Assembly: GCF_019970065.1 (NCBI RefSeq)
Contig: NZ_JAHXYH010000006.1
Span: 124,001-188,000, forward strand
Direction: 5' to 3'
DNA length: 64,000 nucleotides
From: Chryseobacterium sp. OSA05B
GTDB taxonomy: Bacteria > Bacteroidota > Bacteroidia > Flavobacteriales > Weeksellaceae
Every line of letters starts with the position of its first letter. Within the stretch, counting starts at the first letter, position 1. Below the pieces are notes generated by a model. The model was not told where the DNA came from. It was given only the letters and a program-made list of their open reading frames with translations, and did not search any database. Made by a program: the position numbers and the translations under genes. Below are positions 1 through 64,000 of this stretch, piece after piece.

Positions 1-2
1 TT

Positions 3-1781
3 ATCTTCGGGATCAACATGTTCCTGACGATTGCAAAAAGAAGAGTAAGACACCTTTATGTAGCTATCTGGTTCTATATCGGTACTTGGATTGCGGTAGC
101 AATGCTTCACATCTTCAACAACCTTGAGGTTCCATTATCTTTCACAGGCTGGAAATCTTATTCAGCATATGCAGGGGTAAAAGATGCTATTGTACAGTGG
201 TGGTACGGTCACAATGCGGTTGCATTCGTACTGACGACTCCGGTTCTTGGTCTAATGTATTACTTCCTTCCGAAGGCAGCAGACAGACCGGTTTTCTCTT
301 ATAAACTGTCTATTATTCACTTCTGGTCATTAATTTTCGTATATATCTGGGCTGGTCCTCACCACCTTCAGTATACAGCTCTTCCTGCATGGGCGCAGGC
401 TGTGGGAACTGGTTTCTCTATCATGCTTATCGCACCGTCTTGGGGAGGAATGCTAAACGGACTTCTTACGCTAAGAGGAGCATGGGATAAAGTAAGGGAA
501 AACCCTATCCTTAAGTTCTTCGTAGTGGCTGTAACATGCTACGGTATGGCAACATTTGAAGGGCCGCTTTTAGCGACTAAAAACATCAACAAAATTGGTC
601 ACTTTACAGACTGGGTTATCGGCCACGTACACTTAGGAGCTCTTGGATGGAATGGTTTCATGGCATTCGGGGTTATCTATTATTTGGTACCGATTATGTG
701 GAGAACAAAAATGTGGTCTGTAAAATTAGCTAACTGGCATTTCTGGTTAGGGACATTAGGAATTATTTTCTATGCAGTACCAATGTATATTTCAGGATTT
801 ACACAAGGGTTAATGTGGAAGCAGTTCAACCCGGACGGAACTCTATTATGGAAAAACTGGTTGGATACGGTAACTGCGATCATTCCATATTTCAAAATGA
901 GATTCGTAGGAGGTTTATTCTATATTTCAGGAATGATCTTAATGATTGTGAACGTAGTTGCTACGGTAAGAAAAGGTTCATTCCAGAAAGAAGTTCCTGC
1001 TGAAGCACCTGCACTGGCCAATATCGGAAACAAACGTAAAGAAGGTGAAGGTACTCACTTATGGCTTGAAAGAATGCCTGTACTATTAGGTATCCTATCT
1101 TTCATTACAATTTCCATTGGTAGTTCAATTGAAATCATCCCTACACTATCTTTAAAGAAAAGTGTCCCTACGATTTCAGCTGTAAAACCATATTCACCGC
1201 TTGAATTAGAAGGTAGAGATCTTTATATCCGTGAAGGATGTAATGCTTGTCACTCTCAGATGATCAGACCGTTCAGGGATGAGATTACGAGATTCAACGG
1301 AAAGAACGGACAATATTCCAAAGCGGGAGAATTCGTTTATGACAGACCATTCTTATGGGGTTCTAAGAGAACAGGACCGGATTTACATAGAGAAGGAGGG
1401 AAAAACCCAAGTTCTTGGCATTACAAACACATGTACAACCCAAGATCTACATCTGCCGGTTCTATCATGCCTCGTTATCCTTGGTTAATTGCTACCAACT
1501 TAGACCGATCTAAAATGGTAGACAAAATGAAGCTGATGAAGAATGCATTTGACGTTCCTTATACGAAAGCTCAAATTGATTCAGCCAACGCATGGGCAGA
1601 CAACCAGGCAACGAAGATTGTAAAAGATATCTTCTCTGAAGCGAATGACCTTAAATTGGCCTATGCTAAGAGACCTCAGGGAGAACTGGAGAAAAAAGAG
1701 ATTGTAGCTCTTATCTCTTACCTTCAGAGATTAGGAACGGATATCAAGACTACAGAAATTAAAACAGCAAGTACTAACTAA
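3..1781 (+). CDS. ccoNO: cbb3-type cytochrome c oxidase, fused CcoN-CcoO subunit (5' end outside window)
   Basis: Catalytic subunit of the high-affinity cbb3 terminal oxidase fused to the membrane-anchored monoheme cytochrome subunit; it reduces O2 at the inner membrane. The frame is open to the window edge (codons before the ATG at 18 read I-F-G-I-N), so the true start lies upstream. Counting from that ATG, the CcoN part has many membrane segments, CuB-type histidines at H65 and H115-H116, and the heme-ligand region GHVHLGALGWNG with H203 and H205. The CcoO part begins after about residue 350 and carries the heme c motif CNACH at 408-412 followed by SQMIRPF. A fused CcoNO is usual in Bacteroidota. 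It leads an operon with ccoQ-like and ccoP genes 16 and 10 nt apart. Confidence 0.96.
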   Translation: MFGINMFLTIAKRRVRHLYVAIWFYIGTWIAVAMLHIFNNLEVPLSFTGWKSYSAYAGVKDAIVQWWYGHNAVAFVLTTPVLGLMYYFLPKAADRPVFSYKLSIIHFWSLIFVYIWAGPHHLQYTALPAWAQAVGTGFSIMLIAPSWGGMLNGLLTLRGAWDKVRENPILKFFVVAVTCYGMATFEGPLLATKNINKIGHFTDWVIGHVHLGALGWNGFMAFGVIYYLVPIMWRTKMWSVKLANWHFWLGTLGIIFYAVPMYISGFTQGLMWKQFNPDGTLLWKNWLDTVTAIIPYFKMRFVGGLFYISGMILMIVNVVATVRKGSFQKEVPAEAPALANIGNKRKEGEGTHLWLERMPVLLGILSFITISIGSSIEIIPTLSLKKSVPTISAVKPYSPLELEGRDLYIREGCNACHSQMIRPFRDEITRFNGKNGQYSKAGEFVYDRPFLWGSKRTGPDLHREGGKNPSSWHYKHMYNPRSTSAGSIMPRYPWLIATNLDRSKMVDKMKLMKNAFDVPYTKAQIDSANAWADNQATKIVKDIFSEANDLKLAYAKRPQGELEKKEIVALISYLQRLGTDIKTTEIKTASTN

Positions 1782-1797
1782 ACATTAAAAGGTTCAC

Positions 1798-1998
1798 ATG
1801 ATTCCTCAGAACTTTAAAGATATATTATCCAATACAGAAAACGCTGGTCTATACCAGACGCTGGCTCTGATTTTCTTTATGCTATTCTTCGTAGCTCTGG
1901 TAATCTATGTTTTTAGCAGGCCTAAAAAATATTACAGAGAAGAAGAACAAGCACCGCTTGGGGATGATGAGGATGACGATTTTAATTTAAAAAATTAA
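1798..1998 (+). CDS. ccoQ: CcoQ-like small subunit of cbb3 oxidase
   Basis: Small single-pass membrane protein of 66 residues. One hydrophobic helix (about residues 18-40, ALIFFMLFFVALVIYVF) is followed by the short basic patch SRPKKYY and a very acidic tail (GDDEDDD). Size, topology and place between ccoNO and ccoP match CcoQ/FixQ, the assembly or stability subunit of cbb3 oxidases. The sequence itself is too short for a firm family match, so the call leans on position. It starts 16 nt after ccoNO and ends 10 nt before ccoP. Confidence 0.85.
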   Translation: MIPQNFKDILSNTENAGLYQTLALIFFMLFFVALVIYVFSRPKKYYREEEQAPLGDDEDDDFNLKN

Positions 1999-2008
1999 AC
2001 TATTTATT

Positions 2009-2890
2009 ATGAAACAAAGAACACCTGTTGTTGTAAACATCTTAATAATAACCGGACTTCTAATAGTTTTTTATTATTTGTTTGTACAGAGCTACTCGTT
2101 CCTAGCTTCACCTTATTTCTGGGGAACTGTGGTGATTAGTGCTATTTTGGCATACATCCACAGCTCTATCGGAGATTTGATTGAAAACAATAAATTCAAA
2201 AAATTATCTCCGGAAGAAAAGGCAGCTTATTTAGCAGAAAAGAAAGTGCCTTTCCTGAGAAGAATGTATGATGCTGCATTCAAGAAACAATCTGATACGG
2301 AAGAAAAGGATATCCTTATTGACCACGGTTTCGACGGAATTATGGAATTGGATAATCAGCTTCCGAAATGGTGGGTAGGATTATTCTATTTTGGGACTGC
2401 TTTTTGTATTGTATATATCGCAGCTTATTCTTTCACAGATTTCGCACACCCATTGAGCGAATATGAGCAAGAATATAAAGAGCAGATGGCCAGTATTGCA
2501 GAATACGAAAAGTCTCAGCCTCCTGTAACGATAGAAACGGCAAAATATTCTGCTGATAATATTGCAGACGGAAAAGAACTCTTCAAAACCAACTGTGCAT
2601 CTTGTCACAAAGAAGACGGTAGTGGAGGTATCGGTCCAAACCTTACGGATAACTATTGGATCAACCAGCCTGAGAAGACTTTATTTAAAACGGTTTTCCA
2701 CATGGACTGGAATGGTTCGCCTACTAACCCTGCGATGAGAGCCTTCGGTAAAAACGGAGAGGTTTCCGGAGCAGAGATTGAGAAGATTGCAGCCTATGTA
2801 TATCACATCAATCAGGAACAACCACCAGTGACGCAGGCTCAGGGAGGAGCAGCTCCTCAGGGAACTGAAGCGCATTGGGAAAAAGAATAA
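2009..2890 (+). CDS. ccoP: cbb3-type cytochrome c oxidase subunit CcoP, single heme c
   Basis: Membrane-anchored cytochrome c subunit that passes electrons to the CcoO heme. The N-terminal half has two hydrophobic stretches (about residues 10-50) and a FixP-type segment with a third helix (about 118-145, PKWWVGLFYFGTAFCIVYI). A cytochrome c domain follows with the heme motif CASCH at 196-200. Classical proteobacterial CcoP/FixP carries two heme c motifs; only one CxxCH is visible here, a form found in Bacteroidota. The C-terminal tail is Gln/Ala/Gly-rich. A strong hairpin with a T-tract lies 24 nt beyond the stop. Confidence 0.94.
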   Translation: MKQRTPVVVNILIITGLLIVFYYLFVQSYSFLASPYFWGTVVISAILAYIHSSIGDLIENNKFKKLSPEEKAAYLAEKKVPFLRRMYDAAFKKQSDTEEKDILIDHGFDGIMELDNQLPKWWVGLFYFGTAFCIVYIAAYSFTDFAHPLSEYEQEYKEQMASIAEYEKSQPPVTIETAKYSADNIADGKELFKTNCASCHKEDGSGGIGPNLTDNYWINQPEKTLFKTVFHMDWNGSPTNPAMRAFGKNGEVSGAEIEKIAAYVYHINQEQPPVTQAQGGAAPQGTEAHWEKE

Positions 2891-2913
2891 TTTAAAAAAT
2901 TAGAAAACATATG

Positions 2914-2970
2914 AAAAAAACATAATTTGTTATTAATAAAAATAGTAACGAATTATGTTTTTTCTTTTTT
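2914..2970 (+). terminator. Hairpin terminator or attenuator between ccoP and ccoG
   Basis: A 17-bp inverted repeat (2916-2932 with 2946-2962, one G-T wobble) is followed by a T-rich run (2958-2970). It would separate the structural genes ccoNQP from the assembly genes ccoG onwards, either ending transcription or letting part of it through. Confidence 0.75.
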
Positions 2971-2984
2971 AAACCTATTACGAA

Positions 2985-4439
2985 ATGTCAGATATAGAAG
3001 AAATAGAAGTACGCGGCGGACAGGGACAGGTTCTGGACCCTGAGACTTACAGAGATTCTATCGGGACAATGGAGCAATCCGGTAAGAGAAGATGGGTATT
3101 CCCCCGAAAACCAAAAGGGAAATACACCAACTACAGAAACCTTGTAAGCTATGCTTTATTAATCATTTATTTTACGGTGCCATTCCTTAAGATCAATGGC
3201 AACCCTTTCTTTTTATTCAACGTTATAGACAGAGAGTTTTTCATTCTTGGACAACCTTTCTATCCACAGGACTTTTTTATCCTGACTTTAGGTGCTATCG
3301 CGTCTTTAATTTTTATTATCATTTTTACGATTGCGTTCGGAAGAATTTTCTGCGGGTGGATATGCCCTCAGACAATTTTTATGGAATCTATCTTCCGTAA
3401 AATTGAATATCTTATTGAAGGTGACCGAAACAGGCAAATGAAGCTGGACAGACAGGAGTGGAACACTGAAAAGATCTGGAAAAGAAGTTTGAAATGGACG
3501 GTTTATGTCATTATTTCACTGATCATCACCCACTTTATGCTGATGTATATTGTAGGCTATGAGGAAATTTTAAGAATCATCTCAGAAGGACCTTTTGCCC
3601 ATCCTACCAATTTTATCGTTATGGTCCTGTTCACCTCTGCATTCTACTTTGTATTTGCATGGTTCAGAGAGCAGGTTTGTACATTGGTTTGTCCATACGG
3701 AAGATTACAGGGTGTTTTGATCGATAAAGATACCATCAACGTTTTCTACGATTTTAAAAGAGGGGAAAACAGATCAAAATGGAGAAAAGGAGAAGACCGT
3801 AAGGCCGCAGGAAAAGGAGACTGTATCGACTGCCACCAGTGTGTGGTGGTTTGTCCTACAGGAATTGACATCAGAGACGGACAGCAGCTGGAATGCGTGA
3901 ACTGTACGGCATGTATTGATGCCTGCGACGAGGTCATGGAAAAAGTAGGCCTTCCGAAAGGTCTGGTAAGATATGCTTCTGAGAACGAAATTGAGAATCA
4001 GACTCAGTTTAAGTTTACAGGAAGAATGAAAGGTTTTGCGGTGGTTCTTGTGCTGTTGGTAGGATTCTTAGGATTCCTTCTTTACAGCAGAGGTGAGATG
4101 GAGGCTAAATTCATTAAACCGGCAGGAAGTACCTTCTTTGTAAGAGACGGTAAAATCACCAACACGTATAACTATACTTTCCTGAACAAGACCAACGACA
4201 AGAAAATCGTTACAATAAAAGTTCTGGAACCGGCTCACGGCGAGATCACGTATAGTGCATCCAGCAAGATCCAGGTAGAAAGAGACAAAATATCGAAAGG
4301 AACCATTAATATCAGCTTCCCTGAAGATGATATGAAACTTTCAAAACAAAATATAACCATCGGAGTATATGATATGAAAGGCAAGCTTGTCGATTCTTAT
4401 CAGACCTACTTCGAGGGACCATTCAAACTGCAATTCTAA
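2985..4439 (+). CDS. ccoG: Cytochrome c oxidase accessory protein CcoG (RdxA/FixG-like)
   Basis: Polyferredoxin-like membrane protein needed for cbb3 maturation; characterised family members act in copper reduction during CuB-centre assembly. Membrane segments lie at about 50-70, 95-120, 165-190 and 205-225, with one more near 345-365. Cysteine motifs: CGWICP (C123, C127), CTLVCP (C232, C236) and two ferredoxin-type clusters, CIDCHQCVVVCP from C280 and CVNCTACIDAC from C304. The C-terminal 110 residues form the Ig-like domain normal for CcoG. Position directly after ccoNOQP and length (484 residues) agree. Confidence 0.95.
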   Translation: MSDIEEIEVRGGQGQVLDPETYRDSIGTMEQSGKRRWVFPRKPKGKYTNYRNLVSYALLIIYFTVPFLKINGNPFFLFNVIDREFFILGQPFYPQDFFILTLGAIASLIFIIIFTIAFGRIFCGWICPQTIFMESIFRKIEYLIEGDRNRQMKLDRQEWNTEKIWKRSLKWTVYVIISLIITHFMLMYIVGYEEILRIISEGPFAHPTNFIVMVLFTSAFYFVFAWFREQVCTLVCPYGRLQGVLIDKDTINVFYDFKRGENRSKWRKGEDRKAAGKGDCIDCHQCVVVCPTGIDIRDGQQLECVNCTACIDACDEVMEKVGLPKGLVRYASENEIENQTQFKFTGRMKGFAVVLVLLVGFLGFLLYSRGEMEAKFIKPAGSTFFVRDGKITNTYNYTFLNKTNDKKIVTIKVLEPAHGEITYSASSKIQVERDKISKGTINISFPEDDMKLSKQNITIGVYDMKGKLVDSYQTYFEGPFKLQF

Positions 4440-4448
4440 TGTAGGACG

Positions 4449-4476
4449 CCTTCATGATCTAAAAAGATTGTGAAGG
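4449..4476. promoter_or_regulatory. 12-bp hairpin in the ccoG-fixH spacer
   Basis: CCTTCATGATCT (4449-4460) can pair fully, with two G-T wobbles, with AGATTGTGAAGG (4465-4476) around an AAAA loop. There is no T-tract after it, so it is not a standard terminator; an RNA-processing or stability element in the cbb3 transcript is possible. Confidence 0.5.
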
Positions 4477-4513
4477 ATTCTTACAATCATTATCAATAAA
4501 AAATCCGGAAGAA

Positions 4514-4966
4514 ATGAAAAACTTTAGTTGGGGACATGGTGTTGTAATCGCATTATTTGCATTCATTGTTTTTATATTGTCCATGATGTTTCTTTTCCCG
4601 AACGGGCAGAAGAATTCTGAAATGGTAACCGATAATTATTACGAAGAGGAGCTTAAGTATCAGGATGTCATTGATGCTAAAAAAAGAGCTGATGATTTAC
4701 AGGAAAAACCTGTCTATAGTCAGGAAAAAAACGGAATCAAAATTGTTTTTCCAAAAGACTATAACAATAGCAATACTACGGTTAAATTTGTTTTAAACAG
4801 AACCGACGACCAGAATTTAGATATCAAAAAACCTGTTCAGCTTGATGCCGCACAGTCTTTCATGATCCCTGCACAGGTACTGAAAGTAGGAAACTACACG
4901 CTCAGACTCATGTGGACGAAAGACAAAACAGACTACAGAATGGATTATGATGTGATATGGAAATAG
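4514..4966 (+). CDS. FixH-family protein (CcoH-like, cbb3 assembly)
   Basis: FixH/CcoH proteins are single-span inner-membrane proteins with a periplasmic domain, needed for cbb3 assembly. One N-terminal helix (about residues 8-28, HGVVIALFAFIVFILSMMF) is followed by the motif NYYEEELKYQDVIDA characteristic of this family, then an Ig-like beta domain ending in YDVIWK. The stop codon overlaps the next gene by 10 nt, so translation is probably coupled. Confidence 0.88.
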   Translation: MKNFSWGHGVVIALFAFIVFILSMMFLFPNGQKNSEMVTDNYYEEELKYQDVIDAKKRADDLQEKPVYSQEKNGIKIVFPKDYNNSNTTVKFVLNRTDDQNLDIKKPVQLDAAQSFMIPAQVLKVGNYTLRLMWTKDKTDYRMDYDVIWK

Positions 4967-5715
4967 GACTTATTTTATCGGCAATCGCATTAGGCTTTGC
5001 TTCCGGTTTTCACTGTATCGGAATGTGCGGACCTATTGCCTTATCGATGGGATTGACAAAAAAACAGGCCACCAATTTCTATCTTCAGAACCTAACCTAT
5101 CAGTTCGGAAGAATCTTCACCTATTCATTATTGGGAGCGATTCTCGGAATAATAGGCGAAGGTTTTGAAATGGCAGGATTTCAGCAGTATCTTACGATCG
5201 TAGCAGGAATTCTTCTGATCATCATGGCTTTGTTTTCGTTTGGCGGAAAAGATTTTGCCTCTAAAATTCCTTTTCTTTCTAAATTTCTGTATTCCGTCAA
5301 ACTGAATTTAGGAAAATTACTACAGAAAGCAGATTACCGCTCAAGATTCACCACAGGCGTTCTGAATGGCTTCTTGCCGTGCGGAATGGTTTACATGGCT
5401 CTTACTGCCAGTCTTGCAAGCGGAGGAATATGGCAGGGAGCCTCATATATGGCTTTATTCGGGCTGGGAACACTTCCGTTCATGTTTGCAGTAGTTTTGG
5501 CCGGAAACCTCATGAATCAAGCTTTCAGAGTAAAAGTTTTAAAAGCGGTTCCGGTAATTATGATCATTTTAGGGGGATTATTTATCCTCAGAGGTCTGGA
5601 ACTGGGAATTCCTTACATTTCTCCAAGAGCTGAAGCGATGACGATTTCCAAAGATCATAATGGTGCCAACTGTCATATTGAAGGACATGACCACAGTTCG
5701 ACGAACTGTCATTAA
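4957..5715 (+). CDS. TauE/SafE-family membrane protein of the cbb3 operon, His/Cys-rich tail
   Basis: A six- to seven-span membrane protein of the TauE/SafE/DsbD-like superfamily often found in cbb3 operons. Two internally related Cys motifs mark the two halves: GFHCIGMCGP (about residues 19-28) and NGFLPCGM (about 137-144). Family members in this context are usually labelled sulfite exporter, but a role in metal or redox handling for oxidase assembly fits the context better. The C-terminal 20 or so residues (from about 233) hold repeated His and Cys (GANCHIEGHDH, then TNCH), which could bind copper. It overlaps fixH by 10 nt. Function is inferred from context. Confidence 0.8.
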   Translation: MEIGLILSAIALGFASGFHCIGMCGPIALSMGLTKKQATNFYLQNLTYQFGRIFTYSLLGAILGIIGEGFEMAGFQQYLTIVAGILLIIMALFSFGGKDFASKIPFLSKFLYSVKLNLGKLLQKADYRSRFTTGVLNGFLPCGMVYMALTASLASGGIWQGASYMALFGLGTLPFMFAVVLAGNLMNQAFRVKVLKAVPVIMIILGGLFILRGLELGIPYISPRAEAMTISKDHNGANCHIEGHDHSSTNCH

Positions 5716-5732
5716 TACAACTAACTAATTCC

Positions 5733-6473
5733 ATGAAAAAAATACTATTTTTATTCACGGCGGCCCTTTTTGTGTTGCAGTCGTGTATCATCAATTCTGA
5801 AATCGTATACCACAAAGATGCTGCATCCACTTCGGTTACAGATATCGACATGAAGCAGTTTATCTCCGAAATGAAAGCTATGACTCCTGATTCTCTAAAA
5901 CAGCAGACTGAATTCGGAGATATGGATAAGCTGCCTACCGTATGGACCAGTTTTCTGGATATTCAGAAAAAGGATGGAAAAAAGCAGACTTCGGATCCGG
6001 ACTCTATCAGGATCATGAAAAAGATCTTTATGAAAATGAATAAAGAAAACAATGAACCGGCCGGTATGTCTCTAAAAATGGATCACTTCACACAAACTGA
6101 TTATCAGTTTTTAAGCAGTTATAACAAAAAGGAAAAGCTTCCGCTGGATCAGAATATTTTCAATAACTGGGACGGAAAAACGCTGACCATCAATACAGAA
6201 AATTTCAATCTTAAAAATATCGAGCAGACCCTCAGAAGCAAAACCTCAAAAGAGGAAGCCGAAAAAGTAGAAGGAATGATCTCTATGTTCTTCAAAAGCA
6301 TCGGAACCACCCTGAAATTTGAAAACAAAATAAAATCCATCACCGGAAAACATGACTGGGTAAAGCAGATCGATCATTATACCGTAAAAATAGACTATGA
6401 TCTCAAGGCGATGTATGATAAGGAAGCAAAACTTAAAAATGCTGATAAGACTATTGTGATTGTGACAGAATAG
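5733..6473 (+). CDS. Lipoprotein of unknown function
   Basis: Not a family I recognise. The N-terminus is a lipoprotein signal (MKKILFLFTAALFVLQSC, lipobox LQSC with C18), so it is probably an anchored periplasmic or outer-membrane lipoprotein of 246 residues. The mature part is rich in Lys, Asp and Met and contains KIDYDLKAMYDKEAKLK near the end. It starts 17 nt after the TauE/SafE-like gene and may be the last member of the cbb3 operon, before a bidirectional terminator. Confidence 0.75.
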   Translation: MKKILFLFTAALFVLQSCIINSEIVYHKDAASTSVTDIDMKQFISEMKAMTPDSLKQQTEFGDMDKLPTVWTSFLDIQKKDGKKQTSDPDSIRIMKKIFMKMNKENNEPAGMSLKMDHFTQTDYQFLSSYNKKEKLPLDQNIFNNWDGKTLTINTENFNLKNIEQTLRSKTSKEEAEKVEGMISMFFKSIGTTLKFENKIKSITGKHDWVKQIDHYTVKIDYDLKAMYDKEAKLKNADKTIVIVTE

Positions 6474-6495
6474 AAACCGAACTTTAAACAGTATA

Positions 6496-6532
6496 TAAAA
6501 ATCCCCTCTCAGTTTTGAAAGGGGATTATTTA
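6496..6532. terminator. Bidirectional terminator between convergent genes
   Basis: AATCCCCT (6500-6507) pairs with AGGGGATT (6520-6527), with A-rich sequence on the left and T-rich on the right. It serves the lipoprotein gene on the plus strand and serS on the minus strand. Confidence 0.85.
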
Positions 6533-6549
6533 TGATATAGAAATATATT

Positions 6550-7818
6550 CTAGTTGATCAGATCGAATCTCGCATATTCTGCGATTTTCTTAGGAATTCT
6601 GATTCCTTCTTCGGTCTGATTGTTTTCAAGCAACGCCGCCATAATTCTTGGAAGAGCCATAGCAGAACCATTTAAGGTGTGTACCAACTGAGATTTTCCA
6701 TCTGTTTTGAAACGGCATTTCAGACGATTAGACTGGAAGGTTTCAAAATTGGATACAGAGCTTACTTCCAGCCACATTTCCTGAGCCGCACTCCATACTT
6801 CAAAGTCATAAGTCATGGCAGCTGCAAAACCAGTATCACCACCGCAAAGTCTCAGTACTCTGAACGGAAGTTCAAGGTCTGTAAGGATTTCTTTGATATG
6901 CTCTACCATTTCTTCCAAAGCGGCATAAGAGTTTTCAGGCTTTTCAAGTCTTACAATCTCCACTTTTTCAAACTGATGAAGACGGTTCAGTCCTCTTACG
7001 TGCGCCCCGTAACTTCCTGCTTCTCTTCTGTAGCACTGAGAGAACGCTGTATTTTTGATCGGAAGTTCTTTTTCTTCCAACAATACATCGCGGTACAAAT
7101 TGGTTACCGGAACTTCTGCCGTAGGAATCAGATAAAGATCATCAAGACCAATATGATACATTTGCCCTTCTTTGTCAGGAAGCTGTCCTGTTCCGTATCC
7201 TGAAGCTTCATTCACAACGTGAGGAGGATTCACCTCCATGTATCCTTTGTCAATGTTTTTATCCAGGAAATACTGAACCAAAGCTCTCTGAAGTCTTGCT
7301 CCTTTACCCAAATAAACAGGGAAACCGGCACCGGCAATTTTCACGCCCAGTTCAAAATCAATCAGGTTATATTTTTTCGCAAGTTCCCAGTGAGGAATAG
7401 CACCTTCTCCAAGACCTTCCACATCGTGAGACTGGTAAATATTCTCGTTGTCTTCCGCAGAAACTCCGCTTTTTACCAGTTGGTAAGGAACATTTGGAAT
7501 CTGATATAAAATATCCAGTAATTTTTTTTCCGTTACATCTAATTGGGACTGCAGTTCTTTACTCGATTCTTTATACTGAAGTGTTTTAGATTTTGCAGAT
7601 TCCGCTTCTTCTTTTTTACCTTCTTTCATCAAAAGCCCGATCTCTTTCGAGATTTTGTTCATTTCGGAAAGTTGGGAATCTAATTCAAACTGAATTCTTT
7701 TTCTTTCGTCGTCGGCAGCAACAGCGTCGTCTACCAACCCAAGATTCTTGAATTGTCTTTTCTTAAGACCTTCTAAAACGCGTTCTTTATCGTCGCGTAA
7801 AAAATTGACTTGTAACAT
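6550..7818 (-). CDS. serS: Seryl-tRNA synthetase
   Basis: Charges tRNA-Ser (and tRNA-Sec where present) with serine in the cytoplasm. The N-terminal 110 residues form the long antiparallel coiled coil that clasps tRNA (Glu/Lys/Ser-rich heptads). The class II catalytic core follows: motif 2 FSQCYRREAGSYG and motif 3 GSAMALPRIMAALLE near the C-terminus, plus the TAEVPVTN serine-binding segment. Length 422 is normal. The minus-strand start MLQVNFLRD is the family's usual N-terminus. Confidence 0.97.
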   Translation of the reverse strand: MLQVNFLRDDKERVLEGLKKRQFKNLGLVDDAVAADDERKRIQFELDSQLSEMNKISKEIGLLMKEGKKEEAESAKSKTLQYKESSKELQSQLDVTEKKLLDILYQIPNVPYQLVKSGVSAEDNENIYQSHDVEGLGEGAIPHWELAKKYNLIDFELGVKIAGAGFPVYLGKGARLQRALVQYFLDKNIDKGYMEVNPPHVVNEASGYGTGQLPDKEGQMYHIGLDDLYLIPTAEVPVTNLYRDVLLEEKELPIKNTAFSQCYRREAGSYGAHVRGLNRLHQFEKVEIVRLEKPENSYAALEEMVEHIKEILTDLELPFRVLRLCGGDTGFAAAMTYDFEVWSAAQEMWLEVSSVSNFETFQSNRLKCRFKTDGKSQLVHTLNGSAMALPRIMAALLENNQTEEGIRIPKKIAEYARFDLIN

Positions 7819-7874
7819 TTTATTTAGATGTTAAATATTAGATGGTTAACTTACATATTAAGCTAACCGTTTTA

Positions 7875-7882
7875 CAAATTTA
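7875..7882 (-). promoter_or_regulatory. Promoter -7 element for serS
   Basis: Minus-strand TAAATTTG fits the Bacteroidota consensus TAnnTTTG about 57 nt upstream of the serS start. No clear -33 TTTG is seen. Confidence 0.45.
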
Positions 7883-7884
7883 AA

Positions 7885-8409
7885 TTATTTTCTGATAGTA
7901 AAGGTATTTATCGCATTGGGAGCGTCTGCAGCTTTTGAAAATACCACCTCCCCATTGTACAGCACCTCTGAAATCTGAAATACGGATGGCGTCCACCGGT
8001 AACGGATTTCCATAGCATCCGTGACACTCACCGTCTGATTATTTACAATTTTACTCAGTGTAAAAGTCAGATTCGATTTATAGGTTCTGTTATCAGGGCT
8101 GACAGAATCCTTTATAATCCTTTTCGCTCCTTTAATGTATTCAAAATAATATAGGGAATCCGTTGTCATTCTAAGCGGAACAGCCACGGCTGCCACAGCG
8201 GTAGCTCCGTTATCGTCATTCACAGAATAACTGGTATAGGAACCTGCCTTTTTAGGGTTCATCAGATCCTGCCCTGCCGCATTTTTTATGGAGAAATTCA
8301 TAATCTGATCGATTCTCTGTAAAGAATCATCATCATTTCCGCATGAAACCATTAAAAAAAGGACAGCTATAAGTTTAAGTATGAAAATATGATTTAGCTT
8401 AGATTTCAT
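7885..8409 (-). CDS. Lipoprotein of unknown function
   Basis: 174-residue exported lipoprotein. The signal peptide ends in the lipobox VSCGND (Cys near residue 23) after a hydrophobic stretch FILKLIAVLFLM. Acidic residues directly after the Cys (NDDD) resemble lipoprotein export signals described for Bacteroidota surface lipoproteins. The rest is a beta-rich domain that I cannot assign. It is transcribed toward serS from a divergent promoter shared with the flippase gene. Confidence 0.75.
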   Translation of the reverse strand: MKSKLNHIFILKLIAVLFLMVSCGNDDDSLQRIDQIMNFSIKNAAGQDLMNPKKAGSYTSYSVNDDNGATAVAAVAVPLRMTTDSLYYFEYIKGAKRIIKDSVSPDNRTYKSNLTFTLSKIVNNQTVSVTDAMEIRYRWTPSVFQISEVLYNGEVVFSKAADAPNAINTFTIRK

Positions 8410-8440
8410 CTTCCGTTAATTTTCAATAATTTTTTTTATG

Positions 8441-8448
8441 CAAATGTA
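8441..8448 (-). promoter_or_regulatory. Promoter -7 element for the minus-strand lipoprotein gene
   Basis: Minus-strand TACATTTG matches TAnnTTTG 32 nt before the ATG at 8409. It lies back to back with the plus-strand -7 element at 8455-8462, leaving only 6 nt between the two. Confidence 0.5.
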
Positions 8449-8454
8449 TAATTA

Positions 8455-8462
8455 TATATTTG
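8455..8462 (+). promoter_or_regulatory. Promoter -7 element for the flippase gene
   Basis: TATATTTG matches TAnnTTTG 18 nt before the ATG at 8481. It would give a very short leader. The -33 region is T-rich without a clean TTTG. Confidence 0.5.
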
Positions 8463-8480
8463 TTCTCGTAATATTTTACC

Positions 8481-9713
8481 ATGTTTTTAAACAAACTCAA
8501 AAGATTAAACGGCAGCCACATCACCACCATCTTTAAGGGGAACTTTATTTCCAAGTTTGTTTTAGTGATCGGCGGGCTTTTGCTGGCCAAATATTACGGC
8601 TCATCTGAATATGGTATTTTCAGTATCTACCTCAGTATCATGAGTATATTTACGGTAGTACTCAGCCTTGCTCAGGAACATCTGATTATGCTTGAAGGAG
8701 ATGATGGGGAAGTGAATAATAATTTCAGTACGGCGGGAATTATTTCAGCAGCAGTAATGATTCTGGCTTTTTTGCTGATCATTATTCCCTTTGACATTCC
8801 TAAAAACATCGTATTTCTTGGGATCTTTTCCGGTTTTCTGTATTTATTCACCAATAATGCCAAGTTTCTGCTGGCCAAAAAAAAACTGTTTAAACTGGTT
8901 TCAGTACTTACCATCGTAGATTCCGTGGTGAGCTTTTTGTTTCAGGTGGTATTTGTCTTTATCAAGATAGAAAATGGTCTTGTAATCGGGAGCCTGATCG
9001 GGTATATTGCTGCTTTTCTTGCCGCTCTTTATTGCTGCAGAAAATATTTTGTAAAACCGGATCTGAAAAAATATATAGACAATGCGAAAAAAAGGCCGGA
9101 ACTTTTTAAATACGCCTATCCTTCCACACTGATCAATGCTTTGGGTAATAATATTATGCCCATCCTGATTTCGCTTTATTTTGCGGATTCGCTGCTGGGA
9201 GAATATTCTTTAGCGGTGAAAATCATGTCTGTCCCGCTTCTTCTGATCTCGTCTTCCATCGCAACGGTGTATTATCCCAGGGCTGCTGAACTTAACAACA
9301 GAGGCCGAAGCAGAAGTGAACTGTTTGCGTATACCAAAAAGATGAGCTTAATGAATTTTTACATTATTTTCGGGTTATACATCTTAGTCAACGTAGCCGG
9401 AATTCCTGTATTGGAACTATTTTTTAATAAAAACTGGGAGCATCTCGGACTGTTTATCTTCCTGATGTCATTCGGATACCTTACCCGAAGCCTTATCAAT
9501 CCTATTGCTGATATTCTTACTATCTTAAAGAGAAATAATGTAGCGCTGATCTTTAATATTTATTTATTCCTCGCCAATATGGCAGCAATCTTCATTGGAA
9601 AAGAAAAAGGAATCTCTTATCTGGTGGGTATTTTTTCCCTGTTTTTATTTATAGGCTATGGATTTTTGTATTTTTACATCATGTTTATCCTGAAGAAAAA
9701 TGAATCCGTTTAA
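8481..9713 (+). CDS. Polysaccharide flippase-type membrane protein (Wzx/MATE-like)
   Basis: Multispan (about 12 helices) inner-membrane protein of the oligosaccharide flippase family, which move lipid-linked glycans across the inner membrane. The N-terminal pattern [23 protein letters not shown], with the G-S-x-E-Y-G-IFS continuation, is typical of Wzx-like flippases. Length 410 is normal. Its stop overlaps the next gene, a hexapeptide acyltransferase, by 14 nt, so the two are co-translated. No glycosyltransferase cluster surrounds the pair, so its substrate is unknown. Confidence 0.85.
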
Positions 9714-10308
9714 AAAATTTATTGAATACCAGATTTTCCATAGAATTAATAATTTTTTCTATCCGGAATACTACCGTCAAAAATATGAGTACATGCTCCC
9801 TCATGTTCTTTTTTTCCATTATCTGGTTCCTCAAAAAATCCTGAGAATAAACGGAAACGTTCCTTGGCCGGTACATTTTACTTCAGAAGTAAGGAATCAT
9901 ACGAAGATTAAAAAGGGAATAATGTGTGACCCGGGTGATAACCCCAATATTTATATTCAGGCAAACAACGGCATCATTATCGGGCACAATGTAGGTTTCG
10001 GAGCGGGAACGTCTTTAATTTCTGCGAACCATAACCATAATGACCACAGCATCCATGATGAATGCGGGCCAATTGTTATCGGAAATAATGTTTTTGTGGG
10101 AACCAATTCTGTAATCCTTCCCGGGGTACAAATCGGGGACAATGTAGTCATCGGGGCGGGTTCCATCGTTGCGAAAGATATTCCGTCCAACTCCATCGCG
10201 GTGGGAAATCCATGTAAGGTGATCAAACAAAAAGAACCTTATATTGAAGACTTCACAAAGACTGTTTTTAACAGAAAACTTCCTGAAGGCGTCAATCTAA
10301 AGTTCTAG
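9700..10308 (+). CDS. Hexapeptide-repeat acyltransferase (left-handed beta-helix)
   Basis: O- or N-acetyltransferase-type enzyme of the LbetaH/maltose-acetyltransferase class. Isoleucine-patch hexapeptides run from about residue 85 to 165 (for example [37 protein letters not shown]), and [12 protein letters not shown] supplies candidate catalytic His residues. The terminal coil reads [21 protein letters not shown], a standard family ending. It overlaps the flippase gene by 14 nt; together they suggest modification and export of a cell-surface glycan. The acyl donor and substrate cannot be read from sequence. Confidence 0.88.
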
Positions 10309-10329
10309 TAGATTGTATTTTATATAGGT

Positions 10330-10818
10330 TTAAGCGATCCCGGCTGCCCAGCTTTTCTCGAATGGCAGAAGAAAGTGACTTAGAAAATCCAGATAGGTAT
10401 TTTTAGAAAAATCAAATACCTGAATATCTTTTGGCAATTCGCCGCTTCTCAGCTGAGATTTAAAGTCCTGAAGTTTCAGGGTCTTTATTTCATTATTCTG
10501 TACAAAGCTCGCTTTCATTCTATCGAAAAGGCCTAGCTGATACTGTTCATCGATCTCACGCATGATCTTCCCTAAGGCGTCAATGCTGCATCCTGAAGCC
10601 ATTTCTTTCTCCTCGTCTACACATACCACGATAAACTGATTTTTTTCGATTTTAAAGGATGAATCAAGCGGTTTTCCGTGTGCTGCCCAAGTCGCAAGGA
10701 AATCGAACAGTTTTTCGGTGATGGCTTTTGCTTCCTTTGTTTCAAAAGGTCTTGATGCGGGGTATATAATGACTCTGTAGTCGCTGGTTTCTACTATACT
10801 GGATTCTTCAATTTTCAT
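10330..10818 (-). CDS. Conserved protein of unknown function (no ATPase motifs)
   Basis: 162-residue soluble protein. Homologues in Flavobacteriia are, as I recall, often labelled ABC transporter ATPase, but no Walker A, signature or Walker B motif is visible, and the length is far below that of an ABC ATPase. It starts MKIEESSIVETSDYRVIIYPASRPF and has an alpha/beta composition without signal or membrane segments. It lies downstream of the Fe-S protein pair on the same strand but beyond a terminator hairpin, so it is probably separately transcribed. Confidence 0.7.
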   Translation of the reverse strand: MKIEESSIVETSDYRVIIYPASRPFETKEAKAITEKLFDFLATWAAHGKPLDSSFKIEKNQFIVVCVDEEKEMASGCSIDALGKIMREIDEQYQLGLFDRMKASFVQNNEIKTLKLQDFKSQLRSGELPKDIQVFDFSKNTYLDFLSHFLLPFEKSWAAGIA

Positions 10819-10869
10819 ATCCTGTCAATTTTAAAGTATAAAATTAAGAAATATTCCTGAGTTTATAAT

Positions 10870-10903
10870 CAACAAAAACCCAAGCTTATGCTTGAGTTTT
10901 TAT
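10870..10903 (-). terminator. Terminator after the HdrB-like gene
   Basis: AAAAACCCAAGC (10874-10885) pairs with GCTTGAGTTTTT (10890-10901) with one mismatch. On the minus strand it is followed by a T-run and lies about 20 nt past the stop of the HdrB-like gene. Confidence 0.75.
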
Positions 10904-10921
10904 ATATCTTTAGTACTGTTA

Positions 10922-11707
10922 TTATAAATCTTCTGCCTCAGCAAGAAGTTCTACAATATCTTTTACAGCTACTTCTTCGTTTTTATTAAAGTGCTTTACA
11001 CCGTCTGTCATCATTGTGTTACAGAACGGACATCCTGTAGCTATTACTTTAGGCTGAAAAGATAAAGCTTCTTCCGTTCTTTCAATATTGATGTCTTTGT
11101 TTCCTTTTTCAGGTTCTTTAAACATCTGTGCACCTCCTGCTCCACAACATAAACCGTTAGTTTTGCAACGTTTCATTTCTACAAGCTCAGCGTCCAGTTT
11201 TTCAAGAAGAATTCTTGGAGCTTCATACTCATTATTGGCTCTTCCGAGGTAGCATGGATCGTGGAAAGTGATCTTTTTTCCTTTAAAAGCTCCTCCTTCG
11301 ATCTTCAGTCTTCCTTCTTCCATTAAGGTTTTCAGAAACTGAGTATGGTGCACCACTTCATAATGTCCTCCCAGGCTTGGGTATTCATTTTTAAGGGTGT
11401 TGAAACAGTGAGGACATGCCGTAACGATCTTTTTCACTTCGTAAGCATTCAGGACCTCGATATTGGTAAGGGCCATCATCTGGAAAACGAATTCGTTTCC
11501 TGCTCTTTTTGCAGGATCTCCGGTACAGCTTTCTTCCTGTCCCAGAACAGCAAATTCAACGTCTATTTTGTTTAATATCTTGCAAAATGCTTTCGTTATC
11601 TTTTTGGCACGGTCGTCAAAACTTCCTGCACATCCCACCCAAAATAAAACTTCCGGGGATTTTCCTTCGGCAGCATATTCTGCCATTGTTTTTATATTGA
11701 AATCCAT
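10922..11707 (-). CDS. CCG-domain Fe-S protein (HdrB/LutA-like)
   Basis: Soluble Fe-S or disulfide-type redox protein with two cysteine-rich CCG domains, as in heterodisulfide reductase HdrB, LutA/LldE and glycolate oxidase GlcF. First repeat: C61 with CPHC at 98-101. Second repeat: HDPCYLGR (C152), C181 and CCG at 187-189, followed later by ATGCPFC. The operon neighbour is an HdrC-like membrane protein, so the pair probably forms a quinone-linked electron-transfer complex. The electron donor is not evident; no lactate or glycolate dehydrogenase gene is nearby. Confidence 0.88.
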   Translation of the reverse strand: MDFNIKTMAEYAAEGKSPEVLFWVGCAGSFDDRAKKITKAFCKILNKIDVEFAVLGQEESCTGDPAKRAGNEFVFQMMALTNIEVLNAYEVKKIVTACPHCFNTLKNEYPSLGGHYEVVHHTQFLKTLMEEGRLKIEGGAFKGKKITFHDPCYLGRANNEYEAPRILLEKLDAELVEMKRCKTNGLCCGAGGAQMFKEPEKGNKDINIERTEEALSFQPKVIATGCPFCNTMMTDGVKHFNKNEEVAVKDIVELLAEAEDL

Positions 11708-11717
11708 TTTTTCAAAT

Positions 11718-11789
11718 TTACCAATATGTCAATGTACCAGTTTACCAATGATTGCTACATTGCTACATTATTTTACATTGTTACATTAA
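11718..11789. repeat. Octad-type intergenic repeat
   Basis: Read on the minus strand the spacer is a chain of imperfect 8-nt units: AATGTAAC, AATGTAAA, then (after AT) AATGTAGC twice, AATCATTG, GTAAACTG, GTACATTG, ACATATTG. CAATGTA (11731-11737) can also pair with TACATTG (11757-11763). It fills the whole gap between the two Fe-S genes. Confidence 0.7.
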
Positions 11790-13124
11790 TTAATCATTTG
11801 CCCAGTTCAAACGGTCTGCCTGGTTATACTGCCAAGGAGCAGCATTGTTTTCTACGTTCGTCATCATCAGATTCAGTTCCTGAGGTGCAGCAGACTGCTC
11901 CATCACAAGGAATCTTCTCATTTCGAAAATTATAGAAAGCGGATCCAGCAACACCGGACATGCTTCCGTACATGCATTACACGTGGTACACGCCCAAAGT
12001 TCTTCTTTGGTAATATAATCATTCAGAAGCTTCTTACCGTCGTCTTCGAATTTTCCGTTTTTGTCAATGTTTCTGCCTACTTCTTCCAGCCTGTCTCTTG
12101 TTTTCATCAGGATCAGTCTCGGAGAAAGTTTTTTCCCGGTGATATTGGCAGGACATACCGAAGTACATCTCCCACATTCCGTACAGGAATAGGCATTAAG
12201 CAACTGTACCTGATTAAGGTCAAATACATCTTCTGCTCCAAATTTAGACGGAACTTCTGCAGCATCTCCCTCAGCCGGTGCGGCGTAAGGATCAGCGTTA
12301 GGATCCATCATTAATTTAATTTCCTTGGTTACAGAATCAAGATTATTGAATTTTCCTTTTTTATCAAGATTCGCAAACCAAGTACTTGGAAACGCCAAAA
12401 TGATATGAAGGTGTTTTGAGTAATAAAGATAATTCATGAAGAAAAGAATCCCCACAAAGTGGAACCACCAAGCTCCTTTTTCAACAAACATCAGAAACCC
12501 GTTATCAAAACTGAAAATCTCTAAAAACGGAACTAATGTCATTTCGCTGATCGGAAAGCTGCCATGCTCCGCAAGAACACCTCTCATCTGCAGAACATAA
12601 TCTGCAGAATTCATACTAAAGAACGCCATCATAAGGGCAAATTCAATGATAAGGATCCAGTTGGCATCATTTTTCGGCCATCCGAAAAGTTCTTTCATGG
12701 TGAGTCTTTTAACGCCATAAAAATTTCTTCTGATGAAAAACACAACTACTCCGATTACTACAAGCAACGCCAGAATTTCTAAAGTCGCTGTAAAAAAGTT
12801 GTAGAAACCATGTCCGAAAATGGAAGCTAAAAATCTGTGGGTTCCAAAGATTCCGTCAACGATAATTTCGATCAATTCAATATTGATAATCACAAAACCT
12901 ACGTAAACAAAAAGGTGAAGAATACCGGCTACAGGACGTTTTACCATTTTGCTCTGGCCCATCGCGACTCTGGCCATGGTTTCCCAGCGCTCAGATTTCC
13001 TGTCGCTTCTGTTGATTTCTCTTCCCAGCTTAATATTTCTGTAAATCTTTTGCAGGCTTTTTGCAAACAGCCCAAATCCAGCAATTAATAAGATCAGAAA
13101 AATAATGTTATCGATGTACTGCAT
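11790..13124 (-). CDS. Membrane-bound 4Fe-4S protein (HdrC-like with NarI-type membrane domain)
   Basis: Integral membrane electron carrier, 444 residues. Membrane helices lie at about 5-22, 66-90, 112-131, 155-172 and 222-245. A C-terminal dicluster ferredoxin domain follows: CTECGRCTSVCP (C314, C317, C320, C324) and CTTCNACTEACP (from C379). This fits proteins that link quinone-side hemes or quinone binding to a soluble CCG partner, here the next gene downstream. It starts 7 nt after the MCE gene, so mlaD-like, this gene and the HdrB-like gene appear to form one operon. Confidence 0.88.
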   Translation of the reverse strand: MQYIDNIIFLILLIAGFGLFAKSLQKIYRNIKLGREINRSDRKSERWETMARVAMGQSKMVKRPVAGILHLFVYVGFVIINIELIEIIVDGIFGTHRFLASIFGHGFYNFFTATLEILALLVVIGVVVFFIRRNFYGVKRLTMKELFGWPKNDANWILIIEFALMMAFFSMNSADYVLQMRGVLAEHGSFPISEMTLVPFLEIFSFDNGFLMFVEKGAWWFHFVGILFFMNYLYYSKHLHIILAFPSTWFANLDKKGKFNNLDSVTKEIKLMMDPNADPYAAPAEGDAAEVPSKFGAEDVFDLNQVQLLNAYSCTECGRCTSVCPANITGKKLSPRLILMKTRDRLEEVGRNIDKNGKFEDDGKKLLNDYITKEELWACTTCNACTEACPVLLDPLSIIFEMRRFLVMEQSAAPQELNLMMTNVENNAAPWQYNQADRLNWAND

Positions 13125-13131
13125 AAGGTGA

Positions 13132-14082
13132 TTAGTCTTTATTATTCTTACCGAAAACTGAGAAATTAATATATCTCTTAGGATTGGCTTTCATGTCTTC
13201 AATTAATGAATTCAGGTTGGTAGAAGCAGAATTAAGATTATTGTAAAGCTGCTCATCCTTCATGAGTTTACCTAAGCTTCCCTGTCCATTATCAACTCCT
13301 GAAATTACCTGATTAAGTTTTCCAACGGTTGCGTCTAAATTCGCTATTGTTGAATTCAACTTTTTGGTATCAATGCTTTCTGCAAGATTCCCGTATTTAT
13401 CCAATGTTACTTTACCACTTTGCATGGTAATCGCTGCATCATCAAGGACTTTCTGAAGTTTAGGATCATTATGTCCTACAAGGGTATTTACACTTCCTGC
13501 GGTAGCTTGTAAAGCACCTACCGTCTTATTAAGGTTGGAAAGTAACGCTTTGATCTCTGCTCTGTTCTGTGCATCTACCAATAGGTTGGCATTAGCCATT
13601 AGAGAGTCTACACGATGTAAAACAGTCTGCAGCTGATCTTTCACCGGACCAACCTGAGAAGAAAGACTTCCCAGCGTTCCCAGTTTGAAAGCTCCCTGAA
13701 GTGTATCTCCGTCTTTGGCCGTCTGACCGCCGTACATAAGATTTACTCTCATCTCTTTTCCGGACATAAGACCCGGTTCAAAGATTTCAAGGGTTGAATT
13801 TTTCGAAAACTCGAACTTGTCATCTACCGTAATTTTTACGATAAAACTGATTTTTCCGTCTTTTGCTGTCCTCGGGATAATCTTATCGACTTGCCCTACT
13901 TTCAGACCATTGATGGAAACCGCAGACGACTGTGCCAGTCCTTCTACGTTATCGTATTTTGCGTAAAATATATTATCGGTGGTAAAAAGGCTTCTGCCTT
14001 TCATGAATTGAAACAACACTACAAAACCTACAATAGCCAAAAGTGCGATCACACCAGCTTTTATTTCTTTACTGAACTTCAC
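13132..14082 (-). CDS. MCE-domain protein (MlaD family)
   Basis: Substrate-binding component of an MCE-type lipid transporter. An N-terminal helix (about residues 8-26, GVIALLAIVGFVVLFQF) is followed by the MCE domain (about 35-115, with YDNVEGLAQSSAVSINGLKVGQV and PGLMSGKEMRVNL) and a long alpha-helical, Asn/Leu-rich tail. The start codon is GTG (minus strand, 14080-14082); no in-frame ATG fits better. The matching permease and ATPase genes are not here but 18 kb away at 32.0-33.6 kb. Confidence 0.9.
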   Translation of the reverse strand: MKFSKEIKAGVIALLAIVGFVVLFQFMKGRSLFTTDNIFYAKYDNVEGLAQSSAVSINGLKVGQVDKIIPRTAKDGKISFIVKITVDDKFEFSKNSTLEIFEPGLMSGKEMRVNLMYGGQTAKDGDTLQGAFKLGTLGSLSSQVGPVKDQLQTVLHRVDSLMANANLLVDAQNRAEIKALLSNLNKTVGALQATAGSVNTLVGHNDPKLQKVLDDAAITMQSGKVTLDKYGNLAESIDTKKLNSTIANLDATVGKLNQVISGVDNGQGSLGKLMKDEQLYNNLNSASTNLNSLIEDMKANPKRYINFSVFGKNNKD

Positions 14083-14104
14083 TTGCTAATTTTTTTCTAA
14101 TGAG

Positions 14105-14112
14105 CAAATATA
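14105..14112 (-). promoter_or_regulatory. Promoter -7 element for the MCE/Fe-S operon
   Basis: Minus-strand TATATTTG (TAnnTTTG) lies 23 nt upstream of the GTG start of the MCE gene. No clean -33 element is seen. Confidence 0.5.
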
Positions 14113-14154
14113 ACACATTTTAAATTAATCTTTTTCTTTATTATTCTGCGTTAA

Positions 14155-14190
14155 ATACAAAAAAGCGACAGAAAATTCTGCCGCTTTATA
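14155..14190 (-). terminator. Terminator of ppiD
   Basis: AAAGCG-A-CAGA pairs with TCTG-C-CGCTTT (14162-14187). On the minus strand this is followed by a T-run, about 20 nt after the ppiD stop. Confidence 0.85.
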
Positions 14191-14208
14191 TCTGTAAAAA
14201 TAAATTTC

Positions 14209-16362
14209 TTACTGTTGTTGGTTTCCGATCTTATTCCAGATCTCGATTCTGTAATCTTCGATATCTGCATTATCCTGAAGACTCTTCATCCAAGCCTGTC
14301 CGAACATACCAGCATTTCTCTGGGTAATAGATTCTGTAAACTGCTTAAGGTCACCCGGCTGCTTGTTTATAGTTTCAGATTTTTTGATCAGAACATAAAC
14401 TCCTGTTCCACCTTCGATAGGGTTAGAAAGTTTTCCTTTCGCCACACCGAAAGCTGCACCGGTAACTTTAGGCTCCATAGAACCTGCTACTGAAGGGTTA
14501 AGCATATTAACCTGAGCAGCCTGTTTTGTAGAAGCAAATAATTTAGCGATCTGATCAAGGTTGGAAGCTTTAGCTGCTGCAATTTTATCAGAGATCTGTT
14601 TTGCTGCTAATTTATTTTTAACAATCACTTCGATCTGATCTCTTACTGATTCAGGATCTGCAAGACCTGCCTCCTGTTTTCCGTTAAGATATACTACAAT
14701 CTTATCTCCCGTACCTTCTACAGTAAATAATTCCGAATCTCCTTTGGATCTTTTCTTATCAAAAGCCCAGGCTAAGATCTCTCCGTCTTTATCGGTACCA
14801 AGACCCTGAAGCTGTCCGTCAAATCTTTTGGCTGCTTTAGGATTGGAGAACTGATAGTTTCCTTTTTTAGCAATATTCACGAAATCGTTGAAAGATTTCC
14901 CCTGAACCTGCTGAATGAATCTTCTTGCTTTTTTATCAGACTCTGCTTCTGTAGCGTCTGATGGCTTCACTTCTTTCACAAGGTTAGCCACTTTATAGCT
15001 CATAGACCCTGGTTTTTTATCTTCAATATTGATGATATGGTATCCGAACTGTGTTTCTACAACACCTGTAGCACCTTTAGGGTTATTCGCTAAGTAAGTA
15101 AGGAATTCCGGTACGAAAGGCGTTTCCGGAGTCGTCCATCCTAAGCTACCTGCCTGAGCTGCTGAACTTGGGTCGTTAGAAAGTTTTAAAAACTCTGTAA
15201 ATTTAGCTGGAGTAGCTTTAACGATAGCTCCGATAGAGTCTGCCAATTTCTTAGCCTGCTCTTTGGATCTCGTTACCCCTTCTCCTGCAGGGCTTCCTTT
15301 GAAAGCGATCAGGATATGTCTTGACAATGTAGAATCAGAAGTCTTTTTATCCAAAAGTTTTGAAACTACATAGAAGTTCTGCTCCTTGTATGGTCCGAAC
15401 GTCTGTCCGATAGCAGCCGTTGCAATCTGTCCCTGAATGTTCTGAGGCAATTGGTTAGGTTTTGCATACTGGTTGTTGAAAGGCATATCAGAATTAGCCA
15501 TTACAAACATAGAGTCATTCTTCGTGTTCTGGAAGTTTTCTGCTCCACCGCTTGCGTCTGTACCGCCTGAGAATAGTTTATTGATTTCCTTCTGAGCTGC
15601 TGCATCATCTGCAGGGCTAGGTGTAGAAGGAAAATATACGATTCCAACATTTCTGCTAGGTTCTGCTTTAAACATTACAGGGTGTTGCTTGATGTAGTTT
15701 TCAAGGTCTGCCGTAGTAACGTTGATCTTCGTTTTCTGAAGATATGCTGCATAGTCGATCTTTACAAAATCGATGTCAGCTAACTGGTCTCTCTGCTTCA
15801 TCAGCTCTTCAGCTTCTTTCTTGCCAGTAGTGATACCTGCTGAAATATTAGTAAACACCTGTCTTGCCATCAGTCTGTATTCAACTGTTTTTCTGGTTTT
15901 CAACCATTGGTTGTAGCCTTCCGGATTGGTGCCTTTTAATGTTTCAATTTCTTTTTTAAGCTCTTGAGTTTTAAAATTACCTTTCTCATCAAAGAACTGC
16001 TGTTGCTGGGCAAACATCTGATCATACTGGATCTGATTCCAGAAATAGTCGTCAGTCATCTCAAAGCCCAATTTCTCAAACTGCTGCTTGATAAGTTTAG
16101 ATTGTACAAGTAACTGCCAAGCCTGCTCTTCCAGTCCCGTTTTTGGACGACCCTGTTGTTCAGCCTGCTGCTGCAGTACGAAAAGCTGATCATTGAACTC
16201 TTCGCGGGTGACTTTCTCACCGTTTACTTTTCCTAAAACATCAGGATTTTTTCCAAAAACCTTGTCGATACTGTCTGGGTTTACGAGAAACGCTAAAAGC
16301 GCCAATGCGATCACTCCCATCAAAAGCCAAGGCTTACTCCTAATCTGTCCTAAAATTGCCAT
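14209..16362 (-). CDS. ppiD: Periplasmic folding chaperone / peptidyl-prolyl isomerase (PpiD/SurA-like)
   Basis: Membrane-anchored periplasmic foldase for outer-membrane and secreted proteins, 717 residues. One N-terminal helix (about 12-30, PWLLMGVIALALLAFLV) is followed by a SurA-N-like chaperone region (VNGEKVTREEFND) and a long helical segment. A parvulin domain lies at about 345-455 (SRHILIAFKG to VVETQFGYHIINI), and a second, degenerate chaperone region runs to the C-terminus. Length and order match Bacteroidota PpiD. It has its own terminator and is divergent from lon. Confidence 0.93.
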   Translation of the reverse strand: MAILGQIRSKPWLLMGVIALALLAFLVNPDSIDKVFGKNPDVLGKVNGEKVTREEFNDQLFVLQQQAEQQGRPKTGLEEQAWQLLVQSKLIKQQFEKLGFEMTDDYFWNQIQYDQMFAQQQQFFDEKGNFKTQELKKEIETLKGTNPEGYNQWLKTRKTVEYRLMARQVFTNISAGITTGKKEAEELMKQRDQLADIDFVKIDYAAYLQKTKINVTTADLENYIKQHPVMFKAEPSRNVGIVYFPSTPSPADDAAAQKEINKLFSGGTDASGGAENFQNTKNDSMFVMANSDMPFNNQYAKPNQLPQNIQGQIATAAIGQTFGPYKEQNFYVVSKLLDKKTSDSTLSRHILIAFKGSPAGEGVTRSKEQAKKLADSIGAIVKATPAKFTEFLKLSNDPSSAAQAGSLGWTTPETPFVPEFLTYLANNPKGATGVVETQFGYHIINIEDKKPGSMSYKVANLVKEVKPSDATEAESDKKARRFIQQVQGKSFNDFVNIAKKGNYQFSNPKAAKRFDGQLQGLGTDKDGEILAWAFDKKRSKGDSELFTVEGTGDKIVVYLNGKQEAGLADPESVRDQIEVIVKNKLAAKQISDKIAAAKASNLDQIAKLFASTKQAAQVNMLNPSVAGSMEPKVTGAAFGVAKGKLSNPIEGGTGVYVLIKKSETINKQPGDLKQFTESITQRNAGMFGQAWMKSLQDNADIEDYRIEIWNKIGNQQQ

Positions 16363-16597
16363 TTTATATATTATAGTTTTTTATCAGTTTGCGAAAATAC
16401 ACATTTTTAAGAAATTAGAGAAGCAGAAGTCCTTTATTTTAATTTTTAAAATGAAAGATTATTGAAAAAAGGAAATTTTGACCATATTTTTTAGCAAAAA
16501 ACAAATGGCATAGGTATTGTGCAATTTAGAGAACCATAATACGCTGCACGTTTTCAGCGCATATTGTAAAATATCATTTTAACGATTTAAAACGAAG

Positions 16598-16612
16598 ATG
16601 ACAATTTGTCAT
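16598..16612. promoter_or_regulatory. Perfect palindrome just upstream of lon (candidate operator)
   Basis: ATGACAATTTGTCAT is a perfect 7-bp inverted repeat around a single T and ends 10 nt before the lon ATG. Its position in the leader or core promoter suits a repressor or heat-shock regulator site. The 240-nt ppiD-lon spacer otherwise shows no clear signal. Confidence 0.5.
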
Positions 16613-16622
16613 TTCATTAACT

Positions 16623-19028
16623 ATGACAGAATTTGAAGATATCAGTTTAGAGGAAATGATCAGCGATGGGTTTGACATTGTAGCCGAAGAGATCAATCTT
16701 TCAGACTTTTCGGAGACTGATAAGAATTCCGAACAGAAAATATTCCCTATACTTCCCGTAAGAAATATGGTCATGTTTCCAAACGTAGTAATTCCCATTA
16801 CTGCCGGAAGAAAAACATCGATACAGCTGCTTGAAGAAGCACAGAAAAATGGTGATTTCATTGGGATCGTGAGCCAGAAAAACTCAGATCTGGAGCAGCC
16901 TGCCGAGAAAGATATGTATCAGACCGGTACGCTTGCCAAGATCATTAAGATCATCAAATTGCCGGAAGGTAACATTACAGCGATTACTAAAGGTTTCCAC
17001 AGATTTAAGATCAAAAAGATCGTGGAAAGCCAGCCTTATTTCAAAGCAGAAATCACCAAATTAAAAGATTCCAAGCCTAAAAACAGGGAAGAATACGATG
17101 CTCTTCTTGAGAACATCAAAGATCTTGCATTAAAAATCATTGAACTGGATCCGAATATTCCGAATGCAGCCAATTTTGCGATTAAGAATATCAATAATAA
17201 TGATGATCTGCTTAATTTCATATGCACCAACTCCAGCTTCCCTTCCATCGAAAAGCAAAGACTTCTTGAGGAAAAAAGCCTGATGGAAAGAGCCAACAAG
17301 TGCTACGAAATGATGCATGAGGATTTCAGAAAACTGGAATTGAGAAATCAGATCCATCAGAAAACTTCAAAGGATCTTGATAAACAGCAGAGAGAATATT
17401 TTCTGAACCAGCAGATCAGAACCATCCAGGATGAATTGGGAGGCGGTCCGGAAAGCGATGTGGAAGACCTGATCATGAAAGCAAGAAAAAAGAAGTGGAA
17501 CCAGGAAGTGGAAGATCATTTCCAGAAGGAGATCAACAGACTGCAGCGTCAGAACCCGAATTCTCCGGATTACAACGTTCAGAGAAATTATCTTGATTTC
17601 TTCACAGATCTTCCGTGGGAAACCTACACAAAAGACGTTTTCGATATTGCAAAAGCTGAAAAAACTTTAGATAAAGCCCACTTCGGACTTGAAGATATTA
17701 AGAAAAGGATCCTGGAGCACATGGCTGTTTTGAAGCTTAAAAACAACATGAAATCCCCTATCCTTTTGCTTGTAGGGCCTCCGGGAGTAGGAAAAACATC
17801 TTTAGGAAAATCCGTTGCTGATGCTTTGGGAAGAAAGTATGTAAGATTATCTTTAGGTGGACTTCATGACGAAAGCGAAATCCGTGGACACAGAAAAACC
17901 TACATCGGAGCTATGGCGGGAAGAATTCTGCAATCCATCAAGAAATCAGGCACTTCCAACCCGGTAATCGTTCTTGATGAAATTGATAAAATTGCTCAGG
18001 GACTTCACGGGGATCCAAGTTCTGCGCTTTTAGAAGTTCTTGATCCTGAACAGAATAATGCGTTCTATGATAATTTCTTAGAAATGGGCTATGACCTTTC
18101 CAAAGTGATGTTCATTGCCACGGCCAATTCACTTTCAACAATACAGACTCCTCTTCTCGACAGAACGGAAATTATTCAGATCGCCGGATATACGATGGAA
18201 GAGAAAACGGAAATCGCGAAAAGACATTTAATTAAGAAACAACAGGAAGAAAACGGTTTGGATGCGAAATCATTTAAGCTTGGAAATCCTGAACTTAAAC
18301 ATATCATTGAAGCACACACTTCAGAAAGCGGTGTAAGAACATTAGAGAAAAGAATTGCATCCATTGCAAGATGGGTGGCACTTCAGACCGCTCTGATAAA
18401 GGAATACGATCCAAAAATCACTATTGAAAAAATAGATGAAATCCTGGGTGTACCAAGACCTAAAAGTCTGTCTGAAATTACAGGGGTTCCTGGTGTTGTG
18501 ACCGGTTTGGCCTGGACAAATGTGGGCGGAGATATTTTATACATCGAAAGCATTTTAAGCAACGGAAAAGGAAGTCTTACCATGACCGGAAATCTAGGAA
18601 CAGTGATGAAAGAATCCGCAACCATTGCACTGGAATATATCAAAGCCAGACATGATGACCTGGGAATCGCACAGGAAGATCTGGATAAGAAGAACATCCA
18701 CGTTCACGTTCCGGAAGGCGCAACTCCTAAGGACGGACCGTCTGCAGGTATTGCTATGCTTACATCCATGGTTTCTTCATTTAAGAACAAGAAAGTGAAA
18801 CCTCACCTTGCGATGACGGGAGAAATAACGTTAAGAGGAAAAGTACTTCCTGTAGGCGGAATCAAAGAAAAACTTCTGGCTGCCACAAGAGCAGGCATCA
18901 AAGAGGTGATTCTATGTGAAGCCAACAGAAAAGATGTAGAGGAGATCAAAAAAGATTATCTTAAAGACCTGACTGTTCATTATGTAAACAGAATGGAAGA
19001 TGTGATCGATTTTGCAATCGAAAAATAA
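16623..19028 (+). CDS. lon: ATP-dependent protease La (Lon)
   Basis: Cytoplasmic AAA+ serine protease for damaged and regulatory proteins. A Lon N-terminal substrate domain (about residues 40-240, starting FPILPVRNMVMFP) and coiled-coil linker precede the AAA+ module with Walker A GPPGVGKT at 385-392 and Walker B VIVLDEIDKI. The protease domain carries catalytic S707 in PKDGPSAGIAM and K750 in GGIKEKLLAA, spaced 43 residues as in E. coli Lon. Length 801 is typical for Bacteroidota. The first 35 residues are acidic, a usual extension. A palindrome sits directly upstream and a strong terminator downstream. Confidence 0.97.
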   Translation: MTEFEDISLEEMISDGFDIVAEEINLSDFSETDKNSEQKIFPILPVRNMVMFPNVVIPITAGRKTSIQLLEEAQKNGDFIGIVSQKNSDLEQPAEKDMYQTGTLAKIIKIIKLPEGNITAITKGFHRFKIKKIVESQPYFKAEITKLKDSKPKNREEYDALLENIKDLALKIIELDPNIPNAANFAIKNINNNDDLLNFICTNSSFPSIEKQRLLEEKSLMERANKCYEMMHEDFRKLELRNQIHQKTSKDLDKQQREYFLNQQIRTIQDELGGGPESDVEDLIMKARKKKWNQEVEDHFQKEINRLQRQNPNSPDYNVQRNYLDFFTDLPWETYTKDVFDIAKAEKTLDKAHFGLEDIKKRILEHMAVLKLKNNMKSPILLLVGPPGVGKTSLGKSVADALGRKYVRLSLGGLHDESEIRGHRKTYIGAMAGRILQSIKKSGTSNPVIVLDEIDKIAQGLHGDPSSALLEVLDPEQNNAFYDNFLEMGYDLSKVMFIATANSLSTIQTPLLDRTEIIQIAGYTMEEKTEIAKRHLIKKQQEENGLDAKSFKLGNPELKHIIEAHTSESGVRTLEKRIASIARWVALQTALIKEYDPKITIEKIDEILGVPRPKSLSEITGVPGVVTGLAWTNVGGDILYIESILSNGKGSLTMTGNLGTVMKESATIALEYIKARHDDLGIAQEDLDKKNIHVHVPEGATPKDGPSAGIAMLTSMVSSFKNKKVKPHLAMTGEITLRGKVLPVGGIKEKLLAATRAGIKEVILCEANRKDVEEIKKDYLKDLTVHYVNRMEDVIDFAIEK

Positions 19029-19056
19029 TTCAGAACATATCAACTCTCAATAAGGA

Positions 19057-19092
19057 AACGCGTCTCAGATTATATCTGGGGTGCGTTTTTTG
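19057..19092 (+). terminator. Terminator of lon
   Basis: ACGCGTCTCAGA pairs with TCTGGGGTGCGT around a TTATA loop and runs into six Ts (19086-19091). Confidence 0.88.
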
Positions 19093-19423
19093 TTTGACCA
19101 CAAAGGGTGCAAACGTCTTTTAAAAATTAAGTGATCTTTAGCTCAATACATTGCGCATAGGAAGAGCGCTTAAGTTTTATAAAAATCTAAGATTTTCTTC
19201 AGTAAAACAAACAGACCTGTACAATCTGAGAAATCTGCGCGAGATTTTCAAAATCTACATTGCCCATTAATAATAAAAATCGTTGAAATTATTTTAAAGA
19301 AAATACATACCACACGGCGCTGTTCCGGCATCTTCCCTTTGAAAAAGAATTATGTTAATTAAACCAAAACACCCAATTAATTAGTTGTGTTTTCTTATTT
19401 TTATCCGACAGATTTGAAAAATT
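19093..19423. other. Gene-free spacer with repeat remnants
   Basis: About 330 nt without a plausible gene. It is AT-rich and holds a minus-strand copy of the motif GATTTCTCAGAT (19224-19235), which recurs at 61773-61784 within a similar context (CGCAGATTTCTCAGATT against CGCCGATTTCTCAGATG). It looks like a decayed dispersed intergenic repeat. The promoter of the AI-2E family gene should be in the last 60 nt, but no clean TAnnTTTG is visible. Confidence 0.5.
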
Positions 19424-20536
19424 ATGAATTTCCTTAGACTCCCGTTTCTTGTTAAATTGACAATGGTCACCATTTCCATCATTGGTCTCGGTTACCTGTT
19501 AGCGCTTGGACAGAGCATTTTAGCTCCTTTCTTCCTGGCTTTTTTAATGGCCATGCTGTTTCTTCCGGCCGCGACTTTCATGGAAAGAAGATTAAGATTT
19601 CCAAGATCCATCTCCACGATGACTTCGGTTTTCGTGATGCTCGCTATTTTAGCCGGGATTATTTATTTTTTCGGATCACAGCTTTCCGATTTCAGTAAAG
19701 ACCTGCCGCATCTCAGAGATCAGATGACCACAGTTTTTAATAATCTGCAGCACTGGATTTCAAAAACATTCAACGTAAAAATCGATGAACAGCTTGATTA
19801 TATTAATCAGGGTTTGAATAAACTGCTATCCTCTTCGGGAGTGATTCTTGGTTTCACTTTCGGGATATTTTCAAGTGGATTTGGCTTTATTGTATTCTTC
19901 ACGCTGTTTTTTATCTTTATCTTAAACTACAGAAGAATTCTTAATAATTTCATTGTAACGGTTTTTAACGAAAAGCATAAAGCCAGCGTACAGGAAGTAG
20001 TCACCGAAATCCGGGTAATGACGAAAAAATATATTTTCGGGCTATGCCTGCAGGTTTTGATTGTTTCTATTCTTTCTTCTATTGTTCTAACCATTTTAGG
20101 CGTAAAATATGCGATCCTACTTGCTGTTTTGACAGGGTTACTCAACGTTATTCCTTATCTGGGAATCTGTATTTCCCTTTTAATTTCATGTTTCATCGCC
20201 TTTGCCACCGGAACACCATCTACCTGTGTGTATGTAGCCATTGGATATATTGCCATTCACATTATTGACGGAAATATCGTTCTTCCATTTGTAGTGGGTT
20301 CAAAAGTAAAGATCAATGCCCTGTTCTCTTTTATAGGCATTATTTTAGGCGAACATCTTTGGGGAATTGCAGGTATGTTTCTTTGTATTCCGGCCATTGC
20401 CATCATTAAAATTATCTTTGAAAGAGTAGATGGATTAAAACCATGGGGTAAACTGCTCGGGGAGGAAGAAAAACCTAACAAAAAGAAGAAGAGTTACAAG
20501 ATTTCTAAGAATATTACGCTGAAGGAAATGGATTAA
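19424..20536 (+). CDS. AI-2E/PerM-family membrane transporter
   Basis: Polytopic permease of the AI-2E (TqsA/YdiK/PerM) family; members are exporters of signalling molecules or Na+/H+ antiporters. It has about eight helices in the usual two-block pattern: two pairs before residue 90, a soluble segment at about 90-150, and the conserved C-terminal block with LLNVIPYLGICIS and GEHLWGIAGMFLCIPAIAIIKIIFE. The tail is Lys-rich (EEKPNKKKKSYK). Substrate cannot be assigned. It is monocistronic, with a palindromic heptad repeat and a terminator downstream. Confidence 0.88.
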   Translation: MNFLRLPFLVKLTMVTISIIGLGYLLALGQSILAPFFLAFLMAMLFLPAATFMERRLRFPRSISTMTSVFVMLAILAGIIYFFGSQLSDFSKDLPHLRDQMTTVFNNLQHWISKTFNVKIDEQLDYINQGLNKLLSSSGVILGFTFGIFSSGFGFIVFFTLFFIFILNYRRILNNFIVTVFNEKHKASVQEVVTEIRVMTKKYIFGLCLQVLIVSILSSIVLTILGVKYAILLAVLTGLLNVIPYLGICISLLISCFIAFATGTPSTCVYVAIGYIAIHIIDGNIVLPFVVGSKVKINALFSFIGIILGEHLWGIAGMFLCIPAIAIIKIIFERVDGLKPWGKLLGEEEKPNKKKKSYKISKNITLKEMD

Positions 20537-20546
20537 TCATGAATAA

Positions 20547-20618
20547 TAAGCAATGGGTAATGAGTAACATATAAGGACAAATAGTAGTTATTACTTATTG
20601 CTCATTACCCATTACTTA
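20547..20618. repeat. Inverted heptad repeat between convergent genes
   Basis: Left arm: TAAGCAA, TGGGTAA, TGAGTAA, CATATAA (20547-20574). Right arm, read on the minus strand: TAAGTAA, TGGGTAA, TGAGCAA, TAAGTAA (from 20618 downward). Both arms are built of 7-nt units and can form a hairpin of about 20 bp. Confidence 0.8.
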
Positions 20619-20620
20619 TA

Positions 20621-20660
20621 AAAAAAGAGGGCTGCCTTAAAAAAGACAGCCATTATTTTT
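20621..20660. terminator. Bidirectional terminator
   Basis: GGCTG-C-CTT pairs with AAG-A-CAGCC (20630-20651) and is flanked by A6 on the left and T5 on the right. It closes both the AI-2E family gene and the minus-strand double-glycine peptide gene. Confidence 0.85.
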
Positions 20661-20913
20661 AAACTATAGCAGCGCAGAACGGGCTCATTCCGCTTGGGCA
20701 GATCTGGTCGCAAGGAATGTAAGACTGATTGTCCGGACAGTATCCTAAATCCGTTCCCGGATTGGTACCGCCGCCACCTCCTCCTAAGCAAGGGTCTCCC
20801 GGTGGAATTTTACAAGGACAACCTACCGGTCCGATATCACAGATTGGCTCTCTTCCACCTCCATTAATTTTCTTTAAATTCTCCCGATCTAATTTTTGAA
20901 GTTTTTTCAACAT
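20659..20913 (-). CDS. Cys-rich double-glycine leader peptide (bacteriocin-like)
   Basis: 84-residue precursor peptide. The leader MLKKLQKLDRENLKKINGGG has the amphipathic Lys/Leu pattern and the GG cleavage site (18-20) recognised by C39-peptidase ABC exporters; such bacteriocin-like peptides are common in Chryseobacterium. The core has eight cysteines (25, 32, 34, 42, 59, 68, 72, 80), many Pro and Gly, and a run of six Gly at about 44-49. Eight Cys could form four disulfides or be modified. No exporter, maturation enzyme or immunity gene is adjacent, so activity is uncertain. It has its own -7 element and terminator. Confidence 0.8.
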   Translation of the reverse strand: MLKKLQKLDRENLKKINGGGREPICDIGPVGCPCKIPPGDPCLGGGGGGTNPGTDLGYCPDNQSYIPCDQICPSGMSPFCAAIV

Positions 20914-20942
20914 AATACGATTGTTTAGTTTAATTTGAATGA

Positions 20943-20950
20943 CAAAGATA
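20943..20950 (-). promoter_or_regulatory. Promoter -7 element for the Cys-rich peptide
   Basis: Minus-strand TATCTTTG fits TAnnTTTG 30 nt upstream of the ATG. No -33 TTTG at the right spacing. Confidence 0.5.
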
Positions 20951-21044
20951 TTAAATGAAAATCAGAAATACTCCCACTACAGAGAAAAACAAACAACATT
21001 AACAAATTTTAATAGCAATACATAAACGAATATCATTTTTGTTA

Positions 21045-21052
21045 TACATTTG
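21045..21052 (+). promoter_or_regulatory. Promoter -7 element for the DoxX-family gene
   Basis: TACATTTG fits TAnnTTTG 17 nt upstream of the ATG at 21070. Confidence 0.45.
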
Positions 21053-21069
21053 ATATAAAATCAACAATC

Positions 21070-21447
21070 ATGAAAATCGTAAAATTTATCCTTTCGTTCA
21101 TCTTTGCATTGATGTTTATTCATGCAGGACTGAACAAGTTCTTTCACTATTCACCAATGCCTAAGATGTCCGATGAGCAGATAAAGATCTTTGCTGCATT
21201 CGGGGAAATCGGCTGGCTGCTACCCTTAGTGGGAATCGTAGAAATTGTTGGCGGAGTCCTATTTATCTTCCAGAAGACCAAAGCTTTGGGCGCTATTATC
21301 CTCCTTCCTGTTATGGTGGGAATTGTTATTCATAATATATACAGAGACCCGAACCAGATGGGGATCATCACAGCTGTAGTCATGTTCCTGATCAATATTT
21401 GGGCAATTATTGATGACCGGGAGAAATATAAGGCTTTGATTAGTTGA
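21070..21447 (+). CDS. DoxX-family membrane protein
   Basis: 125-residue four-helix inner-membrane protein of the DoxX/DoxD-like superfamily, whose members are linked to redox or sulfur metabolism but mostly uncharacterised. Helices lie at about 4-22, 46-66, 73-90 and 97-115. The first helix ends in ALMFIHAGLNKFFH, the typical DoxX pattern. It is monocistronic and convergent with the acyl-CoA dehydrogenase gene. Confidence 0.82.
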   Translation: MKIVKFILSFIFALMFIHAGLNKFFHYSPMPKMSDEQIKIFAAFGEIGWLLPLVGIVEIVGGVLFIFQKTKALGAIILLPVMVGIVIHNIYRDPNQMGIITAVVMFLINIWAIIDDREKYKALIS

Positions 21448-21450
21448 AAA

Positions 21451-21517
21451 GGTAGCAGGTGGCAGGTAACAAAGCACGCATTAACCTGCAACCTTTTATC
21501 TGCTACCTGACCTTTTA
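21451..21517. repeat. Inverted heptad repeat between convergent genes
   Basis: Left arm: GGTAGCA, GGTGGCA, GGTAACA (21451-21471). Right arm on the minus strand includes GGTAGCA, GATAAAA, GGTTGCA, GGTTAAT. GGTAGCAG (21451-21458) pairs exactly with CTGCTACC (21500-21507). It occupies the DoxX/acyl-CoA dehydrogenase gap and may act as a bidirectional transcription end. Confidence 0.8.
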
Positions 21518-21518
21518 T

Positions 21519-22877
21519 CTATACAAACGCACTGAATCCGGTAATAGATCTTCCCACAATCAGTGAATTGATCTCTTTTGTTCCTTCATAAGAATAGATG
21601 GCTTCAGCATCGGCCACGAATCTGGCCACATCATATTCTAGGAGAATACCATTTCCTCCCATTACTTCTCTTGCTCTGGAAACAATATCTCTGGTTCTCA
21701 GAGTACAGAAAACTTTGGCTAGTGAGGCATGCTCGTCTTTTAAAATTCCTTCATCCTGCATTTCGGACAATCTGAAAACCATGGTCTGCATGGCCGTAAG
21801 ATTGGAAAGCATTTCCACCAGATGCCCCTGGATCATTTGAAATGAGGCAATAGGTTTCCCGAACTGCTCTCTGGTTCTGGTATATTGTAATGCGCTTTCA
21901 TAGGCTCCTCTCGCGCAACCTGTGGCCATCCATGCCACTCCGGCTCTGGTCATACGCAGTACTTTTCCTGTATCTTTAAATGAATTGGCATTTTGAAGAC
22001 GGTTTTCTTCGGTTACCAGACAATCCTTCAAGGTGATTAATCCATTTTGCACAATTCTCAGTGCCATTTTACCTTTTATTTTCTCAACGGAATAGCCCGG
22101 ATTGTCTTTTTCTACAATAAATCCTTTCACTTCGCCACTATCGAGGTCTCTTGCCCAGATAATGATCAGGTCTGCAAATGTTGCATTTCCGATCCATTTT
22201 TTCTGGCCGTTAAGAATCCAGCCTTCCTCAGTTTTTTTACAGGTTACTGTCAGGCCGCCCGCTGCTCCAGATCCTACTTCAGGTTCTGTGAGGCCAAAAG
22301 CTCCTATTTTTTCAAATTTCTGCATCTGAGGAAGCCATTTCTGTTTCTGTTCTTCCGATCCGCAAATATAAATAGAGCCCATCGCCAGCCCTGACTGAAC
22401 GCCGAAGAAAGTCGCAATAGAAGCATCTATTCTCGCCATTTCCATCGCAATAACGCCTTCCATCAGAAAAGGCATGCCCGGACAGCCGTATCCATCGTAG
22501 GTTACACCGCAGATATTCAGTTTCTGGAATTTGGGAATGAGTTCAAAAGGGAATTCATCTCTGAGCCAGTAATGATTCACTAAAGGTTTCACTTCTTTTT
22601 CCATGAATGCTCTTACTTTAAGCTGGATCTCGCGTTGTTCCGGCGTCAGTGTATGGTAGATATCATAAAAATCACCATCAATAGGCGGAAGTTCCCGCTT
22701 TTTCTTATTGGGATCAAGCATTTTCATCATTCCGTTCAACTGTTTGTCATCCAGTTTTGAGAAGTTCTGCATCAGCTTCGGCAGATCAACTTTTTGAGAA
22801 ATAGCACTCAGCTGGTCAAAATCTATTGATCTGAATAATTCTATCGCGTTTCTGATTTTGGAAAAAGTATTTGACAT
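21519..22877 (-). CDS. Acyl-CoA dehydrogenase (glutaryl-CoA dehydrogenase-like)
   Basis: FAD flavoenzyme that oxidises acyl-CoA thioesters. After an unusual N-terminal helical extension of about 80 residues come the ACAD N-domain, the FAD-binding loop AFGLTEPEVGSGAAGG, and the C-terminal ARxxMGGNGI region (SRAREVMGGNGILLEYDVAR) with YSYEGTKEIN, whose Glu matches the catalytic base of glutaryl-CoA and isovaleryl-type enzymes. The ending VGRSITGFSAF resembles glutaryl-CoA dehydrogenases. I chose the ATG at 22877 (MSNTFSKIRNAIELF) over one 57 nt upstream, since the extra residues look non-native. Substrate is not certain. Confidence 0.88.
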   Translation of the reverse strand: MSNTFSKIRNAIELFRSIDFDQLSAISQKVDLPKLMQNFSKLDDKQLNGMMKMLDPNKKKRELPPIDGDFYDIYHTLTPEQREIQLKVRAFMEKEVKPLVNHYWLRDEFPFELIPKFQKLNICGVTYDGYGCPGMPFLMEGVIAMEMARIDASIATFFGVQSGLAMGSIYICGSEEQKQKWLPQMQKFEKIGAFGLTEPEVGSGAAGGLTVTCKKTEEGWILNGQKKWIGNATFADLIIIWARDLDSGEVKGFIVEKDNPGYSVEKIKGKMALRIVQNGLITLKDCLVTEENRLQNANSFKDTGKVLRMTRAGVAWMATGCARGAYESALQYTRTREQFGKPIASFQMIQGHLVEMLSNLTAMQTMVFRLSEMQDEGILKDEHASLAKVFCTLRTRDIVSRAREVMGGNGILLEYDVARFVADAEAIYSYEGTKEINSLIVGRSITGFSAFV

Positions 22878-23085
22878 AGTAATGTTTTGTGGGATTGATT
22901 TGTAAAAGTTAAGCAAAAACTGCTCCGAAAACAAGTCATTCTATGAGGTATTATTTTACAAAACACTCATTTACAACAAATTAAAATACAAATATTTCTT
23001 TACAAACTTTTTGCGATTGATTTTCAAATATTACAAAGGATCCTGCCTGAACTTTGACCTAAGAAAACCCACAAAAATCAACGCT

Positions 23086-23988
23086 ATGAAAACGACTTAC
23101 ATTAAATTATCTCTGGCAGCAGTTCTTTTATTAGGAATTTATTCATGTAAAAAAGGAGAAGCTGTCTCCACTGAAAGCTATGCTGCAGACTCTGCAGTTG
23201 CCATAGTTACAGACAGTGTTTCTTCGGTAGCTACTATGAAGGTAAAGGACAAACAGTTCATTAAAACAGCTGATGTGAATATGGAAGTCAAAGATGTCTA
23301 TGAAGCCACCGTTTCCATTGAAAAGACAGTTCAGGATCTCGGAGGATTTGTGACCCGCAGCAATCTTCAGAGCAATGTGATTTCACAGGAAACCTACAAT
23401 ACTTCCGATAATGACGCGATGCTCATCAAAAAGTACCAGACAGAAAATACGATGCAGGTGCGCGTTCCGACGGAAAAACTGGGTGAATTGCTTGTGAAAA
23501 TTAATGATAAAAAACTTTTCCTGAATTCCAGAACGATCAATGCTGAAGATGTAACCTCCAACATCAAATATGCAGAAATGGAAGGCAAAAGAATTAAAAA
23601 GACAGGCGAAAATATCGATCAGCTGAAAACAAATAAAGACAAAGTGCAGCTGGATAACGACAATATGGCGGAAGGAAATCTGCAGCAGCTCGCCAATATG
23701 GATACCACCGACAATATCAAATACAGCACGATAGATATTTACATTAAAGAGCCTAAACTTCGTATTGCTGAAATTGCCGTAACCAATACCCGCAATATTG
23801 ACAATCAATATAAATTCAATTTTTTATATGACGCTAAAAATGCCTTTGTAGAAGGGTTTTACCTGATTCAAAAGATAGCTGTGGGACTTATTACCATCTG
23901 GCCTCTACTTTTAATTTTAGGGACAGTTGTATACTTTTTAAGAAAAAGGAAACTTACAAAACCGGAACGCACAAAAATTCAGGAATAA
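23086..23988 (+). CDS. DUF4349 lipoprotein with C-terminal membrane helix
   Basis: Exported protein of the DUF4349 family, function unknown. The start at 23086 gives a clean lipoprotein signal (MKTTYIKLSLAAVLLLGIYSC); a further in-frame ATG at 23011 adds 25 residues without export features. The middle contains DUF4349 hallmarks: KQFIKTADVNMEVKDVYEA, a segment like LGGFVTRS, and a coiled coil (about 170-215). A single membrane helix (AVGLITIWPLLLILGTVVYFL) lies before a basic tail. A lipid anchor plus a C-terminal helix would tether both ends to the envelope. It is followed by a strong terminator. Confidence 0.85.
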   Translation: MKTTYIKLSLAAVLLLGIYSCKKGEAVSTESYAADSAVAIVTDSVSSVATMKVKDKQFIKTADVNMEVKDVYEATVSIEKTVQDLGGFVTRSNLQSNVISQETYNTSDNDAMLIKKYQTENTMQVRVPTEKLGELLVKINDKKLFLNSRTINAEDVTSNIKYAEMEGKRIKKTGENIDQLKTNKDKVQLDNDNMAEGNLQQLANMDTTDNIKYSTIDIYIKEPKLRIAEIAVTNTRNIDNQYKFNFLYDAKNAFVEGFYLIQKIAVGLITIWPLLLILGTVVYFLRKRKLTKPERTKIQE

Positions 23989-24000
23989 CAAAAGCAATCC

Positions 24001-24014
24001 TAACCAGCTGGTTA
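24001..24014. promoter_or_regulatory. Perfect 14-bp palindrome downstream of DUF4349
   Basis: TAACCAGCTGGTTA is fully self-complementary, placed between the DUF4349 stop and its terminator. It could be a protein-binding site or chance. Confidence 0.3.
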
Positions 24015-24036
24015 TCATCATAATTTTAGATTTTAC

Positions 24037-24070
24037 AGACCTCCTTCACCGGAGGTTTTTTATTTTTTTC
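24037..24070 (+). terminator. Terminator of the DUF4349 gene
   Basis: ACCTCC (24039-24044) and GGAGGT (24051-24056) flank TTCACC, followed by a long T-tract. Confidence 0.9.
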
Positions 24071-24145
24071 AAAAAAAATTGTAACGATCATTATCCTGCC
24101 ATTACCTACTGTTTAAAAGAATGAATAATAAAAAACTTTAACCAT

Positions 24146-25015
24146 ATGAAAAATTTAATACAACTTGGGTTCGCAGCAGTATTATCGGCAACCATTATGA
24201 CGGTAAAAGCTCAAAATACCAACCCGGAAAACAGTACACTCTGGGAAGTTTCCGGAAACGGCCTTACCCAACCTTCTTATATTGCAGGAACCTGTCATAT
24301 TATGTGCAGTCAGGATTTTGAGATTAAGCCAAAGGTGATGAAAGCTCTTGAAAAATCTGATCAGTTTGTCATGGAGATCAATTATACAGATCCTGCTGAA
24401 ATGACAGCCATGCAGAAAATGTATCAGACGGATAAAAAACTGTCGGATCAGCTTAATCCTGCAGAAGCAAAGGAACTGGATAAAATCCTCGCTGACTACG
24501 GAACAGATTTAAAGAAGATGGACAATTCCAGCTCACAGGCATTGTATGCGCTGATTTCGATGAAAGCCATTCCGTGTCCACAAACTGAAGTAAAACTGTA
24601 TGAAATAGAACTTCTCAAAAATGCGCTGAAAAGTAAAAAGAAAGTCTTCGGGCTGGAAAAAGTAGAGGATCAGATGACCTCCATTAATAAAGCTTATGAT
24701 CTGAAAGCAGTCATTCAACAGTTAAAAATGGGAAAGGAATATGAAATCCTTCTCAAGGAAATGGTCGCTGCTTTTAAAAAAGAAGATGTACAGTCTCTTT
24801 ATACCCTCTTTAAAGATGATAAAATGATGACCGCAGAGCAGGAAAAAGCGATGCTTACGGACAGAAATAAAAACTGGGCAGAAAAAATGCCTGAGATGAT
24901 GAAAAAAGAAAGTTCTTTCTTTGCAGTAGGAGGCGCTCATCTTATGGGTGACAACGGAGTGATCCATCTCCTGAAAGCGAAAGGATACACCGTGAAACCG
25001 GTATCAAGCTTATAA
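24146..25015 (+). CDS. TraB/GumN-family protein (exported)
   Basis: Secreted or periplasmic member of the TraB/GumN/PrgY family; distant relatives include predicted EreA/ChaN-like metal-dependent hydrolases, but biochemical roles are uncertain. Signal peptide MKNLIQLGFAAVLSATIMTVKA with cleavage before QN. Family motifs: SYIAGTCH near residue 50 and the C-terminal FFAVGGAHLMGDNGVIHLLKAKGYTVKPV. Length 289 is normal. The sigma-factor gene follows after 25 nt and probably belongs to the same transcript. Confidence 0.87.
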   Translation: MKNLIQLGFAAVLSATIMTVKAQNTNPENSTLWEVSGNGLTQPSYIAGTCHIMCSQDFEIKPKVMKALEKSDQFVMEINYTDPAEMTAMQKMYQTDKKLSDQLNPAEAKELDKILADYGTDLKKMDNSSSQALYALISMKAIPCPQTEVKLYEIELLKNALKSKKKVFGLEKVEDQMTSINKAYDLKAVIQQLKMGKEYEILLKEMVAAFKKEDVQSLYTLFKDDKMMTAEQEKAMLTDRNKNWAEKMPEMMKKESSFFAVGGAHLMGDNGVIHLLKAKGYTVKPVSSL

Positions 25016-25029
25016 TGTATAACCAAACC

Positions 25030-25044
25030 ATGAAATCATCGTGA
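25030..25044 (+). CDS. Possible four-codon leader coupled to the sigma factor start
   Basis: ATG AAA TCA TCG TGA encodes M-K-S-S and ends with the stop TGA overlapping the GTG start of the sigma gene (GTGA). This overlap suits translational coupling, but a reading frame this short may be coincidence. Confidence 0.3.
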   Translation: MKSS

Positions 25045-25550
25045 GCAGTCAAACTGAAACCGCTTTTTTAAAGCTCGTCAACCAGCACAAAGGCATTCTG
25101 TACAAGGCCTCCCGTATCTATGCGGATTCTTTGGAAGACCGGGAAGACCTGCAGCAGGAAATCCTTATTCAGCTGTGGAAATCGTACCAGAACTTCAAGG
25201 GTAACAGTGAATTTTCTACATGGATGTACCGTGTAGCCATCAACACCGCCATCACTTATTTAAAAAAGGAAAAGCAGCGCACCAATAATCAAACCGACGT
25301 GCCGGATCATTTTGAAGTTCAACACGAAGACTACAACCCTTCAAAGGACAAGCAGTTAGAAGTTTTTTACGCTGCAGTTCAGGAACTTAAGGTACTTGAA
25401 AAAGCCGTCATCTTTTATTTCATGGAAGGGATGTCCCACAAAGAAATCGGAGACAACCTGGGGCTGAGCGAAGGCAATGCCCGCGTAAAACTTAACAGAA
25501 CCAAAGAAAAAATACAGCAAATCATAAAAAAATCAGGCTATGAATTTTGA
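25041..25550 (+). CDS. ECF-type RNA polymerase sigma factor
   Basis: Extracytoplasmic-function (sigma-70 family) sigma factor that redirects RNA polymerase. Region 2 spans about residues 20-75, with SLEDREDLQQEILIQLWKS and STWMYRVAINTAITYLKK; region 4 spans about 115-165 with the helix-turn-helix MSHKEIGDNLGLSEGNARVKL. The start is GTG at 25041: the nearest upstream ATG is out of frame, and the reading frame includes all of region 2 only from here. It overlaps the next gene, a membrane protein, by 11 nt, the usual arrangement for a sigma and its anti-sigma partner. Confidence 0.92.
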   Translation: MSSQTETAFLKLVNQHKGILYKASRIYADSLEDREDLQQEILIQLWKSYQNFKGNSEFSTWMYRVAINTAITYLKKEKQRTNNQTDVPDHFEVQHEDYNPSKDKQLEVFYAAVQELKVLEKAVIFYFMEGMSHKEIGDNLGLSEGNARVKLNRTKEKIQQIIKKSGYEF

Positions 25551-26148
25551 TCAATTAAAAGAACAGTGGAATAACGAAGACAGCGACAGCGTCAACATTC
25601 CCAACACCATAGAACAGCTAAAGAAAAGCAAACACCCTATCGAAAAGATCCAGAAAAGTATGAAAGCGGAATTTCCGATGCAGGTGATTGCCGTCATTCT
25701 TATCGCCTTCTTTCCGCAGCAGCTCCATTTTCCGGAATCCCAATATATTATTTACTATACGTCATATGCGATGCTGGTGGTGATCTCCTCTTACTATCTG
25801 TTCGGATTCTATAAATTTTATAAGCAGACCGAACTGTACGACGGAAACACCAAAAACAGCCTCTGGAAAATATACCACGAACTGAAACTGAACATGGAAA
25901 GATACCAGTCTTTCGGATTCCTTCTTCTTCCTCACTTTATGATCACATTAGGATTGGAGTTCTATAATATACTGGAGAAAAAAGGAGAATCTTTAGGTAA
26001 TATGTCAAGTACTTATCAACAGGCTTTAATCATCAGCGTTCTTATCGGAACGTTAGCCATCGTCACCAGCATTGTGCTATGGACAAAATACATTTACGGA
26101 AGAAATGCCAAGCGTCTTGAAAACATTCTGAACGAAATGGATGAATAA
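25540..26148 (+). CDS. Membrane protein, candidate anti-sigma partner
   Basis: 202-residue protein not in a family I can name. The N-terminal 40 residues are soluble (MNFDQLKEQWNNEDSDSVNIP) and could bind the sigma factor. Four hydrophobic segments follow, at about 45-60, 68-86, 123-143 and 168-188, with a basic-acidic tail ending LENILNEMDE. The 11-nt overlap with the ECF sigma gene makes it the likely regulator of that sigma; no known zinc anti-sigma motif (HxxxCxxC) is present. Function inferred from position. Confidence 0.72.
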   Translation: MNFDQLKEQWNNEDSDSVNIPNTIEQLKKSKHPIEKIQKSMKAEFPMQVIAVILIAFFPQQLHFPESQYIIYYTSYAMLVVISSYYLFGFYKFYKQTELYDGNTKNSLWKIYHELKLNMERYQSFGFLLLPHFMITLGLEFYNILEKKGESLGNMSSTYQQALIISVLIGTLAIVTSIVLWTKYIYGRNAKRLENILNEMDE

Positions 26149-26189
26149 TCTTCTGATCCATCTTTTACAAAACAATAACCATGAAACCT

Positions 26190-26222
26190 CAGACCTGATC
26201 TGGGGTTTGTTTTTTAAAAAAA
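26190..26222 (+). terminator. Terminator after the sigma/membrane-protein operon
   Basis: AAACC-T-CAGA pairs with TCTG-G-GGTTT around CCTGA, then a run of Ts from 26211. The CAGA/TCTG core resembles that of the lon terminator. Confidence 0.85.
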
Positions 26223-26266
26223 TGTTATTTATCCCGCTCAAATTTATCTGAGGTTTTATTTTTCCT

Positions 26267-26274
26267 TAAATTTG
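26267..26274 (+). promoter_or_regulatory. Promoter -7 element for pgi
   Basis: TAAATTTG fits TAnnTTTG, about 80 nt upstream of the pgi ATG, leaving an unusually long leader of about 70 nt. Confidence 0.5.
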
Positions 26275-26294
26275 CACATCAGAAATTAAATGAT

Positions 26295-26351
26295 ATGGAT
26301 TTTAAACATTCTGATCCACACCATCATTTTCTGAATCCACAAAATTCTTAA
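26295..26351 (+). CDS. Possible 18-codon upstream reading frame in the pgi leader
   Basis: An ATG-started frame encodes MDFKHSDPHHHFLNPQNS, ends with TAA 3 nt before the pgi ATG, and holds four His among 18 residues. A second, out-of-frame ATG lies at 26290. A leader peptide is possible but unproven. Confidence 0.3.
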   Translation: MDFKHSDPHHHFLNPQNS

Positions 26352-26354
26352 AGT

Positions 26355-27995
26355 ATGCTATCAAAAATAAATCCTATACAAACCACAAGCTGGAAAGCTC
26401 TTGACGAACATTTTGCAGGAAATGACTTTGATTTGAGAAGTCTTTTCCAGTACAATCCTGATCGTTTTAATGAATTTTCTCTACAAAAGGACAACTTCCT
26501 TTTTGATTATTCTAAAAACCTGATTGATTCAAGAACGAAGGAACTTTTACTTCATCTGGCAGAAGAGTGTCAGTTGAAAGATGCTATTTCCAAAATGTTT
26601 TCAGGAGACAAGATCAATGAAACGGAAGGAAGAGCAGTTCTGCATACCGCTTTGAGGGATTTTTCAGATAAAGAGATCATCGTAGACGGTGAAAATATAA
26701 AGCCTCAGATCAGAAGAGTTCTTGACCACATGAAAGTATTCTCTGAAAAAATTATTTCGGGAGAACACAAAGGCTTCAGCGGAAAAGAAATCACTGATGT
26801 AGTGAATATCGGGATCGGAGGTTCAGATCTTGGACCAGTGATGGTTTGTTCAGCTTTAAAGCATTTTAAAACAAGACTAAACGTTCACTTCGTTTCAAAT
26901 GTTGACGGGAATCACATTGCCGAAACCGTTAAAAAACTGAATCCTGAAACGACATTATTCATCATTGCTTCCAAGACCTTTACGACTCAGGAAACAATGA
27001 CAAATGCCAATTCTGCGAAAGACTGGTTCCTGAAAGCAGGAAAAGAGGAAGATGTTGCCAAACATTTCGTGGCTTTATCTACTAATGTTGAGGCCGTTAA
27101 AAAGTTCGGAATTGCAGAAGAAAATATATTTGAATTCTGGGACTGGGTAGGCGGAAGATATTCTCTTTGGAGCGCTATCGGTCTTAGTATTGTTCTGGCA
27201 GTTGGATATGACAACTTTGAAGAGCTTCTGAAAGGAGCTTCTGATACGGACCAGCATTTTCAGACGGCAGATTTCTCAGAAAACATCCCGGTTTTAATGG
27301 GACTAATAGGAATCTGGTACCGTAATTTCTATGCTGCCACCACATATGCAATCCTTCCTTATTCTCAATATCTGGACAGATTTGCAGCTTATCTTCAGCA
27401 GGGAGATATGGAAAGTAACGGAAAATGCGTAGACAGAAACGGTGAATTTGTAGAATATGAAACAGGACCCATTATCTGGGGCGAGCCAGGAACAAACGGA
27501 CAACATGCCTTTTACCAGCTGATCCATCAGGGAACAGAACTTATTCCAGCAGATTTTATCGCTTATGCGAAAAGCAGCAATGCCGTTTCTGATCACCAAC
27601 CGAAGCTTTTAGCTAACTTTTTTGCTCAGACTGAAGCACTTGCTTTTGGAAAATCTGAAGAGGAAGTAGAACAGGAATTGAGAAATGAAGGAAAAAGCGA
27701 TGAAGAAATTGACAAACTGTTAAATTACAAAGTCTTCCACGGAAATACGCCTACCAACTCTATATTATTCAAGGAATTAACTCCTTTTTCACTGGGACAG
27801 CTGATTGCTATGTACGAGCATAAAATCTTTGTTCAGGGTGTGATATGGAATATTTTCAGCTTCGACCAGTTTGGAGTGGAATTAGGAAAAGTTTTAGCCA
27901 ACAAAATCCTTCCCGAGCTTGAAAACAATGAGGCGGTAAGTTCTCATGACAGCTCTACCAACGGATTGATTAATTATTATAAAGGAAACAAATAG
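26355..27995 (+). CDS. pgi: Glucose-6-phosphate isomerase
   Basis: Cytoplasmic enzyme that interconverts glucose-6-phosphate and fructose-6-phosphate in glycolysis and gluconeogenesis. Sugar isomerase segments: [14 protein letters not shown], the signature region [16 protein letters not shown], the active-site loop [18 protein letters not shown], and the PGI signature [17 protein letters not shown]. Length 546 matches the long bacterial form. It is followed after 3 nt by a methyltransferase gene and then folD and queE, all plus strand, probably partly cotranscribed. Confidence 0.97.
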
Positions 27996-27998
27996 CAG

Positions 27999-28823
27999 AT
28001 GTCTGCATTACGGTCATATTATTATAAACTTCCTCCGGGCCTCAGGCTTTTGGGAAGAAAGATCTATTATTTCCCGATAGACATCTATGACGGACTTACC
28101 GGAAAAAGATCTAAAAACGAGCCTAAGAAAGGGGACATTTATGTAGGAGGCAGTGACTTTATTCCTCACGGGATCCGTCAGGTGAATGCACTGAAAAAGT
28201 ATATTGGCTTGCGAAATACTGACCGGGTTCTTGATATAGGATGTGGGATCGGTAGAACGGCTGTAGCCCTTACCGGAACCATTGACGAAGGAACCTACGA
28301 CGGTTTTGATGCTGTAGAAAAAGGAATTAACTGGTGCAATAAAAATATCGGTCAAAAACATCCGAATTTTAAATTCAAGTTTACCCCGATTTATAACGAT
28401 CTGTACAATACTTTCAGCCAAAAAGCGGAAAATTTTACATTTCCTTATGATGATGCTCAGTTTGACAAAGCATTTCTTTTCTCAGTGTTCACTCACATGC
28501 AGATTCCTGAGATCAAAAGATACCTGAGCGAGATCAGCCGGGTTCTGAACAGCGGCGGACAGTGTCTTGCTACATTCTTTCTGTATGATGAGTCTAAAAC
28601 GGAATTTGGAACGATGCCATTTCCGCACCAGTACGAAGGGTACAGGCTTATGGATGATAAAGTAACTGCAGCCAATATCGCGGTAAGCATTCCATTGCTG
28701 AACCGGATGGCAGCAGAAGCCGGATTAAAAGTAACAACCGTAAAAGGTGGATTCTGGAGAACCGATGTAGAAAAGGAAGGTGCCGATGAATTCCAGGATA
28801 TTGTTGTATTCAATAAAATCTAA
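27999..28823 (+). CDS. Class I SAM-dependent methyltransferase
   Basis: Rossmann-fold methyltransferase of 274 residues. SAM-binding motif I is VLDIGCGIGRTAVAL (about residues 71-85), motif post-I lies around YDGFDAVEKGINW, and motif IV is FDKAFLFSVFTHM. The first 65 residues (LPPGLRLLGRKIYYFPIDIYD) are not typical of a named subfamily. It starts 3 nt after pgi, so it is probably co-transcribed, but the substrate is unknown. Confidence 0.82.
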   Translation: MSALRSYYYKLPPGLRLLGRKIYYFPIDIYDGLTGKRSKNEPKKGDIYVGGSDFIPHGIRQVNALKKYIGLRNTDRVLDIGCGIGRTAVALTGTIDEGTYDGFDAVEKGINWCNKNIGQKHPNFKFKFTPIYNDLYNTFSQKAENFTFPYDDAQFDKAFLFSVFTHMQIPEIKRYLSEISRVLNSGGQCLATFFLYDESKTEFGTMPFPHQYEGYRLMDDKVTAANIAVSIPLLNRMAAEAGLKVTTVKGGFWRTDVEKEGADEFQDIVVFNKI

Positions 28824-28844
28824 ATAAAAGTAAAAAAAGTAAAA

Positions 28845-29729
28845 ATGGCAGAAATTCTTGACGGACTTAAAGTATCCAAAGAAATAAAAGCGGAGATCAA
28901 GGTTGAAGTGGAAAAGATCCTTGAAAGCAAGAAAAGAGCACCGCACCTGGTAGCGATTCTTGTAGGAAACAACGGAGCGAGCAAGGCGTATGTAAACAGT
29001 AAAGTAAAAGACTGTGAGGAAGTTGGATTCCGTTCTACGCTTGTAAAATTCCCAAGTACGGTTTCTGAATCTGAACTATTGGAAAAAATCGATGAGCTGA
29101 ATAAATCTAAGTCTGTGGACGGTTTTATCGTACAGCTTCCTTTACCGGACCAGATCGATCAGGAAAAAATCATTATGGCTATTGATCCAAGAAAAGATGT
29201 GGATGGTTTCCACCCTGAAAATTTTGGAAAAATGGCTTTGGAAATGGACACTTTCCTTCCTGCCACTCCTTTCGGGATTCTGACATTATTGGAAAGATAT
29301 AATATTGAAACCAAAGGAAAAGACTGTGTGATCATCGGAAGAAGTAAGATCGTAGGAAGACCTATGAGCATCCTGATGGGAAGAAAAGATTTCCCGGGTA
29401 ACTCTACCGTAACTCTGACCCACTCTTATACAAAAGACATCGAAGAATATACAAAAAAGGCTGATATCGTTATTACAGCTTTAGGTGATCCTCATTTCTT
29501 AAAAGGAGATATGATCAAAGATGGCGCTGTAATCGTGGATGTGGGTATCACTAGAGTAGATGATGATTCTCCAAAAGGATATTACCTTGCCGGTGACGTA
29601 GATTTTGACAGCTGTGCAGCCAAAGCAGGCTGGATCACGCCGGTACCGGGAGGTGTAGGCCCAATGACCAGAGCCATGCTGATGAAGAACACCATCATCG
29701 CATACAAAACTTCGGTCTATAACGACTAA
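28845..29729 (+). CDS. folD: Methylenetetrahydrofolate dehydrogenase / cyclohydrolase
   Basis: Bifunctional enzyme of one-carbon metabolism: oxidises 5,10-methylene-THF and hydrolyses methenyl-THF to 10-formyl-THF. Active-site segment YVNSKVKDCEEVG holds the catalytic Lys, VQLPLPDQI and PATPFGILTLLERY are family signatures, the NADP site is IIGRSKIVGRPM, and the end reads TPVPGGVGPMTRAMLMKNTI. Length 294 is normal. It lies between the methyltransferase and queE genes. Confidence 0.97.
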   Translation: MAEILDGLKVSKEIKAEIKVEVEKILESKKRAPHLVAILVGNNGASKAYVNSKVKDCEEVGFRSTLVKFPSTVSESELLEKIDELNKSKSVDGFIVQLPLPDQIDQEKIIMAIDPRKDVDGFHPENFGKMALEMDTFLPATPFGILTLLERYNIETKGKDCVIIGRSKIVGRPMSILMGRKDFPGNSTVTLTHSYTKDIEEYTKKADIVITALGDPHFLKGDMIKDGAVIVDVGITRVDDDSPKGYYLAGDVDFDSCAAKAGWITPVPGGVGPMTRAMLMKNTIIAYKTSVYND

Positions 29730-29736
29730 TTTTAAA

Positions 29737-30366
29737 ATGAATAAAGAAGAAGATATTTTATTAAAAGAAGGTAAAATGCTCCCTGTGATGGAGCATTTTT
29801 ACACTATTCAGGGAGAAGGTGCACATACCGGAAAAGCAGCTTACTTTATCAGACTGGGAGGTTGCGATGTTGGCTGCCACTGGTGTGACGTGAAAGAAAG
29901 TTGGGATCCTACACTGCATCCCTTGATGAATGCTGAAGAAATTGCAGAAACTGCCGCGAAACACTGTAGAATTGTTGTGTTGACCGGTGGCGAACCATTA
30001 ATGTGGAATTTAGATATTTTGACTTCTAAATTAAAAGAATTAGGCTGCACTATACATATTGAAACTTCAGGAGCATATCCTTTGAGCGGACAAATCGACT
30101 GGATTACCCTTTCACCAAAGAAAACCGGGCTTCCGAAAGAAGAAATTTATGCTAAAGCTCACGAACTTAAAATGATTATTTTTAATAATAATGATTTTAA
30201 ATTTGCTGACGAACAAGCGGCAAAAGTTTCTGAAAGCTGCAGGTTATATCTTCAGAGCGAATGGAGCAAACGTAATGAAATGTATCCAAAGATCACAGAT
30301 TTCATTCTGGCTCATCCGGAATGGCAGGCTTCAGTTCAGACTCATAAATATTTGAATATCCCATAA
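29737..30366 (+). CDS. queE: 7-carboxy-7-deazaguanine synthase
   Basis: Radical-SAM enzyme of queuosine biosynthesis, converting 6-carboxytetrahydropterin to 7-carboxy-7-deazaguanine. The SAM [4Fe-4S] cluster motif CDVGCHWC sits at C43, C47 and C50, directly after FIRLGG; TGGEPLMW is the SAM/substrate loop and ETSGAYPLSG a conserved segment. Length 209 fits. The genes for the neighbouring steps (queC, queD, queF) are not in this window. It begins 7 nt after folD. Confidence 0.93.
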   Translation: MNKEEDILLKEGKMLPVMEHFYTIQGEGAHTGKAAYFIRLGGCDVGCHWCDVKESWDPTLHPLMNAEEIAETAAKHCRIVVLTGGEPLMWNLDILTSKLKELGCTIHIETSGAYPLSGQIDWITLSPKKTGLPKEEIYAKAHELKMIIFNNNDFKFADEQAAKVSESCRLYLQSEWSKRNEMYPKITDFILAHPEWQASVQTHKYLNIP

Positions 30367-30541
30367 AGATCACTTAGATTCTACAGAGCAAATTTGAATA
30401 AGATTATTTTTTATCCTTATGACTTGTTTTCTTCATGAAGTATCAAAGTAGTAGGACGAAAATTGATAATATTCATCGAATATGAGATATACCATAAAAA
30501 ATATGTACCTTAGCTCTTCGTATCCGTTTAAACACCGATAG

Positions 30542-31912
30542 ATGCAGAGAATTCGATACTCTAGATACCTGAAATCGATTATTATTTTGCTTGACCTTAT
30601 GGTTATTGCATCTATCTTTATATTCTTTTTTATAAGCAGGAATGAAAACTTAAGATACCATAGAGAAACATGGTATGAAAATATTTTTTCTTTGATTCTA
30701 CTGTTTTTGTTCTGGATGCTTCTGAGTGGCAGGACAAAAATTTATAACATTCAGAGGAATCTTACGTATACTTTGTTTTTGGAACGTCTTCTGATTCATT
30801 TCCTGTTTTTTATACTGGGAGTTCTCCTCATCGGAAGGGTCAGCAAAAATGTGTTTTTCAATTCGGATATTTACTGGCTCTCATTTTACCTGTTTTTCTT
30901 TATTTTCCTTGCAAAATCGGTCATCTATTTTACCATCAAATATTTCCGTTCACTGGGGATCAATTACAGAAACGTAATGTTCCTGGGAGAAACGGGTTCT
31001 ACCGAGATCTTAAGGAATATATTTAAAGACAGAAAGGATTACGGGTACCGAATATTCGAATACGAAAGTATCACCATCGAGTCCAATGAACTTGTCAGTT
31101 TCTGGAAAAAGAACGGAATCCATACCCTATTTTTATCCACCGAAAATCTGTTCAATGAAGATATAGAAAGAGAAATCTTCAAGCTGGCGGAAGACAATAA
31201 AGTTCATGTTTCCCTAATTCCGAGTATTACGCAAAGTGATTTCTTCCTTTATGATCTTGGGTATATCCAGACACAGCCGGTTCTCAGCCAGGCAAAATAT
31301 CCTCTAGACTTTTATTCCAATTACCTCGTAAAAAGGACTTTCGATATTGCATTTTCAATATCAATATTACTATTTATCTGCTCGTGGTTATTTCCCATTA
31401 TTGCCCTTCTCATCAAAGCAACGTCCAAAGGCCCTGTTTTTTTTATACAGAAGCGATACGGTTTCCATGAGGAAGTGTTTTCATGCCTGAAATTCAGGAC
31501 GATGATCGTGAATGATGAATCGGCGACGAAAACTACGGAAGAAAATGATTCAAGAATTACAACAATCGGGAAATTTCTCAGAAAAACCAGTCTTGATGAG
31601 CTCCCACAGTTTATCAACGTTCTGAAAGGAGAAATGTCTATTGTAGGTCCCCGTCCACATATGCTGGCCGTAGACAATTATTATAAACCAAAGATCGGAA
31701 GATACAGCTTAAGAAGTATGGTTTCTCCCGGTATCACAGGTCTTGCCCAGGTAAGCGGACTTCGTGGAGATTACGGAGATGTGGAAGTGGAAATGAAAAA
31801 GAGAATCCTTGCCGATACTTTTTATGTAAGGAACTGGAGCTTTGTTCTGGATCTGGTCATTGTTTTAAAGACCGTTTTACTGGTGATCGGAGGAGATAAA
31901 AACGCAAAATAA
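30542..31912 (+). CDS. Polyprenyl-phosphate sugar phosphotransferase (exopolysaccharide initiation)
   Basis: Membrane enzyme that transfers a sugar-1-phosphate to undecaprenyl phosphate, the first step of capsule, EPS or O-unit assembly. Four N-terminal helices (to about residue 145), a Rossmann-like central CoA_binding_3 region, one more helix near 272-292, and the C-terminal sugar transferase domain with KRTFDIAFS, FFIQKRYGFHEEVFSCLKFRTM, DELPQFINVLKGEMSIVGPRP and PGITGLAQVSGLRGD. Length 456 is normal. It stands alone here, away from the flippase at 8.5 kb; sugar specificity is not readable. Confidence 0.93.
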   Translation: MQRIRYSRYLKSIIILLDLMVIASIFIFFFISRNENLRYHRETWYENIFSLILLFLFWMLLSGRTKIYNIQRNLTYTLFLERLLIHFLFFILGVLLIGRVSKNVFFNSDIYWLSFYLFFFIFLAKSVIYFTIKYFRSLGINYRNVMFLGETGSTEILRNIFKDRKDYGYRIFEYESITIESNELVSFWKKNGIHTLFLSTENLFNEDIEREIFKLAEDNKVHVSLIPSITQSDFFLYDLGYIQTQPVLSQAKYPLDFYSNYLVKRTFDIAFSISILLFICSWLFPIIALLIKATSKGPVFFIQKRYGFHEEVFSCLKFRTMIVNDESATKTTEENDSRITTIGKFLRKTSLDELPQFINVLKGEMSIVGPRPHMLAVDNYYKPKIGRYSLRSMVSPGITGLAQVSGLRGDYGDVEVEMKKRILADTFYVRNWSFVLDLVIVLKTVLLVIGGDKNAK

Positions 31913-32028
31913 ATCAAACAAAAGATTAAGATTACAATTGAGGAATCATATTTGCTTCTAAGGTTAAATATACTTTAGGCCTTCAACCGGGCCTTACTTA
32001 ATTAAATAAAAAAGTCTAATTTAGCAGC

Positions 32029-32781
32029 ATGTTAAAAAAGTTTTTTACAGCAGTAGGAGAATACATTATCCTTCTAGGTAAATCCTTGCAGAAACCTCAG
32101 AAAATGAGGGTTTTTTGGAAGCTGTTCATGAGAGAAATTAATGATCTCGGCGTCAATTCTTTTGGGCTTGTGATCTTCACTTCTATATTTGTGGGAGCTG
32201 TAGTCGCTATCCAGATGTTCAACAACTTTGATTCGTCCTCTTTTCCTATCCCGCCATCATTCGTGGGATATGCTACGAAAGCCGTTTTGGTTCTGGAATT
32301 TTCCCCAACCATTATCAGTCTTATCCTGGCCGGTAAAGTAGGATCATATATTGCATCCAGTATAGGAACCATGAGGGTTTCTGAACAGATCGATGCCCTG
32401 GACATCATGGGGGTGAACTCGCCAAACTTCCTGATATTACCTAAAATTTGTGCCTGTGTTATTTTCAATCCTCTCCTTATTGCCATCAGTATCGTTTTCG
32501 GTATCGGCGGCGGACATCTGGCAGGTATGCTGACCGGAAACTGGACTGAAAACGACTATATCGTAGGGATTCAGATGTATATGCCCAATTTATTCGTGTA
32601 TTATGCATTTGTAAAAACTACTGTATTTGCCTTTATTATTGCTACAGTTCCTTCCTATTTCGGATATAACGTAAAAGGAGGATCGCTGGAAGTAGGTAGA
32701 GCCAGTACACAGGCCGTAGTATGGACAATGGTATTTATTATCATTTCCGAATTAATTTTAACCCAATTAATATTAAGCTGA
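32029..32781 (+). CDS. MlaE-family ABC permease
   Basis: Inner-membrane permease of an MCE-type lipid transporter; MlaE-type proteins move phospholipids between inner and outer membrane. About six hydrophobic segments, with conserved stretches GAVVAIQMFN, LVLEFSPTIISLILAGKVGSYIAS, the loop MRVSEQIDALDIMGVN, and the end PSYFGYNVKGGSLEVGRASTQAVV. Length 250 is usual. The stop overlaps the ATP-binding gene by one base (TGATG). The MlaD-like partner is at 13.1 kb. Confidence 0.93.
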   Translation: MLKKFFTAVGEYIILLGKSLQKPQKMRVFWKLFMREINDLGVNSFGLVIFTSIFVGAVVAIQMFNNFDSSSFPIPPSFVGYATKAVLVLEFSPTIISLILAGKVGSYIASSIGTMRVSEQIDALDIMGVNSPNFLILPKICACVIFNPLLIAISIVFGIGGGHLAGMLTGNWTENDYIVGIQMYMPNLFVYYAFVKTTVFAFIIATVPSYFGYNVKGGSLEVGRASTQAVVWTMVFIIISELILTQLILS

Positions 32782-33596
32782 TGATTGAGGTAAAAGATCT
32801 TAAGAAGAGTTTTGGTGATGTTGAAGTACTTAAGGGAATTTCAACTTCCTTCGACAAAGGAAAGGTGAACCTGATCATCGGGCAGAGCGGCTCGGGGAAA
32901 ACTGTATTCCTGAAAAGCCTGCTGAATGTATACCAGCCTTCATCGGGAGAGATCCTTTTTGACGGGAATGATATCAATACGATGACCAGAGATCAGAAAC
33001 AGCACCTGCGTTCAGAAATCGGAACCGTATTCCAGGGCAGTGCGCTTTTTGACTCGTTAACGGTGGAAGAAAATATCATGTTTCCGCTGGATATGTTTAC
33101 CAACCTTACTTTCCGTGAAAAAAAGAAAAGGGTTTTTGAAGTCATAGGAAGGGTACATCTTGATAAAGCCGGCAGAAAATTTCCATCCGAGATCTCGGGA
33201 GGAATGCAGAAACGTGTGGCCATCGCAAGAGCTATTGTCAATAACCCTAAGTATCTGTTCTGTGATGAACCGAACTCCGGACTTGACCCTTACACTTCCA
33301 ATATTATCGATGACCTTCTCCTGGAAATCACCAAAGAATATAATACTACAACCATCATCAATACACACGACATGAACTCTGTGATGACGATCGGGGAGAA
33401 AATTGTATACCTGAGATTGGGAATCAAAGAATGGGAAGGGAACAAAGACGTTCTGATCACGGCAGGCAATAAAAATCTTATTGACTTCGTTTATTCTTCA
33501 GAACTGTTTAAAGAACTGAGAGAATATTTACTTGAAAATAATAAAACGATTGAAAATACAATCACTAAAATAGACGATAATGAAAAAGGTACTTAG
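32781..33596 (+). CDS. MlaF-type ABC transporter ATP-binding protein
   Basis: Cytoplasmic ATPase that powers the MlaE-like permease. Walker A GQSGSGKT at 34-41, signature SGGMQKRVAIARA, Walker B YLFCDEPNSGLDP with the SGLDP D-loop, then the His switch INTHDMN. The start at 32781 (MIEVKDLKKSFG) overlaps the permease stop in TGATG and gives the usual N-terminus; an upstream in-frame ATG only adds residues read from the permease gene. The 3' end overlaps the following barrel protein gene by 17 nt. Confidence 0.94.
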   Translation: MIEVKDLKKSFGDVEVLKGISTSFDKGKVNLIIGQSGSGKTVFLKSLLNVYQPSSGEILFDGNDINTMTRDQKQHLRSEIGTVFQGSALFDSLTVEENIMFPLDMFTNLTFREKKKRVFEVIGRVHLDKAGRKFPSEISGGMQKRVAIARAIVNNPKYLFCDEPNSGLDPYTSNIIDDLLLEITKEYNTTTIINTHDMNSVMTIGEKIVYLRLGIKEWEGNKDVLITAGNKNLIDFVYSSELFKELREYLLENNKTIENTITKIDDNEKGT

Positions 33597-34194
33597 TATA
33601 GCGTTAATCGGGTTTTCAATGTTCGCTTCTGCACAGATTTCACTGGCAGCAAAAGCTAACTTAATATTCCCGACGGGCTCTCCTTCATGGAAAAACATTA
33701 AAGGAACAGTGAATGACGCCATTGAGGGAACAGGAAAGAACAATGCAGGTTTCAACGCGGGTCTTTCATTAAAAGTTAAACTTCCGGGTTCATTCTATGT
33801 AATGCCGGAATTATTCTACACCCATTTCAAAAATGAATTCACTACGGAGAATACTACTTTTGATGTGAAAAGCAACCGTTTAGATATGCCTGTTCTTTTA
33901 GGACATAATGTTTTGGGAGATATGCTTGGAGTTTTCGTAGGACCAGTGGCCAGCTATAATTTAAGTAAGGACAATACCTACAACGATTTTAAGGAAAATG
34001 TTAAAAACAATTTCACGGTAGGATATCAGTTCGGAGCACAGCTTGAAATCAAGAAACTGCTTATCAATGCCAGATATGAAGGGTCATTCAGCAAAGACGA
34101 AAGAAATTTCATCAATAAGGTTTCCGGATCGGAGATCAGATATGACAACAGACCTAACCTGTTCTTAGTAGGTATAGGCTATAAGTTTAAATAA
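33580..34194 (+). CDS. Outer-membrane beta-barrel protein
   Basis: 204-residue exported protein with signal peptide MKKVLSIALIGFSMFASAQ and alternating beta-strand pattern, for example PGSFYVMPELFYTHFKNEF and NLFLVGIGYKFK, ending in an aromatic-terminated strand with K-F-K. It fits the PorT/OmpA-like small barrel class. It overlaps the MlaF-type ATPase gene by 17 nt and so is translationally coupled to the lipid transporter, which suggests an outer-membrane partner. That role is inference. Confidence 0.78.
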   Translation: MKKVLSIALIGFSMFASAQISLAAKANLIFPTGSPSWKNIKGTVNDAIEGTGKNNAGFNAGLSLKVKLPGSFYVMPELFYTHFKNEFTTENTTFDVKSNRLDMPVLLGHNVLGDMLGVFVGPVASYNLSKDNTYNDFKENVKNNFTVGYQFGAQLEIKKLLINARYEGSFSKDERNFINKVSGSEIRYDNRPNLFLVGIGYKFK

Positions 34195-34212
34195 TTCGAA
34201 AATAACATCTAT

Positions 34213-34246
34213 AAAAAAACCTCAAATATTTAAATTTGAGGGTTTT
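34213..34246. terminator. Bidirectional terminator overlapping a stop codon
   Basis: CCTCAAAT (34220-34227) pairs with ATTTGAGG (34234-34241), flanked by A7 and T4. The stop codon of the minus-strand gene (34230-34232) lies in the loop. Confidence 0.85.
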
Positions 34247-34541
34247 GATTTTGTCGCTGAAGTTCTGCTTCACGTTGGGCAATTTCTGCCGCCTGCTTTT
34301 CCAGTTCTTCTTTGTCTTTTTGTAATTGTTTGAATTCTTTTCTTTTTTCTTCAGCTTTCAGCGCACTTCCTTTGCTTACATATCCTACCATTCCGCCGAT
34401 AATAAGACCTATTCCTACGCCTGCCATCACACCCATCATGTGAGAGATGGTAATTCCACCTACCGTAAAATCAGTAGTCAGATAAAAAAGCAGTGCCGAA
34501 ACGGCCAGCAGGATAAGTCCGGTAATTGATAAACTTTTCAT
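34230..34541 (-). CDS. Small membrane protein with coiled-coil tail
   Basis: 103 residues, family not recognised. Two hydrophobic helices (about 3-22 and 33-53, the second Gly-rich: GVMAGVGIGLIIGGMVGYV) are followed by a charged coiled coil (about 60-98) rich in Lys, Glu and Gln. The layout resembles small inner-membrane proteins of unknown role. It ends in a terminator loop shared with the barrel gene. Confidence 0.68.
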   Translation of the reverse strand: MKSLSITGLILLAVSALLFYLTTDFTVGGITISHMMGVMAGVGIGLIIGGMVGYVSKGSALKAEEKRKEFKQLQKDKEELEKQAAEIAQREAELQRQNQNPQI

Positions 34542-34564
34542 AAATATTGTGTTTAGTGGTTGGT

Positions 34565-34612
34565 ATTAAAAAAAAGCCTTACCCAATTTAGTGAAAATTA
34601 AATAAGGCTCTA
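34565..34612 (-). terminator. Terminator of the M48 protease gene
   Basis: AGCCTTA (34575-34581) pairs with TAAGGCT (34603-34609). On the minus strand it runs into eight Ts, 14 nt after the stop. Confidence 0.8.
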
Positions 34613-34622
34613 CAAGATTAAA

Positions 34623-35429
34623 TTATATTTTTCCTCCAGCAGCCTTATAATATTCCAGGGCTTTCGGAAGATCTCTATTGATGTCTGATATCCTGCTTTC
34701 AGGATTCGGGTGGGTAGACAGGAATTCCGGTTGTCTGGCTCCTGAAGATGCTCCTTCCATTCTGTTCCAGAAAGGAACGGCTTCTCTTGGATCATATCCT
34801 GCCATAGACATCAAATACAGTCCCATCTGGTCTGCCTCTGATTCCTGGTTTCTTCCGTATTTCAACAGCGCTACCTGAGACCCGATCGGATATACTTTCT
34901 GGAAAATCCCAGCCCACTGTGAGTTGGAAATCGTTCCACCCAAGATTGAACCTCCGTATTGTGCTACCATAGCTTGTGAAATTCTCTCATTTCCGTGTCC
35001 TGCCAAGGCATGTGAAACTTCGTGCCCCATTACAACTGCAAGACCGTTGTCATTTTTCGTAACCGGAAGGATTCCTGTGTAAACTGCCACTTTTCCGCCA
35101 GGCATACACCATGCATTCAGTTCATTGCTCTGGATAAGATTAAATTCCCAGCTGTAATTCGCAAGGTCTGCTGATCTGCCGATGCTCTGATAGTATCTCT
35201 CCGCTGCACTTTTTATTCTGTTTCCTACACTTACTATTTTTTTAGCGTCGGCAGTTCCTGAAATAATCTTGGATTTAGACAATGTCGTTTTATATTCCTG
35301 AGCAGACATCGTCAGGATCTCAGAGTTATTTGCAATCTGTAATGAAGATCTTCCCGTGATCGGGTTGGTCGTACAAGCTGCAATTGACAGGGCAACTGCT
35401 CCTATTCCTAATAGATGTGTAAATTTCAT
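34623..35429 (-). CDS. M48-family metallopeptidase lipoprotein (LoiP/YcaL-like)
   Basis: Zinc metalloprotease anchored by a lipid, acting in the periplasm or at the outer membrane, likely in envelope quality control. Lipobox IAAC with Cys19 after MKFTHLLGIGAVALS. Zinc motif HEVSH at 136-140 in VVMGHEVSHALAGHGNERIS; third ligand in the segment NQESEADQMGLYLM. The end is NPESRISDINRDLPKALEYY. Length 268 is normal for this subgroup. Confidence 0.93.
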   Translation of the reverse strand: MKFTHLLGIGAVALSIAACTTNPITGRSSLQIANNSEILTMSAQEYKTTLSKSKIISGTADAKKIVSVGNRIKSAAERYYQSIGRSADLANYSWEFNLIQSNELNAWCMPGGKVAVYTGILPVTKNDNGLAVVMGHEVSHALAGHGNERISQAMVAQYGGSILGGTISNSQWAGIFQKVYPIGSQVALLKYGRNQESEADQMGLYLMSMAGYDPREAVPFWNRMEGASSGARQPEFLSTHPNPESRISDINRDLPKALEYYKAAGGKI

Positions 35430-35488
35430 AGTTCGTGTATTAATAATTCAACATTTACAATTTTTATTCCAAAACGGTTGAGAAGGAA

Positions 35489-35496
35489 TATATTTG
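35489..35496 (+). promoter_or_regulatory. Promoter -7 element for the DUF4251 gene
   Basis: TATATTTG fits TAnnTTTG, 33 nt upstream of the chosen ATG at 35530. A further frame start at 35494 overlaps this element, which is why it is rejected. Confidence 0.5.
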
Positions 35497-35529
35497 CATA
35501 CATTTTGCTATTTAAATTTAACAATTAAT

Positions 35530-36087
35530 ATGGTTATGAAAAAGTATATTTCACTTATATTTATTTTTGGATTTCTTTTTTTCTTTCAGAGCTGTTCATC
35601 ACAGGGCTCATTAGATTCCAAAACAGTAGATGCACTGGTAAATTCTCAGGAGCTTACTTTCTATGCACAGCGCGCCAATCCTACCAACTATGACGTGATC
35701 AACGTTATGAATTCAATGCCGAATTCTACATCCACAAGGATGTTGGAACTTAATGGAGATTACACCATTACCCTTACCAAAAACAATCTGGAGGTAGTGC
35801 TTCCTTATTTCGGAAGATTATTCAATCCTACTTTCGGAAATACAGATAAAAACAGTTACAGATTCACATCAAAGGATTTCAAGATTGAAAAATCCCAGAA
35901 TAAAAAAGGAAAGTGGACTTTAAAGATTAAACCTAACGATGTAAGTAATGTTGATGAAATTAATCTGGAAGTCTTTAAAAACGGAAAAGCATTCGTTTCC
36001 GTAAGAAGTAGTGACAGACAACCGATCACTTATGATGGTTATGTTTCAAAAAACGAGGAAAAAGCTAAAGAAAAGGAAAAACCTTAG
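35530..36087 (+). CDS. DUF4251 lipoprotein
   Basis: Exported lipoprotein of the DUF4251 family, role unknown. Two candidate starts (ATG at 35530 and at 35536) differ by two codons; both give the lipoprotein signal KKYISLIFIFGFLFFFQSC. The mature part carries the DUF4251 pattern FYAQRANPTNYDVINVMNSMP, with LNGDYTITLTKNNLEVVLPYFGRLF, and a charged tail EEKAKEKEKP. Its stop overlaps the convergent meaB stop by 4 bp. Confidence 0.83.
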   Translation: MVMKKYISLIFIFGFLFFFQSCSSQGSLDSKTVDALVNSQELTFYAQRANPTNYDVINVMNSMPNSTSTRMLELNGDYTITLTKNNLEVVLPYFGRLFNPTFGNTDKNSYRFTSKDFKIEKSQNKKGKWTLKIKPNDVSNVDEINLEVFKNGKAFVSVRSSDRQPITYDGYVSKNEEKAKEKEKP

Positions 36088-37067
36088 TCTTTAGACAGAA
36101 ACTTTTCAACAAATATTTTTGCTTCAGTACTGGGATTGGAAACCATTTCTGAAGCATTTTTTTTGTGCTGTACATAGGCCTCTTCCACAGAGCTGCTTCT
36201 TTTCATCATAGCCAGAATATATTCCTGAACCCAGTATTCAAATCGTTTTTCTGCCTGCTGGGTACGGACTTCATTAAAACGTCCGGCTTTCATTTTCAGA
36301 TCAATGAATTCATAGATCTTGCTATAAACCTCATCAAGGCCTTCATTGTAAAGTGCAGAGCCCAATAAAACAGGAATTTTCCATCCTTTTTCTTTGGGAG
36401 GAATAAAATCCAGCGCCCGTTTCAGTTCGAGTCTCGTATTTTTTGCTTTCTGCAGATTGTCCTGGTCTACTTTATTGATAAAAATAACATCTACCATTTC
36501 CATAATGCCCCGTTTGATACCCTGTAACTCATCTCCTCCTCCAATAATCTTAAGGAATAAAAACACGTCGGTAATATCTGACACCAGCACTTCAGACTGC
36601 CCTACTCCAACTGTTTCGATCAGAATATAATCATATCCCGCGGCTTCGCAGATCATCATGGTTTCAAAGGTGGTATTGGCCACCCCACCGAGAAATCCTG
36701 AACTTGGGGAAGGGCGAATAAAAGCATTCTCCTCCTTGGCCAATTCTTCCATTCTGGTCTTATCCCCTAAAATACTTCCTTTATTGATTGAAGAACTGGG
36801 ATCTATGGCCAGAACTGCCACTTTCTTCCCATTAGCAATCACTAATCGTCCAAAATTTTCAATGAAAGTAGATTTCCCTGCCCCCGGCACTCCTGTGATT
36901 CCTACTCTGACGGAATTTCCTGTAAAAGGCATAATCTGCTTCAGAAGTTCTTCAGCCTGGGTCCTGTGCTCGGCTTTTTTACTTTCAACTAATGTAATAG
37001 CTTTTCCGATCAGACGTTTACTTCCTGACTGTATTCCTTCGATTAGTTCTTCTGTAGAAAATTTCAT
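36084..37067 (-). CDS. meaB: Methylmalonyl-CoA mutase-associated GTPase MeaB
   Basis: G3E-family GTPase that protects methylmalonyl-CoA mutase and gates loading of its adenosylcobalamin. Walker A GVPGAGKS at 59-66; the mutase-type segment LAIDPSSSINKGSILGDKTRM; the NKxD-type motif FINKVDQ. Length 327 is normal. The client mutase gene (scpA) lies 10 kb away at 47.1-49.2 kb on the same strand, outside this transcription unit. Confidence 0.95.
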   Translation of the reverse strand: MKFSTEELIEGIQSGSKRLIGKAITLVESKKAEHRTQAEELLKQIMPFTGNSVRVGITGVPGAGKSTFIENFGRLVIANGKKVAVLAIDPSSSINKGSILGDKTRMEELAKEENAFIRPSPSSGFLGGVANTTFETMMICEAAGYDYILIETVGVGQSEVLVSDITDVFLFLKIIGGGDELQGIKRGIMEMVDVIFINKVDQDNLQKAKNTRLELKRALDFIPPKEKGWKIPVLLGSALYNEGLDEVYSKIYEFIDLKMKAGRFNEVRTQQAEKRFEYWVQEYILAMMKRSSSVEEAYVQHKKNASEMVSNPSTEAKIFVEKFLSKD

Positions 37068-37177
37068 TGATTCAAAAATATAAAAATAACCTTCAAACTC
37101 CCATACAAACAGGCATTAATTTTATTTCTTCTAAATTAAAACTAGAGCTTGCATCATCAACAGGAGGGGGAAATTCC

Positions 37178-37185
37178 TACATTTG
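37178..37185 (+). promoter_or_regulatory. Promoter -7 element for the cytochrome pair
   Basis: TACATTTG fits TAnnTTTG 22 nt upstream of the ATG at 37208. Confidence 0.5.
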
Positions 37186-37207
37186 TTATTCATCAAAATT
37201 AAGAAAC

Positions 37208-37498
37208 ATGAAAAAAATATCCGCTGCTGCATTTTGTATCAGCCTATTTATGGCTTCCTGTACACCCAAAGCCTCTACGGCCGGACCTATAGGACCAGCC
37301 GTTTCCACTGCAGAACAAATAGCACAAGGAAAAACAATCTTTGAAAATGCCTGCGGAAGATGCCACAAACTCCCCGATCCTACAGCACACACCTCTGTAC
37401 AATGGGTAGGAATCATGAATTCAATGGCGCCGAAAGCGAAACTGACTGACGAGCAACATCAGTGGGTTTACGATTATATTGTTTCTGTGAAAAAATAA
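37208..37498 (+). CDS. Monoheme cytochrome c lipoprotein
   Basis: Small c-type cytochrome for periplasmic electron transfer. The start at 37208 gives signal MKKISAAAFCISLFMASC with a lipobox at Cys18; the longer upstream frame has no export signal. Heme motif CGRCH (C49-H53) followed by KLPDP; a Met in MNSMAPKAKLTDEQH may be the sixth heme ligand. 96 residues. The next gene is a close paralogue; the two are separated by 21 nt and share CHKLPDP and MAPKAKL. Likely partners (oxidase, peroxidase) are not evident. Confidence 0.87.
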   Translation: MKKISAAAFCISLFMASCTPKASTAGPIGPAVSTAEQIAQGKTIFENACGRCHKLPDPTAHTSVQWVGIMNSMAPKAKLTDEQHQWVYDYIVSVKK

Positions 37499-37519
37499 TC
37501 ACCAAATCAAAATACGGGT

Positions 37520-37807
37520 ATGAAAAAAATAATCTTAAGTATGGTAGCAGGTACCCTGTTTATGGTATCATGCGGACCCAAAAGTACGGCTGTGACCGGA
37601 CCGAAGTATACCGCGTCTGAGCAGCTGGTTCAAGGGAAAACTATTTTTGAAAATTCATGCGCCAAATGCCACAAACTTCCTGATCCGGCCAAGCATGATG
37701 ATCAGGGATGGATCAAAACGTTAAGCAGAATGGCTCCGAAGGCTAAATTAAATGATGAACAGCACCAGATGGTTTATGATTATCTGATTTCTGTGAATAA
37801 AAAATAG
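37520..37807 (+). CDS. Monoheme cytochrome c lipoprotein, paralogue
   Basis: Tandem duplicate of the preceding gene. Signal MKKIILSMVAGTLFMVSC, lipobox Cys18, heme motif CAKCH (C47-H51) followed by KLPDP, and RMAPKAKLNDEQH. 95 residues. It differs mostly in the linker after the lipid anchor (GPKSTAVTGPKY). The pair appears to arise from a local duplication. Confidence 0.87.
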   Translation: MKKIILSMVAGTLFMVSCGPKSTAVTGPKYTASEQLVQGKTIFENSCAKCHKLPDPAKHDDQGWIKTLSRMAPKAKLNDEQHQMVYDYLISVNKK

Positions 37808-37833
37808 CGTTAGAGGGGTTTGAGAATAGGAGC

Positions 37834-37890
37834 GTTTGAGAGTATTGATCTGCAAAAACTTATCATTCATAACTCATAACTCTCTCAAAC
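37834..37890. repeat. Inverted repeat spanning the 3' end of the epimerase gene
   Basis: GTTTGAGAG (37834-37842) pairs with CTCTCAAAC (37882-37890); the right arm codes for the last residues of the epimerase. Between them, on the minus strand, are heptads GAGTTAT, GAGTTAT, GAATGAT. Confidence 0.7.
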
Positions 37891-38872
37891 CGATTCCCAG
37901 ACCTGGTTTTCCGGACAAGATTATTTTTCCGTTTTCTATAGCATTTCCGGAGGCATAGTCATTGGAGATCAGATTAGCGCCGTCCAGATCGGCAAAATCG
38001 GCAAGACCTGCCAGCATACAGCCTGCAGATATACCAACGGTTGATTCTGTCATACATCCGATCATGACCTTATACCCCAGTTCTTTTGCTTTTCTGATCA
38101 TTTCCAATGCCGGGGTGAGGCCGCCGCACTTCATCAGTTTTATATTGACACTTTTGTAATAAGGCAACAGCTCTTCAAGAGAATCGAGATGCTGACAATC
38201 TTCATCAGCCATCCAGTTTGCAGCACTTCTTTTATTAAGTATTTTATAGTTTCCGACCGGCCTTGGCTGTTCCAGATAAGAAAACTGACCTACCATTTCA
38301 TTTTCCTGAAGCCAAAGACAATCCTGATCTGTAAAACTGGCATTGGAATCGAGGGCAACATGCCGGTTTAACCTCAACAGTTTTTCAATATTTTCTTTAT
38401 GTAGTCCTTTACATTTTACTTTAAATCTGTTCCAGTGGCTTATTTCTATTTTTCTAATCTGATCATTGATATCCGCTACTGAAATCGTAATTGAACTTTC
38501 CACTAAATGCTGGGAAGAAATTGCATTTAATTCGGGAAAGCTCTTATTTTCAAGTTTTCCAAACAAATCCCAATAGGCACAATCTAAAGCAGATAATAAA
38601 AACGGATGCAGATTCATTGTCGACAGAAAATTAAAAAATTCTGATGGATGAATGATGGACTGGTTTTCCAGCAACGTCTTTACTTCCTTTAATCTGACAA
38701 TAAACTTCTTAAGATCAATCTGGTAATAATCTATGGCCACACATTCGCCATAGCCTTTACAGTTTAGATAAGATAATTCCACCAAGAGGGCTTCTCTTTT
38801 GTCATAATTTCCGTAGGCAATGGAGAAGGTTTCCTTTAACTGAAGGGTTTTAAGTTCAAAATACAGTTCCAT
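37874..38872 (-). CDS. Dipeptide epimerase (L-Ala-D/L-Glu epimerase-like)
   Basis: Enolase-superfamily enzyme probably acting on peptidoglycan-derived dipeptides. Catalytic KxK at 151-153 (FKVKCK), metal ligands D175 (ALDSNASF), E201 (YLEQPRP) and D223 (MADED), and the opposing Lys in NIKLMKCGG near 245-248. The MLE-type N-domain carries FSIAYGNYDKREALLVELSY. Length 332 is slightly short of the E. coli YcjG class but normal. Annotated by superfamily; the exact dipeptide is inferred. Its C-terminus overlaps a repeat. Confidence 0.86.
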   Translation of the reverse strand: MELYFELKTLQLKETFSIAYGNYDKREALLVELSYLNCKGYGECVAIDYYQIDLKKFIVRLKEVKTLLENQSIIHPSEFFNFLSTMNLHPFLLSALDCAYWDLFGKLENKSFPELNAISSQHLVESSITISVADINDQIRKIEISHWNRFKVKCKGLHKENIEKLLRLNRHVALDSNASFTDQDCLWLQENEMVGQFSYLEQPRPVGNYKILNKRSAANWMADEDCQHLDSLEELLPYYKSVNIKLMKCGGLTPALEMIRKAKELGYKVMIGCMTESTVGISAGCMLAGLADFADLDGANLISNDYASGNAIENGKIILSGKPGLGIGLREL

Positions 38873-38884
38873 ATCTTAAAGCTA

Positions 38885-38914
38885 CAAAAAAAGAGACCAC
38901 AAGTGATCTCTTTC
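38885..38914 (-). terminator. Terminator of the M36 peptidase gene
   Basis: AAAGAGA-C-CAC pairs with GTG-A-TCTCTTT (38890-38913); on the minus strand it continues as a T7 run. Confidence 0.85.
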
Positions 38915-38937
38915 AATTTATTTATAGCTCAATACAT

Positions 38938-41538
38938 TTATCTTACGATCAGTTTTTCGGTTTGAGCTTTTTCTCCCTGCGTTATACGTACCATGTACAC
39001 TCCTTTTTGAAGCCCCTTTGTAGAAATTCCTTTTTTAGATTGAGAATCCCTTGCATCAGAAAACACTAATTTTCCGGACATATCAAACATTTTGATCTGA
39101 ACGTCTTGTGAAGATGTATCTAAATTGCCAACAAAAAATTCATCATACGTTGGATTTGGAAAAACAGTGAACTTATTATCCTCTTTTTTAAGATCCTGAG
39201 TGGCTAAAGCAGTGTTACATTCCTGAGGAACAGCAAAACTTTCAACCTGATCATTTGCCGTTGCTTTTACGCCTGCGGATGCATCTACTCCTAATCCTCT
39301 TTTGGCAAACGCTTTCCAGATCATACATTTGTCGAGACCTGCATTTCCAACAGCATCGGCCTGAAGGATAGCATCCCTTCCATCGATAAAGGTCGGGCTG
39401 CAAGCCTGTAACTTAAGTCCGTCTACCACCAGTTGAAGCGCTTTCGCATTTCCCGAAGTCGTACTTGCAAGTACATCACTGTTATATCCGTATTTTTCTA
39501 TGTATTTCCACGTAAGATCCCAAAGCATGGTGGCCCATATAAATCCTATAGCGTGTGAACCTGAAACTGTATTTGTATTTCCATAGGTATAATTGTTTAG
39601 GGCAAAATCCGGAGAGTATTTCGCAGGTCTGATTCCCAATCCTGTGGTAGGTTCTCCTTTTGCATAAGTTCCCATTCCTCTTGCCAAAGCAGATGTATCA
39701 CCTGGTCTTGTGGTCAGCATTAAAGCAAAATAATCAGACCAACCTTCTCCCATCTGTTCTGCGCTGTTTGTGGCGGAAAGACAGCTATACCCCTGGCCTG
39801 TCAGTCTGTTTGAAATACCGTGTCCGTATTCATGAGCAACGATTCCATTATCCAGACTTGAATGTTTAAAGCCATTAAAATCATTTCCTAAGGTGGCATT
39901 GATTGTATTTCCGTTGCCAAGCTCTGTCACCATATACAATCCTTCTGTTTTTCCAATATTAATAGAAGGAATGGTTACCTGTCCTCCTGAAGCTCCTCCT
40001 CCCATAGCAATAGGGGTATCGGTAGATGGTCTGTAGACAATAGCTCCCACTGCACCTGCTTTTTGTGCATTCAAAACTTTAAGCCCGTATTCACAGCTTG
40101 TGCTTGTAATAACTGCTATTTTACCGGTAAGACTTCCTAACGCAGGTTGAGTACACGCATCTGCAGGTACTGAAACTGCAAGATCCCCAGTCACAGTTTG
40201 TCCATCAAACAAAAGACGTCCAAAAGATGCGCTTCCGGTCATCACTTTAGGTCTGCTGACCGCTGTTGCCGGAGTGTTATACTGATATCTTGAAATAGGA
40301 TCTGCTGCCGTCTGTGTTCTGTCATAGATATACATCTGCATCCTTGGAGCAGCCAGAAAAACCTGTCCGTTAATTGTCGCTTCATATCCTGAGCTGAAAT
40401 TGGCATTATTCAGACCGCTTCCGTCATAAGCTTCTGCGTTTACGGCATCACCACCCATTCCTAGGTTCGTGAAATTTTTAGTCTGGTAATTTCTTGCAGA
40501 TTCCGTAAAGCCGAATTTATAGAAAATATCATGCATCTTATTATTCATATAGAATAGATTCGTGATGGCTGCATCTCTGTGTGTGAAGGGGCTTATATAC
40601 CTTCCTTCATCAAAAGGAAAGTTAAAGTCCAGTGTACTTCCTCCATCCGGTGAATATCCCGGGCTATTGGTGTTGTTCTGGTCGGAATAGGCATATACAT
40701 TATTTCCTCTTGTATTGGTGTAGCTGTTAACCCCGTCAGAATGCCATCCTTCAGGAGAAAATGTGATATCCCACGGATTATTAAGAAGGGAACGCTGTCC
40801 AAATGTAGGTGCTTCTACAGGAAGTGGAAAAACATTATAAGAAGCATTGGTAGGCGCAAACAGACTGTTGTCTGAAAGTTTATTCGATGCCCCTGCAAAA
40901 ACTACTGTAGCCGGTTCTGATCCTGAAGCCTGTACATCATATGATTCTGATTCATGGTCTGAGTGGCTTTCATGGGTGAAATTACAGTCTAACGTTAAAT
41001 TGTCTTTAGTAAGAACTTCTCCCGTATCTGCATCAGCAATTATATGCCATACATCTGCTGAGTTTTTATCTGAAACAAATAGCTCTTTTGCCAGCACATA
41101 CACTCCGTTTTTTTCAAAATATACGTTTGGAAAGTAGTCTACTTTTGATATTTCTTTAATTTCCAGTTTTTGTTGAAGGAGATCATCTGAGAAACTTTCT
41201 TTAGCTTTTTTCTGACCAGAAACATTGATATTTCTTTTAAAATCATTTTTTTCAGCGATAATTTTATCTTCTTTGATCATTACTTTACCCAAAGCATTAT
41301 AGACTCTAAGCCCTGCGTAGGTCTGCTGAACATTAACCACATTTACGCCTAAGCTTTTGGAAGCATCTTCATTGAGAACAATAACCCCGGTTTTATGATC
41401 ATCCCCATTTTTTTGGGTTAGCTGCCCATTGTTCTTGTAGTAGTTCTGAATAAGTGTGTTTGAATTTTGTGCATTAATTTTGCCAAAAGCAAAGAATACG
41501 GCCACTGACACCGGCCATAAAAATAATTTTCTATCCAT
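38938..41538 (-). CDS. M36 (fungalysin-type) metallopeptidase with PA insert and T9SS sorting tail
   Basis: Large secreted zinc protease of 866 residues, processed outside the cell. An N-terminal signal is followed by an FTP-type propeptide region (EDASKSLGVNVVNVQQTYAG), the M36 catalytic module with HEYGH in IVAHEYGHGISNRLTG and the third ligand in EQMGEGWSDYFALM, with a protease-associated (PA) insert before it. The end has the type A sorting domain (FTVFPNPTYDEFFVGN to GVYMVRITQ), which directs it through the type IX system. Usual for Chryseobacterium; likely a nutrient-acquisition protease. Confidence 0.93.
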   Translation of the reverse strand: MDRKLFLWPVSVAVFFAFGKINAQNSNTLIQNYYKNNGQLTQKNGDDHKTGVIVLNEDASKSLGVNVVNVQQTYAGLRVYNALGKVMIKEDKIIAEKNDFKRNINVSGQKKAKESFSDDLLQQKLEIKEISKVDYFPNVYFEKNGVYVLAKELFVSDKNSADVWHIIADADTGEVLTKDNLTLDCNFTHESHSDHESESYDVQASGSEPATVVFAGASNKLSDNSLFAPTNASYNVFPLPVEAPTFGQRSLLNNPWDITFSPEGWHSDGVNSYTNTRGNNVYAYSDQNNTNSPGYSPDGGSTLDFNFPFDEGRYISPFTHRDAAITNLFYMNNKMHDIFYKFGFTESARNYQTKNFTNLGMGGDAVNAEAYDGSGLNNANFSSGYEATINGQVFLAAPRMQMYIYDRTQTAADPISRYQYNTPATAVSRPKVMTGSASFGRLLFDGQTVTGDLAVSVPADACTQPALGSLTGKIAVITSTSCEYGLKVLNAQKAGAVGAIVYRPSTDTPIAMGGGASGGQVTIPSINIGKTEGLYMVTELGNGNTINATLGNDFNGFKHSSLDNGIVAHEYGHGISNRLTGQGYSCLSATNSAEQMGEGWSDYFALMLTTRPGDTSALARGMGTYAKGEPTTGLGIRPAKYSPDFALNNYTYGNTNTVSGSHAIGFIWATMLWDLTWKYIEKYGYNSDVLASTTSGNAKALQLVVDGLKLQACSPTFIDGRDAILQADAVGNAGLDKCMIWKAFAKRGLGVDASAGVKATANDQVESFAVPQECNTALATQDLKKEDNKFTVFPNPTYDEFFVGNLDTSSQDVQIKMFDMSGKLVFSDARDSQSKKGISTKGLQKGVYMVRITQGEKAQTEKLIVR

Positions 41539-41618
41539 AAGGTTGTTTTTTTCGCAATAAAGTTATGATTTTTTAACAAAAAAAGATATTTAATCTAAAA
41601 TTATTAACCAAATAAGAT

Positions 41619-42119
41619 TTATTTTTTATTTTTATTCGTTTTTGTTATTTTATTTTTAACAAATTTAATTCTAGCCTTTAAAAAATCAACCATATTCTTA
41701 TTATAGCTGTATTTTTTTGCTTCTTTCAAAGGTTCCAAGGCTTTTTTATATTCACCTCTGATCTCCAACAATAACGATTTTTGGATCAGTATCCGTGATT
41801 TATCTATTCCTTTGATTTTTAAGGCATAATTGATGAGTTTTTCGGCTTCATCCAGATCTTCATTATCCAGAAGACATTTAATATAATGTAAAGGCGTGTT
41901 GAGATTCGCCACATTGCATTGCATGGCTTCTTCAAAATACATTTTCGCTCTTTCATAATCGGTGAGCATTTCGCTGTATATTCTTCCCATCAGGCACAGG
42001 CTGTCTGCATCTTCGGGATCGTAGAACAAAGCATAATTCAATGCTTCCAGGCAATCCGGAAGGCTGTATGGATAATTGTCCAGAGCTTCAAAATAATATT
42101 TACTTTTAGTTAAGGTCAT
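41619..42119 (-). CDS. Tetratricopeptide-repeat protein
   Basis: 166 residues, soluble, with about four TPR-like helical hairpins, for example ALNYALFYDPEDADSLCLMGRIYSEML and AKMYFEEAMQCNVANLNTPLHYIKCLL, ending in a Lys/Asn-rich tail. TPRs mediate protein-protein contacts. It overlaps the prfH gene by 14 nt and is the last gene of the RtcB-PrfH cluster, so a scaffold or accessory role there is possible. No better name from sequence. Confidence 0.75.
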   Translation of the reverse strand: MTLTKSKYYFEALDNYPYSLPDCLEALNYALFYDPEDADSLCLMGRIYSEMLTDYERAKMYFEEAMQCNVANLNTPLHYIKCLLDNEDLDEAEKLINYALKIKGIDKSRILIQKSLLLEIRGEYKKALEPLKEAKKYSYNKNMVDFLKARIKFVKNKITKTNKNKK

Positions 42120-42804
42120 GTCTGTCGTTTTTTAATTCTTTTTTCAGGATATTTCTCTGTTTTTTAAATGATTTATCCTGATGATTCTTTTTAAAATTTG
42201 TTCCTGAAAATGTTCGGACCGGGTTTCCTCTCTGCACCTGCAGATGATTGTTCCAGGTATCCTGCATTCTTTTTTCAAGCTGTTTGATGTAAAGTCCGGT
42301 CACTTTTTCTTTCAACCGCATAATGGCCAGCTTTTTATTCTCCAGTTGCGACCGCGAATCCTGTGCAAATACACTTTCTCCGGTGGGTACATGAACTGCC
42401 CTGACAGCGGTATTCACTTTATTCACATTCTGGCCGCCGCTTCCCTGACTTCTTGTCGTCTGAAACTGAATATCTCTTTCATTGAAATTGATCTTCTCAA
42501 GCCCTTCCAGCTCGAAAACACCAATAAACCAGTTGCTTCTTTTATGGAGTTTCCTGAACGTACTTTTACCAGTCCAGCATATGCTTCCCAACCATGTTTT
42601 TAAAAATGCATCTAATTCTTTTGCTTTTAAAAGTAAGGTTACGGACTTCAAGGTCAGGTTTTCATCACCATTCTCTCGGTGAATAATTTCGTAATCTACT
42701 GTATTGTTTTTCACTTCCTCAAGGAAGACCTTCAGTACTTTAGCGGTTACCCACTGGCATTCTAAAGGTCCTCTTCCTGAGGTTATTTGTATGAGTTTTT
42801 CCAT
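42106..42804 (-). CDS. prfH: Release factor H (PrfH), ribosome rescue peptide-release factor
   Basis: Class I release-factor homologue lacking the N-terminal domain 1 of RF1/RF2. The catalytic GGQ is at 123-125 in [15 protein letters not shown], after a domain 2-like part with GSICWTGKSTFRKLHKRSNWFIGV, where a PxT-type stop codon motif is not present. Published work on RtcB2-PrfH pairs shows that PrfH releases the peptide on ribosomes with a broken 16S decoding site so that RtcB can reseal the rRNA. Here it lies 1 nt after a nucleotidyltransferase-fold gene, with rtcB two genes upstream. 232 residues, slightly long for PrfH. Confidence 0.9.
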   Translation of the reverse strand: MEKLIQITSGRGPLECQWVTAKVLKVFLEEVKNNTVDYEIIHRENGDENLTLKSVTLLLKAKELDAFLKTWLGSICWTGKSTFRKLHKRSNWFIGVFELEGLEKINFNERDIQFQTTRSQGSGGQNVNKVNTAVRAVHVPTGESVFAQDSRSQLENKKLAIMRLKEKVTGLYIKQLEKRMQDTWNNHLQVQRGNPVRTFSGTNFKKNHQDKSFKKQRNILKKELKNDRHDLN

Positions 42805-42805
42805 T

Positions 42806-43357
42806 TTAATCTACTTTAGGAATTTCATTTAATTTTGGATGACCAACAGGGTCAATTCCTTTTTCCACCAAATCTTTGGTTGCCATTACAGCCCAGCATT
42901 TATCACTGGAATGGATATTTCTGTAAAAAGTCAGTAAAACATCCGGCTTAACAACAGTAAAACCATCTATCTCAATCGTATCCAGATCATTTTTTTCAAA
43001 GAAATCTATGGTGATTCTATGAGATTTCCCATTTTCCAGTTCTACCGTTTTCTCATATCTCCTGAATTTTTCTTCACTCTGAATATGATCATACCGGGTC
43101 CATACTTTCTGAAAACCTTCCTGTTGAAGGATCATGACTGTTTCTGCTGTATTTTCTTTTTTTACAAAAACATCAATATCCTTATGGTCGTGGGCATGTT
43201 TGTATTCCCTATGCCCTTTTTCTGACATAAAATGCCATGCCCAGCCGCCGGATATGATGACTTTATCCTTTAATTTATTTAAAATTTCAAGTCCGTGGCG
43301 GATTCTAAATTCCGGCCAGACTTCTCCATATCTTTTTATATTATGAGGTGCTCCCAT
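42806..43357 (-). CDS. Nucleotidyltransferase-fold protein in the RtcB-PrfH cluster
   Basis: 183 residues with the minimal nucleotidyltransferase signature: SGGW at 36-39, then HKDIDVFV with D60 and D62 as metal ligands, and a third candidate Asp in RITIDFF (D118). The pattern resembles aminoglycoside nucleotidyltransferases of the LinA/ANT(2'') type but the family is broad, and the substrate cannot be read. No resistance neighbours are present. It sits between rtcB (80-nt repeat gap) and prfH (1-nt gap), so a role in RNA repair or tailing is plausible but is inference. Confidence 0.7.
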   Translation of the reverse strand: MGAPHNIKRYGEVWPEFRIRHGLEILNKLKDKVIISGGWAWHFMSEKGHREYKHAHDHKDIDVFVKKENTAETVMILQQEGFQKVWTRYDHIQSEEKFRRYEKTVELENGKSHRITIDFFEKNDLDTIEIDGFTVVKPDVLLTFYRNIHSSDKCWAVMATKDLVEKGIDPVGHPKLNEIPKVD

Positions 43358-43374
43358 TTTTTCGTTTTTTTTTA

Positions 43375-43434
43375 GTTACCAGTTTCCGGTTGCCAGTTGA
43401 AATTCACAACTAATAACCAGAAACCCGCAACTGA
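43375..43434. repeat. Inverted heptad repeat inside the RtcB-PrfH cluster
   Basis: Left arm: GTTACCA, GTTTCCG, GTTGCCA (43375-43395). Right arm: CAACTAA, TAACCAG, AAACCCG, CAACTGA (43407-43434). The 7-nt units are inverted so that the spacer between rtcB and the nucleotidyltransferase gene can fold into a hairpin. Confidence 0.75.
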
Positions 43435-43437
43435 AAT

Positions 43438-44829
43438 TTATTTATCCATTCTCACAATTCTAGGCTGAAATGTTCCGAGGATGTCTACCAGTTCACTCTG
43501 AGCATTCATCACTTCATGAATGTCTTTGTAAGCCATCGGTGCCTCTTCTGTGTTACCGCCCATTAAAGTGACCTTCTTCAGCTTCAGTTCTTTTTTGATG
43601 TCATTCTGAGTGAAAAGGTTTCTGCATTCGCCTCTCGAATGGGCTCTTCCTGCTCCATGTGATGCTGAATTCAAAGAATCAGGATTTCCTTTTCCACGAA
43701 CGATAAAACCTTTTGCAGTCATGGATCCTGGAATCATTCCCAATTCATTTTCATTGGCCGGTGTAGCGCCTTTTCTGTGGACAATCACTTCTTTTCCGTT
43801 ATGGATTTCCTTCCATGCGAAATTGTGGTGATTTTCTATCCTGGCCTTTACTCTTCCTCCGACAGCTTTTACCAACCTTCTGTGAATGTCATCGTGACAG
43901 GCAGAAGCATAGTCACCGGCAAGATTCATCGCCGTCCAGTATTCCAGTCCGAGATGGGTATTCAGATCCAGCCAGGCAAACTGTTGCGCTTCTTTTGGCA
44001 GCGGACACTGATCTGCAGCTACCCTTGAGTAGTATTGTGCGATCTCAGCTCCCAAGCCTCTGGAACCACTGTGAGAAAGTATTCCCAGGTATTTTCCTTT
44101 CGGCAATCCAATCTGATCATCTTCTTCCGTGATTTCCACTTCTCCGAATTCCACGAAATGATTTCCACCTCCGGATGAGCCCATCTGCTTGATGGCTTTT
44201 CCTTTTAATCTTCTCAAAACCGGAATCATGTCGAAGGTATCTCTCTCAAAGATTTCATGATCTATATGAGATTTGTGAGTTTCGTACATCCCGAATTTGG
44301 TATGTTCCGCAAGCGCTTTTTCATATTTGTCTCTTGCTCCGTCAAGATATGAAACCGGTATATCCAAAATACTGAGGCTCATCCTGCAGCCGATATCCAT
44401 TCCTACTCCGTAGGGGATTACTGCATTTTCTACAGCCAGGACACCCCCAATCGGCAGTCCGTAACCGCTGTGTGCATCGGGCATTAAAGCGCCCTGCGTT
44501 GAGATTGGCAGTTTTAAAGCTGTATACAGCTGGTTTTTGGCTTCTTCCGAAATATTGGTTCCAAAGATCTGGAATGAAGCGCGCTGGGTGTTAAGCATTC
44601 TTTTTTCTGTTTTTCTGGATGAAAGCAGCGATTCTGCAATCTGTCCGAAAGTCAGGTCTTTTTCAAAGTTCTCCGGATGGAGGAGGATGTCTTTTAAAAT
44701 AGATTTTACATGATGAATATTCGTCGTTGCAAAATTTCTTTTCATCACCTCCAAAGCCACATTGACGCTTTGATTATTTGGATATCCCAGTTTTAATATA
44801 TCTTTTCCTTTTAGTTTTAAATTTCCCAT
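43438..44829 (-). CDS. rtcB: RtcB-family RNA ligase (PrfH-linked subgroup)
   Basis: GTP- and Mn-dependent RNA ligase that joins 2',3'-cyclic or 3'-phosphate RNA ends to 5'-OH ends. Motifs: metal ligands in VGMDIGC (D145, C148), GGGNHFVE (H224), LSHSGSRG (H253), HHNFAWKE (H334-335), and the nucleotidylated His in SHGAGR (H391). The DIGCRM form, with Arg after the Cys where typical RtcB has Gly, together with the neighbouring prfH, places it with the release factor H-coupled RtcB group (RtcB2) rather than the tRNA-splicing type. 463 residues. Confidence 0.95.
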   Translation of the reverse strand: MGNLKLKGKDILKLGYPNNQSVNVALEVMKRNFATTNIHHVKSILKDILLHPENFEKDLTFGQIAESLLSSRKTEKRMLNTQRASFQIFGTNISEEAKNQLYTALKLPISTQGALMPDAHSGYGLPIGGVLAVENAVIPYGVGMDIGCRMSLSILDIPVSYLDGARDKYEKALAEHTKFGMYETHKSHIDHEIFERDTFDMIPVLRRLKGKAIKQMGSSGGGNHFVEFGEVEITEEDDQIGLPKGKYLGILSHSGSRGLGAEIAQYYSRVAADQCPLPKEAQQFAWLDLNTHLGLEYWTAMNLAGDYASACHDDIHRRLVKAVGGRVKARIENHHNFAWKEIHNGKEVIVHRKGATPANENELGMIPGSMTAKGFIVRGKGNPDSLNSASHGAGRAHSRGECRNLFTQNDIKKELKLKKVTLMGGNTEEAPMAYKDIHEVMNAQSELVDILGTFQPRIVRMDK

Positions 44830-44855
44830 TGTTTTTGTTTTAAATAATTTTGGAC

Positions 44856-45590
44856 TTATAAGTCCTCAAAATAGTCTGCAATCTCCGTTGCAGACAGGAT
44901 GCAGTTTGCATATTTCCTGCTTTTGATAAGATCATTTTCATATTCCCTTTTCCATGGATTTGATTTACCGTTAATTGTTTTTTGAATAATACCGGCCACT
45001 TTATACTGCTTTAAATATGATCCCAGCTCATCGAACTCTTTTTCCAGTTCTGAATCCAATGGTTTGTAATGGGTGATCATATTGGGTCTTATCCGTAAGG
45101 TGAATCTCCAAGGTTCAATGAATTCGTAGTAGGTTTCATTCCTTTTTCTGAATGGATTGTATTCTTCTTTTCTAAGAAAATACTGCCTTTCTCTTGGGGT
45201 CAGCCCAAATTTGGGGTCTGTCCATGCATAGAAGGAAATGCGGCTGAGCTTCTGTTCTTTCTCCACATAGATCCTTCGTCCGAACTTTTTTCTCTTTTTG
45301 AGAAACAGTCGGCTTTCGGAATACATATAGGTGTTGATCTTCTTCAGAATTCCTTCAAAGAAGTCTGCGTCTTTGGATCTTTTCACCTCATCATTCAGTA
45401 CGAAGAACCTCAAAAATCCTCTCTGGTAGGGGTTTTCCAGCGGAATCCAAGGGATATTTCTTCTGATATCCCACAGCTTTTCACTACGATTATACTTTTT
45501 TCTTATCTGTTTTTCTACATCTTTTATACCTGTTCTTTTTCTGCTTCTAGCGCTTCTAAGGCGGTGAAACAGAACGTTATTATTTTCCAT
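44856..45590 (-). CDS. Very basic protein of unknown function upstream of rtcB
   Basis: 245 residues, no recognised domain, no signal or membrane segment. Highly charged and rich in Lys, Arg, Tyr and Phe (RSARSRKRTG, RLFLKKRKKFGRRIYVEKEQK, FRKRNETYYEF), which suits nucleic-acid binding. I use the ATG at 45590 (MENNNVLFHRL); a further in-frame ATG at 45662 would add 24 residues translated from a heptad intergenic repeat and is probably wrong. It ends 26 nt before rtcB and is likely the first gene of that transcription unit. A role in rRNA or ribosome repair is guessed from context only. Confidence 0.72.
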   Translation of the reverse strand: MENNNVLFHRLRSARSRKRTGIKDVEKQIRKKYNRSEKLWDIRRNIPWIPLENPYQRGFLRFFVLNDEVKRSKDADFFEGILKKINTYMYSESRLFLKKRKKFGRRIYVEKEQKLSRISFYAWTDPKFGLTPRERQYFLRKEEYNPFRKRNETYYEFIEPWRFTLRIRPNMITHYKPLDSELEKEFDELGSYLKQYKVAGIIQKTINGKSNPWKREYENDLIKSRKYANCILSATEIADYFEDL

Positions 45591-45597
45591 TAATGAT

Positions 45598-45632
45598 AAG
45601 ACACAAGATGCCAGATACAAGGTCCAAGACTT
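45598..45632. repeat. Five tandem 7-nt units upstream of the rtcB cluster
   Basis: AAGACAC, AAGATGC, CAGATAC, AAGGTCC, AAGACTT follow one another without gaps. The array lies directly before the chosen start of the basic protein gene. Confidence 0.75.
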
Positions 45633-45784
45633 TGGATTTGTTTTACATCCTTTCTTATTCAACTAAAACTTAAGTTGATTGGTTTTACGATAATGAACAG
45701 CATGAAATAGGAATCATCAGGATCTTTTCATTTTGTTCTTAAATGACACTAAAAAATTTCGGGAAACTGGAGTTTAGATATTGC

Positions 45785-45823
45785 GCAATAAAAAACCCGA
45801 AATCTTACGACTTCGGGTTTTGA
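45785..45823 (-). terminator. Terminator downstream of the small-RNA candidate
   Basis: AAAACCCGAA (45792-45801) pairs with TTCGGGTTTT (45812-45821); the minus strand continues as a T-rich run. Confidence 0.88.
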
Positions 45824-45957
45824 TATTTCGTTGTACTATTATTCTAAGAGTATACCAAACCACGAAGCCTTACCACCATAAGTGGTACTCCAGCTGAAGA
45901 ATTTTGATTCGTTTTGAACATTGCTTCGTTGTTTTTTTATTGGTTAAACTTTATTTT
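45792..45957 (-). ncRNA. Candidate structured small RNA or micropeptide transcript
   Basis: A minus-strand unit of about 165 nt begins after a perfect TATATTTG and ends at a strong terminator. Within it, GCTTCGT (45923-45929) pairs with ACGAAGC (45862-45868) and encloses a perfect hairpin TACCAC/GTGGTA (45871-45887). It also holds an ATG frame at 45844-45921 (25 residues, M-F-K-T-N to L-V-Y-S), while another frame, without an ATG, reads as SKFFSWSTTYGGKASW. It may be a small RNA, a micropeptide message, or the 3' UTR of the M28 peptidase gene, whose stop is 31 nt before the promoter element. Confidence 0.45.
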
Positions 45958-45963
45958 CAGGTG

Positions 45964-45971
45964 CAAATATA
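45964..45971 (-). promoter_or_regulatory. Promoter -7 element for the small-RNA candidate
   Basis: Minus-strand TATATTTG followed by C, a full match to TAnnTTTG. The -33 region is pure A/T without a TTTG. Confidence 0.5.
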
Positions 45972-46001
45972 ATATTTTTTCTTAATATTAAAATATTTTT
46001 T

Positions 46002-46982
46002 TTACTTCATATGGATCAGACTCAGAAAAATACCGTCTATTACTTTGGTCATTCTAGGAAGATCCAGTGTTTCCACAGTATCTGTTGTCTCATGATAATT
46101 TTTGTTTCTGAAAAACGATGTATCGGTGATCATCAGCGCAGAATAACCGAATTTCCAATAGTTAAGATGATCTGAGAAATCTGTTCCTTTTATAAATTTC
46201 GGAGCGGTAAAAGTTTCTGTTTTGATCTGGTTGGCTTCTTTAAACTGCGTCCTGAAATTATTTACAAAATCCCCGGCTCCGAACTTTTTGACCAATGTTA
46301 TAAAATCTCCTTTATTCCCATAAACCCAAGACAAAATCCCTAATGGATAGCTTTGTGAGTCCTTTCCATCCTTGAAATACCCGATCATTTCCACACTTGC
46401 CATTCCATATACATCGATGTTAGAATCTTTTAAATACTGAGCATGGATGTGGCTTCCCATATTTTCCGTCCTGAAATAGGGAGGTTCTTCTAATGTATAG
46501 GCTACAAGGTCTATTCTGTAATTCAGTTTTTGGTCCTTAAGCATTCTGGCAAGTTCCAGAAGGGCTGTCACTCCGGTAGCATTGTCATCTGCTCCCTGCT
46601 GATCTCCGCAAACGTCATAATGGGCACCGATAATGATTCTTTTTTGATGTTCCGTACCGAAAGAAGTGATAACATTTTTATAGGTTTTACCTTCAATAGT
46701 ATATTCCTGAAAGGTCGTACTGTCACCATATTTACTGAAATCCTGTTTAATATAATCTGCAACAGCATTCAGCTGATCAACATTTTTGTGATTTCTGAAT
46801 TCAGGGATTTGTGTAAGAGCTTTGAGATGGCTTTTAACCAGATTGATATCCGCCGGTACCGGAGATTTCTGAACCGGCCTGTTTCCGGAGTCTGTCGCGA
46901 AACAAAATACAGCGATAAAAATTAAGCCTGCAACAATAATGATCTTACTGGCTGCAGGCTTTGTTATATTTTTAAAATTCAT
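46002..46982 (-). CDS. M28-family zinc aminopeptidase-like protein, exported
   Basis: Zn-dependent aminopeptidase-type hydrolase, 326 residues. N-terminal membrane anchor or signal (about 12-29, KIIIVAGLIFIAVFCFA). Zinc and catalytic residues in IIIGAHYDVCGDQQGADDNATG (H121, D132), EEPP near 165-168 and the closing segment FIKGTDFSDHLNYWKFGYSALMITDT. It lies on the minus strand upstream of the small-RNA candidate. No T9SS tail. Substrate peptides are unknown. Confidence 0.87.
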   Translation of the reverse strand: MNFKNITKPAASKIIIVAGLIFIAVFCFATDSGNRPVQKSPVPADINLVKSHLKALTQIPEFRNHKNVDQLNAVADYIKQDFSKYGDSTTFQEYTIEGKTYKNVITSFGTEHQKRIIIGAHYDVCGDQQGADDNATGVTALLELARMLKDQKLNYRIDLVAYTLEEPPYFRTENMGSHIHAQYLKDSNIDVYGMASVEMIGYFKDGKDSQSYPLGILSWVYGNKGDFITLVKKFGAGDFVNNFRTQFKEANQIKTETFTAPKFIKGTDFSDHLNYWKFGYSALMITDTSFFRNKNYHETTDTVETLDLPRMTKVIDGIFLSLIHMK

Positions 46983-47058
46983 CTCACGGTATACTTTATG
47001 GTTGAAGAACTGAAATTAATACTTTTCAACCAATCTGCACAGCGAGTGAAGTTTTATT

Positions 47059-49179
47059 TTAGTTTTCTAAAAATTTCTGTAGGATTTCTACCGCACATTT
47101 CGGAAGGTTGGTTCCCGGGCCGAAAATGAAATCGGCACCATTGGCATACAGGAATTCATAATCCTGTTGCGGAATAACGCCTCCTACTACGATGGTTACG
47201 TCATCAGCACCCAGTTTTTTAAGTTCTTCTACAACCTGAGGAACAAGGGTCTTATGGCCTGCTGCGAGAGAGGAAACTCCAAGAATGTGGATGTCGTTTT
47301 CCACAGCCTGTTTCGCTACTTCTTCAGGGGTCTGGAACAATGGCGCCACATCGACGTCAAATCCCATATCTGCAAATGCGGTAGCTACCACTTTGGCACC
47401 TCTGTCGTGTCCGTCCTGACCCATTTTAGCGACCATAATTCTTGGACGGCGTCCTTCTGCTTCTTCAAATTTCTGAGTCAGATGAAGGGCTTTTTCAAAA
47501 TATTCGTTTTTCCCGGCGTTCATAGCATATACTCCAGAGATTGTTCTGATATTGGCTTTATATCTTCCGAAAGTTTCTTCCATAGCATCACTCATTTCAC
47601 CAAGAGTCACTCTTCTTCTTGCTGCTTCGATGCATAAAGCTAAAAGGTTTCCGTTTCCTGTTTTAGCACTTTCACGGATTTCGTCCAGGATTTCCGTAAC
47701 GGCTTCAGGATTTCTTTCTGCTTTTATTTTTTCAAGTCTTTCGATCTGTTTTCTTCGAACTTCCGTATTATCGATATCCAGGATCTCAATTCCGTCCTGC
47801 TTTAAGGTTGTTCTGAATGAATTTACCCCAATGATGAATTCTTCACCGCTGTCTATTTTAGCCTGTTTTTTAGCTGCAGCTTCTTCAATCCTCATTTTAG
47901 GAATTCCGGCTTCAATGGCTTTGGTCATTCCCCCTTCCTGCTCTACCTCATCGATGTATTTCATCGCCTCCTCAATCATCTGCTGGGTAAGGCTTTCCAC
48001 AAGGTTACTTCCCCCCATAGGATCTACTACATCACAGATCCCGCTTTCCTGCTGAAGGATAATCTGGGTATTTCTTGCAATTTTCGCTGAATAGTCGGTA
48101 GGAAGTGCAATAGCTTCATCCAGTGCATTCGTATGTAGCGACTGGGTTCCGCCTAAAGCAGAAGAAAGGGCCTCAATAGCCGTTCTGGTAATATTATTAA
48201 ATGGTTCCTGCTCTGTAAGTGACCATCCTGAAGTTTGAGAGTGGGTTCTTAATGCTAAAGATTTTGCATTCTGTGGACTGAACTGTTTTAAAAGAGTGGC
48301 CCAAATGTATCTTGCAGCACGCATTTTTGCAATTTCCATGAAGTGATTCATCCCGATCGCCCAGAAAAATGAAAGTCTTGGAGCAAAATCATCGACATTC
48401 ATTCCGGCTTTGATTCCTGTTCTTACATATTCAAGGCCGTCTGCCAGCGTGTAAGCCATTTCCAGTACCGGAGTGGCACCCGCTTCCTGCATGTGGTATC
48501 CTGAGATGGAAATAGAGTTGAATTTCGGAATATTCTGCGCAGTATATTCAAAGATATCTGCAATAATCTTCATGGAAGGAGCCGGCGGATAGATATAGGT
48601 ATTTCTTACCATGAACTCTTTCAAAATATCATTCTGAATGGTTCCAGAGAGAAGTTCCTGTTTTACACCCTGCTCTTCAGCAGCTACAATATAGAAAGAC
48701 AAAATAGGAAGTACCGCACCGTTCATGGTCATGGATACCGAGATCTGATCTAGCGGAATCTCGTTGAACAAGATCTTCATATCTTCCACAGAATCGATGG
48801 CTACGCCGGCTTTTCCGACATCTCCTACCACTCTTGAGTGATCGGAATCATATCCTCTGTGTGTGGCAAGGTCAAATGCAACCGATAGTCCTTTCTGCCC
48901 TGCTGCCAGATTTCTTCTGTAAAATGCATTGGATTCTTCAGCGGTGGAAAAACCTGCGTACTGTCTCACAGTCCATGGCTTCTGCACATACATTGTGGAA
49001 TACGGGCCTCTGAGAAAAGGAGCAATTCCTGGAGAAGTCTGTGTTAAAGATTCATTTTTAACATCTTTTGGGGTGTAAGATGATTTTAACTCTAATCCGT
49101 CTTTTTCAAAATTATAGATCTCTCTTTCCAGAGGGTCTACGCTAAAATCCGGTTTTTTCACAGAAATTGTCTTTCGCAT
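47059..49179 (-). CDS. scpA: Methylmalonyl-CoA mutase, large (catalytic) subunit
   Basis: Adenosylcobalamin enzyme that interconverts methylmalonyl-CoA and succinyl-CoA. The TIM-barrel mutase domain occupies about residues 30-550 ([19 protein letters not shown]-type region; [25 protein letters not shown]). The C-terminal B12 domain has the Asp-x-His-x-x-Gly motif in [10 protein letters not shown] at about 584-592 and [12 protein letters not shown]. Length 706 is normal for the large subunit. No small subunit gene (mutA) is adjacent, unlike many relatives. Its chaperone meaB is at 36 kb. Confidence 0.95.
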
Positions 49180-49269
49180 TCCAATAATTTTTGTCAGCGT
49201 AAAGTTAATTTTTTTGAACGAAACATGAAACTTATGTTAACATTCAGTTTTCCTGAATTTTAAGCATAA

Positions 49270-49300
49270 AAAAAGACCGGACAAAATGCCCGGTCTCCTT
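49270..49300 (-). terminator. Terminator of the reprolysin-like protease gene
   Basis: AGACCGG (49274-49280) pairs with CCGGTCT (49290-49296), then a minus-strand T-run. Confidence 0.87.
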
Positions 49301-49318
49301 TATAGATATACTTACTTA

Positions 49319-52300
49319 TTATTTTTTGATAAGTTTAGTATTGTATGTGTTTTTGTCATCTTTAAGAGTGATCACATACATTCCTTTGATCAGTGATGCA
49401 ACATTAATTCTGTTGTTACCATCTGTCTGACCTTGCTGAACTAATCTTCCGTCTGCACTGAAGATGCTGTAGTCAGCTTTCCCTTTCAGGTTCTTCACTT
49501 CCACGAAAGTATCTGCAGGGTTTGGATAGATAGAAATTTCAGATGTTTTTGGTCCGTTTACATCATCTACTGCCAATCCGCCAGTGATTTTTACAGAGAA
49601 ATCTTTAAATGAACCCTGAGAAATAACTCCTCCTCCTGTTACACCAACAGATGGGCTTCCACATGGCCCTGTAGCCGTATTAAAGAAAGTGTTTGCCACT
49701 CTCATTCTTAAAAGTTTATCTCCTGAATAGGCAGCAGCTGGAACAGTAAACACGATTGTTCCTTGATATTGTCCATTAGCAGGTGGAACTGTACTTTTAG
49801 AACCTATTTTCTCGGAAGCTTCAAAAACTCCATTTCTGTTATAATCTATCCATACTTCCATCTTATCATTATAACCAGCCTGGTTACCTACATTGAAATA
49901 AGACATAGTGTACTGTGTTCCTTTAGTTAAATTAATCACCTTGGTCGCATCTTCACTAAAATCCTGATAAGTGCTGAAAATAGTCTTATATGTTAATTGT
50001 GAATAGGCTAAATTAGATAGGTTTAATTGAGCCAAACCACTATTAAAGCCAAAGCTGGCAAAGCTATTTCCACCAGTAGTCATTAAACAATAATCTGTAC
50101 CTGTTCTAAGACCTTTTGTTTTGAAAGTATAGTTTGTAGAGAATGCTCCCGGTACGCTGTTTACAACAGCTGCTACCTGAGCTTCATAATTAGACTCATC
50201 TTCAAGACCGCTTAATAAAACAGAGCTTGTAGGGCTTGTAGCATTCAACCAGTTCGTCTGTCCTACTTTTCTGTAGTTAATAGAGTATGTAGCACCTGGT
50301 ACACTGTTCCAAGACAGTCTAGCCGTAGTTTTTAAAATTTCAGTTCCTAATGCAAAAACACCTGTTGGGGCTGCTGTAGTAGAAGTAGGGGCTGCGCCTA
50401 CAGTCACTTGTGGAGATACTGCATAGAATATGTTTCCAATTGCAGAAATCTTAAGTTTAACAGCTCCGGATAAGCTAGCTGGCATTTGTGCAGTATAGCT
50501 TCCTGTATTTGGAGTAGAAGCTACCAATTCTGTCCACGTAGCTCCGTTGACAAGATCTGTAGTATACTCAATTTTTACATTGGCTGCATTATATGGTGCT
50601 GTATTGGTATTGGCAACATCCCATGTAATTGTATTAGAAGCATTGTTATACAAAGTTGTAGAAGCTGTAACACCTGAAAACTTAAACGGTCCGTCATTTC
50701 CAACAGTTACCGTTGTTTCAGCAGAGGCAAGCATAGGTCTTGTTGCGTTCTCATCCCTTACAGTTACTGCGTAATGTAAAGTTCTAGGAACATAAGAAAC
50801 AGTTTCCCAACTTGGGTTTGTAGCGCTTCCAAAGACTGTTTTATTCGTTAAAACTCCGCTCATTACCAAAGGTAAACTTGGGAAATATCTTCTTCCGCTT
50901 GCTGTTCCGAAATAAGATCTTGTTAAAGCACCCTGCGCGCTATATCCCCATCCACTATCTCCAGAAATGGAATTGTAAGAGTCAACACTGTCATACTGCT
51001 CCCAAGTATACTTAATAGGATCAGCATCTGTAGCAGTCGCATCAAGGTAATATGCAGTCCCTTTAGGAATACTGTAAGCTGTAAGAGGTGAAATAACAGG
51101 AGCCGTATTTGTTGTAATTTCCATTGATGTTCCACATGCTGGCTTACTATCCAAGCTGTTTAATATCTGATTAACAGACGAATAATGGAAATAGGCATCC
51201 GTAACATCCTGCACATTATCTCCTGTGATTCCTGCATATCCCATTATGGTTGTACCACCTCCTGGTTCTACATTTACGCCAGATCCTTCTGAAACATGAG
51301 AAAATGTATGATTACCACCCAACTGGTGTCCCATTTCGTGCGCTGCGTAATCGATATCAAATGCATCTCCCATAGGATTTGCGCTTTGAGTGAATGCAGA
51401 TCCTTTTGCCAGAGTGGTAGCCGTCGCCGGGTTTACACAGGTAGAACCTATAGAACCCGCATTACCATTTCCACCTGCAGCGTTAAAGACATGTCCCATA
51501 TCATAATTGGCGTTACCAACGATACTGGTCAATGTTTGTTGTAGCTGTAAGTTTAATGATGGATCAGTATTTACTACAGGAGGCGTGTAAAAATCTGTTG
51601 CCGGGTCTGTGTAAATAATATTTGGAAGATCCTGAATGATCAGTTTAATTCCGAAATCCTTTTCAAAAATTCCATTAACACGGTTCATGGTAGCGTTCAT
51701 TTGTGCTACTGTATTTGCCGTTCCTCCAGCTGGATCAAATTTTTTGGTATACTCACCAGTAACCGCTAAAGCCAATCTATAAGTTCTATATTTTGTACTT
51801 GCAGGTCTGTTGGTAATTCCTACATTAGAAAGATTCTTTTTCCCGTTAGCTTCTAACGCTTTAATATCTTTTAAATTCTTTTCTTCTGATGTACACTCAA
51901 AGCCATGCTCGCTTTCAGTTCGTTTAGTTTTATAAAAAACACCGTAAGTCCCTCTATCATTAGTTATGGGTTCAATAAACTGAAATATCCCATCCTTAAT
52001 AATCATCGATTGGATCTCTCTTGGAGAAGTACTGAACCTCAAATATTTGGAAGGATCATCTACACCAACTCCTACATAAGATCCCAGCTGATATCGGTCT
52101 GCCATAGATTTCTCCATAACAGGATCGCTGTATACCGCAAACTTTTCAATTTTCCCTTCTGCTGTAGGAAGAGAAACAATAACAGCCTGTGCTCCTTTTC
52201 CTGTTTCTACTGCATCTTTCAAAAGCTCTCTTAGGGATGAAACATCCACTTTGTAAGAGTACTTAACTTCAACTTCTTTTCTGATTTCAGAAGTTTTTTG

Positions 52301-52381
52301 CGAGGCAGGTACCCACCTCTGTGCATTAAGACTGGCCAAACTGCCTGCCAATGCACAAACTAGTAAAATTCTTTTTTTCAT
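49319..52381 (-). CDS. Reprolysin-like zinc metalloprotease with FnIII/GEVED-type repeats and T9SS tail
   Basis: Secreted 1020-residue protease. Signal peptide MKKRILLVCALAGSLASLNA; propeptide; M12B/reprolysin-type catalytic domain with the metzincin motif HEMGHQLGGNH (AAHEMGHQLGGNHTFSH); beta-sandwich regions including a fibronectin type III-like domain (APTGVFALGTEILKTTARLSW) and a GEVED-type segment (MEVWIDYNRNGVF); and a C-terminal type A sorting tail (SEISIYPNPADTFVEVKN to IKGMYVITLKDD). It has its own promoter with TTG-N18-TATTTTTG. An extracellular protease by type IX secretion. Confidence 0.92.
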   Translation of the reverse strand: MKKRILLVCALAGSLASLNAQRWVPASQKTSEIRKEVEVKYSYKVDVSSLRELLKDAVETGKGAQAVIVSLPTAEGKIEKFAVYSDPVMEKSMADRYQLGSYVGVGVDDPSKYLRFSTSPREIQSMIIKDGIFQFIEPITNDRGTYGVFYKTKRTESEHGFECTSEEKNLKDIKALEANGKKNLSNVGITNRPASTKYRTYRLALAVTGEYTKKFDPAGGTANTVAQMNATMNRVNGIFEKDFGIKLIIQDLPNIIYTDPATDFYTPPVVNTDPSLNLQLQQTLTSIVGNANYDMGHVFNAAGGNGNAGSIGSTCVNPATATTLAKGSAFTQSANPMGDAFDIDYAAHEMGHQLGGNHTFSHVSEGSGVNVEPGGGTTIMGYAGITGDNVQDVTDAYFHYSSVNQILNSLDSKPACGTSMEITTNTAPVISPLTAYSIPKGTAYYLDATATDADPIKYTWEQYDSVDSYNSISGDSGWGYSAQGALTRSYFGTASGRRYFPSLPLVMSGVLTNKTVFGSATNPSWETVSYVPRTLHYAVTVRDENATRPMLASAETTVTVGNDGPFKFSGVTASTTLYNNASNTITWDVANTNTAPYNAANVKIEYTTDLVNGATWTELVASTPNTGSYTAQMPASLSGAVKLKISAIGNIFYAVSPQVTVGAAPTSTTAAPTGVFALGTEILKTTARLSWNSVPGATYSINYRKVGQTNWLNATSPTSSVLLSGLEDESNYEAQVAAVVNSVPGAFSTNYTFKTKGLRTGTDYCLMTTGGNSFASFGFNSGLAQLNLSNLAYSQLTYKTIFSTYQDFSEDATKVINLTKGTQYTMSYFNVGNQAGYNDKMEVWIDYNRNGVFEASEKIGSKSTVPPANGQYQGTIVFTVPAAAYSGDKLLRMRVANTFFNTATGPCGSPSVGVTGGGVISQGSFKDFSVKITGGLAVDDVNGPKTSEISIYPNPADTFVEVKNLKGKADYSIFSADGRLVQQGQTDGNNRINVASLIKGMYVITLKDDKNTYNTKLIKK

Positions 52382-52426
52382 AACTGAACTACATGAATAG
52401 AATTAATAAATTTTAAATATCCAGAA

Positions 52427-52455
52427 CAAAAATAACAATTTATAACATAGTACAA
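52427..52455 (-). promoter_or_regulatory. Promoter of the reprolysin-like protease gene
   Basis: Minus-strand TATTTTTG (52427-52434) with TTG 18 nt further upstream (52453-52455), 46 nt before the ATG; a near-complete Bacteroidota promoter. Confidence 0.6.
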
Positions 52456-52459
52456 TTAA

Positions 52460-52507
52460 AAAAAATGGCTAATTTTAATAAAATTAGCCATTTTGGTTCT
52501 TTTTTTG
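52460..52507. terminator. Strong terminator of the prolyl oligopeptidase gene
   Basis: AAAATGGCTAATTTT (52462-52476) and AAAATTAGCCATTTT (52480-52494) form a perfect 15-bp stem; the minus strand then has A/T-rich sequence. It ends the prolyl oligopeptidase transcript but the T-rich sequence on the plus strand could also stop transcription in that direction. Confidence 0.88.
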
Positions 52508-52517
52508 TTATTTATAA

Positions 52518-54620
52518 CTATTTATTAATTCCCATTTCATATAAAGCAAAAGAAATAAGGTCCGCATTTTCACTAATGACCTGTTCTGTTGCTCTTCCCG
52601 CACCATGACCTGCGTTTTTCTCAATTCTTAATAATATTGGATTTTTACATCCCTGCTTTTCCTGAAGTTCAGCTCCGAATTTGAATGAATGCGCCGGAAC
52701 TACCCTGTCATCATGGTCACTTGTAATGATCATTGTAGAAGGATAACATGTTCCTTTTTTCACATTATGAACCGGAGAATAGGATTTAAGATATTCAAAC
52801 ATTTCTTTGCTGTCTTCTGGCGTTCCATAGTCATATGACCATCCAGCTCCGGCTGTGAATTTGTTGTATCTCAGCATATCCAGCACGCCAACACCCGGGA
52901 AAGCGACTTTAGCCAGATCAGGACGCATCGTCATGGTAGCTCCTACCAGAAGTCCTCCGTTTGATCTTCCGGACAGCGCCATGTATTCTTTTGAAGTATA
53001 GCCTTTCTTCTGTAAATATTCTCCTGCAGCAATGAAATCTTCGAAAACATTTTTCTTCTGGGTCTTTGTTCCTGCATCATGCCATTTTTTACCATATTCA
53101 CCACCACCTCTGATGTTCGGTACAGCATAGATTCCTCCGTTTTCCATCCAGATGGCGTTTACTACAGAGAATGAAGGCTGAAGACTGATATTGAAACCGC
53201 CGTAAGAATACAGAATCGTTGGATTTTTACCGTTAAGCTTGGTGCCTTTTTTATAATTGATCATCATCGGAACTTTCGTACCGTCTTTTGAAGTATAGAA
53301 TACCTGCTCAGAAACGTAATCATCAGGATTGAATTTCACTTTCGGCTTCTGATAAACTTCCCATTTTCCAGAATCTGCATTAAATTTATAGGTAGTCCCC
53401 GGTGTGATATAGTTGCTGAAAGAGAAATAAAGCTCTTTTTCCTCCTTTTTACCCCCAAAACCACTTACATTTCCTTTTCCGGGAAGTGTAATTTCTCTTA
53501 CCAGCTTTCCTGTTTTATCAAACTGCTTCACCTGATCGATCGCGTCCACCATATACGTTGCAAAAAAGTATCCACCTCCTGAAGAGATTCCCAAAACATT
53601 CTCTGTCTGCGGAATAACATCTTTCCAGGTTTCCGGGGAAGGATTGGCAATACTTGTTTTTACCAGACGCATATTCGGAGCATCTTTATCCGTAAATATA
53701 AACAGGTCATCTCCTTGTGTGTCCACAATATTTACATTAATATCAAACCCTTTGTTGATTTGTACAAAATCACCACCTTTCTTCAGGTCTTTGATGTACA
53801 GTTCATTTCCATTCGTTGCATTGGCAGCAGAAATGATAAGGTATCTCTGATCTTCAGAAACATCAGCCCCAAGATATCTTCTGGGTGTTTTATCACCTCC
53901 AAAAATCAGTTGATCAGCAGACTGCTTGGTTCCTAATTTATGGAAATACACTTTATGCTTATCGGTCATTCCTGAAAGTACGGTTCCTTCTTTTGGCTTA
54001 TCATAGCTTGAATAGTAAAACCCTTCATCACCCTGCCATGAAATTCCACTGAATTTTACGTCTACCAGCGTTTCGTCGATTTGCTTTTTAGTGATTGCAT
54101 CAATGATGATGATCTTATTCCAGTCACTTCCGCCTTCAGAAATGGAATAGGCAGCCAGGTTTCCTTTTTTGTTGAATGACAGATTGGAAAGTGAAGTGGT
54201 TCCTTTTTCTGAAAATTTATTCGGATCTAAAAAGATTTCCGTTGCTTTGGTCTTATTGTTTGTTCTGTATAGGACAGACTGTGCCTGAAGGCCGTCATTT
54301 TTATAATAATAGGTGTAATCTCCCTCTTTGAAAGGTGCTGAAATTTTTTCGTAATTCCAGATATCTTTCAGCTGATCCTTGATCTTATTTCTGAAAGGAA
54401 TCTTAGCAAGATAATTCTGGCTGTAGGCTACTTCATCGTCTACCCATTTCTTTGTAGCTTCAGAATCGTTTTCAAGATCTCTGAAAGGGTCAGCAACAGC
54501 TGTACCGAAATAGGTATCTGTCTGACTTCCTTTTATGGCATTAGGATAATTCATTTTTTGAGCATAAAAAGTTGCTGAAAACAGGACTCCAGCAGTTAAT
54601 AAAAGAGGTTTAAAATTCAT
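52518..54620 (-). CDS. Prolyl oligopeptidase (S9A), exported
   Basis: Serine peptidase that cuts proline-containing short peptides in the periplasm. The ATG at 54620 gives signal MNFKPLLLTAGVLFSATFYAQ; the ATG 18 nt upstream would overlap the promoter element. A beta-propeller occupies about residues 75-425, and the alpha/beta hydrolase domain holds GRSNGGLLVGATM (catalytic Ser), DHDDRVVPAHSFKFG (Asp) and NAGHGAGR (His). Length about 700 is normal. No sorting tail is present. Confidence 0.94.
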   Translation of the reverse strand: MNFKPLLLTAGVLFSATFYAQKMNYPNAIKGSQTDTYFGTAVADPFRDLENDSEATKKWVDDEVAYSQNYLAKIPFRNKIKDQLKDIWNYEKISAPFKEGDYTYYYKNDGLQAQSVLYRTNNKTKATEIFLDPNKFSEKGTTSLSNLSFNKKGNLAAYSISEGGSDWNKIIIIDAITKKQIDETLVDVKFSGISWQGDEGFYYSSYDKPKEGTVLSGMTDKHKVYFHKLGTKQSADQLIFGGDKTPRRYLGADVSEDQRYLIISAANATNGNELYIKDLKKGGDFVQINKGFDINVNIVDTQGDDLFIFTDKDAPNMRLVKTSIANPSPETWKDVIPQTENVLGISSGGGYFFATYMVDAIDQVKQFDKTGKLVREITLPGKGNVSGFGGKKEEKELYFSFSNYITPGTTYKFNADSGKWEVYQKPKVKFNPDDYVSEQVFYTSKDGTKVPMMINYKKGTKLNGKNPTILYSYGGFNISLQPSFSVVNAIWMENGGIYAVPNIRGGGEYGKKWHDAGTKTQKKNVFEDFIAAGEYLQKKGYTSKEYMALSGRSNGGLLVGATMTMRPDLAKVAFPGVGVLDMLRYNKFTAGAGWSYDYGTPEDSKEMFEYLKSYSPVHNVKKGTCYPSTMIITSDHDDRVVPAHSFKFGAELQEKQGCKNPILLRIEKNAGHGAGRATEQVISENADLISFALYEMGINK

Positions 54621-54635
54621 AATCAAGGGTTTTCT

Positions 54636-54643
54636 CAAAAATA
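54636..54643 (-). promoter_or_regulatory. Promoter -7 element for the prolyl oligopeptidase gene
   Basis: Minus-strand TATTTTTG fits TAnnTTTG 16 nt before the ATG at 54620; it lies over the alternative ATG at 54638, which argues against that start. Confidence 0.5.
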
Positions 54644-54660
54644 CGTAAAGTATGTGAAAT

Positions 54661-54690
54661 AAAAAAAGCCCTGATACCAGAGCTTTTAAT
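54661..54690 (-). terminator. Terminator after the paralogous exported-protein pair
   Basis: AAAGC-C-CTG pairs with CAG-A-GCTTT (54665-54686), followed on the minus strand by seven Ts. Confidence 0.75.
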
Positions 54691-54715
54691 CACAAAAAAT
54701 ATTTTCTACAGATCC

Positions 54716-55390
54716 TTATTTGGACCCGAAACTTTCAAAGTAAAAATCCGTCAATCCTGAAACTATTTCATCAGGACTGCCATTCCAATAGTAAGTTTTT
54801 CCACCTTCATTTAACTGATACAGACTAAACTTTTGTTCGGTAACGACTGTTTTATCTGCATTTTTAAAATCCTGCACGCTCTGAAGCAGGTATTTTTTAA
54901 GCTCTTCCGGCTTTACATTTTTAATATCACCAGACGGAATATCAGAAAATTTTGCAGGAACCCTGAAACTTACGGAATAACTGACCTCAGCAATTTTTTG
55001 ATCTTCTACATGTTCATTCTGGACTATTTTTACGTCTTTAACGGTAAGTTTTCCTCTTTTGAAATTCTCCATCATTGCACTAAAGTATCCTTCTGCTTCT
55101 TTTCTGCATGCATCAGCAGTTTCTTTGGAAAAAACAGATAAAAAATGATCTGTGCTTTCTTTCATCATTTCCAGGGATACTGTATTAAAGTCAACCTGAT
55201 AAGCCGTTTCACCTTCTACGGTCGGTCTTAAGTAATCATTCAGCTTGTTCAGAACAGCCGTATCATTATTAACGAAAGTACCGAAGTACATTTCAAAGAC
55301 TTCCGAAGGTTTTTTCACCTCGGTTTGAGCCATCAGATTCTGACTTAAAACAGCCAGCATCAGCACTATGATGATCTTAAAATTTTTCAT
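54716..55390 (-). CDS. Exported protein of unknown family (paralogue A)
   Basis: 224 residues with signal peptide MKNFKIIIVLMLAVLSQNLMAQ. I do not recognise the family. It begins EVFEMYFGTFVNNDTAVLNKLNDYL and ends in a pattern KTYYWNGSPDEIVSGLTDFYFESF. Both share clear similarity with the gene just upstream (start at 56075): QTE/QTD after the signal, YFGTFV/YFNTFV, LNDYL, and YYWNGSPDE/YYWNGGPQE. The two are 13 nt apart and co-transcribed. Likely periplasmic; role unknown. Confidence 0.72.
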   Translation of the reverse strand: MKNFKIIIVLMLAVLSQNLMAQTEVKKPSEVFEMYFGTFVNNDTAVLNKLNDYLRPTVEGETAYQVDFNTVSLEMMKESTDHFLSVFSKETADACRKEAEGYFSAMMENFKRGKLTVKDVKIVQNEHVEDQKIAEVSYSVSFRVPAKFSDIPSGDIKNVKPEELKKYLLQSVQDFKNADKTVVTEQKFSLYQLNEGGKTYYWNGSPDEIVSGLTDFYFESFGSK

Positions 55391-55403
55391 ATTGATATTT
55401 TTT

Positions 55404-56075
55404 CTAATGATTTAAGCTTTTAAAGTAGGAATTATTCAGCTTCCAGACTAATTCCTGCGGGCCGCCGTTCCAGTAGTAAGTATTTCCTTCTTTTTTAACC
55501 TGATAAAGTTTAAAAATCTGATGTACCGTCGATTTCTTTTCTGATTTTGCAAAAGCTTTTGTTTTGTTTTTCAAATAGCTCTTCAAATCTTCTGCATTCA
55601 TTTTCCTCGCTTCCTCAAGCTTGAGTGTAGAAACGTTTGCGGGAACAGGAAAACTTAGATCCACGCTAAGTTCTGTCACCCAACTGTTAGCTGCATATTC
55701 ATTTTTGACTTCTTTTGTACTTTTTACAACGTATCCGGTGTTCTTTACATTGTTTAAAAGGGCACTGAAATATTCCCCCGCCTCGGCCTGGCATGCAGCC
55801 GCCGTTTCCTTTGGAAGGTTGGCAAGGAAGTTCCCAGTAAGAACCTGAATCTCATCATTAAAAGATTTGTTCAGGTCTATTGTATACGTATTTTCCGTCC
55901 CAAGGAATGGGGCAAGATAGTCATTAAGCTGTTGCAGGGCACGTTCGTCCTGTTTTACAAAAGTATTAAAATAGATCCCGAATACCTGCTCCGGTTTCAG
56001 AGCGTCAGTCTGTGCAGAAAGATTCTGAATACAGAACAGCAGCATCACCAATACAATTCTCATCGTTCCTTTCAT
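55404..56075 (-). CDS. Exported protein of unknown family (paralogue B)
   Basis: 223 residues, signal MKGTMRIVLVMLLFCIQNLSAQ. Homologous to the next gene downstream throughout, as the shared motifs GIYFNTFVKQDERALQQLNDYLAPF and NTYYWNGGPQELVWKLNNSYFKSL show. Local duplication is the simplest explanation. It is the first gene of the pair and is followed after 13 nt by the paralogue. Confidence 0.72.
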   Translation of the reverse strand: MKGTMRIVLVMLLFCIQNLSAQTDALKPEQVFGIYFNTFVKQDERALQQLNDYLAPFLGTENTYTIDLNKSFNDEIQVLTGNFLANLPKETAAACQAEAGEYFSALLNNVKNTGYVVKSTKEVKNEYAANSWVTELSVDLSFPVPANVSTLKLEEARKMNAEDLKSYLKNKTKAFAKSEKKSTVHQIFKLYQVKKEGNTYYWNGGPQELVWKLNNSYFKSLNH

Positions 56076-56107
56076 AGTGTAGTTTTTAAAATATCTGAAT
56101 TTAAAGC

Positions 56108-56136
56108 AAAAAAAAGCCCTTGAAATTCAAGAGCTG
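56108..56136 (-). terminator. Terminator of prfA
   Basis: AGC-C-CTTGAA pairs with TTCAAG-A-GCT (56115-56135); the minus strand then has a T-run. 17 nt past the prfA stop. Confidence 0.82.
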
Positions 56137-56152
56137 ATTGATATATCTGTTT

Positions 56153-57238
56153 TTAATAATTCTCTTCTTCTCCTTTCATCTTCTCTGCATTTTCCGCCAT
56201 GATTACGGCATCTATCATTTCAGAGATATCTCCGTTCATATAGGCATCCAGATTATACATGGATTTGTTGATTCTGTGATCCGTCACCCTTCCCTGAGGA
56301 TAGTTATAGGTTTTGATCTTTGCAGAACGGTCACCGGTAGAAACCATAGATTTACGTTGGGCTGCAATATCACCCTGAACTTTCTGCAATTCGATGTCAT
56401 ATAGTTTGGTTCTCAACATTTCCATTGCCAATTCACGGTTAGCCAGCTGGGAACGTGCCTGCTGACAAACAACCACCATCCCTGAAGGTTTGTGCGTCAG
56501 CTGAACTTTCGTTTCAACCTTGTTTACGTTCTGACCTCCGGCTCCACCTGAACGGGATGTCTGCATTTCAATATCGGCAGGATTCAGTTCAAAATCCACC
56601 TCTTCAGCTTCCGGTAATACGGCAATGGTGATAGCGGACGTATGAACTCTACCCTGAGATTCTGTTTCAGGAACACGCTGTACACGGTGAACTCCGGACT
56701 CGAATTTCATAATTCCGTAAACGCCTTCTCCTTCCACCTTCATGATCAGTTCTTTATAACCTTTTGCTGCTTCATTAGAATCAGTCACTTCATGTCTCCA
56801 GCCTTTTGTTTTGAAATACATGCTGTACATTCTGTAAACATCTTCCACAAAAATAGCCGCTTCATCACCTCCTGTTCCGGCACGAAGTTCTACAATAATG
56901 TTTTTGTCGTCGGCAGGATCTTTAGGAATCAATAAAACCTTAAGCTCTTCTTCCAATCCCGGAAGTTTAGCCTGAGCTTCTACTTTTTCCTCCTTTGCCA
57001 TATCTACTAAATCTCTGTCTGAGCCGTCAGCAATGATTTCTTCAGATTCTGCAATATTATCTAAAGCACTTTTATACTGATCGTACACTCTTACAATCTT
57101 TCCCAAATCACTGTACTCTTTGTTCAGAGAAGAATATTTTTTTTGATCTGAAATGATATCAGGCTGTATAATAAGGTCTGCAACCTCATTATATCTTTGT
57201 TTAATAGCTTCTAATTTTGGAATTAATGATTTAGACAT
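56153..57238 (-). CDS. prfA: Peptide chain release factor 1
   Basis: Class I release factor that recognises UAA and UAG and releases the finished peptide. Domain 1 helices run to about residue 100; the PxT-type codon-recognition tripeptide is PET at 190-192 in [15 protein letters not shown]; the catalytic GGQ is at 234-236 in [14 protein letters not shown]. Length 361 is normal. Its distance from the PrfH gene (12 kb) allows comparison of the two GGQ factors in one window. Its promoter is TTG-N20-TATCTTTG. Confidence 0.96.
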
Positions 57239-57745
57239 TCTGCAATTTTTGAGAGTGCAAAGATAAGAATTATTAATTCAAATCTCAATGCCATTTTTAT
57301 AAAGCATAAGTATTTGGTATATATTCTTTTGTCCTGAAACAAAAACAGCGAAAATTCCATACTTTCCTATAATCTAACCTGAGTTCGGGTTAACAAAATT
57401 AAGATGATAAAGACTGAAGTCGGAAAAAGGAGGCTGGAAATTGTTATTAGACATTAATCATAAAAGGTTGTCATAAAATTTGATTTCAAATAACTTTAAA
57501 CGCTGTGGTCGCAAAAAATTTTTAATTCAATCTGAAAAAAATTGTTCGCAAAGGCATACCACTCAGCAAAAACAGCAAGCAGCCTTTGCTTAACAAAGTG
57601 CCCTTGCGAACGAAAAATAACATTATCAATAGAGCTTGCGGATCTTGCGTTAAATATATGAACAGGCTATTTACCCACCATGCCATTCTGAACTCAGATT
57701 TATCTAAATGGAAAAAGATATTTTAATAAAAATGCCAACTCCTAT
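57239..57745. other. 507-nt gene-free spacer with inverted repeat
   Basis: Between the APC permease stop and prfA start. It holds the prfA promoter at 57258-57288. Near the middle GTTCGCAAAGGCA (57544-57556) pairs with TGCCCTTGCGAAC (57599-57611), one wobble; the inner GCAAAGGC (57549-57556) also pairs with GCCTTTGC (57582-57589). The GCAAAG/CTTTGCG style resembles dispersed intergenic elements of this group. No coding frame is visible. Confidence 0.5.
57258..57288 (-). promoter_or_regulatory. Promoter of prfA
   Basis: Minus-strand TATCTTTG (57258-57265) with TTG (57286-57288) 20 nt upstream; about 20 nt before the ATG. Confidence 0.6.
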
Positions 57746-59047
57746 TTATTCAGATGGCTTTTTAAAAAACTTTTTATCCACAACATATAAGATCAGTCCG
57801 AATGCTACAATTCCCAGTCCTATGATACTCTCTTTAGGATTATGGATGAGGGTAAAGTAGAGAATATAGATGCTGAAAAGCAGAAAAACGGCAGGAAATA
57901 TATAGAACACATTGGATTTAAATATTTTCCGCTGGTCTTTTTTAAGAAAGAAAACCGTGGAAATAGAGAGACTGGCAAATAGCTGCAGAATGAATGCGGT
58001 ATAAACAAAGATCTCTTTAAAGCTTCCCGTCAGGATAATCACTGAAGCTATCAATGCATGGGCAAAAATGGCTCTTACCGGAATTCCTTTTTTATTATTG
58101 ACGGCCAAAGATCTCCACAAATGATTTTCCTTTGCAAAAGCCTGCGTCAACCTTGATCCCACCCATAAATAACCACTGATCGTCGCAATCAGCTGCAGTG
58201 CAATAAAAATGTTGACGATTTTTCCGAAACTTGTTCCCAGCATATTCCCCGCTGCTTCACCCATCACATCTTCTTTTCCGGCCATCTGACTTACGGGGGC
58301 GTGTTTCAGCATGATAAAATTGACCAGCAGATAACTCACCGTTACGAAAACTGTACCCACAATCAAAGCTCTGGGAAGGTTCTTCTGCACTTCTTTTATT
58401 TCTCCCGCGATGTATGATGCGGAATTCCAACCGGTATAAGAATAAGTGACAAAAACCAGCGACGTTGCAAAAGCGGGAAGCATTATTTCATCCTGCCAGC
58501 TGTTTCCAAATTCCAGACTGTTCCCTGCCGAAGATCCCGGAAGTACAACGCCCAGGATAACCAGAACAATGATAAAAGCAATTTTGATAAAGGTGAAAAA
58601 ATTATGAAACCTGCTGGAAGTCTTCAGGCTGAATGATAACGTCGCAGCCACCAGAAATATAAACACTATCGCAAAACCGTTTCCAAAGGAATAGTTAAAC
58701 GCTGAGAGGTATTTTGACATCGCAAGGGCAGCCAGCGCTACCGGTGCAGAAAATCCTATAATCAGAGAGATCCAGCTTACGAGATACCCGAAAACCGGAT
58801 GGTATGTTTCTTTGAGATAGATATAATCTCCTCCGTTTCCTTTGAAATAGGATCCAAGCTCCGCGTAGCAAAATGCCCCGAACAAAGCGAGAATCCCGCC
58901 AATGATCCACAACAGGAAAATGCTGTAGGTATTGGTAATATCAGACAGCTGAAAACCTAAAGTCGTAAATATCCCGGTCCCAATCATATTGGACACAACG
59001 ATAGCAGCAGCGGTTTTCCAGCCGATCTGGTGTGTAGCAGTACTCAT
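57746..59047 (-). CDS. APC-family amino acid permease
   Basis: Inner-membrane amino acid/polyamine/organocation transporter with about 12 helices (433 residues). The ATG at 59047 (MSTATHQIGWKTAAAIVVSNMIGTGIFTTLGFQ) is the family-like start; the further frame extends into the receptor gene and is rejected. The GTGIF motif of helix 1 is present. Its start is 7 nt after the TonB-dependent receptor stop, so both genes form an operon downstream of a SAM-I riboswitch; a methionine or related substrate is inferred from that. Confidence 0.88.
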   Translation of the reverse strand: MSTATHQIGWKTAAAIVVSNMIGTGIFTTLGFQLSDITNTYSIFLLWIIGGILALFGAFCYAELGSYFKGNGGDYIYLKETYHPVFGYLVSWISLIIGFSAPVALAALAMSKYLSAFNYSFGNGFAIVFIFLVAATLSFSLKTSSRFHNFFTFIKIAFIIVLVILGVVLPGSSAGNSLEFGNSWQDEIMLPAFATSLVFVTYSYTGWNSASYIAGEIKEVQKNLPRALIVGTVFVTVSYLLVNFIMLKHAPVSQMAGKEDVMGEAAGNMLGTSFGKIVNIFIALQLIATISGYLWVGSRLTQAFAKENHLWRSLAVNNKKGIPVRAIFAHALIASVIILTGSFKEIFVYTAFILQLFASLSISTVFFLKKDQRKIFKSNVFYIFPAVFLLFSIYILYFTLIHNPKESIIGLGIVAFGLILYVVDKKFFKKPSE

Positions 59048-59054
59048 TGATCTG

Positions 59055-61475
59055 TTAAAAATTAAAATTAAGTCTTCCGAAGAAATAATTCCCCAGCGTT
59101 CCCATTTGAACCGGTGCATATTTAAACACGCCATAATAAGAATTCGCATAGATCTGAAGATCCGGGAAAACATCAAATACGTTATTGGCACCCACGGTCA
59201 GGTTGATGGTTTTCGTTATATCATATCCTACACTCACATCCGTAACCACCTTTGGAGAGAAGCTTTGTACTTTTCCGAACGGATAACCGTCTCTTATGAC
59301 CTGGCCAAAATACGTATTTCTTACCATGAAATTGAATTTTCCTATAGCATAATTCAATCCCAGCGAAGCTTTTGTTTTGGGAGAAAGGGTTTCTATGATG
59401 TTGATCTGATCCGGTCCGAAAAACTGATCCTGTGTAGGTACAAGCTTTTCAGGAAAATGGAAATCTTTAATCTTCGTCTCCGTATAATTTCCCGCCAGGT
59501 TGATATTCAGATTTCCGCCACCGAGTTTCCAGTCGTAGGTAATTACGACATCAACTCCTTTTGTCTCGGTATCAATGGCATTGGCGAAAAACCTCCCGCT
59601 TTCTACGTTATACTGAGCCATTCTCGGATCTTCGATATTGCTCGTGATGACAATTCTGTCTTTTACTTTGATCCAATATCCGTCAACGGTTATAAACAAT
59701 CTGTTGGCAGGTTTCAACGTAAATCCTGCACTGGCATTTACAGAAGTTTCCTGTTTTAATTGATCAAATCCGAGTGCTTTTGCCGCATCACTGTCATTCC
59801 TGAAAATTCCTTTGGTCACAATTCCCAATCCTGAGGTAGAAATATCTGCATAGGAATTATTAAAATACTGCTGCTGAAGTGACGGAGCCCTGAAACCTGT
59901 TCCCACAGCTGCCCGTACTGCATAATTTTTTACAAACTCATACCTGACAGCTAGTTTTCCATTCAACGTATTTCCAAAATCTGAGTAATTTTCAAATCTT
60001 CCCGCCAGATCTATATTCAATTTTTTAGCGATATCATAAGAAATATCGGCATAAACCGCCGCCGAATGTCTGGATTTTTTCAAAGCATTATCTGGTGAAA
60101 AACCGATAAACGACTGTGATCCTCCATTTCCTTCCACTGTGGAGCCCGGAACTGCTGGGTTTCCATTGATGTCATAACGGGTGTAAGAGGCCTCATCTCC
60201 CGGCTTTATCTCGTACTGTTCAAAACGGAATTCTCCACCAAATGCGACATTAAACTGATTCAGTTTTTTTGACACATCAAGATTAACGGTATTCTGAAGG
60301 AAGCTGTGCGCTCCGGCATAAAATCTGGTGGGAGATTTTGCACCTAATGAAGCGTTGTTCGTATTATTAACGTTGTAATTGAATGTATTGCTTCCGAATG
60401 TGTTGCTTAAATCGATAAACCAGCTATTCACATTGTATTTCGCCCCAACAGCATATGAAAAATCATAAACCTGCGAGCCCAGAGAAGCCTGGAATCCGTT
60501 TGGGTAAATAGAAGGCACCACATTGGATGTTTCACCTGGAAGTCTTCTGAAGCCAAAACCTTTCCCTTCTTTTAAACTGAAACCTCCAAAAGAATAGAGT
60601 TTCAGACTTTCACTTAACGGATATTCGGAGTTAAAAAACAATTGTGCCTGCCGGATCTGTGCATCTCCGATCTGGAAATTAAAATCATCACGGGTTAGTC
60701 CTCTTTCCCTTAATTTCTGATCATCAAGTGCCCTTGCTCCTTCCGGATCATCTGCGAATTCATAGGCAAAATTTTCCCCAAAGATGTCAAGATCATGATT
60801 TTGGGTCCTGGTCGTTTTACCTCTGTGGCTTAACTGCAATGAAAGATTGACATAGCTGTCTTTTTTACCCAGAGAAGACCCGTAATTGATTCCTGCCTGA
60901 TAGGTCTCCCCATCATTTCTCCCACTGATTCCGTAGGATGCGGAAGCTGATGCCCCGATGTCTTTTTTAAGAATAATATTCACTACTCCTGCGATAGCAT
61001 CAGAACCGTACTGAGCGGATGCTCCATCTCTTAAAACTTCAATCCTGTCGATAGCAATCACGGGAATCGTGCTTAAATCCGTTCCTACAGATCCGTTTCC
61101 TACGGTATTCTGATAATTGACCAATGAAGTACTGTGTCTTCTTTTGCCGTTGATCAGGACTAAAACCTGATCAGGTCCCATTCCTCTTAAAGTTACCGGA
61201 TCGATATGTTCTGTCCCGTCTGAAGCGGACTGTCTCACGGAATTAAATGATGGGATCACATAGTTCAGAAGATCCTGAACCGTAGTTTGCGGAGCGGATC
61301 TCTGCAGCTTTTCTATATTGATAATGTCTACAGGAACCGGGGTTTCCAGTTTTGTTCTTTTGGTATTCCGGTTTCCTACGATCACCACATCTTCGATCTG
61401 AGTTCCTTTTTCCTGCTCCTGTGCATTCACTAAAACAGCTCCCAGGAGTATCACAGACAGACTTAATTTTTTCAT
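59055..61475 (-). CDS. TonB-dependent outer-membrane receptor under SAM-I riboswitch
   Basis: Outer-membrane ligand-gated importer, 806 residues. Signal MKKLSLSVILLGAVLVNA; a TonB-box-like segment IEDVVIVGNR; the plug domain (about 45-155) with TLRGMGPDQVLVLINGKRRHS, IDRIEVLRDGASAQYGSDAIAGVVNIILKK; a beta-barrel to the terminal NYFFGRLNFNF, an aromatic-ended strand. No SusD partner. The leader contains a SAM-I riboswitch, so its expression should fall when SAM is abundant, which points to import of methionine or a sulfur-containing precursor. It is co-transcribed with the APC permease. Confidence 0.92.
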   Translation of the reverse strand: MKKLSLSVILLGAVLVNAQEQEKGTQIEDVVIVGNRNTKRTKLETPVPVDIINIEKLQRSAPQTTVQDLLNYVIPSFNSVRQSASDGTEHIDPVTLRGMGPDQVLVLINGKRRHSTSLVNYQNTVGNGSVGTDLSTIPVIAIDRIEVLRDGASAQYGSDAIAGVVNIILKKDIGASASASYGISGRNDGETYQAGINYGSSLGKKDSYVNLSLQLSHRGKTTRTQNHDLDIFGENFAYEFADDPEGARALDDQKLRERGLTRDDFNFQIGDAQIRQAQLFFNSEYPLSESLKLYSFGGFSLKEGKGFGFRRLPGETSNVVPSIYPNGFQASLGSQVYDFSYAVGAKYNVNSWFIDLSNTFGSNTFNYNVNNTNNASLGAKSPTRFYAGAHSFLQNTVNLDVSKKLNQFNVAFGGEFRFEQYEIKPGDEASYTRYDINGNPAVPGSTVEGNGGSQSFIGFSPDNALKKSRHSAAVYADISYDIAKKLNIDLAGRFENYSDFGNTLNGKLAVRYEFVKNYAVRAAVGTGFRAPSLQQQYFNNSYADISTSGLGIVTKGIFRNDSDAAKALGFDQLKQETSVNASAGFTLKPANRLFITVDGYWIKVKDRIVITSNIEDPRMAQYNVESGRFFANAIDTETKGVDVVITYDWKLGGGNLNINLAGNYTETKIKDFHFPEKLVPTQDQFFGPDQINIIETLSPKTKASLGLNYAIGKFNFMVRNTYFGQVIRDGYPFGKVQSFSPKVVTDVSVGYDITKTINLTVGANNVFDVFPDLQIYANSYYGVFKYAPVQMGTLGNYFFGRLNFNF

Positions 61476-61510
61476 CTTTCGTTCTTGTAAATTAATAATA
61501 AAATGCTTCC

Positions 61511-61525
61511 GCAGATTTGATCTGC
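61511..61525 (-). promoter_or_regulatory. Perfect hairpin in the receptor leader
   Basis: GCAGAT-TTG-ATCTGC is a perfect 6-bp stem between the riboswitch and the receptor ATG. It may belong to the expression platform; no classical T-tract terminator is seen. Confidence 0.4.
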
Positions 61526-61579
61526 AGTTAATAAAAAAGACTTCAAGAAATGGAATTGCTGTCAGAATAGTGACTTTTG

Positions 61580-61684
61580 CTCATCTTCCCCGCAACGGGC
61601 TGGAATTAGCACCTTTACACTTTTTAGAGACGTGCAGGTTGCTAAGGTTTCATAGGGCCAAATCCCTCCACCTTTCTTGATAAA
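61580..61684 (-). ncRNA. SAM-I (S-box) riboswitch
   Basis: On the minus strand, the aptamer reads in order: P1 strand TTTATC with AAGAAAGGTGGAGGGA (61663-61684), GGCCCTATGAAACC, TTAGCAACC (61637-61645), AAGGTGCTAATTCCAGCCC (61597-61615), and the closing GATGAG (61580-61585). These are the conserved blocks of SAM-I, including the GGUGGAGGGA and AAGGUGCyAAUUCC elements. It lies about 105 nt upstream of the TonB-dependent receptor and should switch the receptor-permease operon off at high SAM. Confidence 0.92.
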
Positions 61685-61691
61685 TCTACTG

Positions 61692-61724
61692 CAAAAGTAG
61701 ACTAATATTTTTAATTGACCAAAA
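61692..61724 (-). promoter_or_regulatory. Promoter driving the SAM riboswitch
   Basis: Minus-strand TTTTG (61720-61724) and TACTTTTG (61692-61699) spaced 20 nt: an almost perfect TTTG-N20-TAnnTTTG promoter. Transcription would begin a few nt before the riboswitch P1. Confidence 0.75.
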
Positions 61725-61892
61725 GAGGAATCGCTGAAATAATGATCCGAAAAATAATTTAAATTAACCGCCGATTTCTCAGATGCACACAGAGGTTTGT
61801 GTCTAATCGGATTGTTTATTCAGCATAATCAACAGGTGAATATTAAGTTTATTTCAATCATGTGGACATCTGGAAAGTTCGTGGTCAAAAAA

Positions 61893-61926
61893 AATAAAAA
61901 GGGATAACTTTCATTACCCCTTTTAT
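61893..61926 (-). terminator. Terminator of the amylase gene
   Basis: AAAAGGG-A-TAA pairs with TTA-CCCC-TTTT (61897-61924), with a T-rich minus-strand continuation. It lies 8 nt past the stop. Confidence 0.8.
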
Positions 61927-61931
61927 CTGTA

Positions 61932-64000
61932 TTATTGAATGACCATCTTCTGAATGGCTGTGCCTGTTTCAGAGCGGAGATGAACGAGATAGGTTCCCGG
62001 TGGGTAATCTGCTTTGAGTTCATAAGTTCCGTTTTCATTGTTTAATTTAAATGAATCCATTCTTTTACCACTCAAGTCAAAAATGACGATCTCTCCGTTC
62101 TTAGCTTTATGATAAATTAATTTTGCAGAGCCGTTTTTCACAGGATTATCTGCGATCTGAAGAGATAGTTTGTTGGCAGCATTCACATCCATTGTTGATA
62201 ACGCTCCTGCGTAATTTCCAAAAATTCTGAATTCTCCAGGCTGCAGCATAATCGGAGTTGTTGTAGAGGCAAAATTTGAGATTGAATTGTCCATCAGATT
62301 CTGCCATTGACCCGCATATGGGAAATAGGGAACCACGTTCTGCGCCGAAGTGGAATAATTGGCCAGAACCACAATATTCTTCACTCCGTTTATGGCATTA
62401 TCGTACACATAAATCCTTGTGATCAGACCTTGCGGATCATTGGTCAGGTTATTTGATTCTATTGTATAGGTTTTTGATTTGAAAACCGGGTAATTCTTTC
62501 TGATATTGATTATTTTAGCCCAGGTGTCATAAACCGCTTTTCTGTTTGCATTGGTATCATAGCCTAATGTGAAAGCAACCGGCTTCTCATCTGTACGACA
62601 TCCGCTGTTGATGCTCCCGTCTGCACAACGGTTAATACTGAACTCATACCCAAGCTCTCCAAACTGCCAGATCATTTTCGGGCCGGGAATCGTAAAGAAA
62701 GTAGCACCGAATGTCTTCATCCTTTCAAGAGCTGTGTTCAGACTGGTTACATTATAGGCTCCGTTTACAGCTCCATAGGCAAGGTTCTTGAACATTAACC
62801 TTTCTTCGTCATGACTTTCTCCGTATCCTACCGCATTTTTATTGGTGAAACCGTGAAGCGCATGGTTCATTCTGTCGTAATTGCTGTTCTCCGCGTATCC
62901 CATTGTGTTTTGATTGTACGGATCTGTCTGCTTATTCCACAGCATGACGCCTTTTCCTTCAGCAACCCGGTAATTCGCCCACTGCTGCTCTTCCGCATCT
63001 GTTCCCAAATGTTCGAAGATCATATAAGAGTTAGGATCTATTTCCCATTGTCTGTCGGCATAATGTTTCATAATATCTACTCTGTCCTGCTGGTAAGCAT
63101 TGGTACAGGTTTCATCATTTTCAGAACAATTTTGGGTAAAACCCTTCGTTAAATCCCACCGGAAACCATCGATATGATACTCGGTCAGCCATTGCTGAAG
63201 ACTTCTTTCAACGTAATATTGAGTTGAAGGACTTGTATGATTAAAATCGTTGAATACATTATAAGAATGTTTAGGAACCTGGTTAAAATAAGGATTGTTG
63301 GCCACAATTTCGCCGTAACCGTCTCCGTCTGGATCTATATTCCAAAGTCTGGCTAGTGGAGAACGTCCTGTTGCATGATTAAAGGCAACATCCAAAATAA
63401 CAGCAATCCCATTCTGGTGGCACAGATCTACAAATTCTTTGAATTTTTCAGGCGTTCCGTACGCTTTATCCAGTGCGTAATGAAAAGATGTATTATAACC
63501 CCAGGATAAGTTTCCTTCAAATTCCATAATGGGGAGCAGTTCAATGGCATTGATATTTAAGTTTTTTAAATAGGAAATCTTATTGATCAGTGACTGCCAG
63601 TTTTTTTCCTGTGTAAAATCTCTCAGCAATAATTCATATACCACGAGATCTTCCTTAGCCGGTCTCTGAAAATTGGTCACCTGCCAGTTGTAAGGAATCT
63701 GTCCCGTTTTAAAGGTTGAAACCTCAAAGTCCTGTCCCACAGGAAACGGAGGTAAATTCGGATAGGTAGAACTGGAAATCCACTGATCATCATAGGAAGA
63801 TAGAATCTGTGGTGAATAAGGATCCGCCACTTTTTTAAGATCATTGGTTCTGTATTGGAATGTGTATAGCTGTTGTGGGGTTAGTCCGTTTAATTCAATC
63901 CAGTAAAGATCAGGATTGGCAATGTCTCTTTTCATTAAATAAGCATCATCTACCGCCCAGTTATTAAAACTCCCGATAATGTGTACAAAGTTTTTATGAG
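61932..64000 (-). CDS. GH13 alpha-amylase-family glycosidase with T9SS tail (5' end outside window)
   Basis: Secreted glycosidase of the alpha-amylase superfamily. The frame stays open to the window edge and codes for a CBM48-like N-terminal part there (IIGSFNNW), so the ATG at 63935 is internal and the gene is partial. Catalytic TIM-barrel segments: DVAFNHATG, GFRWDLTKGF (nucleophile Asp), MIFEHLG (acid/base Glu), GYGESHDEERL (transition-state stabilising His-Asp). A C-terminal type A sorting tail (LQIADNPVKNGSAKLIY to PPGTYLVHLRSETG) marks it as T9SS cargo. Probably acts on starch-like or glycogen-like glucans. Confidence 0.94.
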   Translation of the reverse strand, partial: HKNFVHIIGSFNNWAVDDAYLMKRDIANPDLYWIELNGLTPQQLYTFQYRTNDLKKVADPYSPQILSSYDDQWISSSTYPNLPPFPVGQDFEVSTFKTGQIPYNWQVTNFQRPAKEDLVVYELLLRDFTQEKNWQSLINKISYLKNLNINAIELLPIMEFEGNLSWGYNTSFHYALDKAYGTPEKFKEFVDLCHQNGIAVILDVAFNHATGRSPLARLWNIDPDGDGYGEIVANNPYFNQVPKHSYNVFNDFNHTSPSTQYYVERSLQQWLTEYHIDGFRWDLTKGFTQNCSENDETCTNAYQQDRVDIMKHYADRQWEIDPNSYMIFEHLGTDAEEQQWANYRVAEGKGVMLWNKQTDPYNQNTMGYAENSNYDRMNHALHGFTNKNAVGYGESHDEERLMFKNLAYGAVNGAYNVTSLNTALERMKTFGATFFTIPGPKMIWQFGELGYEFSINRCADGSINSGCRTDEKPVAFTLGYDTNANRKAVYDTWAKIINIRKNYPVFKSKTYTIESNNLTNDPQGLITRIYVYDNAINGVKNIVVLANYSTSAQNVVPYFPYAGQWQNLMDNSISNFASTTTPIMLQPGEFRIFGNYAGALSTMDVNAANKLSLQIADNPVKNGSAKLIYHKAKNGEIVIFDLSGKRMDSFKLNNENGTYELKADYPPGTYLVHLRSETGTAIQKMVIQ

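What the first reader, a model, noticed from the sequence alone, without database searches (positions are those of the whole stretch)
20659..20950. Orphan Cys-rich double-glycine precursor peptide
MLKKLQKLDRENLKKINGGG leader, eight Cys, a Gly6 run and Pro-rich core, with its own promoter element and terminator. No exporter or modifying enzyme nearby, so it must use machinery encoded elsewhere, or act differently. Eight Cys suggests a multi-disulfide product.
Basis: partly seen in the sequence, partly recalled or inferred. Interest (0 to 1): 0.6.

Follow-up and report, generated by a model that had tools for sequence, protein, structure and literature searches.

The report
Conserved cysteine-rich secreted peptide, Chryseobacterium
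A small gene encodes a probably secreted, eight-cysteine peptide that many Chryseobacterium species keep at the same place in the chromosome, while its likely exporter and disulfide-making partner sit elsewhere in the genome beside sister peptides with the same leader.

Summary
Window 20659-20913(-) encodes an 84-aa peptide with a canonical double-glycine leader and eight Cys, its own promoter box and terminator. The leader belongs to a family NCBI already names (NF047798, 'bacteriocin-like protein'), so the kind is known. 'Orphan' holds only locally: 44 such leaders pass the cut-off in this genome, and of its three C39-ABC exporters one lies among two of these peptides, a VKOR-DsbA fusion and an HlyD adaptor; the other two have different enzymes and precursors. 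An even Cys count in 64 of 66 family-like peptides (controls 5 of 21 and 11 of 29) points to disulfides. This member is unusually fixed: full-length in 38 of 60 genus genomes, syntenic in the 30 loci fetched, eight Cys invariant in 29 of 29 aligned, median dN/dS 0.12. Three genomes hold a four-Cys version at the same slot, so it is two four-Cys modules on a variable linker. Conservation and the lack of a recognised immunity gene speak against a fast-evolving bacteriocin; target and expression are unknown.

The parts
20659..20913 (-). 84-aa double-glycine precursor peptide ORF with 8 Cys (stop codon included)
   Evidence: NF047798 27.9 bits, cut-off 23.5; orthologues
20857..20913 (-). leader, residues 1-19, predicted C39 cleavage after G18-G19 (L at -12 and -7, I at -4); G20 is also Gly, so the exact cut could be one residue on
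   Evidence: sequence; NF047798 match to residues 1-18; PCAT leader consensus in passages of PMC6959990; same positions in paralogues
20779..20841 (-). module A, residues 25-45: CDIGPxGCPCxIPPGDPCLGG, 4 Cys, median dN/dS 0.03
   Evidence: alignment; dN/dS
20749..20778 (-). Gly/Pro-rich linker, residues 46-55, variable in length, median dN/dS 0.45 (the Gly6 run spans G44-G49)
20671..20748 (-). module B, residues 56-81: GYCPDsqsYIPCxxxCPnGmxPlCA, 4 Cys; in three genomes it follows the leader directly at the same slot
   Evidence: AlphaFold2 block means exceed 70 only in residues 61-80
20943..20950 (-). TATCTTTG, Bacteroidota-type -7 promoter box
   Evidence: TANNTTTG starting 28-39 nt before the ATG in 27 of 29 orthologues
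20630..20651 (-). intrinsic terminator hairpin GGCTGTC...GGCAGCC followed by a T run
19424..20536 (+). conserved neighbour: AI-2E family transporter (PF01594)
21070..21447 (+). frequent neighbour: DoxX-like protein (PF07681)
21519..22934 (-). conserved neighbour: acyl-CoA dehydrogenase

Best explanation
This is the precursor of a small secreted disulfide-rich peptide. It is transcribed alone from its own promoter. The leader is recognised and cut after Gly-Gly by the C39 peptidase domain of the ABC exporter on contig C121, and the peptide is exported with the HlyD adaptor encoded there. The eight Cys are paired, probably two disulfides per four-Cys module, by the VKOR-DsbA fusion encoded beside the exporter. 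One exporter/oxidase hub would thus serve dozens of precursors scattered over the chromosome. This one has become a vertically inherited, strongly conserved component of much of the genus rather than a fast-turnover bacteriocin. Shown: ORF, leader, promoter box, terminator, conservation, two-module make-up, hub gene content, even-Cys bias. Inferred: that it is expressed, which exporter handles it, cleavage, disulfide pattern, secretion. Unknown: target and activity.
For: Leader: NF047798 over cut-off; L(-12), L(-7), I(-4), GG as in PCAT substrates (passages of PMC6959990); in 62 of 66 own-genome peptides that could be placed, -12 is L or I in 59, -7 is L in 53, -4 is I, V or L in 62. Hub: L064 holds a VKOR + Thioredoxin_4 fusion, C39-ABC, HlyD_3 protein and two peptides with the NF047798 leader (38.2 and 28.5 bits). 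The fusion's only Cys are 175, 187, CRVC 254-257 and CGFC 366-369. The other two C39-ABC loci have LanB/LanC with a pinensin-leader precursor, and a radical SAM enzyme with an ORF that has no NCBIfam match. Co-occurrence in the 60 genus genomes: all 56 with NF047798 hits at E up to 0.001 have the close fusion (in G038 only in two pieces); of the 4 without hits, 3 lack the close fusion (Fisher p 1.2e-4, phylogeny not corrected). Even Cys count in 64 of 66 peptides, 42 of 44 among those over the cut-off, 21 of 22 clusters; controls 5 of 21 and 11 of 29. All 8 Cys invariant in 29 of 29 aligned orthologues. Synteny in 30 of 30 loci fetched. Median dN/dS 0.12.
Against: No expression, cleavage or mass data. 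The hub is on another contig, so the pairing rests on leader similarity and co-occurrence. This peptide's leader is a weak family member (24.4 bits in the genome search, 40th of 44 over the cut-off), and position -8 is Asn where the PCAT consensus has Glu. G029 keeps fusion, exporter and HlyD without an NF047798 hit; G053 keeps the exporter at 92% without the close fusion or leaders; G038 has 42 leader hits although its fusion is found only in two pieces with stops. So machinery and leaders are not strictly tied. AlphaFold2 gives no confident fold for the whole peptide (mean pLDDT 53). Of the 66 peptides in the parity count, 22 are below the family cut-off, and at E up to 10 the leader model also rings in 8 of 14 control genomes, none over the cut-off.
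Confidence: 0.75

Rival explanations
1. It is a classical bacteriocin (class II type) against related bacteria, exported by the same hub.
For: Double-glycine leader; NCBI names the family 'bacteriocin-like'; bacteroidetocins, with a C39-ABC transporter and in most regions a thiol oxidoreductase gene, are toxins of Bacteroidetes thought to be disulfide-bonded (passages of PMC6671954).
Against: No recognised immunity gene beside it: the neighbours are an AI-2E transporter, a DoxX-like protein and an acyl-CoA dehydrogenase. The DoxX-like gene, the one small neighbour, is not tied to the peptide: it is found beside 9 of 13 empty slots and is missing beside three peptide genes (L044-L046). Fixed slot and purifying selection; many species carry nearly the same peptide, so kin killing would need shared immunity. 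The bacteroidetocin TM protein was not searched for.
Confidence: 0.3
2. It is a secreted signalling or interaction peptide (for kin, or for a plant or animal host) rather than a toxin.
For: Full-length copy in 38 of 60 genus genomes, invariant Cys, low dN/dS; own promoter box; many sister peptides with different cores.
Against: No receptor or regulator recognised among the three neighbours; absent, short or decayed in most of the other 22 genomes, so it is dispensable.
Confidence: 0.35
3. It is a metal-binding (metallothionein- or chelator-like) secreted peptide, the Cys acting as ligands.
For: Eight Cys including CPC and CxxxC spacings.
Against: Even-Cys parity across the family and a VKOR-DsbA oxidase beside the likely exporter favour disulfides.
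Confidence: 0.08
4. It uses the lanthipeptide (C143) or radical SAM (C99) C39 exporter and is enzymatically modified.
For: Both loci have full-length C39-ABC genes.
Against: The C143 precursor carries a pinensin leader and the C99 ORF matches no NCBIfam family; of the three exporters only C121 has NF047798 hits beside it.
Confidence: 0.07

Closest known systems
NCBIfam NF047798 leader_Chryseo ('bacteriocin-like protein')
   Same: Leader matches end to end over the curated cut-off; 56 of 60 genus genomes hold 6 to 45 hits at E up to 0.001.
   Different: The model covers only 18 leader residues; the 8-Cys two-module core, its synteny and its exporter are not part of it.
Bacteroidetocins (PMC6671954; passages read)
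   Same: Bacteroidetes; GG leader (15 aa there); Cys-containing core; C39-ABC transporter; thiol oxidoreductase thought to make the disulfides.
   Different: There the peptide gene lies beside the machinery, with a five-TM protein and four Cys in bacteroidetocins A and B; here it lies apart, has eight Cys in two modules, and no toxicity is known.
PCAT1/CtA-type GG peptide export (PMC6959990; passages read)
   Same: L(-12), L(-7), hydrophobic -4, GG leader and C39-ABC logic.
   Different: Leader position -8 is Asn rather than Glu; a VKOR-DsbA fusion is encoded with the exporter.
NF047792 CCPGW family putative bacteriocin
   Same: The peptide beside the C121 exporter (L064:7695-7886) resembles it (23.6 bits, far below its cut-off of 80).
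   Different: The window peptide shows no match to it at E up to 10.

Membership tests
NF047798 leader_Chryseo | match to the leader model over the curated cut-off | tested here: met
   27.9 bits against 23.5
NF047798 leader_Chryseo | product is antibacterial, as the name suggests | not testable with these tools
   the family name is an annotation only
C39/PCAT substrate (double-glycine precursor) | GG at -2/-1 with L at -12 and -7 and a hydrophobic -4 | tested here: met
   L8, L13, I16, G18G19; consensus from passages of PMC6959990; Glu at -8 of that consensus is Asn here
C39/PCAT substrate (double-glycine precursor) | a C39-ABC exporter in the genome | tested here: met
   three, all over cut-off
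C39/PCAT substrate (double-glycine precursor) | cleavage and export by it | not testable with these tools
   needs mutants and mass spectrometry
Bacteroidetocin | peptide gene in a cluster with TM protein and C39-ABC (and mostly a thiol oxidoreductase) | tested here: not met
   no C39 in the window; neighbours are an AI-2E transporter, DoxX-like protein and acyl-CoA dehydrogenase
Bacteroidetocin | core homology to bacteroidetocin A/B | not tested
   no bacteroidetocin sequence was compared; no Pfam hit for the peptide
Lanthipeptide (pinensin type) | pinensin leader | tested here: not met
   the window peptide has no NF038180 match at E up to 10, the C143 precursor has one
Graspetide (chryseoviridin type) | ATP-grasp ligase near the precursor | not tested
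   only the three neighbouring genes were identified and none is an ATP-grasp

The most novel reading that the evidence does not exclude
Chryseobacterium runs one leader-addressed export and oxidative-folding hub (C39-ABC, HlyD and a VKOR-DsbA fusion whose N-terminal domain looks like a C39 peptidase without Cys and could hold leaders) that serves a dispersed secretome of dozens of disulfide miniproteins; the window peptide, two four-Cys modules on a linker, is a product of it that is kept by descent for a role other than killing.
Probability: 0.4. Interest if true: 0.7.

Novelty: new member of a known kind. Interest (0 to 1): 0.45.

Why it matters
If right, a single transport and disulfide hub explains how one Gram-negative genus can secrete dozens of different Cys-rich miniproteins from scattered genes. 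A peptide kept at one chromosomal place under strong selection is a good handle for finding what such 'bacteriocin-like' peptides do, and a warning that this automatic label may be wrong for conserved members.

Tried and rejected
Pfam gave no hit for the peptide at E up to 10. PDB sequences gave only two chance-level hits, to circumsporozoite protein (E 0.84 and 0.93). Plasmids: no match. AlphaFold2 of the whole peptide is poor (mean pLDDT 53; block means 72 and 75 for residues 61-80). A free-standing module A was looked for in 11 genomes: the weak hits are other four- and six-Cys peptides that share mainly the leader, so the idea was dropped. A claim that leaders and hub are strictly tied was dropped because of G029, G053 and G038. 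My first Cys-parity count (61 of 66) counted only residues after an automatic cut that fell too far in for three peptides; counting whole peptides gives 64 of 66. Three of the 69 hits (the weakest, E 2.1 to 3.0) were left out of that count. The core-BLAST clusters are single-linkage and loose. One of the 30 orthologue loci (L058) was missed by a position filter, so 29 were aligned; alignment A1 used 19. The sigma-70 scan was uninformative (3 found, mean 2.1 in shuffles).

Papers: eight searches. Among the listed papers I saw no study of these peptides; searches had more holders than were listed (385, 44 and 77 against 15, 15 and 12). 'Chryseobacterium' with 'bacteriocin-like protein' gave 0 papers. 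Passages read: PMC6671954, PMC6959990, PMC8939145 (chryseoviridin graspetides of Chryseobacterium, another kind), PMC10634447 (one table mention of bacteriocin), PMC6256643 (antiSMASH reports one bacteriocin cluster in C. indologenes PgBE177, not described further). The library lacks most subscription journals, so this is not proof of absence.

Full report
What is there. The minus-strand ORF 20659-20913 encodes 84 residues with eight Cys and a double-glycine leader. The nearest named record carrying the gene is Chryseobacterium oleae (95% over 84 residues), so the window is very probably from that genus. The leader matches NCBIfam NF047798 leader_Chryseo over its cut-off; Pfam has no match. 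The gene stands alone between an AI-2E family transporter and a DoxX-like gene followed by an acyl-CoA dehydrogenase (names).

Expression signals. A TATCTTTG box lies at 20943-20950 (minus strand); a TANNTTTG box starts 28-39 nt before the ATG in 27 of 29 orthologues, the exceptions being L038 and L050. A hairpin with a T run follows the gene, and hairpins with changed but still complementary arms follow the orthologues (read by eye, not counted). That TAnnTTTG is the Bacteroidota -7 element is recalled, not from a call.

Conservation. Of 60 genus genomes (own included), 38 have a full-length relative; one of these (G039) reads with two stops. None of the 39 genomes of other genera matches. 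A scan of a collection with one genome per species for 84,980 species, using two patterns from module A, found 63 loci: 61 in records titled Chryseobacterium and 2 from one Weeksellaceae MAG; copies without module A would be missed. Sixty of the 63 read as ATG-started with eight Cys; one more (L126) has all eight with the ATG one codon in; the two MAG fragments do not. In the 30 loci fetched (its best-scoring matches; one is the own locus), each keeps at least two of the three neighbours. All eight Cys are invariant in 29 of 29 aligned. Median pairwise dN/dS is 0.12 overall, 0.13 in the leader, 0.03 in module A, 0.45 in the linker and 0.15 in module B. Synonymous sites are near saturation in many pairs; non-finite pairs were left out (for example 311 of 406 pairs used overall).

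Two modules. In the 22 genus genomes without a full-length copy the slot was inspected. Three (G009, G040, G045) hold a 51-residue peptide with the leader followed almost directly by module B only (four Cys). Four (G002, G003, G014, G015) show broken or partial remnants. Thirteen have a gap of 20-151 bases with nothing recognisable. Two (G013, G021) could not be decided. So the 84-residue peptide is leader, module A (four Cys), Gly/Pro linker, module B (four Cys), and module B can stand without module A. Whether the short form is ancestral or derived was not tested. AlphaFold2 block means exceed 70 only in residues 61-80, inside module B.

Machinery. The genome has three C39 transporters, all with ABC domains. 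The C121 locus (L064) holds a VKOR-Thioredoxin_4 fusion, C39-ABC and HlyD_3 protein with two NF047798 peptides interleaved. The C143 locus holds LanB-N, LanB-C and LanC with a pinensin-leader precursor. The C99 locus holds a radical SAM protein with an 89-residue ORF that matches no NCBIfam family. The fusion has exactly six Cys, at 175, 187, 254, 257, 366 and 369, the set expected for a VKOR-DsbA oxidase (expectation recalled). Its N-terminal 135 residues contain no Cys and match PF03412 only weakly (E 0.03, below cut-off). Their model (mean pLDDT 73.7) has PCAT1 chains and a LahT-type double-glycine peptidase as its 13 best Foldseek matches, best probability 0.99, but best E-value only 0.058, none at 0.001, and TM-scores about 0.4. 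I read this as a probable C39-like domain without a catalytic Cys; that it holds leaders is speculation.

Link between peptide and hub. All 56 genus genomes with NF047798 hits have the close fusion (59% identity or more; in G038 only in two pieces with stops). Of the four without hits, G011 and G057 lack it, G053 has only a distant one at 25%, and G029 has it. Fisher p is 1.2e-4 without phylogenetic correction. G053 still has the exporter at 92%. G029 has fusion, exporter and HlyD but no GG peptide was seen between fusion and exporter. I fetched eight further loci around fusions. In seven (L217, L219-L224) the close fusion and C39-ABC lie on the same stretch, in L221 about 5 kb apart, and HlyD follows except in L221, where the stretch ends; six of these seven (not L217, G029) have GG peptides among them. 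L218 (G053) has the C39-ABC and only the distant fusion.

Disulfides. Of 69 hits in the own genome at E up to 10, 66 peptides were extracted and 64 have an even number of Cys: 42 of the 44 over the family cut-off and 22 of the 22 below it. Grouped by core similarity, 21 of 22 clusters are mostly even. Control ORFs of the window with 3-9 Cys are even in 5 of 21 (150 aa or longer) and 11 of 29 (40-99 aa); these controls are mechanical ORFs and include non-genes.

Reading. Best supported is a secreted two-module disulfide peptide addressed by its leader to the C121 hub. The fixed slot, purifying selection and the lack of a recognised immunity gene beside it make a classical bacteriocin less likely than the family name suggests, but no activity was tested. 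Bacteroidetocins (PMC6671954, passages only) show that C39-ABC with a thiol oxidoreductase is an established arrangement in the phylum, so the mechanism is not new in kind. What may be new is the scale of the dispersed peptide set and this conserved, modular member. The literature searches, listed with their limits under Tried and rejected, showed no description of it.

Noticed in passing
window 20543-20615: Inverted pair of GTAATGRGYAATRAGTAAT-like repeats just 3' of the terminator; the 4 matches in the window with up to 3 mismatches are all here, 0.11 expected. Similar stretches are seen after several orthologues (by eye); possibly a REP-like element.
   Followed up: partly
L065 (G000:C143) 7572-15593: C39-ABC, LanB in two parts, LanC and a precursor hitting leader_pinensin (44.2 bits, cut-off 24): a pinensin-like lanthipeptide locus.
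   Followed up: partly
L066 (G000:C99) 6072-9926: Radical SAM protein plus C39-ABC with an 89-residue ORF that may be its precursor.
   Followed up: no
L064 6083-6487 (G000:C121): N-terminal domain of the VKOR-DsbA fusion resembles a C39 peptidase domain but has no Cys.
   Followed up: partly
L217 (G029:C13): Genome G029 keeps fusion, C39-ABC (88%) and HlyD but has no NF047798 hit at E up to 0.001: machinery without recognised cargo.
   Followed up: partly
L067, L069, L071 and L224: Arrays of different Cys-rich GG peptides, up to ten on one strand within about 4.2 kb in L224.
   Followed up: no
G000:C99:249602: A 94-aa family peptide with a long Gly/Val-rich stretch before its four Cys.
   Followed up: no
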